Below, piece by piece: positions 1-36,271 of a stretch of 36,271 bases of DNA. The stretch's first letter is position 1; each line of letters starts with the position of its first letter. A program made the translations under genes and the position numbers. The DNA is taken from the NCBI GenBank assembly GCA_028823035.1, contig JAPKCI010000040.1:1-36271 (forward strand). The letters run 5' to 3'. The DNA comes from Rubripirellula sp. Its GTDB lineage: Bacteria; Planctomycetota; Planctomycetia; Pirellulales; Pirellulaceae. Below the pieces are notes generated by a model. That model searched no databases, was not told where the DNA came from, and saw only the letters and a program-made list of their open reading frames with translations.

Positions 1-48
1 ACCGTTTCTGGTCGCTAACAAAGCACCGTTTCTGGTCGCTAACAAAGC
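1..48. repeat. 24-bp perfect tandem duplication at the window edge
   Basis: Two identical 24-bp units fill positions 1-24 and 25-48, and the array may continue upstream of the window. The period is a multiple of three. One plus-strand frame is open from position 2 to a TGA at 137-139 and would encode an eight-residue repeat (PFLVANKA) twice, so this could be the tail of an upstream gene. Nothing else supports coding. Confidence 0.85.
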
Positions 49-254
49 ACTGCGATCAACCAATCCGAACCCCCTGGCAAACTTTGCGGCTTGCAACGGT
101 CATGCTGGCGTGATGCCCGGCAGCAGACCGATCTACTGAAGATGCGACAACTCATCGCCCCTGGAAAAAGCGACGCCGAAACAAACGCCGCCTGAGAGGG
201 GATGATCCCGGACGGATCCCATTGAGTTGGTGACATCCTAGCCAGATACACTCA

Positions 255-1220
255 GTGGATTCCCCGATGGCCAAATCCAAGTCAAAAGAAAACCGCCGTT
301 ACGTTGATATGTGGGCACTGCCGGGCGCCCACCCCAGTAACGTTGAGTTCATGCAAAAATTGACGACGGCCGAGTCCAATCATTTCACGACTAGCATGGA
401 TGCTGTCGGAACCGTGTCAGAACAGGATTTGGAAACCGATCAGTGGAAGCAAACCCATCTGGTCGGGTTACGCACTGACGTCTGGCACGCGGACACCCAT
501 GAGATGAAGAAGGCACTGACTGCTTTACAAACTCGACGACGCAAGGAACTAAAACAACAGATTAAAAAAACCGGGCGGCTCAGCAACAAGCAGCAGCAAG
601 CATTGGACAGCGCGCTGAACACAGATACCATCATGTCGATGAAATCGGGTGACATCGAAAAGCGGAGATTGGTATTGAAGCTGTTCAAAACATCAACCGA
701 TCGGGTGCGGTGGTGTGGCACAGTTGAACAGGTCACCACAACGGAGATCCACAATTCCATCGGATCAAAACGCAGTCTGCTGACTTTTGCCGTGATTCTT
801 CCCCGCACCAGCATGGTCACCCACATCCAGCAAAACCATCGCACCTTTCGGATACCATCTGTCTATACGTTTGGTTTCTATCATAACCAACGCATGTGGC
901 ATCTGAGCCTGAAGCGGCACTGGGCTTCGATCGGAGCTGATTTTGATCTTTCAGTCGATGGACAACCGCTTGGGGAAATTGATGGGCGTCTTTGCTCTTT
1001 TGGATCAGATAGTTATGTCGACATCGAATCTCACGAACTGGCAAACTGCACACCATTCGTCGACATGATGACCCTGTTCGCTGCCAGCGTTGGTTACCAC
1101 AAAGCCATGCGTCGCAGTGTCCGCCGACGGGTGAAAGCCGCCTTGAGTGGTAACTCACACCACCATGTGATTGAAGACGAGGAACTGCGTCTCAGGCACA
1201 ACGGCCGCTCCGCCGCGTAA
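255..1220 (+). CDS. Hypothetical protein, about 320 aa
   Basis: I do not recognise this family. The frame opens with GTG at 255, and an ATG at 267 (MAKSKSKENRR) is an equally good start. The first 130 residues are polar and highly charged, with a Lys/Arg/Gln-rich stretch near residues 90-120 that could be helical. Residues about 160-290 look like a folded domain rich in aromatic residues (VYTFGFYHNQRMWHLSLKRHW), followed by a basic segment near residue 290 (MRRSVRRRVKAAL). There is no signal peptide or membrane segment, so it is probably cytoplasmic. Its length and composition argue for a real gene, and the overlapping minus-strand frames are shorter and lower in quality. It stands alone, with about 580 bases before the next gene. 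Confidence 0.7.
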   Translation: MDSPMAKSKSKENRRYVDMWALPGAHPSNVEFMQKLTTAESNHFTTSMDAVGTVSEQDLETDQWKQTHLVGLRTDVWHADTHEMKKALTALQTRRRKELKQQIKKTGRLSNKQQQALDSALNTDTIMSMKSGDIEKRRLVLKLFKTSTDRVRWCGTVEQVTTTEIHNSIGSKRSLLTFAVILPRTSMVTHIQQNHRTFRIPSVYTFGFYHNQRMWHLSLKRHWASIGADFDLSVDGQPLGEIDGRLCSFGSDSYVDIESHELANCTPFVDMMTLFAASVGYHKAMRRSVRRRVKAALSGNSHHHVIEDEELRLRHNGRSAA

Positions 1221-1800
1221 GGCTGATTCCAATCGGTTCCACCATTGATTGGTTCTATCTCGGAACTCAAACTGCCGCTCTTTCTGTCGAACATTAGCAA
1301 GTCGACGCGGTGACCGATGACATTGATTCGCCATCAGCACATTTTACCGTGTTCAGGCTCTCTTCCCGCGTTCAGGCTCTCATCCATTGAAACCCGACAG
1401 GTACACACACTGTTGGTCAAAAAACCGCACCGTCTGCGATGGGGTGTCAACGCAGGGTGCGAAAATCCGTTTCGACTGGTGATTCACTTGCGGACCGTTT
1501 TCTGCACGACGCTGCTGACACTGACACTGGCACTGGCACTGCGATTCATCCGCGGTCTGACTGCGAAACGGGCAAGCCCAACTGCTGGTTCGGCAAAGAT
1601 CGGTCAGTCTGATGGCTTCCCATGCTATGCTGATCAGACGACTTTAACGCAACCCAGTGTCTGACAGATTGTCGTCAGGCAACGGCCACAGCGTAACACT
1701 TCGAGTCCATCTCTCACGACGAGACGCTCGCCGCTTTGCCAGAGCCAACGTCTTTGCCAGAGCCAAACCAGCACCTTTCACCCAGCACCCCCTATTTCCG
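1221..1800. other. Intergenic stretch with several short direct repeats
   Basis: No convincing gene. It holds a 12-bp word (gttcaggctctc) at 1351 and again at 1370, a run of four hexamers at 1516-1539 (tgacac twice, then tggcac twice), and an 18-bp imperfect tandem pair at 1734-1769. The frame of the downstream gene stays open upstream to a GTG at 1657, but that extension precedes a clear signal peptide and is unlikely to be translated. Confidence 0.6.
1734..1769. repeat. 18-bp imperfect tandem repeat (two copies)
   Basis: Units at 1734-1751 and 1752-1769 share the word ctttgccagagccaa and differ only at their ends. They lie just upstream of the chosen start of the haem-binding dehydrogenase gene. 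This is one of four 18-bp tandem pairs or arrays in intergenic DNA in this window. Confidence 0.75.
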
Positions 1801-4779
1801 ATGCACTTCGCTCCACGAACCGTCACCACGCCTGTTTCCTTGGGGATGTTCTTGATCTTACTGGTTGCAGTCCATCCCCAGACCGCGTTTGCTCAAAAGA
1901 CCATTCTGCATACTGCCGATGCCCCCCTTTCGCCCCGCGATGCCGCATCAAACATGAAGGTTCCTGATGGGTTTCGCACCACGCTGTTTGCAAGCGAACC
2001 GGACGTCATGCAACCGATCGGCTTCTGCATTGACGATCGCAACCGGCTCTGGGTGGCTGAAGCCTACAACTACCCCGTACACGGCACGACGCCGGGTGAC
2101 CGGATCGTCATTCTTGAAGACAGTGATGGCGACGGCACACACGACCAGCGCAAGGTATTCTTTGACGGCCTGAACTATGTCACCGGAATCGAGGTCGGTT
2201 TTGGTGGAGCCTGGGTGATGTCACCCCCAAACATGTATTTCATTCCCGATCGAGACGGCGACGACATCCCTGACGGGGAACCTAAGGTATTGCTGAATGG
2301 ATTTGGTAATCATGCCAATTCCCACAACCTTGCCAACGGCTTTGCCTGGGGTCCTGACGGATGGCTTTATGCAACGCATGGAAGAACCAACTGGTCACTC
2401 ATCGGCCGCCCAGGAGACGACGCCTCACAACGCCAGCGATTCGATGGTGGCATCTGGCGTTACCATCCCACTGCACACATTTGGGAACCCTTCGCTGACG
2501 GCACCACGAACCCCTGGGGGATTGACTGGAATGACTACGGGGACGCGTTCATCTGCAACTGCGTGAACCCTCATCTGTTCCAAGTGATACCGGGTGCCCA
2601 CTACGAACCGTGGCGTGGCAGGAAGTCGAGTCAGTATGCCTTCCAGCGGATCGACACGATCGCTGACCATTTGCACTTTGTTGGATTAGGGAATGTTCGC
2701 AATGGCCTTGGCAGTGTCGAAGAAGACAACGCGGGCGGGGGGCACGCTCACTGCGGCACGATGATTTACCTTGGCGGTACGTTCCCTAGAGAGTACCGGA
2801 ATCAGCTATTCACGAATAACATACACGGCAAGCGTATTAATCAGGACCTGCTAAGTTTTTCGGGATCTGGCTACACGGCATCGCACGGCACCGATCTGAT
2901 GAAGAGTGATGATCCGTGGTTCATGGGTGTCACCTTGGCCTACGGCAGCGGTGGTGAGGTCTATGTCAGCGACTGGTCAGATACCGGAGAATGTCACAGC
3001 ACGCAGAATACACGCCGACAGACGGGGCGAATTTACCGCATCACGTTTGGAGGTACCCAAGTCACTCCGGTCAATCTGGGCGAACACGCCAGTCCTGCGC
3101 TCGCATCTTTGCAGAGTCATCAAAACGATTGGATGGTACGTCACGCTCGCCGGTTGCTACAAGAGCGGCATCACGCTGGCGAGGACATGAAAAGAGTTCG
3201 CGAGTCACTGCGGTCGATCCTGAATCAGCCGGGCCCGACGCCAGCACGTTTGCGGGCTCTATGGGCGTTGCACGTCACCGGGGGCGTCGCCCCGCAGATG
3301 ATAGAACCACTACTCCGCGATGACTCGCCGTTTCTGCAGCAGTGGGCGATTCGCCTTGCTTGCGAGGATCGTGAAGTAGCAACTCGCTATCTGCCGGCTT
3401 TGAGACTCCTTGCCAACGAGACAACTTCACCACGGGTGCGTCTCGAACTCGCGTGTGCGCTGCAGCGTCTTGATCCGCCTGATCGCTGGTCGATCGCCGA
3501 AACCCTCGCCAGCCACGCCGAGGACTCTTCGGATCAGAATCTCCCTCTGATGCTTTGGTACGGAATAGAACCACTCATCCATGACGATCCGGTTCGGTTC
3601 GCTGATCTCGCATTCACGGCACAGATCCCTCGCATCCGCGAAAACATTGCTCGGCGGATCGCTCTCTCGGAGCCGTCCTCAAACGGGCTCGAATCGCTGT
3701 GCACCCATCTTGCTACGACATTGGATTCGAACACACGGGCAGATGTGCTCCGGGGGATTTTGAAGGGTCATGAAGGCAGTCGCCGTGTCCCGATGCCAAG
3801 TGCCTGGCCCAACGCGTTCAGTCAATTAAGAAACGACAAAGATCTGACGCTGCAACAACTTGCAATAAGACTCGCACTGCTTTTCCAGGATGCGGATGCA
3901 CTGGACCAACTGCGGGCCACAGCCAATGACCGAAACGCTGCTATCGGGTCACGGCTAAACGCGATTGCGGCACTAGCGAATAGCAAGCCCAAAGGTGTGA
4001 AAAACCAACTCGTCATACTTCTTGCCGACGCCGATGTCCGACTCGCTGCACTCAAAGGACTGTCGACCGTGGGGGACTCCGGTTCGAGCGATGCGATCCT
4101 TGCCAATTACCATTCCTACACGAACCTGGAAAAACAAGCTGCACTCGACGCACTTGCCGCCCGCCCAACCTCGGCCAAAACGCTTGTTACTGGTCTCGAA
4201 AAAGGGCTCATTTCCGGACAGGACCTCACCGCGTTTACGGTTCGTCAGATAGAAACTCATGGCGACCCGGCACTGACCGAAATCCTTCGCAAGTATTGGG
4301 GAAAAATTCGCGTAACGCCGAAAGCACAAAAAACCGAAATAGCGCGGCACCTGAAAGCGTTAACCCCCGAACTTCTTTCCAAGGCAGATCTAGCCAACGG
4401 ATCTCAGTTATTCAAGAAACACTGTGCAACCTGCCATCGTTTTTTTGGAGAAGGCGGCAACGTGGGTCCCGACATTTCCGGAACACAGAGGAACAACATC
4501 AAGTATATGCTCGAGAACATCGTGTCCCCCAATTCATCAGTTGCCAAGGATTACCAGATGAGCATAGTCAGAACCACTGATGGCCGAGTGATCACCGGGT
4601 TGTTGGAGAACCAGTCCAATCGCGGCGTCACCATTGTTAACGCCAGTGGTCGTCAAAGTGTTCCGGCCGACGAGATCGAAGAAACGCGACTGTCAGACGT
4701 CTCGGTGATGCCAACCGGCCTGTTAGACAATCTCACTGAGCGTCAGGTCCGCGATCTGATTGGTTTTATTCAAAAATAG
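1801..4779 (+). CDS. Secreted PVC-type dehydrogenase with HEAT repeats and C-terminal haem-binding (cytochrome c) domain
   Basis: The protein is 992 aa. An ATG at 1801 gives a clean signal peptide (MHFAPRTVTTPVSLGMFLILLVAVHPQTAFA, cleavage about residue 31), so I prefer it to the GTG at 1657. Residues about 45-440 resemble the planctomycete membrane-bound dehydrogenase domain (TIGR02604 type), a beta-propeller similar to sugar dehydrogenases, with acidic Asp-rich loops (DSDGDGTHD, DRDGDDIPDG) that may bind calcium. Residues about 460-850 look like HEAT-type helical repeats. The last 140 residues form the Pirellula/Verrucomicrobium haem-binding domain (TIGR02603 type), with a CATCH motif at residues 875-879. 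Proteins of this kind are thought to oxidise sugars or other substrates outside the cytoplasm and pass electrons to the haem. The substrate cannot be told from sequence. It is apparently monocistronic. Confidence 0.93.
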   Translation: MHFAPRTVTTPVSLGMFLILLVAVHPQTAFAQKTILHTADAPLSPRDAASNMKVPDGFRTTLFASEPDVMQPIGFCIDDRNRLWVAEAYNYPVHGTTPGDRIVILEDSDGDGTHDQRKVFFDGLNYVTGIEVGFGGAWVMSPPNMYFIPDRDGDDIPDGEPKVLLNGFGNHANSHNLANGFAWGPDGWLYATHGRTNWSLIGRPGDDASQRQRFDGGIWRYHPTAHIWEPFADGTTNPWGIDWNDYGDAFICNCVNPHLFQVIPGAHYEPWRGRKSSQYAFQRIDTIADHLHFVGLGNVRNGLGSVEEDNAGGGHAHCGTMIYLGGTFPREYRNQLFTNNIHGKRINQDLLSFSGSGYTASHGTDLMKSDDPWFMGVTLAYGSGGEVYVSDWSDTGECHSTQNTRRQTGRIYRITFGGTQVTPVNLGEHASPALASLQSHQNDWMVRHARRLLQERHHAGEDMKRVRESLRSILNQPGPTPARLRALWALHVTGGVAPQMIEPLLRDDSPFLQQWAIRLACEDREVATRYLPALRLLANETTSPRVRLELACALQRLDPPDRWSIAETLASHAEDSSDQNLPLMLWYGIEPLIHDDPVRFADLAFTAQIPRIRENIARRIALSEPSSNGLESLCTHLATTLDSNTRADVLRGILKGHEGSRRVPMPSAWPNAFSQLRNDKDLTLQQLAIRLALLFQDADALDQLRATANDRNAAIGSRLNAIAALANSKPKGVKNQLVILLADADVRLAALKGLSTVGDSGSSDAILANYHSYTNLEKQAALDALAARPTSAKTLVTGLEKGLISGQDLTAFTVRQIETHGDPALTEILRKYWGKIRVTPKAQKTEIARHLKALTPELLSKADLANGSQLFKKHCATCHRFFGEGGNVGPDISGTQRNNIKYMLENIVSPNSSVAKDYQMSIVRTTDGRVITGLLENQSNRGVTIVNASGRQSVPADEIEETRLSDVSVMPTGLLDNLTERQVRDLIGFIQK

Positions 4780-4921
4780 CGGTTCGAGTTCCTTCGCAAT
4801 CCCGCTCGGCCCGCTACACATTTTCACAACGTGGATTGTGAGAACTCCACCCGACTCACCGGAATCGACTAAGATGGCGATGGTAGCGTCCGCGTCAGCC
4901 TCGTCTTTGGGACACTCGAAC

Positions 4922-5305
4922 ATGCAACTCATCGCTCAAGAAATTTCAATCCACGCCCTGACTCCCTATGACGGTTCAAACTCAGCAGCAATCAAGGTAG
5001 TGCACCGCACGTTAAGGGATGAAGCTACTAACGACGACACTGCCTCGCAGAAAGAGAATCTGCGGCGGGCGGTTCGACAACTGATTCAATCGATGAATCC
5101 CAATCCAGAGCACATCACAATCCCTAGTCTGGTCATCTTTGATTCTGTTCGAGTTCAATTACCAAATTCGCACCATGATGGTCGAATCGAGAAAATTGCA
5201 TGGGATTTTACGCGACGAGAATGGAAGTACTTTGTAGCGTGTCACCGCAGAGTGGTCTCGGCCTGGTACGAACTTGCTGACTTGCAGTCGCTAGAGGATG
5301 AGTGA
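4922..5305 (+). CDS. Small hypothetical protein, about 127 aa
   Basis: I do not recognise it. The open frame extends back to 4760, overlapping the previous gene, and possible ATG starts are 4874 and 4922. I chose 4922 because the segment before it (MAMVASASASSLG) is low-complexity. The product is acidic to neutral, with no signal peptide or membrane segment. Its C-terminal half (RIEKIAWDFTRREWKYFVACHRRVVSAWYELADLQSLEDE) has the alternating hydrophobic and charged pattern of a real small domain. It lies about 140 bases after the dehydrogenase gene and could be co-transcribed with it. Confidence 0.5.
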   Translation: MQLIAQEISIHALTPYDGSNSAAIKVVHRTLRDEATNDDTASQKENLRRAVRQLIQSMNPNPEHITIPSLVIFDSVRVQLPNSHHDGRIEKIAWDFTRREWKYFVACHRRVVSAWYELADLQSLEDE

Positions 5306-5593
5306 ACCAAAAGACGGCACGTATCCCAAATGACTCGACCAAAACACTCGTCGATTCGTACTCGTTGCCTCGACTGAATTAGCTGCCTTCATTAAACTTG
5401 AGTTTCATCATCGTGCGAGATCTTGCATCCTGAACGCTTTGAGCCTCGTAAGCGTTAAACTTAAGCCACGCTGGCGAAGAACGCCGCAGCCCCAAACCGC
5501 TTCTGTGAGTCCGGGTTACGCTGTGTTGATGAATACCAGCAACCAAACTCTCCCCCTGCTTTTCTTACCGACCAATAAGTGCCAACCACCGCC
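5306..5593. other. Intergenic stretch, nothing recognised
   Basis: I see no gene, strong hairpin or repeat in these 288 bases. They should hold the promoter of the sulfatase gene, but I cannot point to a convincing promoter sequence. Confidence 0.4.
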
Positions 5594-6964
5594 ATGAAAC
5601 ACGCAACCTTCGCGCTCACAATGATCCTGCTGTGCACAGAGGTGATTTACTGTGCCCCCTCGTCGGCCGATGACAAGCACCCGAATATTGTCTTGATCAT
5701 CTCTGATGACCAGGCGTGGAATGATTACGGGTTCATGGGACATGATGCGATCAAGACCCCGAACCTCGACAAGCTTGCAAGAGAGAGCGCGGTATTTCCG
5801 CACGGCTACGTTCCTACAGCACTTTGCAGACCGTCTTTGGCGACTCTACTGACAGGCCATTACGCATCGACACACGGTGTGACCGGTAATGATCCATCGC
5901 CTAAGTACACAAAAGGAAAGTCTGAGTTGCACAATCAGCGCAGAGCACAGTTGATCTCGTATCTTGATCGTTTTCAGACAGTGCCCAGCATCCTTGGCAA
6001 GTTGGGCTACCTGAGCCACCAGAGCGGCAAACTATGGGAGGGCAGTTACAAAAACTGTGGATTCACACACGGGATGACACGGGGCTTTCCAGAACCCGGA
6101 GGGCGACATGGCGACGACGGTCTAAAAATCGGACGCGAGGGAATGCAGCCAGTCAAGAAGTTTGTTGACATGGCAACCCAACAGGACAAACCGTTCTTTC
6201 TCTGGTATGCACCCTTTCTGCCACACACGCCACACAACCCGCCGCAACGGTTGCTCGACAAGTACAACAAGTCTGGCACGCCGCTTACTGTTGCACGCTA
6301 TTACGCAATGTGCGATTGGTTCGACGAAACTTGCGGTGAACTGCTGGGCATGATTGATGACAAAGGCATTGCCGAGAACACCCTCGTCGTTTACGTCACC
6401 GACAATGGCTGGATCCAGAATCCAAAGTCACGGGGTTACGCACCTCGATCAAAGCAAACGCCATACGAAGGTGGCATACGAACACCTATCATGTACCGCT
6501 GGCCTGGTAAAATCAGAACCGGCGAACGATCCGAGGTAGTCTCAAGTCTTGATATCATCCCTACGATGTTGGCCGCCGCCGGTGCCTCTATCCCAAGTGG
6601 GTTACCCGGACTTAACCTGCTGCCCGAACTTGAAGCCGGGACTCCGATCAAACGAGAACGCATTTTTGGCGAGAGCTTCGCGCATGACATCGCCGACATC
6701 GAAAAGCCGGAAGCAAGCCTTTTGTTCCGCTGGTGTATCGAAGGAGACTGGAAACTGTTGCTCACCTACGATGGTGAAGTCAACCGCTACACCAGCACAC
6801 ATCCAAGAGATGAAAAGCGCCCCCAGTTGTTCAACCTCAAGCATGACCCTTGGGAAAAAGAGAACCTCGCCAAAGAAAATCCGGACCGCGTCCGCAAGAT
6901 GTCCGAAGCGATTGAAAAATGGTATCCCGTCAAAGAGCGACAGACACTGACAAAGTTCGAGTAA
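5594..6964 (+). CDS. Secreted type I (formylglycine) sulfatase
   Basis: The protein is 456 aa from the ATG at 5594; a GTG five codons upstream is less likely. An N-terminal signal peptide (MKHATFALTMILLCTEVIYCAPSSA) indicates export. The domain starts with NIVLIISDDQ, where the paired Asp residues (38-39) are expected calcium ligands, and continues to CRPSLATLLTG at residues 78-88. Cys78 sits in the C-x-P-S context that is oxidised to formylglycine, the catalytic residue of these sulfatases. VVYVTDNGW supplies the further metal-binding Asp-Asn pair. Planctomycetes carry many such enzymes for sulfated algal polysaccharides, but the substrate here is unknown. No polysaccharide lyase or glycosidase neighbours it, and the maturing enzyme is not in the window. 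Confidence 0.93.
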   Translation: MKHATFALTMILLCTEVIYCAPSSADDKHPNIVLIISDDQAWNDYGFMGHDAIKTPNLDKLARESAVFPHGYVPTALCRPSLATLLTGHYASTHGVTGNDPSPKYTKGKSELHNQRRAQLISYLDRFQTVPSILGKLGYLSHQSGKLWEGSYKNCGFTHGMTRGFPEPGGRHGDDGLKIGREGMQPVKKFVDMATQQDKPFFLWYAPFLPHTPHNPPQRLLDKYNKSGTPLTVARYYAMCDWFDETCGELLGMIDDKGIAENTLVVYVTDNGWIQNPKSRGYAPRSKQTPYEGGIRTPIMYRWPGKIRTGERSEVVSSLDIIPTMLAAAGASIPSGLPGLNLLPELEAGTPIKRERIFGESFAHDIADIEKPEASLLFRWCIEGDWKLLLTYDGEVNRYTSTHPRDEKRPQLFNLKHDPWEKENLAKENPDRVRKMSEAIEKWYPVKERQTLTKFE

Positions 6965-7511
6965 CGGAGCCCTACCGGAGGCATCCATTTCAGTGACAAC
7001 GCGTGGCCAGAGACCCGATTCGCGGCAACTTTTTGCATATCCGGTAAGGCGGAGAAGCACACGGTGACCCCTTACGCCACGACGTCGCGGCGACTGCTGC
7101 GGTTACCCTACACTTCGCATCCTGCGGTGGCTTAGCACTTGCCTGCGAATCATGTCTACAGCGTTGTGATTCAACCACTTCATACAGACGCTCCGCCAAC
7201 ACAGCGAGTGCGTTCACAATGGCCCCTGACCGAGGCGCCACGGCCAAGTTCCCAGCGGAAAGGGAATCTCAACGCCTTTACAGGACAACCGACTGCACAA
7301 AGATCCCGTGCGGCGAAACCGAGGCAAAAAGCGGCAATCTGGTCGCGAGGCTCCTGTACCACCTTCGATGATTTTGACACGACGTCTACAATCAGTGACC
7401 AGCCGGTTGGCCAGAAGTCCACCTCTGAGCCTGCGGCCCCGCCCACCACCAAGAGTTGCGACAATAGCGGTTGACACTCCACTGCAGCTCCACAACGGAC
7501 AGACGGACTTT
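6965..7511. other. Intergenic stretch, no supported gene
   Basis: These 547 bases have overlapping open frames on both strands, none with family-like composition. The minus-strand frame ending at 6990 has a short protein-like piece (NALAVLAERLYEVVESQ) but no homology I recognise. The frame of the next gene runs back to 7308, but that extension is rich in Arg, Ser and Pro and unlike its family. Confidence 0.4.
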
Positions 7512-8672
7512 ATGAGTTTCGCTCCTATACAGACCCGAGAAACTACAGCCACGATGCTGGGCCTCGGCACGGCTGTCCCACAACATTGCGTCAATCGTAG
7601 CGCCAGTGCCAACTTTGCGACCAAGACGTCATGTGTTTCACCTCAAGAGTCTCGAAAGGTGCAAGCCCTGTATCGTCGGACAGGCATCGAACAACGAGGC
7701 AGCGTCCTACTTAACGAGTCAGCTGAACATGAAGTGATAAACGACTTCTATCCGCCAGCCGAAACGACTCAAGATCGAGGGCCCGGAACCAAGTCACGGA
7801 ACGATCGCTACCGCATCGAGGCGCCGAAACTTGCTAATCAAGCAGCCTCACGCGCGCTGGCGGCAAGCGGACTGGCTCCAGAAGAAATCACTCACCTGAT
7901 TACCGTATCCTGCACCGGTTTCAATTCACCGGGAATCGATATTGCGCTGATTGATACACTTCAACTGCCGTTTACCACCGAACGCGTGCAAGTGGGTTTC
8001 ATGGGCTGCCATGCTGCCATCAATGGACTCCGAACCGCCCGCGGACTTGTTGCGACCAATGAGCATTCAAAAGTGCTGATGTGCTGTGTCGAACTGTGCA
8101 GCTTGCATTACCAATACGGCCTGGACACCGATCAAATCGTCAGCAATGCCCTCTTCGCCGACGGCGCCGCAGCGATGGTGCTGGAGTCCTCCGGCAACGA
8201 CTGCAGTGAATCCGAGACCGATGAGGTTTTTGGCAGGCGGGATTCAGTACTGGGGTCAGTTCAGGCAACCGGATCGTTCCTGGTCCCCAATAGCCGTGAT
8301 TCGATGACTTGGTGCATTGGCGACCATGGATATCAAATGACACTCTCTGCGGAAGTTCCCAATCTAATCGAGCAACACTTGGCAGACTACTTGCACAACT
8401 GGCTTGAAGGCCAAGGTGAAACCATCGCTTCGGTCGGAGGCTGGGCTGTGCACCCGGGTGGCTCGCGTATCCTGTCAGCTGTCGAGAATGCAATGCCTCT
8501 GGCCAAGGACGCGTTGTCGGTCTCTCGGGGTGTCCTCTCAGACCATGGCAACATGAGTTCTGCCACCATGCTGTTCATCCTGGAACGCTTCATCGCCATG
8601 AACAAGCCCAAACCATGGCTCATGCTTGGCTTCGGTCCCGGGCTCGAAATTGAAGTCGCCTTGATCCGCTAG
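7512..8672 (+). CDS. Type III polyketide synthase (chalcone/stilbene synthase family)
   Basis: The protein is 386 aa from the ATG at 7512; an ATG at 7554 (MLGLGTAVPQH) is a shorter alternative, and family members usually begin just before this LGLGTAVP strand. The thiolase-fold catalytic triad is visible: Cys166 in GFMGCHAAINGLR, His314 in WAVHPGGSRI and Asn347 in LSDHGNMSSATMLF. These homodimeric cytoplasmic enzymes load an acyl-CoA starter on the Cys and extend it with malonyl-CoA, then release pyrones, resorcinols or related phenolics. Starter and product cannot be inferred. Related bacterial loci often add a methyltransferase or oxidoreductase next door, but none is adjacent here. The gene appears monocistronic. 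Confidence 0.93.
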   Translation: MSFAPIQTRETTATMLGLGTAVPQHCVNRSASANFATKTSCVSPQESRKVQALYRRTGIEQRGSVLLNESAEHEVINDFYPPAETTQDRGPGTKSRNDRYRIEAPKLANQAASRALAASGLAPEEITHLITVSCTGFNSPGIDIALIDTLQLPFTTERVQVGFMGCHAAINGLRTARGLVATNEHSKVLMCCVELCSLHYQYGLDTDQIVSNALFADGAAAMVLESSGNDCSESETDEVFGRRDSVLGSVQATGSFLVPNSRDSMTWCIGDHGYQMTLSAEVPNLIEQHLADYLHNWLEGQGETIASVGGWAVHPGGSRILSAVENAMPLAKDALSVSRGVLSDHGNMSSATMLFILERFIAMNKPKPWLMLGFGPGLEIEVALIR

Positions 8673-8678
8673 GCTCTG

Positions 8679-8702
8679 CACAGACGGCCGTCGACGTCTG
8701 TG
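8679..8702 (+). terminator. Hairpin just after the polyketide synthase gene
   Basis: CACAGACG at 8679-8686 pairs perfectly with CGTCTGTG at 8695-8702 around an 8-nt loop, starting seven bases after the stop codon. There is only a weak T-rich stretch downstream, so it may be an inefficient terminator or an mRNA 3' end stabiliser. Confidence 0.45.
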
Positions 8703-8751
8703 AGGCAATTTCCTTACGCGAGGGTTCTCGGCTTGAGCAATTGTCTCATCG

Positions 8752-8787
8752 CTGAAGTTTCCTGAGAATCTGAAGTTTCCTGAGAAT
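8752..8787. repeat. 18-bp perfect tandem duplication
   Basis: The unit ctgaagtttcctgagaat occurs at 8752-8769 and again at 8770-8787. Confidence 0.9.
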
Positions 8788-9021
8788 CAAGGCAAACCGA
8801 GGCCCCAGGTTATTCCAGAGGCAAGCTAAGGCCGTTGTCGACACCATGTTTAAGCTAGCCGACCATCAAGTGGCGATGCACCGCATTCCGTGGGCAAAAC
8901 GGTAAGCGGCTGATCTCGCGGGCAGTCCTGATGAGACCCCTTTGACACCCCAATCTCATATCAAGCTGCGATTGGTGTTTTCGGATTCGCCGTTTCTAGT
9001 TATGGTTCGCTTCGTAGCCTT

Positions 9022-9057
9022 CATGAGTCTATCAAATTGCATGATTCTATCCAATTG
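9022..9057. repeat. 18-bp imperfect tandem duplication
   Basis: Unit catgagtctatcaaattg at 9022-9039 is followed by catgattctatccaattg at 9040-9057, with 16 of 18 bases identical. It lies upstream of the ferritin-like gene. Confidence 0.75.
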
Positions 9058-9102
9058 CTACGTGTGATCGTACCACCTCCTAGCTCTGCGAGATTGACCA
9101 CC

Positions 9103-9555
9103 ATGGCCGACCAAACGCTCATTGAACACCTGAATGAGATTCTTAAACACGAGTGGACCGGCGTTGCCCAATATTCACAGGCAGGTTTCATCATCGAAGG
9201 CGTCTGGCGTGAAGTCTACGCCGACAAGTTTCTCGGAGACGCCAAAGAGTCATTTGGACACGCACGCTTGATCGGTGACAAAATTGTCGCGTTAGGTGGA
9301 GTCCCGGTGGCGACACGCAATGAAATTCAGCAGTCCCGTGACCTGAATGAAATTTTCACGTTCAGCTTGGCCTTTGAAGCAAAAGCGGTTGAGATGTACT
9401 GCAAAGCCATCGAGTTGGCTGGCGATGACAAAGCATTGGTTATCTTCCTCGAGGACATTCTTAAGGAAGAACAGGATGGCGTTGACGAGTACACCAAATT
9501 GCTGCGTAGCTCAAGCGCCACGTCGGCTGCCAATCCAACACTCAAAGCCGGCTAA
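9103..9555 (+). CDS. Bacterioferritin-like ferritin
   Basis: The protein is 150 aa from the ATG at 9103 (MADQTLIEHLNEILKHEWTGVAQYSQ), which matches the usual start of bacterioferritin-type four-helix proteins; the 22-residue upstream extension is not helix-like. Di-iron ligand candidates fall in the expected places: Glu17 (KHEW), Glu49 and His53 (AKESFGHAR), and Glu93 (AFEAK). In the last helix the usual E-x-x-H is replaced by KEEQDGVDEY, with Asp where His is expected, so the ferroxidase site may be altered. The family stores or detoxifies iron in the cytoplasm. A bacterioferritin haem ligand is not obvious. The gene appears to stand alone. Confidence 0.85.
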   Translation: MADQTLIEHLNEILKHEWTGVAQYSQAGFIIEGVWREVYADKFLGDAKESFGHARLIGDKIVALGGVPVATRNEIQQSRDLNEIFTFSLAFEAKAVEMYCKAIELAGDDKALVIFLEDILKEEQDGVDEYTKLLRSSSATSAANPTLKAG

Positions 9556-9574
9556 CATTCCGGGATTCCTGATT

Positions 9575-9606
9575 GGTTGGCGAAAGGTGACAGCGTTTCG
9601 CCAACC
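9575..9606. terminator. 11-bp inverted repeat between convergent genes
   Basis: GGTTGGCGAAA at 9575-9585 pairs perfectly with TTTCGCCAACC at 9596-9606 around a 10-nt loop. It begins 20 bases after the ferritin stop codon. No T tract follows on the plus strand, but the short A/T runs at the inner end of the stem and its place between converging genes suggest a transcript-end hairpin. Confidence 0.55.
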
Positions 9607-9622
9607 GTTCGTGGCTTGATAT

Positions 9623-9687
9623 CGCTTGCCGCACGGTTAGCGCTTGCCGCAGGGTTAGCGATTGCCGCAGGGTTAGCATTTGCCGCG
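9623..9687. repeat. 18-bp tandem array, three copies plus a partial fourth
   Basis: Units at 9623-9640, 9641-9658 and 9659-9676 follow the pattern cgcttgccgcagggttag with one or two substitutions. A degenerate partial copy ends near 9687. It sits between the ferritin gene and the stop codon of the minus-strand small gene. Confidence 0.85.
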
Positions 9688-9698
9688 ATTGACCTTGG

Positions 9699-10028
9699 TT
9701 ACCCAACATTTCCAGCGATCGCACCACCGAAACGCAGAATGGCAGGAACGCGAGCGAGAGAAGATTCGCTCGGCTTAACTCGGTCACACGCTGCAGATTG
9801 GGCCGACAACGCCATCTTCAAACCGGCAACCTGCTCTGGATTAATAGCGACGCAACTCTGAACGAACCAACCCACGTCCTCAGCGAACGTTTCTTGCCTG
9901 AGGACGAGCCGACTGGACACCGTGTCGTCGTCTTGCTGAACCGCCACCACAAGACGATGCAAATCATCAGCACTCGGGAAAACGTTCAGGATGGTTTCTT
10001 TTCGCAAGACCTTCGCTTCCAACAGCAA
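9699..10028 (-). CDS. Small hypothetical protein, about 109 aa
   Basis: I do not recognise the family, but the frame has the composition of a real gene. A segment of about 60 residues (KETILNVFPSADDLHRL, then LVVAVQQDDDTVSSRLVLRQ and ETFAEDVGWFVQSCVAINP) has alternating strands and charged turns, and the overlapping plus-strand frames look random. It starts at a TTG at 10028, with a second TTG at 10022; the frame is closed by a stop about 30 bases upstream of 10028 and no in-frame ATG is available, so the start is uncertain. The last 20 residues are less well structured. The product is probably soluble and cytoplasmic. It is convergent with the ferritin gene and divergent from selB. Confidence 0.5.
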   Translation of the reverse strand: MLLEAKVLRKETILNVFPSADDLHRLVVAVQQDDDTVSSRLVLRQETFAEDVGWFVQSCVAINPEQVAGLKMALSAQSAACDRVKPSESSLARVPAILRFGGAIAGNVG

Positions 10029-10349
10029 CGAGACATGGCTTATTGAAAATGGTTCTCATTAGCCACTAGTGTAACCGCCGGTTCCCGCCAGTCAACTTCC
10101 GCGGAGTGTGGCGAGGCCGCTGAGCTACGACCAGCCCGAAAACCCAGCAAAATCCTTGTTTTCTGTGACTAGTTCCACCGCCTCGCTTGTGATCCGAGGT
10201 GCATGACGCGGTTTGCAAGCGAGATGGTAACCTGCGTGACGGTCCTAGCGATTCCCTCCAGCATCAGCCAAAATGGCTGCTGTGGCTCCACCGCAAAGAT
10301 CAGCGTCTCCACAGTCATCACAACAGCTTCATTCCTTCGGCACTGCTTG
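10029..10349. other. Intergenic stretch upstream of selB; no tRNA-Sec seen
   Basis: The selB frame is open back to 10203, but the extension does not resemble SelB, whose G domain begins at once after the ATG at 10350. I checked both strands for a long tRNA with a UCA anticodon and an extended acceptor arm and found none. Confidence 0.5.
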
Positions 10350-12272
10350 ATGAGCTACACGATCATTGGCGTGATTGGTCATATCGACCACGGAAAAACT
10401 TCGCTGGTTGCTGCCCTGACCGGTGTCGACACGGATACCCACCCGGAAGAAAAACGGCGAGGGATCACGATCGACCTTGGCTTTGCCACCTTTTCTCATG
10501 GGGATGATCAGTTCGCGTTGATCGATGCACCGGGGCATCAGAAGTACATCGGTAATCTGCTTGCAGGCGTCTCGGCCGTCGATATTGGATTGTTGGTCGT
10601 TGCCTGTGATCAAGGGATTCAGGCTCAAACCCTTGAACATGCGGCGATCCTACAATCCCTGGGTGTGTCCAAACTGATCGTCGCGATGTCTCGAAACGAT
10701 CTGGTCGATGAAGCGACGCGAGTTGAGTTGGCAGAGGAATTGGAATTTTTCCTCTCCGAATTTGGTTTTGAAGACATCCCCAAACTACCACTCTCATCGG
10801 TCACCGGCGAAGGCCTGGACGAACTCCGAACATTGCTATCACAGCTGGCACGCAAGACTGAGCGTTCTGCATCTGAACACTTCAGAATGCCGGTGGACCG
10901 CATTTTCACGGTCGAGGGTCGTGGCTGCGTGGTAGCGGGATCTCCATGGAGCGGCGTCCTGAGTGTCGGCGACCAGGTCCAGATTGCTCGGACAGGTCAA
11001 CTGGCACGTGTTCGTGAAATCGAGGTCCACGGGCAGGACAGAGAACAATCACGCATTGGTGAACGCACTGCGTTGAACCTGGCGGGCGTTTCATCGACGA
11101 CCTTGGTCAGGGGCGACGAACTTGTCGCCAAGAACACCCACACTCCTGCGAGCCGAATCCTGGTTGAGCTCACAATGTTCAACGATGCCAAGGAAGTGCG
11201 ATGTCCCACTACGATACAGTTGCACTCAGCAACCAACGCCACCGCAGCCCGTCTGTTCGGTCCCCGAACGATCGCCGGGGGTGAGTGTGCAATTGTTCTT
11301 GTCGACGTGGAACAACCGATCGTCGCGACGCACGGTCAGGCATGCCTGTTTCGACGCCCCTACCCTGTCGGCTCGTTCGCCGGCGGGCGAGTGCTGGGGA
11401 CGGTACAGCCAGCAGCCAAACAAACCACGCGACTGCTGGACATGGGCGCACGACTGCGTGATTCCAGCCCAGCAGAACGTCTGACTGCCTGGGTCGATTT
11501 CCACGGCGAGGCCCCGCTGCAGCCTATCGCTCTCGAACTGAACATCGGACTCAAGGCCGACCAGTTGGACGACGTGATCCAACAGTGCCTTCAAGCTGGC
11601 ACAATAATCTCAACTGACAATCAAAATTTGACCTCACCCAAGCTGCTGCCTCGGCTTTCAAAGTTTCTGTTAAATCTACTCACACACCAAGCCAAGTCGA
11701 CAGACGATGCCTGGCTTGACGTACAGTCAGTGGTTCAGCGGGCCCTTCCGCTCGCGTCAGCTCAAACCGTGCGGATCCTTCTGGAGCAGATGATCAAGGA
11801 AAAACAGATCGTACGGGTCAACCGAATGATTGCTGTTCCGTCGGAAACAACTGTCCTATCCAAGAAACAGCTCAACCGAATGAAGCAGTTACTGGCGTTG
11901 TACCTCGACGAGCGCAAGCCTCCCACGCTGAAGGAAGCCGCGGTTGCTCTGGACAGCCCGCCAGACACAGTCGCGTCGCTGATTCGGTTCGCGACTCAGC
12001 AACGGATTCTGATCGACCTCGGAAATGGTTTTTTTGTCTCACAACAGTCCTTTGACACGCTGTGCGAGGAACTTCGCAACCTGTTCACCGAGTCCGCCCA
12101 AAGAACGGTAGCCGAAATCCGCGACCACTGGGAAATCACCCGCAAACATGCCATCCCGCTGCTGGAGTATTGTGACAGGTACAGGATCACGCTTCGCGAC
12201 GGTGATGTTCGAATTCAAGGCGATGGAATGCCCCCAACCCAAACCCCAGCAACCGCCGGATCGGAATCGTGA
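10350..12272 (+). CDS. selB: Selenocysteine-specific elongation factor SelB
   Basis: The protein is 640 aa from the ATG at 10350. It is an EF-Tu-like GTPase that carries Sec-tRNA to the ribosome and recognises the SECIS hairpin on selenoprotein mRNA. The P-loop GHIDHGKT is at residues 10-17, the switch I region has [10 protein letters not shown], and DAPGH is at 59-63. The guanine-specificity motif reads SRND at 114-117 rather than the usual N/T-K-x-D, an unusual Lys to Arg change. Domains II and III follow to about residue 370, and the C-terminal winged-helix repeats that bind SECIS RNA run from about 400 to 625. The stop overlaps the selA start by four bases (GTGA), implying translational coupling. 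The UGA-containing gene at 16728-17903 is a likely client. Confidence 0.96.
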
Positions 12273-13678
12273 CGAAAGCCCAACGTTTGAGAGCGCTGCC
12301 ATCGGTGGATGTGATCCTCCGCGACCCACAGGTAATGGCACTCCGAGACACCAACTCAGTCGCACCAATCACCAACTGGGCGCGGACTGCTGTGCAGGAC
12401 TGCCGCAATCAGATTCTTAAGGATGGTGACAATTTTGATGCTCCACTAACAGCGTGGATCATCGAGCGGATTCTCAGTCAGTCGAAAATGGACCTCGGCC
12501 AGCGACTTCAACCAGTGATCAACGCGACGGGGGTTGTACTACACACCAACCTTGGCCGCTCACCGATGTCCGACAAGGCCATTGCTGCGGCTGAACAGGC
12601 AGCCAGATACACCAACGTAGAACTGAATCTGGAATCGGGTCGCCGCAGCAAGCGGGGCGAACGCTTGATGAACCTGTTGGCTCAACTGACAGGCGCCGAG
12701 GATGCCTTGGTGGTCAACAACTGCGCCGCTGCAACGGTGCTGGTCCTGCAAGCGATCGCGTCGGGCCGCGAGGTGATTGTCTCACGCGGACAGCTAGTCG
12801 AAATCGGCGGTGGATTTCGCCTGCCCGACGTGTTCCGGGCCGCCGGGGTGACCCTACGGGAAGTCGGCACCACCAATCGAACGTATCTAAGCGATTACGA
12901 GTCGGCCATTAACGAAGCAACCGGAGCTATCATCCGCGTCCACCGCAGCAATTTCCAATTGGCTGGCTTTGTTGCCGAACCGAACATCGACGAATTGGTT
13001 TTAATCGATCGTCCCGAATCCGTCGCCGTGATCGATGATCTGGGAAGCGGATGCGTCAGCGATCTATCACCCTACGGTTTACATGAACCCAATGTGCTGG
13101 AAAGCATTCGCTCGGGAGCCGACGTGTCGCTGTTCAGCGGTGACAAACTCTTCGGAGGACCGCAAGCAGGAATCCTTGTTGGAAAAAGGCGGTGGATCGA
13201 GAAACTGCGGCGTAGCCCGATCATGCGGGCATTGCGTGTGGACAAACTGACATTGGCCGCGCTGGAAGCAACAACCGAGATTCATCTGGCGGGCGACGCA
13301 CTGACCGAGTTGCCAACGCTGCGAATGATCACCATGCCTGCGGATCAGATCAAGTCGCGATGCGAAACGCTGTTATCCCAGTTCGACCAGCAACAGCCGA
13401 TTGAGCTGGTGCCGTGTGAATCCCAGGTTGGAGGAGGCTCGATCCCCGGATCGAGTCTGGCCAGCTTTGGTTTGAGACTCACCGGTTATCCTGCCCATCG
13501 TTTGGCCCAACGACTACGGGAAGGACCACCTGCAATCCAAGCGAGAGTCAATGATGACTCCGTCCTGATTGATCTCCGCACCGTTGCTGACAACGAGCTC
13601 AATCCACTGGCCGAGGGAATCCGTTCAGCCATGTTGCGGACCATGCCTATTCAACCCACCGGAACATCCCCGGAATGA
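12269..13678 (+). CDS. selA: L-seryl-tRNA(Sec) selenium transferase SelA
   Basis: The protein is 469 aa. The GTG at 12269 is the right start because residues 8-27 (RALPSVDVILRDPQVMALRD) match the family N-terminus (LPAIDRLLRD type); the ATG at 12337 would remove it. SelA is a large PLP-dependent cytoplasmic enzyme that converts seryl-tRNA(Sec) to selenocysteinyl-tRNA using selenophosphate. Visible motifs are INATGVVLHTNLGRSP near residues 84-99, ESGRRSKRGER at 122-132, and the PLP-binding lysine Lys293 in SLFSGDKLFGGPQAG. The length is close to the E. coli protein. It overlaps selB by GTGA and selD by ATGA. Confidence 0.97.
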   Translation: MTKAQRLRALPSVDVILRDPQVMALRDTNSVAPITNWARTAVQDCRNQILKDGDNFDAPLTAWIIERILSQSKMDLGQRLQPVINATGVVLHTNLGRSPMSDKAIAAAEQAARYTNVELNLESGRRSKRGERLMNLLAQLTGAEDALVVNNCAAATVLVLQAIASGREVIVSRGQLVEIGGGFRLPDVFRAAGVTLREVGTTNRTYLSDYESAINEATGAIIRVHRSNFQLAGFVAEPNIDELVLIDRPESVAVIDDLGSGCVSDLSPYGLHEPNVLESIRSGADVSLFSGDKLFGGPQAGILVGKRRWIEKLRRSPIMRALRVDKLTLAALEATTEIHLAGDALTELPTLRMITMPADQIKSRCETLLSQFDQQQPIELVPCESQVGGGSIPGSSLASFGLRLTGYPAHRLAQRLREGPPAIQARVNDDSVLIDLRTVADNELNPLAEGIRSAMLRTMPIQPTGTSPE

Positions 13679-15831
13679 ATGAACGACTTGCCTCAAGACA
13701 CATCGTCCTGTTGGGGATCGGCCACACCAACGCGCACGTCCTCCGTATGTATGCCATGCGAGGTTTGCCGGACACTGCGCTGACCTGCATTTCCGACCAT
13801 CATGTTTCTGCCTATTCAGGCATGCTTCCAGCGGTACTGGCTGGACAGGTGCCCCAGACGGCCATGGAAATTGATCTGGTCAAACTGTGCGCCTCGGTCG
13901 GAGCCAGGCTGATCACCCAACGCGTCTCCGGTCTCGATCCCACCAAACGTCAGATCCACTTTGAGGATCGTCCGCCGATGGATTACGACCTGCTATCCAT
14001 TGGCGTCGGCTCAACCGCAGTGCGTAACGCCGTCAGTGTGACCAGCAAATCCGTGGTCGAAATCAAACCCATGCAGTCTTTTCTTGAACGACTGCAAGCC
14101 GTCGTATCCCAACTGAAAGAAAAGGTCGGTGATCGATCGCTGCGCGTTGCGGTTGCTGGCAGCGGTGCGGCAGGGTTGGAAATCGCATTTTGTTTACCCG
14201 CGTTCATTAAGAAGCATTGGCCTGGCAACTTTTCAATCACGTTGGTCACGCGAAGCAAGAATATTCTTGAAGGTTCGCGAACGCGCACACGGCAGATGGC
14301 GCTGAATGAATTTCAGCATCGCAACGTTAAGGTTGTCACCGCTGCCACCGTTGATTCACTTGAAGAGGGACGCATCACGTTCAGCAATGGTGAAACCCTC
14401 GACGCTGACGTCGTGATCTGGTCCACCGGTGCAGCACCGCCACCCATCCTCAGCCAACTTGGGTTGGCAACAGACGCCAACGGCTTCCTGCTGACCCGTC
14501 CAACACTGCAGTCAGTCACGAACCCACACGTATTCGCCGTCGGTGACACAGGAACGCTCGAAACGCAACCAACCCCCAAGGCAGGAGTCTACGCAGTCCG
14601 TCAGGGTCCCATTCTCTGGAAGAATCTGCAACGATCATTGGCGGGGGAAACCCTGAAACCGTATCGTCCGCAACACAATTTCATGCAGTTGCTCAATCTC
14701 GGTGATGGAACCGCCATCGGTCAATGGAAATCCTTGACCTTTTCAGGACGCTGGGTGATGCGTCTAAAACATTCCATCGACACTGCTTTCATGGACAAGT
14801 TCCAAGCTGAACCGATGCTTGACGAAGAAGATCCCATGCAATGCCGCGGTTGCGGATGCAAAGTGGGCGCCGACCTTCTAGCCTCGGCCTTGCCTGCGGC
14901 CGGCAATATCAAGTTTGATGACGCCGCAGAAATTGGTCGTACCGAAGAACATAAGATCGTCGCATCCACCGATTTCTTCACGAGTCCCTTCGTGGACCCT
15001 TTTCTGACAGGGCGGGTCGCAGCGCTTCATGCCGCCAGCGACATCGTCGCCAGCGGCGCCGAGGCAAAGTATGCTCTCTCGAACGTCGTGATTCCAATGG
15101 GTCCCCCGGGACCCCAGCAGGCTGTCCTCAGAGAACTGCTTGCAGGCGCAAAATGCGAATTTGACGCGATGGATGCTGCGATCGTTGGCGGTCATACCAT
15201 CGAAGGACCGCGATTGGAAATTGGGTTCACCGTGATCGGTAACACCTTGGGCGAAAGCCTGCTTGAAAAGCGGAACCTGCAAGTCGGCGATGGCTTGTAT
15301 GTGACGAAACCTATCGGCATCGGAGTGTTGCTGGCTGCCCACATGCGGAGTCGCTGCTCTGCCGCAGACTACCGGCAGCTCGTCGACGCAATGCTGGAAC
15401 GGCAACATGCGTATGCAAGACTTGCAATTCAATCTGGCATAATCGCAGGTACTGACGTCACAGGCTTTGGATTGGCAGGGCATCTGTTGGAAATGATCGA
15501 CGCCAGTCAGACGGGGGCTTGCCTGCAGTTGGACCGGATCCCTGTTTTACCAGGTGCCTGCGATGCCATCGCCGGCGGTATCCAGAGCAGTTTGGCTCCC
15601 AGCAATCGTATGGCCGCCGTCAAGATTCAAGCCACGCCGGACATCCGACGCCAACCCACTTTCGATCTGCTGTTTGACCCGCAAACCTGCGGCGGTTTGT
15701 TGCTCGGTATCGCCGACGAGCAAATGCAAAGCCTCGAATTGAAGATTGCAGACTCTGGATTTCGCCCCCTTGTCCGCATCGGAACGGTGACTGCTTCCAA
15801 CGCCAACCAGCAACCACTGTTGGTCAAGTAA
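13675..15831 (+). CDS. selD: Selenide, water dikinase SelD fused to an N-terminal FAD/NAD(P) oxidoreductase
   Basis: The protein is 718 aa. Residues 1 to about 370 form a pyridine nucleotide-disulphide oxidoreductase of the NADH dehydrogenase type (the TIGR03169 class found N-terminal to SelD). The first nucleotide-binding loop is LLGIGHTNAH, the second is AVAGSGAAGLEIAF at about 159-172, and the FAD-site motif VFAVGDTG is near 286-293. Residues about 385-718 are SelD, which makes selenophosphate from selenide and ATP. Its catalytic pair is Cys393 and Lys396 in RGCGCK, so this SelD uses Cys where some SelD proteins use Sec. The oxidoreductase may reduce selenium compounds to feed the kinase; this is inference. 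The ATG overlaps the selA stop, completing a three-gene coupled operon. Confidence 0.96.
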   Translation: MNERLASRHIVLLGIGHTNAHVLRMYAMRGLPDTALTCISDHHVSAYSGMLPAVLAGQVPQTAMEIDLVKLCASVGARLITQRVSGLDPTKRQIHFEDRPPMDYDLLSIGVGSTAVRNAVSVTSKSVVEIKPMQSFLERLQAVVSQLKEKVGDRSLRVAVAGSGAAGLEIAFCLPAFIKKHWPGNFSITLVTRSKNILEGSRTRTRQMALNEFQHRNVKVVTAATVDSLEEGRITFSNGETLDADVVIWSTGAAPPPILSQLGLATDANGFLLTRPTLQSVTNPHVFAVGDTGTLETQPTPKAGVYAVRQGPILWKNLQRSLAGETLKPYRPQHNFMQLLNLGDGTAIGQWKSLTFSGRWVMRLKHSIDTAFMDKFQAEPMLDEEDPMQCRGCGCKVGADLLASALPAAGNIKFDDAAEIGRTEEHKIVASTDFFTSPFVDPFLTGRVAALHAASDIVASGAEAKYALSNVVIPMGPPGPQQAVLRELLAGAKCEFDAMDAAIVGGHTIEGPRLEIGFTVIGNTLGESLLEKRNLQVGDGLYVTKPIGIGVLLAAHMRSRCSAADYRQLVDAMLERQHAYARLAIQSGIIAGTDVTGFGLAGHLLEMIDASQTGACLQLDRIPVLPGACDAIAGGIQSSLAPSNRMAAVKIQATPDIRRQPTFDLLFDPQTCGGLLLGIADEQMQSLELKIADSGFRPLVRIGTVTASNANQQPLLVK

Positions 15832-15846
15832 CTGGTCAAGTAACTG
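15821..15846. repeat. 12-bp tandem repeat over the selD stop codon
   Basis: The word tggtcaagtaac is repeated head to tail across the end of selD, and a third partial copy (tggt) follows. The duplication carries a second copy of the terminal Val-Lys-stop codons just outside the gene. Confidence 0.75.
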
Positions 15847-15878
15847 GTTAACGATCATCCGTCCAGCAAGTGATGCTC

Positions 15879-16559
15879 TTACTTGGTGACCCATTCCGAA
15901 GTGTCTGGCTCGCTGCCATCACGATTCACTTCCTTGATGCCCCGAATTAGTTGGTAGGGAACCTGGAAAACCCCCACTACGATCAAGCCAATCATGCCGC
16001 CAAAAGCCACCGTACCTGTGAGGCCAGGATCCAACAGAGAAACGATCGCGAGAGTCACTCCAAATAGAAAGAGCAAGGTTTTGAATTCGGTTGGGCCAAA
16101 GCGTGCCAGCGTGAACTCGCCCACCAACTTCGCTTTGATGTTAGTGAGGTTGGCTAGTGCCAGCAAACAAACGACCGCAACCAATGCCAGATCCAACCTT
16201 TCGACGGCATACCCGATTCCGATCAGCCAGTAAGTGAATGAGATAGGGTCCGTAAAATGATCCAGCAACTCGCCACCATTACGACATTGACCGCTAGCTC
16301 GCGCGTGGGTGCCATCGATGCAATCTGCAGTGTGGTTTCCAACGATACCAAAGGCTGCCAGCAAACCGGCCCACCAATACTGAGTCGCTAACGCGAACCC
16401 GATTCCACCGACCACGGCAAATCCGTGGCCAATCAAAACGATGCCCTCCGGTGGAAACCATTTTGGAATATGGACTTTCGGGTACAGCGACTTGAGAACT
16501 GGACCAATCCACGGATCAAGAACGCTATGCGAGACTCGCTTGGACATCGTCATCCCCAT
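15879..16559 (-). CDS. CDP-alcohol phosphatidyltransferase family membrane protein
   Basis: The protein is 226 aa. Start candidates are three ATGs at 16559, 16553 and 16547. The signature D-x2-D-G-x2-A-R-x8-G-x3-D-x3-D is complete: Asp79, Asp82, Gly83, Ala86, Arg87, Gly96, Asp100 and Asp104. Several hydrophobic segments (about 38-58, 62-78, 105-140, 155-215) fit the usual six-helix bundle in the inner membrane. These enzymes transfer a phospho-alcohol from a CDP-linked donor to an acceptor alcohol, usually in phospholipid synthesis. The GELLDH sequence around the third Asp resembles the choline/ethanolamine phosphotransferase branch more than PgsA or PssA, but the substrate is unknown. It ends in TAA, converges with selD, and lies about 170 bases after the putative selenoprotein gene. 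Confidence 0.87.
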   Translation of the reverse strand: MGMTMSKRVSHSVLDPWIGPVLKSLYPKVHIPKWFPPEGIVLIGHGFAVVGGIGFALATQYWWAGLLAAFGIVGNHTADCIDGTHARASGQCRNGGELLDHFTDPISFTYWLIGIGYAVERLDLALVAVVCLLALANLTNIKAKLVGEFTLARFGPTEFKTLLFLFGVTLAIVSLLDPGLTGTVAFGGMIGLIVVGVFQVPYQLIRGIKEVNRDGSEPDTSEWVTK

Positions 16560-16727
16560 CTCGAACTGCTGATCAACACATCCTCAAAAACTAAGAGCCC
16601 ACACAAGAACACTGCAACTGCAAAAATCACCGCATTGTCTTGGAAGCCAAACCTTGCGATGCTTCATTCGCAATCGAATACCGGCAAAAGGCAGCCTTGG
16701 CACGAGCAGGACGAAGGCAAAGCGACA

Positions 16728-17903
16728 CTACCTCAAATAGCCATCCAGCCAGCCTCTCGCACCTTGGGGAGCGACATCATCAGCGATGTCATTTCCGTCC
16801 GCGAGTTGAAAAGTGACGGCGAGTGGAAAACGCCCTTCAGGAGCGTTTCTGGTGTAGGTACCCTCACCAAAAAACTCGCCCAAGGCAACAAGTTCAAATT
16901 GCTTTACCTTGCCAGATTCAGACAGAACTCGGCCACGCAAACTGGCTTCGTAGCCACGTTTACCATCTTCTGTTTCAAGCCGTACTGTGCCCGTGAGAAC
17001 ACCATCTTTGAGGTTGAGGTCCATCTGTCGGATTTCGTCTTTCTTCCACATCGGTGGCTCGCCGCGTGTGTTGTCCACCAAGTGGAAGCGGGCTAGCCGG
17101 TGCTGCAAACTGGTCGGCACCCGCCCTGCGCCAAGTGCTTCGTGTTCTGCCGAAGTAATCCATAGATTGTCGCGAGAAATTGCATTCTGGAACAGCTCAC
17201 GACTGGGGGTTTTGGCCGGTTCATAGCCCCCCAGTACTTTGGCGTGAACGCGTACAACAAGTCCGTTTTCCGGCGGTCGAAGGGTATACCGGGCATCCTT
17301 CTTCTGAGTCCCCGCCCTGTCAACTTCAGCTTTCAACTTGGCTTGATCAAAGGGATAGGCGCCCAAGTCATATTCACGAAGACGTTCCTTCATCAAACGC
17401 AAAAGCTTTTGAGGGTCGCGATTGTTGTTGTATAGCAGCAGTTCTCCACTCGCAGTGGCGATATAGAATCCCTGCGTGGTGGACTGAAAGTTGCTCCGTG
17501 GACCTTGTCCTGCGATCTGACGATACAGCAGTCCCTCTTCATCCTTCTGCCGTCTCTGGCAGGCCTGATCAATGGCAACGGGAACGAAACGTGTCTTCAG
17601 CAGTTGTACGATCTCTGGTTGGGCGAAGGTCGACGCACGGTCGATGACACCGTTGTTTCACGTACAGCCAAGTGGGTGCCCGTCCATGGCCCAGATAAAG
17701 ATCGGCTTGTCCTGCTGCAATGCTTCCCGGCGTGCATCAAGCACCGATAACTTCCATGGGATGGTTCGCCAAACCGCGTCTTCACCCGGTTGCAGTTGAG
17801 TCAACAAATCCTTGCATCTCTGATCAGAAAGCTCTTCAGCGGGCACCCCATGCAGAGACGCCCACCCAACCAGCAGGCCAAACACCAGAATCAGACGTTT
17901 CAT
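16728..17903 (-). CDS. Putative secreted thioredoxin-like selenoprotein with in-frame UGA (Sec82)
   Basis: Read through the TGA at 17658-17660, the gene encodes 391 residues and ends in TAG. It starts at ATG 17903 with GGAAG about eight bases upstream and a signal peptide (MKRLILVFGLLVGWASLHGVPA), suggesting export. Residues about 45-175 look thioredoxin-like: KPIFIWAMDGHPLGCT, then Sec82, NNG, and VQLLKTRFVPVAID, a strand, active-site turn and helix in which Cys80 and Sec82 form a C-x-U redox pair. Residues about 200-391 form a second, strand-rich domain (YTLRPPENGLVVRVHAKVL; GVLTGTVRLETEDG) of unknown role. The frame is open for 81 codons before and 309 after the TGA with no frameshift. A SECIS-like hairpin follows the TGA, and selBAD lies nearby. 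The alternative, a pseudogene with one nonsense change, fits less well. Substrate unknown. Confidence 0.87.
17630..17660 (-). promoter_or_regulatory. Candidate bacterial SECIS element with its UGA codon
   Basis: The UGA occupies 17658-17660. On the minus strand, 13 nt later, UCGAC (17640-17644) pairs perfectly with GUCGA (17630-17634) around a 5-nt loop CGUGC. The loop begins 18 nt after the UGA and has G at its second position, fitting the general bacterial SECIS description of a short coding-region hairpin with a loop G and a UGA-to-loop distance of roughly 16-37 nt. A competing hairpin, ACGGU with ACCGU four nt after the UGA, is also possible but lies too close to the codon to fit. Recognition by SelB is inference. 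Confidence 0.65.
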
Positions 17904-18120
17904 GAATCAACTTCCACTTTCAGAATGATGTAACTGCCTGCACTTTTCAAAGAGTACAAGGAAGGCGACCTACAGCTTAGCAGTCATGAGTAGCACAGTC
18001 ATCCAAACAAGGCCGCCTGCCACGCGGAACCACAGACTGCACAGCAGTACACCATGCAGTGGCAGGCAAATGGCACTCCAGGCCCCAATCAAGAATGCTG
18101 CACAATGCGACCTGTCATGC
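17904..18120. other. Gap between the selenoprotein gene and the upstream terminator
   Basis: A minus-strand frame of 62 codons (17970-18158) encodes hydrophobic residues, but it begins inside the terminator hairpin and I do not support it. The stretch should hold the promoter of the putative selenoprotein gene; no clear promoter was recognised. Confidence 0.4.
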
Positions 18121-18127
18121 AACGCAT

Positions 18128-18163
18128 AAAAAAGGCTGGTGGAGTCTATTGACTCCACCAGCC
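18128..18163 (-). terminator. Strong intrinsic terminator of the Gfo/Idh/MocA gene
   Basis: A perfect 13-bp stem, GGCTGGTGGAGTC (18134-18146) with GACTCCACCAGCC (18151-18163), closes a 4-nt loop. On the minus strand it is followed by six T residues (A run at 18128-18133). It lies about 40 bases past the stop codon and separates that transcript from the putative selenoprotein gene. Confidence 0.93.
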
Positions 18164-18200
18164 CATCATCTGTCTAACAAAACTGATTCGGCAACGGAGC

Positions 18201-19610
18201 CTAGACTTCCCAACCTTTGCGGTAATCGCGATGAACGAACTCGTTCACTGCGGGAACGTTCGGACTGGTCAATGTTTTCGGATCCCACTCGATCCGCTGA
18301 CCTTCGCCGGCACGCATGGCGAGGTTACCAACCAAAATCGTTTCTGTGAGCCGCCCGGCATAGCCGAAGTTCGACATCGTTCCTGGTTCGTAGTCACCTT
18401 TGATGGTGCTGACAAACTCCCATTTCTGACGTTGGTCTCCACCACCTTTGAACGGAATACGCGGCAAGGACTGCTCAGGCTTTTTGAAGTCCTTGTACTT
18501 GTCTTCCGGTAACAGGTAGTACTTTGAACCGTAATCGTCAGGAGAGAAGAGCAAACCCTTGCTACCCACCACAACCGCACCGCTGGTTTTGCGATTCGGG
18601 TTCTTCTTCTGCTCCGCGATCCGCTTTTGGAACGATGCTGGCAGTTGCGAAATGATGTCGTCGCCCGGAAGGTTACCGCCGTCGTACCAGTAGAACTTGC
18701 ACGGTGCCAGACCTTCACGCTCAGGAAACTCAAACATCAAGGACGAACTTCCAGGGAAGGTCTCACCCTCAAACAAACCCGGGTTCTTGACTGCGGTCAC
18801 CGCGATGGGATCCCACAATTTCAAAGCCATGACAGGCATGTTCGTGGTATGGCAAGCCATATCGCCCAGAGCTCCCGTGCCAAAATCGACCCAACCACGC
18901 CATTTGAAGGAATGGTAGACGCCCTTCTTGTACGGTCGCATCGGAGCAGGTCCGATCCAACCGTCCCAGTTAAGAGATTCCGGAACCGGGTCAGCACCCG
19001 CAGGTCGTCCAATCCCCTGTGGCCACACTGGCCGATTGGACCAGATGTGAACGGATTCGACATCGCCAATGGCACCACTGCGGATGACTTCGACGGCTTC
19101 GCGAAGACCATTCTCAGAAGTTCCCTGATTGCCCATTTGCGTGACCACACCCATTTTCTCGGCAGTCTCACGCATCGTGCGAGCCTCACCAATCGACCAG
19201 GTCAGTGGCTTCTGGCAGTAAACGTGCTTCTTCATCCGCATTGCTCGTACTGCCGCAGCCGCATGGCAATGGTCGGGTGTGCTGACCGTGACGATATCGA
19301 CCTTGTCACCAAGGTTTTCCAGCATTTCACGGAAGTCCTGAAATTGCTTCGCGTCCGGGAACTCTCGTCCCTTTTTTGTCAGCGTATTTCCGTCAACATC
19401 GCACAGACCAACAATCGACACGCCATTCTCACTGATGTGGCTGGTGTCACTACCGCCCTTGCCGCCAACCCCTACGCATGCTGCGGCGGGAGCCTGCAAG
19501 GCTGACGTCTGAGCCATCAGATCCGGGCTTGTTCCGGCCCAATACCCAACCCCTGCCGTCAGCGCGGCGGACTGGCCGATGAACTTTCGTCTTGTGCTCT
19601 TTCTGCTCAT
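18201..19610 (-). CDS. Tat-exported Gfo/Idh/MocA family oxidoreductase
   Basis: The protein is 469 aa. It begins with a twin-arginine signal (STRRKFIGQSAALTAGVGYWAG), so it is probably folded with cofactor and exported. The Rossmann fold starts near residue 44 with the glycine-rich loop GVGGKGG, and VDIVTVSTPDHCHAAAA is the usual second half of the nucleotide site. The catalytic-type E-K-P motif appears as Gln133-Lys134-Pro135 (HVYCQKPLTW), the form I would expect in secreted planctomycete members. The C-terminal domain contains GTGALGDMACHTTNMP, typical of the family, which acts on sugars or inositols with NAD(P). Substrate unknown. It is monocistronic, with a strong terminator. Confidence 0.93.
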   Translation of the reverse strand: MSRKSTRRKFIGQSAALTAGVGYWAGTSPDLMAQTSALQAPAAACVGVGGKGGSDTSHISENGVSIVGLCDVDGNTLTKKGREFPDAKQFQDFREMLENLGDKVDIVTVSTPDHCHAAAAVRAMRMKKHVYCQKPLTWSIGEARTMRETAEKMGVVTQMGNQGTSENGLREAVEVIRSGAIGDVESVHIWSNRPVWPQGIGRPAGADPVPESLNWDGWIGPAPMRPYKKGVYHSFKWRGWVDFGTGALGDMACHTTNMPVMALKLWDPIAVTAVKNPGLFEGETFPGSSSLMFEFPEREGLAPCKFYWYDGGNLPGDDIISQLPASFQKRIAEQKKNPNRKTSGAVVVGSKGLLFSPDDYGSKYYLLPEDKYKDFKKPEQSLPRIPFKGGGDQRQKWEFVSTIKGDYEPGTMSNFGYAGRLTETILVGNLAMRAGEGQRIEWDPKTLTSPNVPAVNEFVHRDYRKGWEV

Positions 19611-19915
19611 GAATATCCCTCAAGGGTGTAATTGATGGACCTAATCAGTCCGTAGTTGCGTTTTTGAGTGCCTCCACACCATAACAAAGGGAGCCGTTTC
19701 TAACAATCATTTTGATTGATTTGAGCGGTCCCTGATTCGTTGCCAGCACCGCGGTAAACGTCTACCCTGTCTGCTGGCCAAAGCACAGCGTTGAGCTGAC
19801 CCCGCCGACACCACTACACACCGTTACAAACCGCGTCCGCAACCCTAAAATGTTGCATTTTCTCAACCCGGTGTTGCGTTCCGACGCAAATCCACCTTTG
19901 AAAAACTACCGACCC
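19611..19915. other. Divergent intergenic region
   Basis: This stretch separates the minus-strand oxidoreductase from the plus-strand LRR lipoprotein and should hold both promoters. I see no repeat, hairpin or additional gene that I can support. Confidence 0.4.
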
Positions 19916-21268
19916 ATGCAAAAGAACTGTTTTTATCACATCTCCGCCAGTCTCTGTCTGATCGCTGGAATCGTGCTCAGCGGATGTGATCGCGGATCCT
20001 CGCCCACCGATCCAAGTAGCACTGCGACGGGTCCCAATTCTGCAGATTCATTAAACGAGCGGACCCTCAAAACTTCCCTGCCAGCAGATGACCCTGATAA
20101 GGTCGCCGCGTTAGAGAAAGCGGGATTCAGTCTAACGCGGAATACCGATGGCGTCGTAACAGCCTTCTCCATCGTCTCTGATGAACCGATCAGCGATGCT
20201 CTTCCTGATCTAGCCGGAGTCCCCAACGCGCAGCAAGCGCTTTTTTCGGGTCCAGGCGTGACCGATGCCGGGATGGAGGCATTGGCCTCTCTTCAATCTC
20301 TGAAACGAATTGACTTTTCCAATTCGGCAATCAGCGACCCAACCCTCGAGGCTCTCTGCGATCTGCCCGATCTGGAAGTTCTATTCCTGCGTCGTACCGG
20401 CGTCAGTGACGAGGGGATGTCGAACCTGAAGAACCTCCATAAATTGAGGGCCATCGACCTCCGAAATACAAACGTAGGGGATGACGGTCTGAAGTATCTC
20501 ACAAGTCTAAAGCGACTCGCTGACATTCAAGTCGAAAAAGCGAATGTCAACGACGCCGGGATCGCACACATCGCAGGCCTACCGCTCAAGTCACTCAATG
20601 CCAATTACTGTACTACCATCAGCGATGCGGCGCTGAAGTCGTTAGCGAACACAACGACTCTTGAATCGCTGCAACTGGATTACACCAAACTGACAGATCA
20701 AGGAATGGCAGCGGTAGCCAATTTCACGAACCTAAAGCGACTGCGTATCCGTGGCACCGATGTCACCGGTGAGGGTCTCAAGAACATTCAACAACTAAAC
20801 GAACTTGCACGTCTTGAATTGCGAGACTCATCGCTCAACGATGCTGGCATGGCGATCATCGCCACCCTACCCAAGATGAACTATCTGGACATCAGCGAAT
20901 GCCGCCTCGTCTCGCCCGAAGGCATGAAGCAGATTGGCAAAATGACCAACCTGGAAGTATTGACCCTTTGGGAAACAAAGCTGAACGACGAAGCCCTTAA
21001 TGAGTATGGTGGACTCACCAAACTGAAAGCCTTGAATCTGAAGGCGACATCTATCTCTGACGAGTCGATTGACACCTTGATGAAATTGGTAAACCTTGAG
21101 GACTTGACCGTCGCCGGAACTCTGTTGACGGATGACAGTTTCCGAAAGTTGGGAACACTCCCTAATCTCAAAAAAATGAACGTCGCCAACACCAGCATTG
21201 GTTTCGACGTCATCGATGAGCTTGCCGAGTCGAATGAAGGACTCGAGATCATCGAATTCGAGAACTGA
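19916..21268 (+). CDS. Leucine-rich-repeat lipoprotein
   Basis: The protein is 450 aa from the ATG at 19916, chosen because it gives a lipoprotein signal peptide (MQKNCFYHISASLCLIAGIVLSGC) with lipobox LSGC and lipidated Cys24; the frame is open back to 19850. A Ser/Thr-rich linker follows. From about residue 100 to the end run roughly thirteen repeats of about 24 residues of the form T-x-V-[ST]-D-x-G-[ML]-x-x-L-x-x-L-x-x-L-x-x-L-x-L-x-x, the cysteine-containing-like LRR type that planctomycetes carry in large numbers. Such domains bind other proteins or glycans at the cell envelope, and no catalytic domain is present. The partner is unknown. Its 3' side abuts two tandem repeat arrays. Confidence 0.9.
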   Translation: MQKNCFYHISASLCLIAGIVLSGCDRGSSPTDPSSTATGPNSADSLNERTLKTSLPADDPDKVAALEKAGFSLTRNTDGVVTAFSIVSDEPISDALPDLAGVPNAQQALFSGPGVTDAGMEALASLQSLKRIDFSNSAISDPTLEALCDLPDLEVLFLRRTGVSDEGMSNLKNLHKLRAIDLRNTNVGDDGLKYLTSLKRLADIQVEKANVNDAGIAHIAGLPLKSLNANYCTTISDAALKSLANTTTLESLQLDYTKLTDQGMAAVANFTNLKRLRIRGTDVTGEGLKNIQQLNELARLELRDSSLNDAGMAIIATLPKMNYLDISECRLVSPEGMKQIGKMTNLEVLTLWETKLNDEALNEYGGLTKLKALNLKATSISDESIDTLMKLVNLEDLTVAGTLLTDDSFRKLGTLPNLKKMNVANTSIGFDVIDELAESNEGLEIIEFEN

Positions 21269-21298
21269 TCGACCTTGACCAAACATCGTCCATGCAAC

Positions 21299-21360
21299 AA
21301 CGTTGACTGCTCGACTTCGTCTGGGCACCAACGTTGACTGCTCGACTTCGTCTGGGCACC
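21299..21360. repeat. 31-bp perfect tandem duplication
   Basis: Two identical 31-bp units at 21299-21329 and 21330-21360, each containing gctcgacttcgtctgggcac. Unlike most arrays here, the period is not a multiple of three. Confidence 0.92.
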
Positions 21361-21442
21361 ACAGCCAGCCTGCTGGGACCAGTCCCTGGCTTTGGCAAGC
21401 AAGTGCCGCCCGAATCAACAGGAACCGGGCGTCGCTCCTGCC

Positions 21443-21503
21443 GCGACGACACTGCGACGACACTGCGACGACACTGCGACGACACTGCGACGACACTGCG
21501 ACG
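21443..21503. repeat. 11-bp tandem array, five copies plus a partial
   Basis: The unit gcgacgacact is repeated perfectly at 21443, 21454, 21465, 21476 and 21487, with a six-base partial unit to 21503. The copies are identical, which suggests recent expansion and likely length variation among strains. Confidence 0.93.
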
Positions 21504-21577
21504 CCTCAGATTTCAGCGCCGTGCATTCCCACAACTGCGGACATGGGCACCTGCCTCTGCAACGGGACCACGACTGG

Positions 21578-24409
21578 CTACTTGACCACCAAATTAACTA
21601 GGCGGCCAGGCACCACGATCTGTTTGACAATCGTCTTGCCCTCCAGCAGCGACAGCACCTTTGGGTCCTCCAGAGCCGTTTGCAACAGAACTTCCTTGCT
21701 GACATCGGGTGCGACCTGAATTTTCACTTTAACCTTGCCATTGAATTGAACAGGCACCTCGATACTTGATTCAACCAGAGCTTCTTTTTCCCACTGCGGC
21801 CAGGGCTGTTTGGCGATCGACTCGTTTCCTCCCAATAACTGCCACAATTCTTCAGCGATATGGGGAGCATAGGGGCTGAGCAGAACCAGAAACTGCTGCA
21901 TCGCTTCTTTGGGACGACAGTCAGCTCGGGTAAAGAAATTGGTGAATTCCATCATTCGAGCGATGGCCGTATTGAAACTCATGGACTCGGTATCTTCGGT
22001 GACCTTTTTGATTGTCGTATGCAACATGCGATTCTGATCAGCATCGCATGCCTGATCCGACAAGGCCGCGGCAAGCACGAGTTCATCAGCCTTTGCGTCA
22101 ACCATCATTCGCCAAACGCGGTCCAGGAAATTGCGGACACCGCCCACCCCGTTCATCGCCCAGGGTTTGGTGGCTTCGAGTGGTCCCATGAACATTTCAT
22201 ACAACCGTAGCGAATCTGCGCCATACTCGCGCACCACTTCGTCGGGGTTGACGACGTTGCCGCGGCTCTTGGACATTTTGAAGGCACGGCTGTCCACACG
22301 GATTCCGGGGTCGCTCTTGAGCACAAAGCTTTCCCCTTTTTTTTCCACCACATCCTCACTGAGTGTGGATGACTTCACGATACTTCCGTCGGGTCCAATC
22401 CGATCCCCTTCGGCGTTCCGCTTGACCTGCTTACTTGAGACAGGTTGCCCCGCCTGATTGAGGTATCCGCTGAACTCGACTCCGCCAAGAATCATTCCCT
22501 GATTGACCAACTTGCCGAACGGTTCGGGACAACTAACATGCCCCCGGTCGTAAAGCACTTTGTGCCAAAACCGTGAATAAAGCAGGTGCAGCACTGCGTG
22601 CTCGGCACCCCCCACATAAAGATCCACGGGCATCCACGCCTGTTCTTTGCCTGGATCGACCAAGGCCTGATCATTCTTGGGATCAATGTAGCGAAGGTAA
22701 TACCAGCAGGATCCTGCCCATTGTGGCATGGTGTTGGTTTCACGCCGATAACGCTTTCCATCCAGCGTCACGTACAGCCAGTCGTCATCCGCTTTGGCCA
22801 ACGGAGGTTCGGGTCGACCATGCGGCTTAAAATCTTCCAACTCAGGCAAGCAAACCGGCAGATCACGGTCCGGCACAGCACGCTTCGCGCCGGTCAGATT
22901 GCCATCGCCATCGACCTCGTGCAGAATCGGAAAAGGCTCGCCCCAGAATCGCTGTCGCGAAAACAGCCAGTCACGCAATTTGTAGTTCACCGCCTCTGAA
23001 CCAACGCCCTGTTCGCAAAGCATCCCGATCACGGCAGCTTTGACGGCGTTGGTTTCCTGACCATCGAAGGCGTCACTATTGATTGCATTTCCCTGACCGG
23101 CAAAGCACCCCTCGCCAGCCATGATCTGATCTCGCTGGGGATGATCGGCCGGAGGATCCACCACTGGGATCACCACCAAGCCAAACTGTTTCGCGAACTC
23201 GAAATCACGTTCGTCATGCGCAGGAACGGCCATGATCGCACCGGTTCCATATCCGGCCAGCACGTAGTCCGCCACCCAAATCGGAATCGGTTGGCCGTTG
23301 ACGGGATTGGTCGCGTGACTGCCCGTGAAGACGCCCGTCTTGTCCCGGTCCCCATCGGCACGCTCCCGGTCGCTCTTGAACGATGCTTTTTCGCAGTACT
23401 CCCGTACCTGCTCAGACTGCGTTTGAGTCGTCAGTTGTTCCAACATGGTGTGCTCAGGTGACACCACCATATAGGTCGCTCCAAACAGCGTGTCGGGTCG
23501 GGTCGTATAGACCCTCAGCGCCTGACCGCTCTGTTCTGACGGGAACCCGCTGCTACGGCGTTCTTCAGCCCACGCTGCACCGGCAGCCTCATCACCGACA
23601 AAGAAATCAACTTCGGCGCCCGTGCTGCGTCCGATCCAGTCCTGCTGCAGTTTTTTGATCCCAAACGGCCAATCAACGTTTTCCAAACCGTCCAGTAAAC
23701 GGTCCGCATAGGAAGTGATCCGGAGCATCCACTGACGCAGTGGGATTCTCTTGACGGGGTGATCCCCACGCTCACTCTTACCATCCTGTACCTCTTCGTT
23801 GGCCAAGACCGTTCCAAGTGCCGGACACCAATTCACCAACGCGTCATCTTGATAAGCCAAACGCTGACCATCTTGATACCTTCCGATCGCTGACTCTCCC
23901 TTAGTCGCAATTTCAGGTGGTATGGGCAATTCAGCGATGGGACGTCCTTTTTGCGTCTCCGCGTCAAACCATGTGTCGTACAGAACCAAAAAGATCCACT
24001 GCGTCCAGCGGAAATAGTCCTCGTCGGTGGTGGCAACCATCCGATCCCAGTCGTAACTGAAACCCAGCATTTTTAACTGCCGAGTAAAATTATCTATATT
24101 GCGCTGGGTCTGAACTCTGGGATGCTCGCCCGTCTTGATCGCATGTTCTTCGGCGGGCAAGCCAAAGGCATCGAACCCCATCGGGTGCAACACACTCTCG
24201 CCCTGGCATCGTGCGAACCGGGCAACGATGTCGGTTGCCGTGTAGCCTTCAGGGTGCCCCACATGCAGACCATCCCCGCTGGGATAGGGGAACATGTCCA
24301 GAATGTAACGTTTCTTCTGCCCAGGATTCTCCGGCGTTCTGAACGTTTGATTCTCATCCCAGTAGGCCTGCCAGCGGGGTTCTATTTCAGACGGATTGTA
24401 TCGAGGCAT
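21578..24409 (-). CDS. leuS: Leucyl-tRNA synthetase
   Basis: The protein is 943 aa from the ATG at 24409 ([23 protein letters not shown]), the normal family N-terminus; the frame extends 13 codons further to an ATG at 24448, which looks spurious. It attaches leucine to tRNA(Leu) in the cytoplasm. The class I HIGH-type motif is HVGHPEGY at residues 49-56, and the KMSKS motif is intact near residue 710 ([16 protein letters not shown]). Between them is the CP1 editing domain, with [19 protein letters not shown] and, later, [15 protein letters not shown]. The C-terminal anticodon-binding and Leu-specific regions are complete, ending [15 protein letters not shown]. The length is slightly above the E. 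coli enzyme. It appears monocistronic. Confidence 0.97.
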
Positions 24410-24768
24410 AGCTGAATGACGCGGGTAGGAGAAACAAACAGGAAACAAGATTCTAGATAGTCAGCGGTAGACGAAAACCCGTGGCAGGAATAGCGTCAGC
24501 CGAAAACGATGGAACCAAACTTTCGCGCAGCTTGTGTTTCCTTCGTCCTGATAGGACCAGCCGGCAGACTCCGCCCCAAACAACGGCTCTGACATCCCGC
24601 AATTCGCGGCATCACGCTACAAAACACCCAAACTAGCCCGCCACCTGCTGCCGTTTGTTGCCCACCCCAACTATTATCCGCAGGAAGTCCGCCCTGCCTG
24701 AGAGACAACGCGGTTGCAGAGACAGGCCTGGAAATAGGCGATCGCCAGCTACAGGCGAACCCCAACCG
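24410..24768. other. Intergenic stretch between leuS and the SGNH hydrolase gene
   Basis: These 359 bases should hold the leuS promoter and the end of the upstream transcript. A minus-strand frame at 24496-24765 has no family-like features and I do not support it. No T-box-like leader was recognised. Confidence 0.4.
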
Positions 24769-26124
24769 CTACAGCGGTTTGATTCTGATCCGACGATATT
24801 CAAGTTGTCCGCGATCCCCTTCCAAGCCGATTGGACCAGATGCCGGCACCTGCAACGCTTCTTCGATCACCTCGCCATTGCAAGTACAATGAGCAACTGA
24901 ATCCTTGACCGTGACCACCAATTCGTTCCAATCCCCAGCCCGATAGTGCTTCAGATTTTTGTAGGGCCCTGCGAGCGGGAAATCGCGACATTGCAGCTGT
25001 GGTCCTCGAATGAACACTCCGCTGTCGGCATTGGGTGTTGCCCGAAATTCCAACTTCAGCTGAAAATCTCCGTCAAATTCTTTGGTGGTCCACAGTTGTT
25101 GAATCGCCCTGCCCTCGGCAGGGGTGGTAACTACCAAGCGGCCATGAACCGCAACGTAGCGGCCATCGGGCGTACCTTGCTTGCCGTCAAAGGAAACGGG
25201 TTCATCGACCAACGGCCATGCTGGTGCATTTTCAGGATTTCGGCCCAACCAGCGTTCACGGCTCTTTCGCATTTTGTCGGTCGTTCTAAGGTAGCCCCAT
25301 CCTGTCAGATCTTTCCCGTTGAACAAAGACGTGAACCCTGGCTCCAACTCAGCTGAGGGCATTGTGGTGTCGACAAAACCATGAGTCGCAAGGATGGGCC
25401 AAATCGCTGCCAACCATTTTTCGTACCCTAGCCGGTTCGGATGCAGCAGGTCGGGGAACTCATTTTTCTTGGCATCGCCGTTCTCATCAGCAAAGAGCGT
25501 CCAGGTGTCGACAACCGTGACCTGTGGATCCCCTTTCACTGCGGCTGCCAGCAATCCATTGAGCTGCTGGATCTGATCACTTGGGCGGCTCTTTGATGTA
25601 CTACTGGGAAAGACCAGACATAACACGATCGGCATTTCACTGTTGTGCTTTTTCAAATCCCGGATGATCAATTTCACATTGGCAGCAATCGTCTTGGGTT
25701 CAGCATGCTCTTCCAGATCGTTAGTGCCCATCAACATCACGACGGCCGAGGGATTTAAACCCAGCACATCTTCTTTAAGTCGAATGAGCATCCCTCGCGT
25801 GGTATCGCCAGAGATCCCACGGTTTCCGACGGTCAGATCCTTGAAGTCTCCGCGAAAATCGTCGCCCCATCCCTGAGTAATAGAATCTCCCAGAAACACG
25901 ATGCCACCACGCTCGGCCGCAGCGCGGCTGGCGAACTGTCCACGACGGTTTTTCCAAAGATCGGTGAACCAACCATAACGCCGGATGGGTCCTGCACCGG
26001 GCAAACCATCATCCGTCGCGGGAAGTACAAAATCAGCATTCGCATCCTGAGCAACGGCTGACACACCCCATGCGGACGCCAGGGAAAGGGACAGTAAGGC
26101 CAGAATCAGCAAACGCGGTTTCAT
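24769..26124 (-). CDS. Secreted SGNH/GDSL hydrolase fused to a DUF1080 domain
   Basis: The protein is 451 aa from the ATG at 26124, which begins a good signal peptide (MKPRLLILALLSLSLASAWGVSAVA); the frame runs on to 26268 without family character. Residues about 70-250 are an SGNH esterase/lipase-like domain: block I IVFLGDSITQGWG with nucleophile Ser81, GTND with Asn135, and block V FPDLLHPNRLGYEKW with Asp225 and His228. Residues about 265-451 are a DUF1080 (3-keto-disaccharide hydrolase type) concanavalin-like domain (SLFNGKDLTGW; NADSGVFIRG; GDWNELVVTVKD). The combination suggests removal of acyl groups and binding or cleavage of glycans outside the cell. Substrate unknown. Repeated planctomycete use of DUF1080 supports the lineage. 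Confidence 0.92.
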   Translation of the reverse strand: MKPRLLILALLSLSLASAWGVSAVAQDANADFVLPATDDGLPGAGPIRRYGWFTDLWKNRRGQFASRAAAERGGIVFLGDSITQGWGDDFRGDFKDLTVGNRGISGDTTRGMLIRLKEDVLGLNPSAVVMLMGTNDLEEHAEPKTIAANVKLIIRDLKKHNSEMPIVLCLVFPSSTSKSRPSDQIQQLNGLLAAAVKGDPQVTVVDTWTLFADENGDAKKNEFPDLLHPNRLGYEKWLAAIWPILATHGFVDTTMPSAELEPGFTSLFNGKDLTGWGYLRTTDKMRKSRERWLGRNPENAPAWPLVDEPVSFDGKQGTPDGRYVAVHGRLVVTTPAEGRAIQQLWTTKEFDGDFQLKLEFRATPNADSGVFIRGPQLQCRDFPLAGPYKNLKHYRAGDWNELVVTVKDSVAHCTCNGEVIEEALQVPASGPIGLEGDRGQLEYRRIRIKPL

Positions 26125-26266
26125 AGCGTGGACCTCGATGGATTGGTGAGTGGTGGTCGGTATAGATCTGGGCGGCAGTGCGTCCGCCACGGGGACTGCC
26201 CCACGGTCAAGGTCAACGCAAGGGTGAACGTGAAGCGATTGGCTGTGGTGTGCTGCCGGATGCTGC

Positions 26267-26298
26267 AAAAAAGGGGCGGCACCATGATGGTGCGCCCC
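26267..26298 (-). terminator. Intrinsic terminator after frr
   Basis: GGGGC plus GCACCA on the 5' side (26273-26284) pair with TGGTGC plus GCCCC (26288-26298), with one bulged G and a 3-nt loop. On the minus strand six T residues follow (A run at 26267-26272). It lies about 35 bases past the frr stop codon and ends the pyrH-frr transcript. Confidence 0.85.
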
Positions 26299-26332
26299 TG
26301 AATCGATCTCGTGAATACTCGTCGCCTAAGGT

Positions 26333-26893
26333 TCAGTTATCAGTGACTTCGGCTTCACGCGACTTCGCCATCTCGCTTGCCTGAGCTTCGTGTTTTTTAG
26401 TAAGTTCCTGAACTTCTTCTTTGATTCTATCGCGGTCATCTTCGCCGATTTCCTTGGCCTTTTCCTCGGTGTCAGCGGCCTTGTTGGCATCACGTCGGAT
26501 GTTCCGAACGGAAATCTTTGCATCCTCGGCAAGTTCCTTGATGCGAGAAACCATCTTCTTTCGCACCTCAGTCGACAGGGCAGGAACATTCAGCCGAATG
26601 ATCCTGCCGTCATTCTGTGGGTTCAGACCAAGGTCGCCGGCAACAATCGCCTTCTCGATGTCTTTGATCGTGCCTGCGTCGTAAGGACGGATCACAATCT
26701 GCTGCGGTTCAGGCGTACCGACTGAGGCGAGTTGCTTGAGCGGCTGCATGGATCCATAGACTTCAACCCTGATTGAATCAACTAAACCGGGGGTTGCTCT
26801 TCCGGTCCGAATTCCGGAAAGGCTGTCACCGAGGTGTGCGATGGCTTTTTCCATGCGCTGTTCGGCATCCATCAAGATTTCGTCTGCGGGCAT
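26333..26893 (-). CDS. frr: Ribosome recycling factor
   Basis: The protein is 186 aa, the normal length. It splits post-termination ribosomes together with EF-G. The N-terminal region DAEQRMEKAIAHLGDSLSGIRTGRATPGLVDSIRVEVYGSMQPLKQLASVGTPEPQQIVIRPYD is characteristic, as are PALSTEVRKKMVSRIKELAEDAKISVRNIRRDAN and a long charged C-terminal helix. It follows pyrH by 65 bases on the same strand, the common bacterial pyrH-frr order, and a strong terminator lies just downstream. Confidence 0.97.
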   Translation of the reverse strand: MPADEILMDAEQRMEKAIAHLGDSLSGIRTGRATPGLVDSIRVEVYGSMQPLKQLASVGTPEPQQIVIRPYDAGTIKDIEKAIVAGDLGLNPQNDGRIIRLNVPALSTEVRKKMVSRIKELAEDAKISVRNIRRDANKAADTEEKAKEIGEDDRDRIKEEVQELTKKHEAQASEMAKSREAEVTDN

Positions 26894-26958
26894 AGTGGCG
26901 TCCTTGGTGTGAAGACCTAGTGGTTATTGTTTTTGTCGGTTAAATCGAGATCGGACAA

Positions 26959-27714
26959 TCAGCCGATTGTGGGGCCAATCCAAGTGCCGATGCTTTCTCC
27001 TGAAATCGCTTTGACGATATTTCCATCTTTCTTGAAGTTGAAAACCAGAATCGGCTTATCGTGCTCCCTGCACAAGGCAATCGCAGTCGCGTCCATGACC
27101 TTAAGATTCTTGGTGACGACTTCTTTGTAGCTTAACGACTCGTAAAGCACCGCGTGCGGATTCTTTTCAGGGTCATCACTGTAAACCCCATCGACTCGCG
27201 TGGCTTTGAGAACCACATCAGCCTCTAGCTCCAATGCCCTTTGGGCTGCCGCGGTATCGGTGGTGACAAACGGATTACCGATGCCGCCGGCCAAAATAAC
27301 AATTCTTCCTTTTTCGAGGTGTCGAATCGCCCGCCTTCGAATGAATGTTTCCGAGATTTTGTCCATCGGAATCGCCGACATGACACGGGTCTGAAGCCCG
27401 TGGGATTCAATCGCATCCTGCATCGCCAGCGAATTGATCGTCGTGGCCAACATTCCCATGTAATGGGCAGTCGCCTCCTGTACCAACGCGTTGGTGCCCG
27501 AGAACTGTGCCCCTCGCAGGATATTACCGCCACCAATGACGATTGCGATTTGGCATCCCGATTCATGGGCCTGCTTGATTTGTCGGGCGATCTGCCCCGC
27601 CTCCTCGCCGCTGATTCCCCGTCCGCCACCATCAGCCAGACTCTCGCCACTGAGTTTGAGTATGACACGCGTGAATCGCAGCGGTTGTCTATCAGACTCG
27701 GGTTCGTCAGGCAT
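26959..27714 (-). CDS. pyrH: UMP kinase
   Basis: The protein is 251 aa from the ATG at 27714 ([26 protein letters not shown]); a TTG seven codons upstream is less likely. It phosphorylates UMP to UDP in pyrimidine synthesis and is a hexamer of the amino-acid kinase fold. Visible motifs are [13 protein letters not shown] near residues 16-28, [30 protein letters not shown] and the ATP-site region [17 protein letters not shown]. It is separated from tsf upstream by a strong terminator, so rpsB-tsf and pyrH-frr are probably two transcripts. Confidence 0.97.
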
Positions 27715-27778
27715 ACTGCTCTCAATCGCTAACAAATTCAGGTGATTTCCAGAGACACGACTCGCATCCCATCCTACG

Positions 27779-27823
27779 AAAAACCTCGCCGAACCTCGCT
27801 CGGATCGGAGAGGTTCGGCGAGG
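27779..27823 (-). terminator. Strong intrinsic terminator after tsf
   Basis: A perfect 14-bp stem, CCTCGCCGAACCTC (27784-27797) with GAGGTTCGGCGAGG (27810-27823), closes a 12-nt loop. On the minus strand it is followed by five T residues (A run at 27779-27783). It lies between tsf and pyrH. Confidence 0.92.
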
Positions 27824-27873
27824 CTCTCTTCATCTTTCGGAGCAAAATCCGGCTTGCCCCTCCGCAGCGGGAA

Positions 27874-28860
27874 TCAGCCTACGGCGACCCTTTTGAAAGC
27901 CACAATTTCGGCTTCATCGCCCAGATCCTTGATCGCCGCTTCAACGGTTTTCGAATCGTCCAGAGCATACAGCTGACTAAGCAAGCATCTTTCCTGATCC
28001 AGAAGGGTGTTATCCTGCACAAATCTCGCAAGCTTACCCGGAACAATTTTGTCCCAAATTTTCTCAGGCTTACCCTCAGCCGCAAGCTCAGCCTTGATCG
28101 CCTCTTCTGCTTGAGCCATGACCTCAGTGGTCAACTGACGCTGACTGGCGTATTGAGGCACGTTTTTCTGCGGTTTGCCGAGATTCTCGCGAGCGTTCGT
28201 CTCGTTCTCAGAAACGATCTGGGCTTTCAACGCCTCGGTTTCCTTGGCGACGAATTCCTCATCGAACTCTGCAGGATGCAGGATCGAGGGACTCATTGCA
28301 GCGATGTGCATGGCAACACTTCGGAAAAACCCAGGAGCCTGTTCTTTTTTGCCGCCATCTTTGTAGCAGACCAGAACCCCAATTTTCGCACCGGCGTGAA
28401 CGTAAGAAGCAATACTTTCACCACTCACGATCTGAAAATCGGAGATCTCAATTTTCTCACCGATGACACCAGTTTTTTCGATCAGCTTCTCGGCAACCGT
28501 CATGCCTTCAAACGGAAGTGCAAGGACATCTTCTTTTGTTTCCGCTTTGTTGCTCGCCGCGAGTTCGGCAATAGCGTTTGCAAACCCAATGAACTCATCA
28601 TTCTTAGCGACAAAGTCAGTTTCGCTGCTCAAAGCCAGCAACGATCCGCAATTGCCTTCCTCGTTCAGAAGCGCAACCACAACGCCTTCGTTGGCATCAC
28701 GATCAGCTCGCTTAGCGGCAACTTTTTGGCCTTTCTTGCGAAGGACGTCGAGTGCACCCTCGAAATCCCCGCCAGACTCTTTCAATGCCTCCTTGCAGTC
28801 CATCATTCCTGCGCCGGTGGCTTTTCTCAATTCACTTACATCTTTGACAGAAATAGACAT
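27874..28860 (-). CDS. tsf: Translation elongation factor Ts
   Basis: The protein is 328 aa, somewhat longer than E. coli EF-Ts. It is the nucleotide-exchange factor for EF-Tu. The N-terminal UBA-like region (VSELRKATGAGMMDCKEALKESGGDFEGALDVLRKKG) and the following SSETDFVAKN, which contacts EF-Tu, are both present. The two core subdomains continue to the C-terminus, with a charged helical insertion around residues 195-260 that explains the extra length. It lies downstream of rpsB on the same strand, but the two are separated by 428 bases, unusually far for this pair. Confidence 0.97.
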   Translation of the reverse strand: MSISVKDVSELRKATGAGMMDCKEALKESGGDFEGALDVLRKKGQKVAAKRADRDANEGVVVALLNEEGNCGSLLALSSETDFVAKNDEFIGFANAIAELAASNKAETKEDVLALPFEGMTVAEKLIEKTGVIGEKIEISDFQIVSGESIASYVHAGAKIGVLVCYKDGGKKEQAPGFFRSVAMHIAAMSPSILHPAEFDEEFVAKETEALKAQIVSENETNARENLGKPQKNVPQYASQRQLTTEVMAQAEEAIKAELAAEGKPEKIWDKIVPGKLARFVQDNTLLDQERCLLSQLYALDDSKTVEAAIKDLGDEAEIVAFKRVAVG

Positions 28861-29288
28861 TGTATCCCTTCAATGGATCCTTTTGCGATTTCACGCTGAC
28901 ATGTTTGTTTGTGACAAAGCCGGAACTGACGCCCGACCTGACATTTGCCGATCGAATTTAAACTTTGCCAAGTGCGTTGACGTGGGTCTCTGCACGAAGC
29001 CGTTCATCTGCTCATGGGCCGACGAATATCTTGCCGCCACGAGTGTGTGTTTACCGCATCCCGAACATGTGGTCCTGATGCAGATGATATTGGGAACATC
29101 ACGAACCTGAATCGTCTCGCTTTACCACATGCGGTTGTACTGACCAGCCTCGCTCTATCGAGGCAATCCCGCCGAGCTGGGATCTTTTTCTTCCCGGGGA
29201 CCCGAATCCAACCATGGAAAATCCAAAGTGACCTGAACCAGCCAGCTCACTCAAAAGAACTTTCACGTCGGTTCCGGAACCCTATCGA
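28861..29288. other. Unusually long rpsB-tsf spacer, no gene seen
   Basis: These 428 bases separate two genes that are usually close together. I find no open frame with family-like composition on either strand, no strong hairpin and no tandem repeat. It may contain an extra tsf promoter. Confidence 0.5.
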
Positions 29289-30152
29289 TCAACCCTCTGC
29301 CGCTGGAGGTTCTGGAGCAGCGTCAGCAGTTGGCTCTGGAGCAGCGACTGCCTTTGCTGGAGCAGCCTTTGCTTGAGCAGCGACTGGCTTTGATTGAGCA
29401 GTGACAGGCTTTCCTGAAACAGCGGCTGGCTCTGAACCAGATGCCTTCTCGCTGCTCTTATTCATCGCCATCTGACCTTTACCGGCGATGACTGCGTCAG
29501 CCAAGTTCCGCATCACCAATTCAACGCTGCGGATCCCGTCATCGTTACCGGGAATCGGCAGGTCGATGTCGCTGGGATCACTATCAGTATCGATCAGTGC
29601 CACGGTTGCGATGCCTAGACGCTTTGCCTCTCGGACTGCATTCCGCTCTTTGCCGGGATCGACGATGAACAAGCACTCAGGCAACCGATTCATGGACCGC
29701 AACCCATTCAGGTTTCGGTACATCTTGCGATATTCGCGGGTCAACGATGACTGCATTTTCTTGCTGTAATCGTTGAGTTTGTCACTGCTACGCAACTCTT
29801 CCAATTCTTCCAGACGCCCCAAGCGGCTGCGAATCGTACGGAAGTTCGTCAGCGTACCACCGAGCCACCGCTCACTTACAAAAGGCATGCCACAGCGAAG
29901 CGCTTGGGCTTCTACCGCTTCGCCTGCCTGACGTTTTGTACCGACAAACAGGATCAAACTGCCACCGGATGCGACTTGGCTCAGATATTTTTTTGCCCGG
30001 AGTAAACCGCGAAGTGTTTCCCGGATGTCCAGAATGTGGATCTGTTTCTTCTTGCCGAAGATGTACGGTGACATCTTTGGATTCCACAGACTGGTGCGAT
30101 GCCCAAAGTGAACACCTGCTTCGATCATTTCCTTGACAATTGCGTCTGCCAC
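29289..30152 (-). CDS. rpsB: 30S ribosomal protein uS2 with Ala/Pro/Lys-rich tail
   Basis: The protein is 287 aa. It is the S2 protein of the small ribosomal subunit. The core is clear: [35 protein letters not shown] near the start, [72 protein letters not shown] and [21 protein letters not shown]. After about residue 230 it carries a low-complexity tail of roughly 50 residues rich in Ala, Pro, Lys and Glu, encoded by imperfect short repeats. Such tails occur in some phyla and are probably disordered. It is followed by tsf after an unusually long gap. Confidence 0.97.
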
Positions 30153-30436
30153 TTAAAATCCTTCATTTTGCCGCGACGGGCTACGAGAAACCTGTCCTAA
30201 AGACAGTCTCCAGAGCATCGATTTCACTGAGAAATCTTCGCCCTTCGTCCCAATCTGCCGCGTTGATTTGCGAATATGGTGCCAAGGCACGGTTGCCCAA
30301 AGCATATTTAAGTGGGTGATCCTAGCGAAAACCCCACAAATGGACAAGGGACGCCCTAGAGCCCCCAAACCCAATTTGCAGGAGCCGCAACTGTATAAAA
30401 CCTAGTTCATTCGGATCATTTGCCGTGCGCTGAACC

Positions 30437-30468
30437 AAGAACGTCAGTCGGCAAGAACGTCAGTCGGC
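30437..30468. repeat. 16-bp perfect tandem duplication
   Basis: The unit aagaacgtcagtcggc is at 30437-30452 and again at 30453-30468. Confidence 0.9.
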
Positions 30469-30623
30469 CATGGGGACAGACGAACTGACCAAGGACGAGC
30501 GTTACTGCCAGCCCGTCACCCTTGCTTGATCTGTCGCCCGGCAAACTTAGTCAAAGGAACGACACGATACCGGAACTGCAACGTTCAAAAACCGCCTGGG
30601 CACATCCTTATTGCCTATTCAAT

Positions 30624-30747
30624 CCTTGTGCAATCATCCTTGTGCGTTAATCAATCCTCCTTGTGCGATAATCAATCACCCTTGTGCGTTAATCAATCAT
30701 CCTTGTGCGATAATCAATCATCCTTGTGCAATAATCCTTGTGCAATG
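30624..30747. repeat. 21-bp tandem array with alternating variants
   Basis: Four 21-bp units start at 30638, 30659, 30680 and 30701, all beginning ccttgtgcg. They alternate between gttaatcaatc and gataatcaatc, so the higher-order period is 42 bp. Shorter units of 14, 14 and 12 bases starting ccttgtgcaat flank the array at 30624, 30722 and 30736. The array lies about 100 bases upstream of the first F-like gene. Confidence 0.9.
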
Positions 30748-30850
30748 AAAACAAGATCCCGTTAGACTGGTAACCGACAGCGCAGCCGGAAACCGATCCC
30801 CACAATGCTCTTTCGGTTGCCTTCGGTACCACCGTGGCAACAGCTGATTC

Positions 30851-31795
30851 ATGGTTAAACTCAACGACCTGCAGACAGCCGAACTGCTTGACGAAGTGGC
30901 TTCCGCAATGGAACTCAAGTCGCCGGTGATTGACTCTCTCCGCCGTCTTTCTGATCGGCGGTTCGGATGCGTTGCCAGGACATCAAAATTTTTGACTGAA
31001 CTTCTTGAACGTGGCGAGAGTCTTGATGCCAGTTTCGCTCAGCTCAAAACGCCAGATCGTTCTCAAGTCGTGGCAGCCATTCGTGCATCAGAGCGTACGG
31101 GGCATGCGAATCTGCTCAATGTATTATCTGGAAAACTTCGTGAGCGGCACGATCGGAGGGGTGAAACACAGCTCATCTGGTTTTACCCCTGCATTCTTGC
31201 CTTCGTTGCCTACGTTGCCTTCGTCACAGCGATGGCTCCGCTGATCCGTGACAACGATGGGCTGGTGATCAACTGGCCGCCATTCATTGCGCAGCTCGCT
31301 CATTGGGTGCAAACCAACTTTTGGGTACCACTGTTGACCGTGGTAATCATTGGTGTGCTGGCGAAACTGTTTTTGATAAAACCCCAGAAGCTGCCTCGTT
31401 TGAACCTGCAAAGCCTTTTTTACTCAACGCTGGCAAGCCAGTTAGAGCAGGGAGTGCCAGATCATGAGGCGATCCAGACTGCCGCGATGATGGCATCGGA
31501 AACGGAACTGGTAGCTGGTGAGAATCTCTCTTTTTCGACACCCCGAGTCAAAGAGCTAATCAACCCTGAAGGAAACAGTGACAACACCACCTCTACAGAC
31601 TCGGTCAACAAGCCATTCTTGATCGCAAACCTTAATCACCTCGCTTTCGTCTTCGACCAGAAGGCGAGAGAGCGACAATACCTGTGGCGTCAATTCATTC
31701 CGCAAGTTGTGACATTGTCACTCGGTTCCGTCATGATGCTGTCCATTGCATGGTTTGTTTTAGCTCCCGTTTACCGAGAGTTCGCACAATGGTAG
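30851..31795 (+). CDS. GspF/PilC-like membrane platform protein (first of three)
   Basis: The protein is 314 aa. Residues about 5-110 resemble the cytoplasmic helical domain of type II secretion F proteins: LLDEVASAMELKSPVIDSLRRLSD, then LLERGESLDASFAQL and VAAIRASERTGHANLLNVLSGKL. Membrane segments follow at about 113-131 and 157-176. A second, shortened F-like domain runs from about 185 (LFYSTLASQLEQGVPDHEAIQTAA), and a last membrane helix lies near 288-308. F/PilC proteins form the inner-membrane platform that couples the ATPase to pseudopilus assembly. It overlaps the next gene by seven bases. The ATPase (GspE/PilB) is not in the window. Confidence 0.75.
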   Translation: MVKLNDLQTAELLDEVASAMELKSPVIDSLRRLSDRRFGCVARTSKFLTELLERGESLDASFAQLKTPDRSQVVAAIRASERTGHANLLNVLSGKLRERHDRRGETQLIWFYPCILAFVAYVAFVTAMAPLIRDNDGLVINWPPFIAQLAHWVQTNFWVPLLTVVIIGVLAKLFLIKPQKLPRLNLQSLFYSTLASQLEQGVPDHEAIQTAAMMASETELVAGENLSFSTPRVKELINPEGNSDNTTSTDSVNKPFLIANLNHLAFVFDQKARERQYLWRQFIPQVVTLSLGSVMMLSIAWFVLAPVYREFAQW

Positions 31796-32604
31796 CGGCA
31801 CCGAAAATTGACGTTCCCGACGCGGTCACAAGAAGACTGCAGCTCGCCCCATCGCAGAACCCCGAGGCTGTGGTTGGTTGGCTTGAACATCAACTGGAAC
31901 GCGACGGCATGCGACAACAAGTCTGGACATGTGCGTTGAAAGCATGGATCACAATCACAGGAATCGCCGCGGCAAGCACTGCGATTGCTTGGTACTTCCA
32001 GGCAACCACCGCCAACGCAATGCAGATATTCGATTTCAGCAACGCCAACGCAGGTTCCCTCAGCGAAGGCCTGCATAGCTACATGCCGATAATATTGCTC
32101 ACTACAACCATGTTACTTTTGACAATGCTTCCACTGGCATGGGCTTTTGGACGTCTACCCGGGTTCAGCAGCGCATTGAGCTCGGTCGATTGGGCGACCA
32201 CTGGGGTTGCGATGAGCCGATTACTGACAATCGGTTGCCCTTACCCAGAGGCCTTCCGAACCACAGCGAAAGCGATTGCCTGTTCAGGTCAACGCCAATG
32301 GCTGCTGGACGCCGCCAACCGTGTCGAGGCTGGTGGCCAAGCTATTCCTGAGGATTGCCAACAGGCCCCTGGTTCAGCCATTCTGCACGTCATCCTTTCT
32401 ACCCAACGCTCACCGATGCAACGCGAGTGGCAACTTGCTTCCGAACATTATCTGGAAGTCGCCCAACGCAAAATCGGGCTAATCACAGGAGCCGCACCAG
32501 TAGTGGCCACCATTTTGGCTGGCACTATTCTCTGGCTTAGCATCTCAACGACGCTCAATGCCATGTTGACAGCTTTCCGCAGTTTCATGGAGGACTTTAC
32601 TTGA
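31789..32604 (+). CDS. Divergent GspF-like membrane protein (second of three)
   Basis: The protein is 271 aa from the ATG at 31789, which overlaps the stop of the preceding gene; the frame is open back to 31684 but inside that gene. Predicted membrane helices lie at about 48-67, 96-118 and 240-262. The middle part (GVAMSRLLTIGCPYPEAFRTTAKAIACSGQRQWLLDAANRVEAGGQAIPE) has the amphipathic helix, turn and glycine pattern of an F-like second domain. The first domain is reduced to a short polar N-terminus. It is clearly more diverged than its neighbours, and I assign it by position and helix pattern as much as by sequence. Confidence 0.65.
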   Translation: MVAAPKIDVPDAVTRRLQLAPSQNPEAVVGWLEHQLERDGMRQQVWTCALKAWITITGIAAASTAIAWYFQATTANAMQIFDFSNANAGSLSEGLHSYMPIILLTTTMLLLTMLPLAWAFGRLPGFSSALSSVDWATTGVAMSRLLTIGCPYPEAFRTTAKAIACSGQRQWLLDAANRVEAGGQAIPEDCQQAPGSAILHVILSTQRSPMQREWQLASEHYLEVAQRKIGLITGAAPVVATILAGTILWLSISTTLNAMLTAFRSFMEDFT

Positions 32605-33752
32605 TAAAAGCCTCACGTTGGCACGCCCTCGACACCTTACTGATTCTCATCAAGGGGGCGGTTTGCATTGTCGCCATTGTTGCGCTAGTTGTGTTCTGGC
32701 AAAGCATGATCTTCTTCTTTTTGGCAATATTTGCGACCGTTTTCTGTCTTGATTTTGGAATCCGTCAGCGGCGCAATTACGTGAGCAGTCTCAACTCCGC
32801 TCTAAGAATAGTCAGCCAAACCGGCGTTCCGATGGGAACAGCGGCCCAAGCATTTTCCAAGTCGGGCCCTCTGCGACGCCAATGCGAGGACTACACCAAA
32901 CGTCTTGCTTCCGGGGAAGACCCACTGGACGCTGCCGTGGCTTCGCAACTGCCGCTCGAAATCAGCACCGCCATTTCGATGCAGATGCCGGGAAACCCAA
33001 TCAAAGCACCGACCCACCGCCAACAAAACCACAGAGACACAGCCACACGTCGAACGCAGACGCTTTCGATTTCATGCCAGTTTTTCTACCTGATATTCGT
33101 GAGCCTCTTCAGCGTTGCTGCCCTCGCATTCTTTAGTCAATTCATCATTCCACAGCTTGATTCAATCTACGCTGAATTCGGTAGGTCCTCGTTGGTCAAA
33201 GTATCGCCCTTGCCTACCGGATTAGTGATAAAGGTACTAAGCCTTCTCAGTTTGTTCCTGATCTTTTTGCCCTTACTTCTGTCTTATGGCCTGGGGTTAC
33301 GGTTTCTCCCCAAACACTGGATTCCCCTGTTGCCATGCCAAGCCAAACCCAATGCCGATGCTTTAACCGCAATAGCAGAAGGAGTGGATGCTGGCTGGCC
33401 GCTTCAGAAGATTGTTCTTCTGGGCCAGAAAATCAGCAGAGGACAACAAAAACAGTCTTTCACCAAGGCAGTTGAGTCAATTAAAAGTGGCGAAAGCAGT
33501 ACAAACGCAATCAAAAACGCAGGTTGGATCAGCGTTAACGAAGCAGCCTGGTTAGACGGCACACCACCACAACGAATGACCCAATTGATGCGGACGATCT
33601 CGCGTCAGAACCTGCAAACCGCAGATGCCAACGTGAATTGGCTGGTGGCACTACTGTTTCCTGCCGTTGTGTTACTCATTGCGGCGATCATTGCTCCCAT
33701 TGCTTATGCTTTTTTTGCCAATCTCTATACTCTCATTCTCACGCTCAGCTAA
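32601..33752 (+). CDS. GspF/PilC-like membrane protein (third of three)
   Basis: The protein is 383 aa. The TTG start at 32601 overlaps the previous stop by four bases (TTGA) and is supported by a strong GGAGG at 32589-32593, seven bases upstream. Two adjacent hydrophobic stretches lie at about 14-50. An F-like domain follows (LNSALRIVSQTGVPMGTAAQAFSKSGPL; KRLASGEDPLDAAVAS), then helices at about 155-177 and 203-228, a second F-like domain (ALTAIAEGVDAGWPLQKIVLLGQKI; IKSGESSTNAIKNAGWISVNEAAWL) and a C-terminal hydrophobic pair at about 350-380. Of the three it is closest to a full-length F protein. It is followed after 18 bases by pseudopilin-like genes. Confidence 0.75.
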   Translation: MIKASRWHALDTLLILIKGAVCIVAIVALVVFWQSMIFFFLAIFATVFCLDFGIRQRRNYVSSLNSALRIVSQTGVPMGTAAQAFSKSGPLRRQCEDYTKRLASGEDPLDAAVASQLPLEISTAISMQMPGNPIKAPTHRQQNHRDTATRRTQTLSISCQFFYLIFVSLFSVAALAFFSQFIIPQLDSIYAEFGRSSLVKVSPLPTGLVIKVLSLLSLFLIFLPLLLSYGLGLRFLPKHWIPLLPCQAKPNADALTAIAEGVDAGWPLQKIVLLGQKISRGQQKQSFTKAVESIKSGESSTNAIKNAGWISVNEAAWLDGTPPQRMTQLMRTISRQNLQTADANVNWLVALLFPAVVLLIAAIIAPIAYAFFANLYTLILTLS

Positions 33753-33770
33753 TCATTTCAGAGCAGCGAC

Positions 33771-34334
33771 ATGTTCAGCAACGAAATTTTGAATCACTTC
33801 ATCCACCCCAGCCAACGTCGTGGGGCCAGGCGTGGCAGTTTGATCATCGAATGTGTGATTGCCGCGATGCTGGTCACCGTGGCATCTGTTGGCCTGCTTC
33901 GGCTCGGACGGACCGCGTCGAACCTGAACCGTCAAGCCAACCATCGCCTGGCTGCAACGTTGATCGCAGAGAACATCGCATTGCGAGTGCAGCAGATTCC
34001 CTTCGATCAACTAGCAACCGAAACGAAAGCGGCAGCGGATCAGACAGCGAAGGAAACCAACAGCAAAATCACCATCACCACGAAATCTTTTGACGCAACC
34101 CCGACGGGTTCGGTAGACGGACAAGGCCTGCACGTCACGATTGAGGTCCGAACTGGAACAACAACCTCGGCTGTCAGACATGCCTGGCGATTCCCGAACC
34201 AACCTGTACCGGAACCGACTGACAACGTGACAGAATCCACGTTTACCACTGCCGACCGGAACTCACAAAGCCAACTGAAGTTGCAACTAACCAGCGTCGA
34301 TCTACCCCGCCAAAGTCATGGGGGAAGCCACTGA
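33771..34334 (+). CDS. Minor pseudopilin-like protein (GspI-like position)
   Basis: The protein is 187 aa. A basic leader (RRGARRG) is followed by SLIIECVIAAMLVTVASVGLLRL, the type IV prepilin pattern of Gly at the cleavage site, Glu at mature position 5 and a hydrophobic helix. The leader is about 22 residues. The remainder is a polar domain rich in Thr, Ser and Gln with no Cys pairs. After cleavage by a prepilin peptidase, not seen here, it should join a pseudopilus in the inner membrane and periplasm. It overlaps the next gene by one base. The I-like assignment rests on gene order, not on strong similarity. Confidence 0.75.
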   Translation: MFSNEILNHFIHPSQRRGARRGSLIIECVIAAMLVTVASVGLLRLGRTASNLNRQANHRLAATLIAENIALRVQQIPFDQLATETKAAADQTAKETNSKITITTKSFDATPTGSVDGQGLHVTIEVRTGTTTSAVRHAWRFPNQPVPEPTDNVTESTFTTADRNSQSQLKLQLTSVDLPRQSHGGSH

Positions 34335-34861
34335 TGACTGTCCGAAACAAAACTCACTATGCAAGACATCAAGCAGCCTGCACTCGGATTGGTTTTCTGA
34401 CCAGTCATCGAAGGGGCTACACCCTGATCGAAACTTTGGCTGCTTTATCACTGCTATCGCTGCTTGCCACATCATCTGTCGGCATCCTTGCAGCGGCAAC
34501 AAACATGAGCACCCGACAGGCCCATGCTCGGCAGAGCCGCAGAGACGTGCAGCGGCTCGCAGAAACGTTCCGCAAGGATGCGTCCAACACGCTGCAAACG
34601 GTTGTCCCTGAATCCGATTGGCCGGTGACGCTCAAACAGAATGACAGTTCCGTGGTTTACAATTGGGATGAGCACAAACTGAGCTTAACGAGAGAGGTGA
34701 AGGGTAAAGAATCAGGCGTCCGTTTTGAACGCTACTTGATGCCCCAGCAGTCAACACCTCGCGTGTTTGTGCATGACCGGCGTCTGGCCCTGGAAATCGC
34801 CTTACAGGGCAACCAGACACCCTGGGTCGTTGAAGCAATCCTCAAGAGCTCCGGGAAATGA
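34334..34861 (+). CDS. Minor pseudopilin-like protein (GspJ-like position)
   Basis: The protein is 175 aa. The leader ends RRG and is followed by YTLIETLAALSLLSLLATSSVGIL, a good prepilin class III signal with Glu at mature position 5. The leader is long, about 28 residues, and basic. The mature domain has strand-like stretches (SSVVYNWDEHKLSLTREVKG; PRVFVHDRRLALEIALQG) compatible with the beta-rich GspJ/GspH head, but sequence similarity is weak. It starts at an ATG overlapping the preceding TGA (TGATG) and ends in an ATGA overlap with the next gene. Confidence 0.75.
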   Translation: MTVRNKTHYARHQAACTRIGFLTSHRRGYTLIETLAALSLLSLLATSSVGILAAATNMSTRQAHARQSRRDVQRLAETFRKDASNTLQTVVPESDWPVTLKQNDSSVVYNWDEHKLSLTREVKGKESGVRFERYLMPQQSTPRVFVHDRRLALEIALQGNQTPWVVEAILKSSGK

Positions 34862-35244
34862 ACATGCCGAAGTCCAAATACTACCATCCTCAAACCATGT
34901 GCCGATCGACTGCTGTCAAGCTGCCGAAAAACCGCCGGGGAACTGCCTTCTTACTGCTGGTGGTTGCTCTGGTGATCGTTGTGATGGCCTGCACTCAGGC
35001 GTTTGTGCGTGCTGAAGTGACCTCTCGCCGCAACGGAAAGAACCAGCGGAACCTGAAACAATTGCAGGCTGCCATTGATGCCACAAGACAGTTACTCGCG
35101 GTCGATCACTTCGCGACAATCAGTCTGCCCCTGAACGAGGAGACTGCCGAGCGGATCGAGATCACTCGTCAGGAAGATGCAATCACCGCACGGTGGATGC
35201 AAGGCGATACAGAAACCGAGTCACTGACTCGAACCACTCAATGA
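34858..35244 (+). CDS. Pseudopilin-like protein lacking Glu5 (GspK-like position)
   Basis: The protein is 128 aa. After a basic leader (LPKNRRG) comes TAFLLLVVALVIVVMACTQAF, a prepilin-type hydrophobic helix without the usual Glu at position 5. GspK, the tip pseudopilin of type II secretion, also lacks that Glu. The mature part is short, charged and helical at first (NGKNQRNLKQLQAAIDATRQLL), and much smaller than classic GspK, which has an extra alpha domain. The ATGA overlaps at both ends of this gene imply translational coupling. The K-like role is inferred from gene order and the missing Glu. Confidence 0.65.
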   Translation: MNMPKSKYYHPQTMCRSTAVKLPKNRRGTAFLLLVVALVIVVMACTQAFVRAEVTSRRNGKNQRNLKQLQAAIDATRQLLAVDHFATISLPLNEETAERIEITRQEDAITARWMQGDTETESLTRTTQ

Positions 35245-35285
35245 ACCCCAATATGAATGATACATTCGCAGGACCCGACTCATGA
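35241..35285 (+). CDS. Possible 14-codon coupling frame
   Basis: ATG at 35241 overlaps the stop of the K-like gene (ATGA), and its own TGA at 35283-35285 overlaps the ATG of the DUF1559 gene (ATGA). The peptide would be MNPNMNDTFAGPDS. No separate ribosome binding site is obvious. It may be translated only to pass ribosomes to the next gene, or may be chance. Confidence 0.3.
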   Translation: MNPNMNDTFAGPDS

Positions 35286-36271
35286 TACGAAAACAACCAT
35301 CAAGACCCATGGGCCGCACCGCTTTCACGCTTGTTGAACTGCTGGTCGTGATCGCCATCATAGGCGTTTTAACTGGGATGGCTCTGCCTGCGTTGCAGGG
35401 CATGCGAGAACTTGCGCGGCGCAGCAGTTGCGGACAAAACCTGGTTCAGTTGTCGTTGGCAATTTCGTCCTACAACGCAACGCTTGGGCATTACCCCATC
35501 GGTACTCAGGCCAAAACGGGACCAGTACTCAGTGAGGCCAAAGGATTCCACCACAACTGGGCTGCTGCAATCCTGCCGATGCTGGACGCGCAAAACGTCT
35601 ACGACGCAATCGATCAGAACGCAAGTGTTTATGCCAAGCAGAATGAAGAAGTTCGTCAACTGCGAATCCCTGTTTTCATTTGTCCTTCGGCAACTGATAT
35701 CAGGTACAACGCGACCTGCTATTCCGGTGTGACTGGATCAACAGAAACTCCGATCGATACCACCAACAATGGAACCTTTATTCTGAATCGTATGATTTCG
35801 GATCGCGATATCACGGATGGCCTGGGGTACACGTTGTTCGTGGGTGAAATGCTTTCTGCCTGGGAAGAGGACCTAGGCTGGATGAGCGGCACGCGTGCCA
35901 GCTTGCGTGATGCCGGACATCAAATCAACGCTGAACTGAAACGAGTTCGTGGCCCACAAACCGGCGTCAAACCTATCACCCCAAAATACGTAGGAGGATT
36001 CGCCAGCGATCACCCCAACGGGGCCCACTTGCTGTTGGGTAGCGGCCAATACATGTTCCGAAGCAACTCGATGGATCAGAAAGTGTTAGAGCAGATGGCT
36101 GAACGATCCGATGGCCAGATTCCTCAAAGCTGGAATTCGGGCAGTGGAACCCTCCAACAGATCGTTGACCAACCTGTGCCAAGCACACCGGCTTCACAAC
36201 CCGCTGAGACTCCAGACGCTGAGACTCCAGACGCTGAGACTCCAGACGCTGAGACTCCAGACGCTGAGACT
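35282..36271 (+). CDS. DUF1559 prepilin-like protein, cut by the window end
   Basis: 330 codons are visible and the gene runs off the window. The start at 35282 has GCAGGA about nine bases upstream. The leader is followed by FTLVELLVVIAIIGVLTGMALPAL, a type IV/GspG-like prepilin helix with Glu at position 5; the residue before the cleavage site is Ala rather than Gly. The body is the planctomycete DUF1559 type, with NLVQLSLAISSYNATLGHYP, VFICPSATD and the late HPNGAHLLLGSGQYMF, corresponding to the usual H-P-G-G-A-N-x-L-x-A-D-G region. The C-terminus carries AETPD repeats. DUF1559 proteins are numerous in planctomycetes and thought to be exported pilin-like proteins. As part of this operon it may be the major pseudopilin. 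Confidence 0.88.
   Translation, partial: MIRKQPSRPMGRTAFTLVELLVVIAIIGVLTGMALPALQGMRELARRSSCGQNLVQLSLAISSYNATLGHYPIGTQAKTGPVLSEAKGFHHNWAAAILPMLDAQNVYDAIDQNASVYAKQNEEVRQLRIPVFICPSATDIRYNATCYSGVTGSTETPIDTTNNGTFILNRMISDRDITDGLGYTLFVGEMLSAWEEDLGWMSGTRASLRDAGHQINAELKRVRGPQTGVKPITPKYVGGFASDHPNGAHLLLGSGQYMFRSNSMDQKVLEQMAERSDGQIPQSWNSGSGTLQQIVDQPVPSTPASQPAETPDAETPDAETPDAETPDAET
36203..36271. repeat. 15-bp in-frame tandem repeat (AETPD) continuing past the window
   Basis: The unit gctgagactccagac is repeated four times (36203-36262), plus nine bases to the window end, all identical. Each unit encodes Ala-Glu-Thr-Pro-Asp in the DUF1559 protein. The true copy number lies beyond the window. Confidence 0.95.

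Follow-up and report, generated by a model that had tools for sequence, protein, structure and literature searches.

A gene on the minus strand of the 36,271-nucleotide stretch of Rubripirellula DNA analysed here (the window) contains an internal UGA that very probably encodes selenocysteine (Sec) at residue 82. On strong comparative evidence its product is a selenoprotein. It is thioredoxin-like, a kind already known, its active site is rearranged, and its family appears to be uncatalogued. The coding sequence (16728..17903) runs from an ATG at 17903 to a TAG at 16730-16728 and comprises 391 codons, the sole in-frame break being the TGA at codon 82 (17660-17658); the chance of finding 309 open codons past that TGA is about 1e-6, given the local composition. 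An earlier reading made from the letters alone (the sequence-only reading) had described this frame, with TAG as its true stop and the motif WAMDGHPLGCT-U-NNG around the Sec codon, and each of these features was reproduced. It had also foreseen that ordinary gene calling would split the gene, and the predicted pieces are precisely what a table-11 ORF list contains: one of 81 residues (17658-17903) and one of 224 residues, N-terminally truncated and with TTG as its first codon (16728-17402). Plain ORF calling would in this way halve the gene of a family which, among the matches listed, is present in 116 of 392 genomes from the phylum (E ≤ 0.001, weak matches counted).

The sequence-only reading had placed a ribosome-binding site and a signal peptide at the start of the gene. 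The sequence GGAAG at 17911..17915 on the minus strand, 7 nt 5' of the ATG, is a weak ribosome-binding site picked out by eye. Residues 1-23 (17835..17903, boundary also set by eye) form a hydrophobic N-terminus that is signal-peptide-like by a simple hydropathy test, which 73 of 76 orthologue rows pass (near-copies counted). Judged by this N-terminus, the protein is probably exported.

The genes for selenocysteine insertion lie close by, at 10203-15831 on the plus strand, about 0.9 kb from the selenoprotein gene and with one gene between, in agreement with the distance of under 1 kb first noted. They comprise selB (10203..12272; TIGR00475, 316.5 bits against a cut-off of 242), selA (12269..13678; TIGR00474, 506.8 bits, cut-off 268) and an oxidoreductase-SelD fusion (13675..15831), which scores 365.6 bits with TIGR03169 (cut-off 310) and 239.5 bits with the selD model TIGR00476 (cut-off 125). 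The best E-value of the fusion is to TIGR04369, 'fusion_not_SelD', yet that match is below its cut-off (462.6 versus 700); a pyridine nucleotide-disulphide oxidoreductase domain precedes the fused SelD. The single gene separating the sel genes from the selenoprotein gene encodes a CDP-alcohol phosphatidyltransferase (15879-16559). A tRNA scan and an Rfam scan of the window gave no matches, and tRNA-Sec was found on a different contig of this genome (70.3 bits, cut-off 47). With selA, selB, a selD fusion and tRNA-Sec all present, the genome is in keeping with the earlier claim that the cell can insert Sec, and does not lack the tRNA whose absence had been named as a sign of a pseudogene.

Relatives were sought with six peptide patterns, from which Sec itself had been left out, in 84,980 species represented by a single genome apiece. 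The best 80 of the 85 relatives obtained are, by title, mostly from Planctomycetota and Verrucomicrobiota, a few being labelled otherwise. When the codon was read in them and in further loci, TGA was seen in the close family, mostly as GHPLGCTUNNG. Alignment of the residue-82 column, which the sequence-only reading had proposed as a check, covered 143 distinct family proteins spanning the site, obtained from 212 profile-match rows after dropping those that were short, gapped at the site or more than 90% identical. TGA stands at the column or no more than two codons away in 135 of them, and the remainder have Ser (six), Asp (one) or Pro (one). Cys or UGA had been expected in homologues: the UGA part of that expectation was confirmed, and Cys was found only in remote thioredoxin-like proteins. 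Because the count of 143 had split frames at TAA and TAG, possibly hiding such codons, it was repeated by reading through every stop. The 216 profile matches then gave TGA in 192, TGA within two codons in four, a gap in ten, Ser in six, Asp in one, Pro in one and Cys in two (L151 and L233, which are one remote gene), and none of the 206 site-spanning matches had TAA or TAG at the Sec column; without near-copies the result was again 135 TGA against eight non-Sec in 143. Within the taxonomic family of the window's own genome, 241 genomes yielded 77 matches at E ≤ 1e-20, three of which do not reach the site while 74 span it, with TGA in every one (in this list and in that for the phylum only fetched loci were read at the site, the others resting on the stop count); two of the 74 have one further stop. 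A 288-genome phylum sample around a Verrucomicrobia genome gave four matches, two with TGA and two weak ones without.

If the UGA were an ordinary stop, the locus would be a pseudogene or would specify two proteins, one of 81 and one of 224 residues, as the plain ORF list has it, and a few damaged copies do occur among the relatives: one extra TAA in L003/L037 (apparently one gene), one extra TAG in G797, and an apparently broken or cut copy, L231 (G806:C102), whose match extends no further than about family residue 66. Beyond these few, the stops and frameshifts scattered through relatives that the earlier reading would have taken for decay were not seen. Such a reading is exceedingly improbable, given that the site-spanning matches have TGA and never TAA or TAG, that protein constraint extends to both sides of the UGA, and that residues 83-124, which fall in neither piece, hold many invariant positions. 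In the comparison with congeners dN is 0.16-0.30 on either side of the UGA and dS is 2 or saturated; by this measure the constraint is strong both N- and C-terminal of the codon.

A readthrough independent of selenium, in which UGA is read as a common amino acid or has been reassigned, gains some purchase from the fact that the inserted residue cannot be named from sequence alone. It is very improbable all the same, TGA being a real stop in 43 of 92 close orthologue rows (TAG in 27 and TAA in 22, near-copies counted), and both the RNA structure downstream of the UGA and the distribution of selA count against it.

The candidate bacterial SECIS element lies inside the coding sequence 18 nt past the UGA, its upper stem-loop (17630..17644, minus strand) consisting of UCGAC, the loop CGUGC and GUCGA, with 5 bp and a predicted energy of -10.3 kcal/mol. 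A possible lower stem, GGUG with CGCC (17622..17651), is predicted in the window sequence and absent from the consensus fold. The bacterial SECIS model given in the accessible text of PMC13188914 has a loop of 3-9 nt, an upper stem of at least 4 bp, a G in the first two loop positions, a location 16-37 nt after the UGA and a minimum free energy of -7.5 or lower. In our own implementation of these published criteria, used in place of bSECISearch, the window hairpin qualifies, as do hairpins in 116 of 129 distinct family sequences, and 96 of the 129 have one at the window's exact spacing of 18. (The set comprises 148 genes with the motifs GHP..C.U or GNPLGCGU, 129 of them distinct with one-base near-copies kept, and excludes the CU, UxxC and CxxxxU relatives described below.) Three synonymous controls, with 20 replicates each, an SD of about 4 and relatedness left uncorrected, gave means of 77.1 hairpins for pooled synonymous codons (21.5 at spacing 18), 80.7 for permutation within each sequence (30.6) and 93.3 for a column-wise shuffle (60.9).

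Covariation was analysed in a set reduced by near-identity from 137 to 95 sequences, of which 69 were used in one set and 25 in another, one (the second gene of L130) being left out. Across the 69, the six given stem pairs are paired in 87.0% of cells, against 81.6 when shuffled and at most 38.4 when slid, and the covariation score is 0.129 versus 0.040, not equalled by any of 500 shuffles; further pair types occur in an ordinary number (124 of 500 shuffles). Numbered from the U of UGA, positions 18 and 30 pair in all 69 sequences (CG 58, GC 8, UA 2, GU 1). This key pair joins third codon positions, usually of a Leu/Ile/Val codon and a Ser codon, and changes synonymously on both sides. The outermost pair does not form in 52 of the 69, and the consensus fold retains the other five. 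By the synonymous controls and the covariation, the SECIS-like stem-loop is under selection, contrary to what selenium-free readthrough would lead one to expect. Neither the stability of the window hairpin on its own, which is not above that of shuffles (z 0.35), nor the stem of a sister clade, whose register is shifted by 4 nt and whose covariation is not significant, was accepted as proof. In the selenocysteine reading, the stem-loop would direct recoding of UGA82, which SelB with Sec-tRNA would decode as selenocysteine.

The distribution of selA, which is above cut-off in 239 of the 392 sampled phylum genomes, points the same way. Of the 92 genomes that match the family at E ≤ 1e-20, 84 have it, as do 155 of the remaining 300 (Fisher p 3e-13, kinship ignored; selA was called by E-value here, some bit scores being unlisted), and this tracking of selA by the family speaks against a selenium-free reading of the UGA. 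So does the residue at the site in three of the eight strong-match genomes without a selA match, namely Ser in G156 and G232 and Pro in G354. G141 matched outside the site only, and the other four (G234, G272, G322 and G338) are fragmented assemblies in which TGA is present. Among 21 congeners, selA occurs in nine of 11 carriers of the gene versus four of ten non-carriers (p 0.06), which hints weakly at a link inside the genus; the carriers without selA above cut-off, G002 and G008, are fragmented assemblies. The six congeners with neither gene nor selA (G001, G003, G010, G012, G019 and G021, of which the G010 assembly is 66% complete) gave no family match whatsoever among the matches listed, and hence have no Cys substitute. 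Nine relatives in the genus have both genes: selA is on the same contig, a few kb away, in five (G005, G006, G009, G011 and G018) and on a separate contig in G013, G014, G015 and G017. One carrier has a complete genome (CP036526.1), that of Planctomycetes bacterium K23_9, which is presumably in culture. A plasmid search gave no match.

An AlphaFold2 model (59 rows; pLDDT 92.2, pTM 0.88) predicts two domains. The first, at residues ~40-180 (17364..17786), is thioredoxin-like in the model, in its PDB matches and in weak Pfam matches; the second, at residues ~205-391 (16731..17291), is mostly beta and matches no known family confidently. Around the site the model has a strand at 68-73, a loop holding Cys80 and Sec82, and a helix at 83-90. 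Foldseek matches were to the N-terminal part only, to 7tkv, a Thioredox_DsbH protein (E 4.8e-4), and to human AGR3, 3ph9 (E 5.2e-3, probability 1.00). The predicted fold and these solved-structure matches thus place a thioredoxin fold in the N-terminal domain only, the C-terminal domain giving no convincing Foldseek match to solved structures and no confident Pfam match. A sequence search of solved structures returned a single match, at E 0.26, and a viral structure library none at E ≤ 0.001.

The active site does not have the CxxC (or UxxC) pair, its sequence being C-T-U-N-N-G with Gly85 at the resolving position. In both protein alignments made, the redox residues that do not vary are Cys80 (17664..17666) and Sec82, and His76, near the site, is invariant in both as well; 29 of 75 orthologue rows contain exactly one Cys. 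Six of eight remote CxxC proteins (L185, L186, L223, L224, L225 and L234) have their first Cys opposite Sec82 and their second opposite Gly85 in the alignment, the other two (L227 and L232) aligning differently. Because the first Cys of the CxxC pair aligns with Sec82 in most of these proteins, we take Sec82 to be the residue that attacks, and Cys80, on its other side, to be a resolving thiol. The proposal that the TGA occupies the active-site position of a thioredoxin-like domain is upheld both by these alignments and by the model, in which Sec82 comes just before the helix, and it is at this redox-active position that the in-frame UGA is conserved. Standing at the N-terminal end of the active-site helix, Sec82 would take the place of the attacking Cys of CxxC thioredoxins, and Cys80, two residues before it, would replace the usual resolving Cys, whose place three residues after Sec is held by Gly85. 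The catalytic cycle would most likely pass through a Cys80-Sec82 selenenylsulphide, in the service of thiol/disulphide or peroxide reduction outside the cytoplasm.

The pairing of Cys80 with Sec had been part of the sequence-only reading, and it is favoured by the invariance of Cys80 in both alignments. At least three Sec members (L170, L179 and L184) lack Cys80, and none of them has UxxC, CU or CxxxxU either, so the selenenylsulphide is not general. Elsewhere among the relatives the position of a Cys near the Sec varies (UxxC in L022, CU in L017-L020, CxxxxU in L002 and L182), which supports the idea that the resolving thiol may be movable in the wider family. The selenoprotein could instead use its C-x-U to bind a metal or to carry a selenium or sulphur group, with no thiol redox chemistry, His76 being a possible ligand and Sec having been kept in the three members after loss of Cys80. 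We consider this unlikely, since Sec lies just before the helix where most of the aligned CxxC proteins have their first Cys, and since a Cys found at other places near Sec is as expected for a movable resolving thiol. Thiol redox chemistry at the site is the likely function. The window's genome encodes another member of the family, L002 (G000:C48:6896-7960, minus strand), which has 34% identity across the matched region and likewise one TGA (GNCLGFVUGNG); it comes after a frame with haem-type CxxCH motifs, and its Cys is five residues before Sec. Larger relatives of 440-662 aa (L017, L018, L019, L020, L021 and L023) have a Cys-Sec pair in the motif DDxRCU(V/G)FA.

The eight family proteins in which Asp, Ser or Pro stands at the Sec position (L143, L144, L145, L146, L147, L148, L149 and L150) all lack Cys80 too, and are possibly non-catalytic. 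Five of them are in selA-bearing genomes (G169, G220, G228, G367 and G432), and at L147 a Sec copy and a Ser copy are adjacent. On a tree made by a quick method with the site columns omitted, the non-Sec label requires four changes, three of them forced by starred branches (45 of the 140 inner branches are weak, and L145 is on a long branch); we infer that the direction of change is loss of Sec. As far as the sampling reaches, Sec seems to give way to non-redox residues or to absence of the gene and, with Cys at the site in none of the 143 distinct members, was never seen replaced by Cys, a pattern that we believe to be new. The broader statement that there is no Cys homologue anywhere was rejected, since remote thioredoxin-like proteins have Cys at the site, and the claim is restricted to the family. 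Those remote proteins include L151/L233, L222, L226 and L235, which share SCANSRFFR with Cys at the Sec column and are a possible Cys cousin of the domain.

The chances are about even that this is a 'selenium or nothing' family, whose active site works only with Sec, so that loss of Sec leads either to Ser, Asp or Pro with loss of Cys80 or to loss of the gene; members that have lost or relocated the Cys partner keep their Sec. If this were so, discovery methods requiring close Cys homologues would tend to miss the family. GrdA (glycine reductase selenoprotein A), which we take to be a different protein from the window protein, was likewise once thought to be without Cys homologues. These have since been reported, according to the accessible text of PMC12013277, where it is also stated that selenoproteins lacking Cys homologues may escape the method used there, and that such homologues now appear to exist for every known selenoprotein. 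Such Cys versions suggest that the gain from Sec is usually a matter of degree. In a family that does not pass via Cys, the question of what only selenium can do would be testable directly by one substitution.

Comparison with known families supports the earlier description of the protein as undescribed. The window protein reached the cut-off of no model in a Pfam and NCBIfam scan, and 35 family members gave weak matches only, chiefly with the models PF03190, PF13899 and those for VPGUxxT. The N-terminal fold is shared with Thioredox_DsbH/DUF255 (PF03190), to which the best structural match, 7tkv, belongs, and with Thioredoxin_7 (PF13899); the window protein scores 14.8 and 13.2, respectively, against gathering scores of 27, and has C-x-U with Gly for the second Cys, unlike the CxxC that we take those families to carry. 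The VPGUxxT proteins (NF041383/NF041382) are also thioredoxin-like (seleno)proteins, with a weak profile match to residues 48-114. They differ in motif, VPGUxxT as opposed to GCTUNNG, and the window protein scores 13.3 bits with NF041383 against a cut-off of 275, the best of the 35 members having E 0.0004. Table 1 of a 2026 review (PMC13188914) has 119 families, none recognisable as the window family. One entry, the thioredoxin-like selenoprotein Sec.1 (PF13192, motif CxU), shares C-x-U in a thioredoxin-like protein, and may be distinct, PF13192 not being among the six Pfam families that the 35 members match at E ≤ 0.1. The family was not seen in the accessible text of PMC2398784, PMC9402790, PMC5029168, PMC1794560 or PMC1242214. 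Selenoproteins have been reported in two planctomycetes, with candidates listed in a supplement (accessible text of PMC4807772); the judgement of novelty covers the openly readable literature, that supplement and preprints being outside its scope.

Ten neighbours of the gene outside the genus belong to differing families (DUF1501 twice, PQQ, PhoD, DUF7133 and others, with one lacking a match), so no function can be drawn from the neighbours. Elsewhere in the window, a 21-base unit occurs in five tandem copies at 30631-30736, inside about 700 bases with no ORF of 80 aa or more, and a leucine-rich-repeat protein (PF23598, PF13516) is encoded at 19850-21268.
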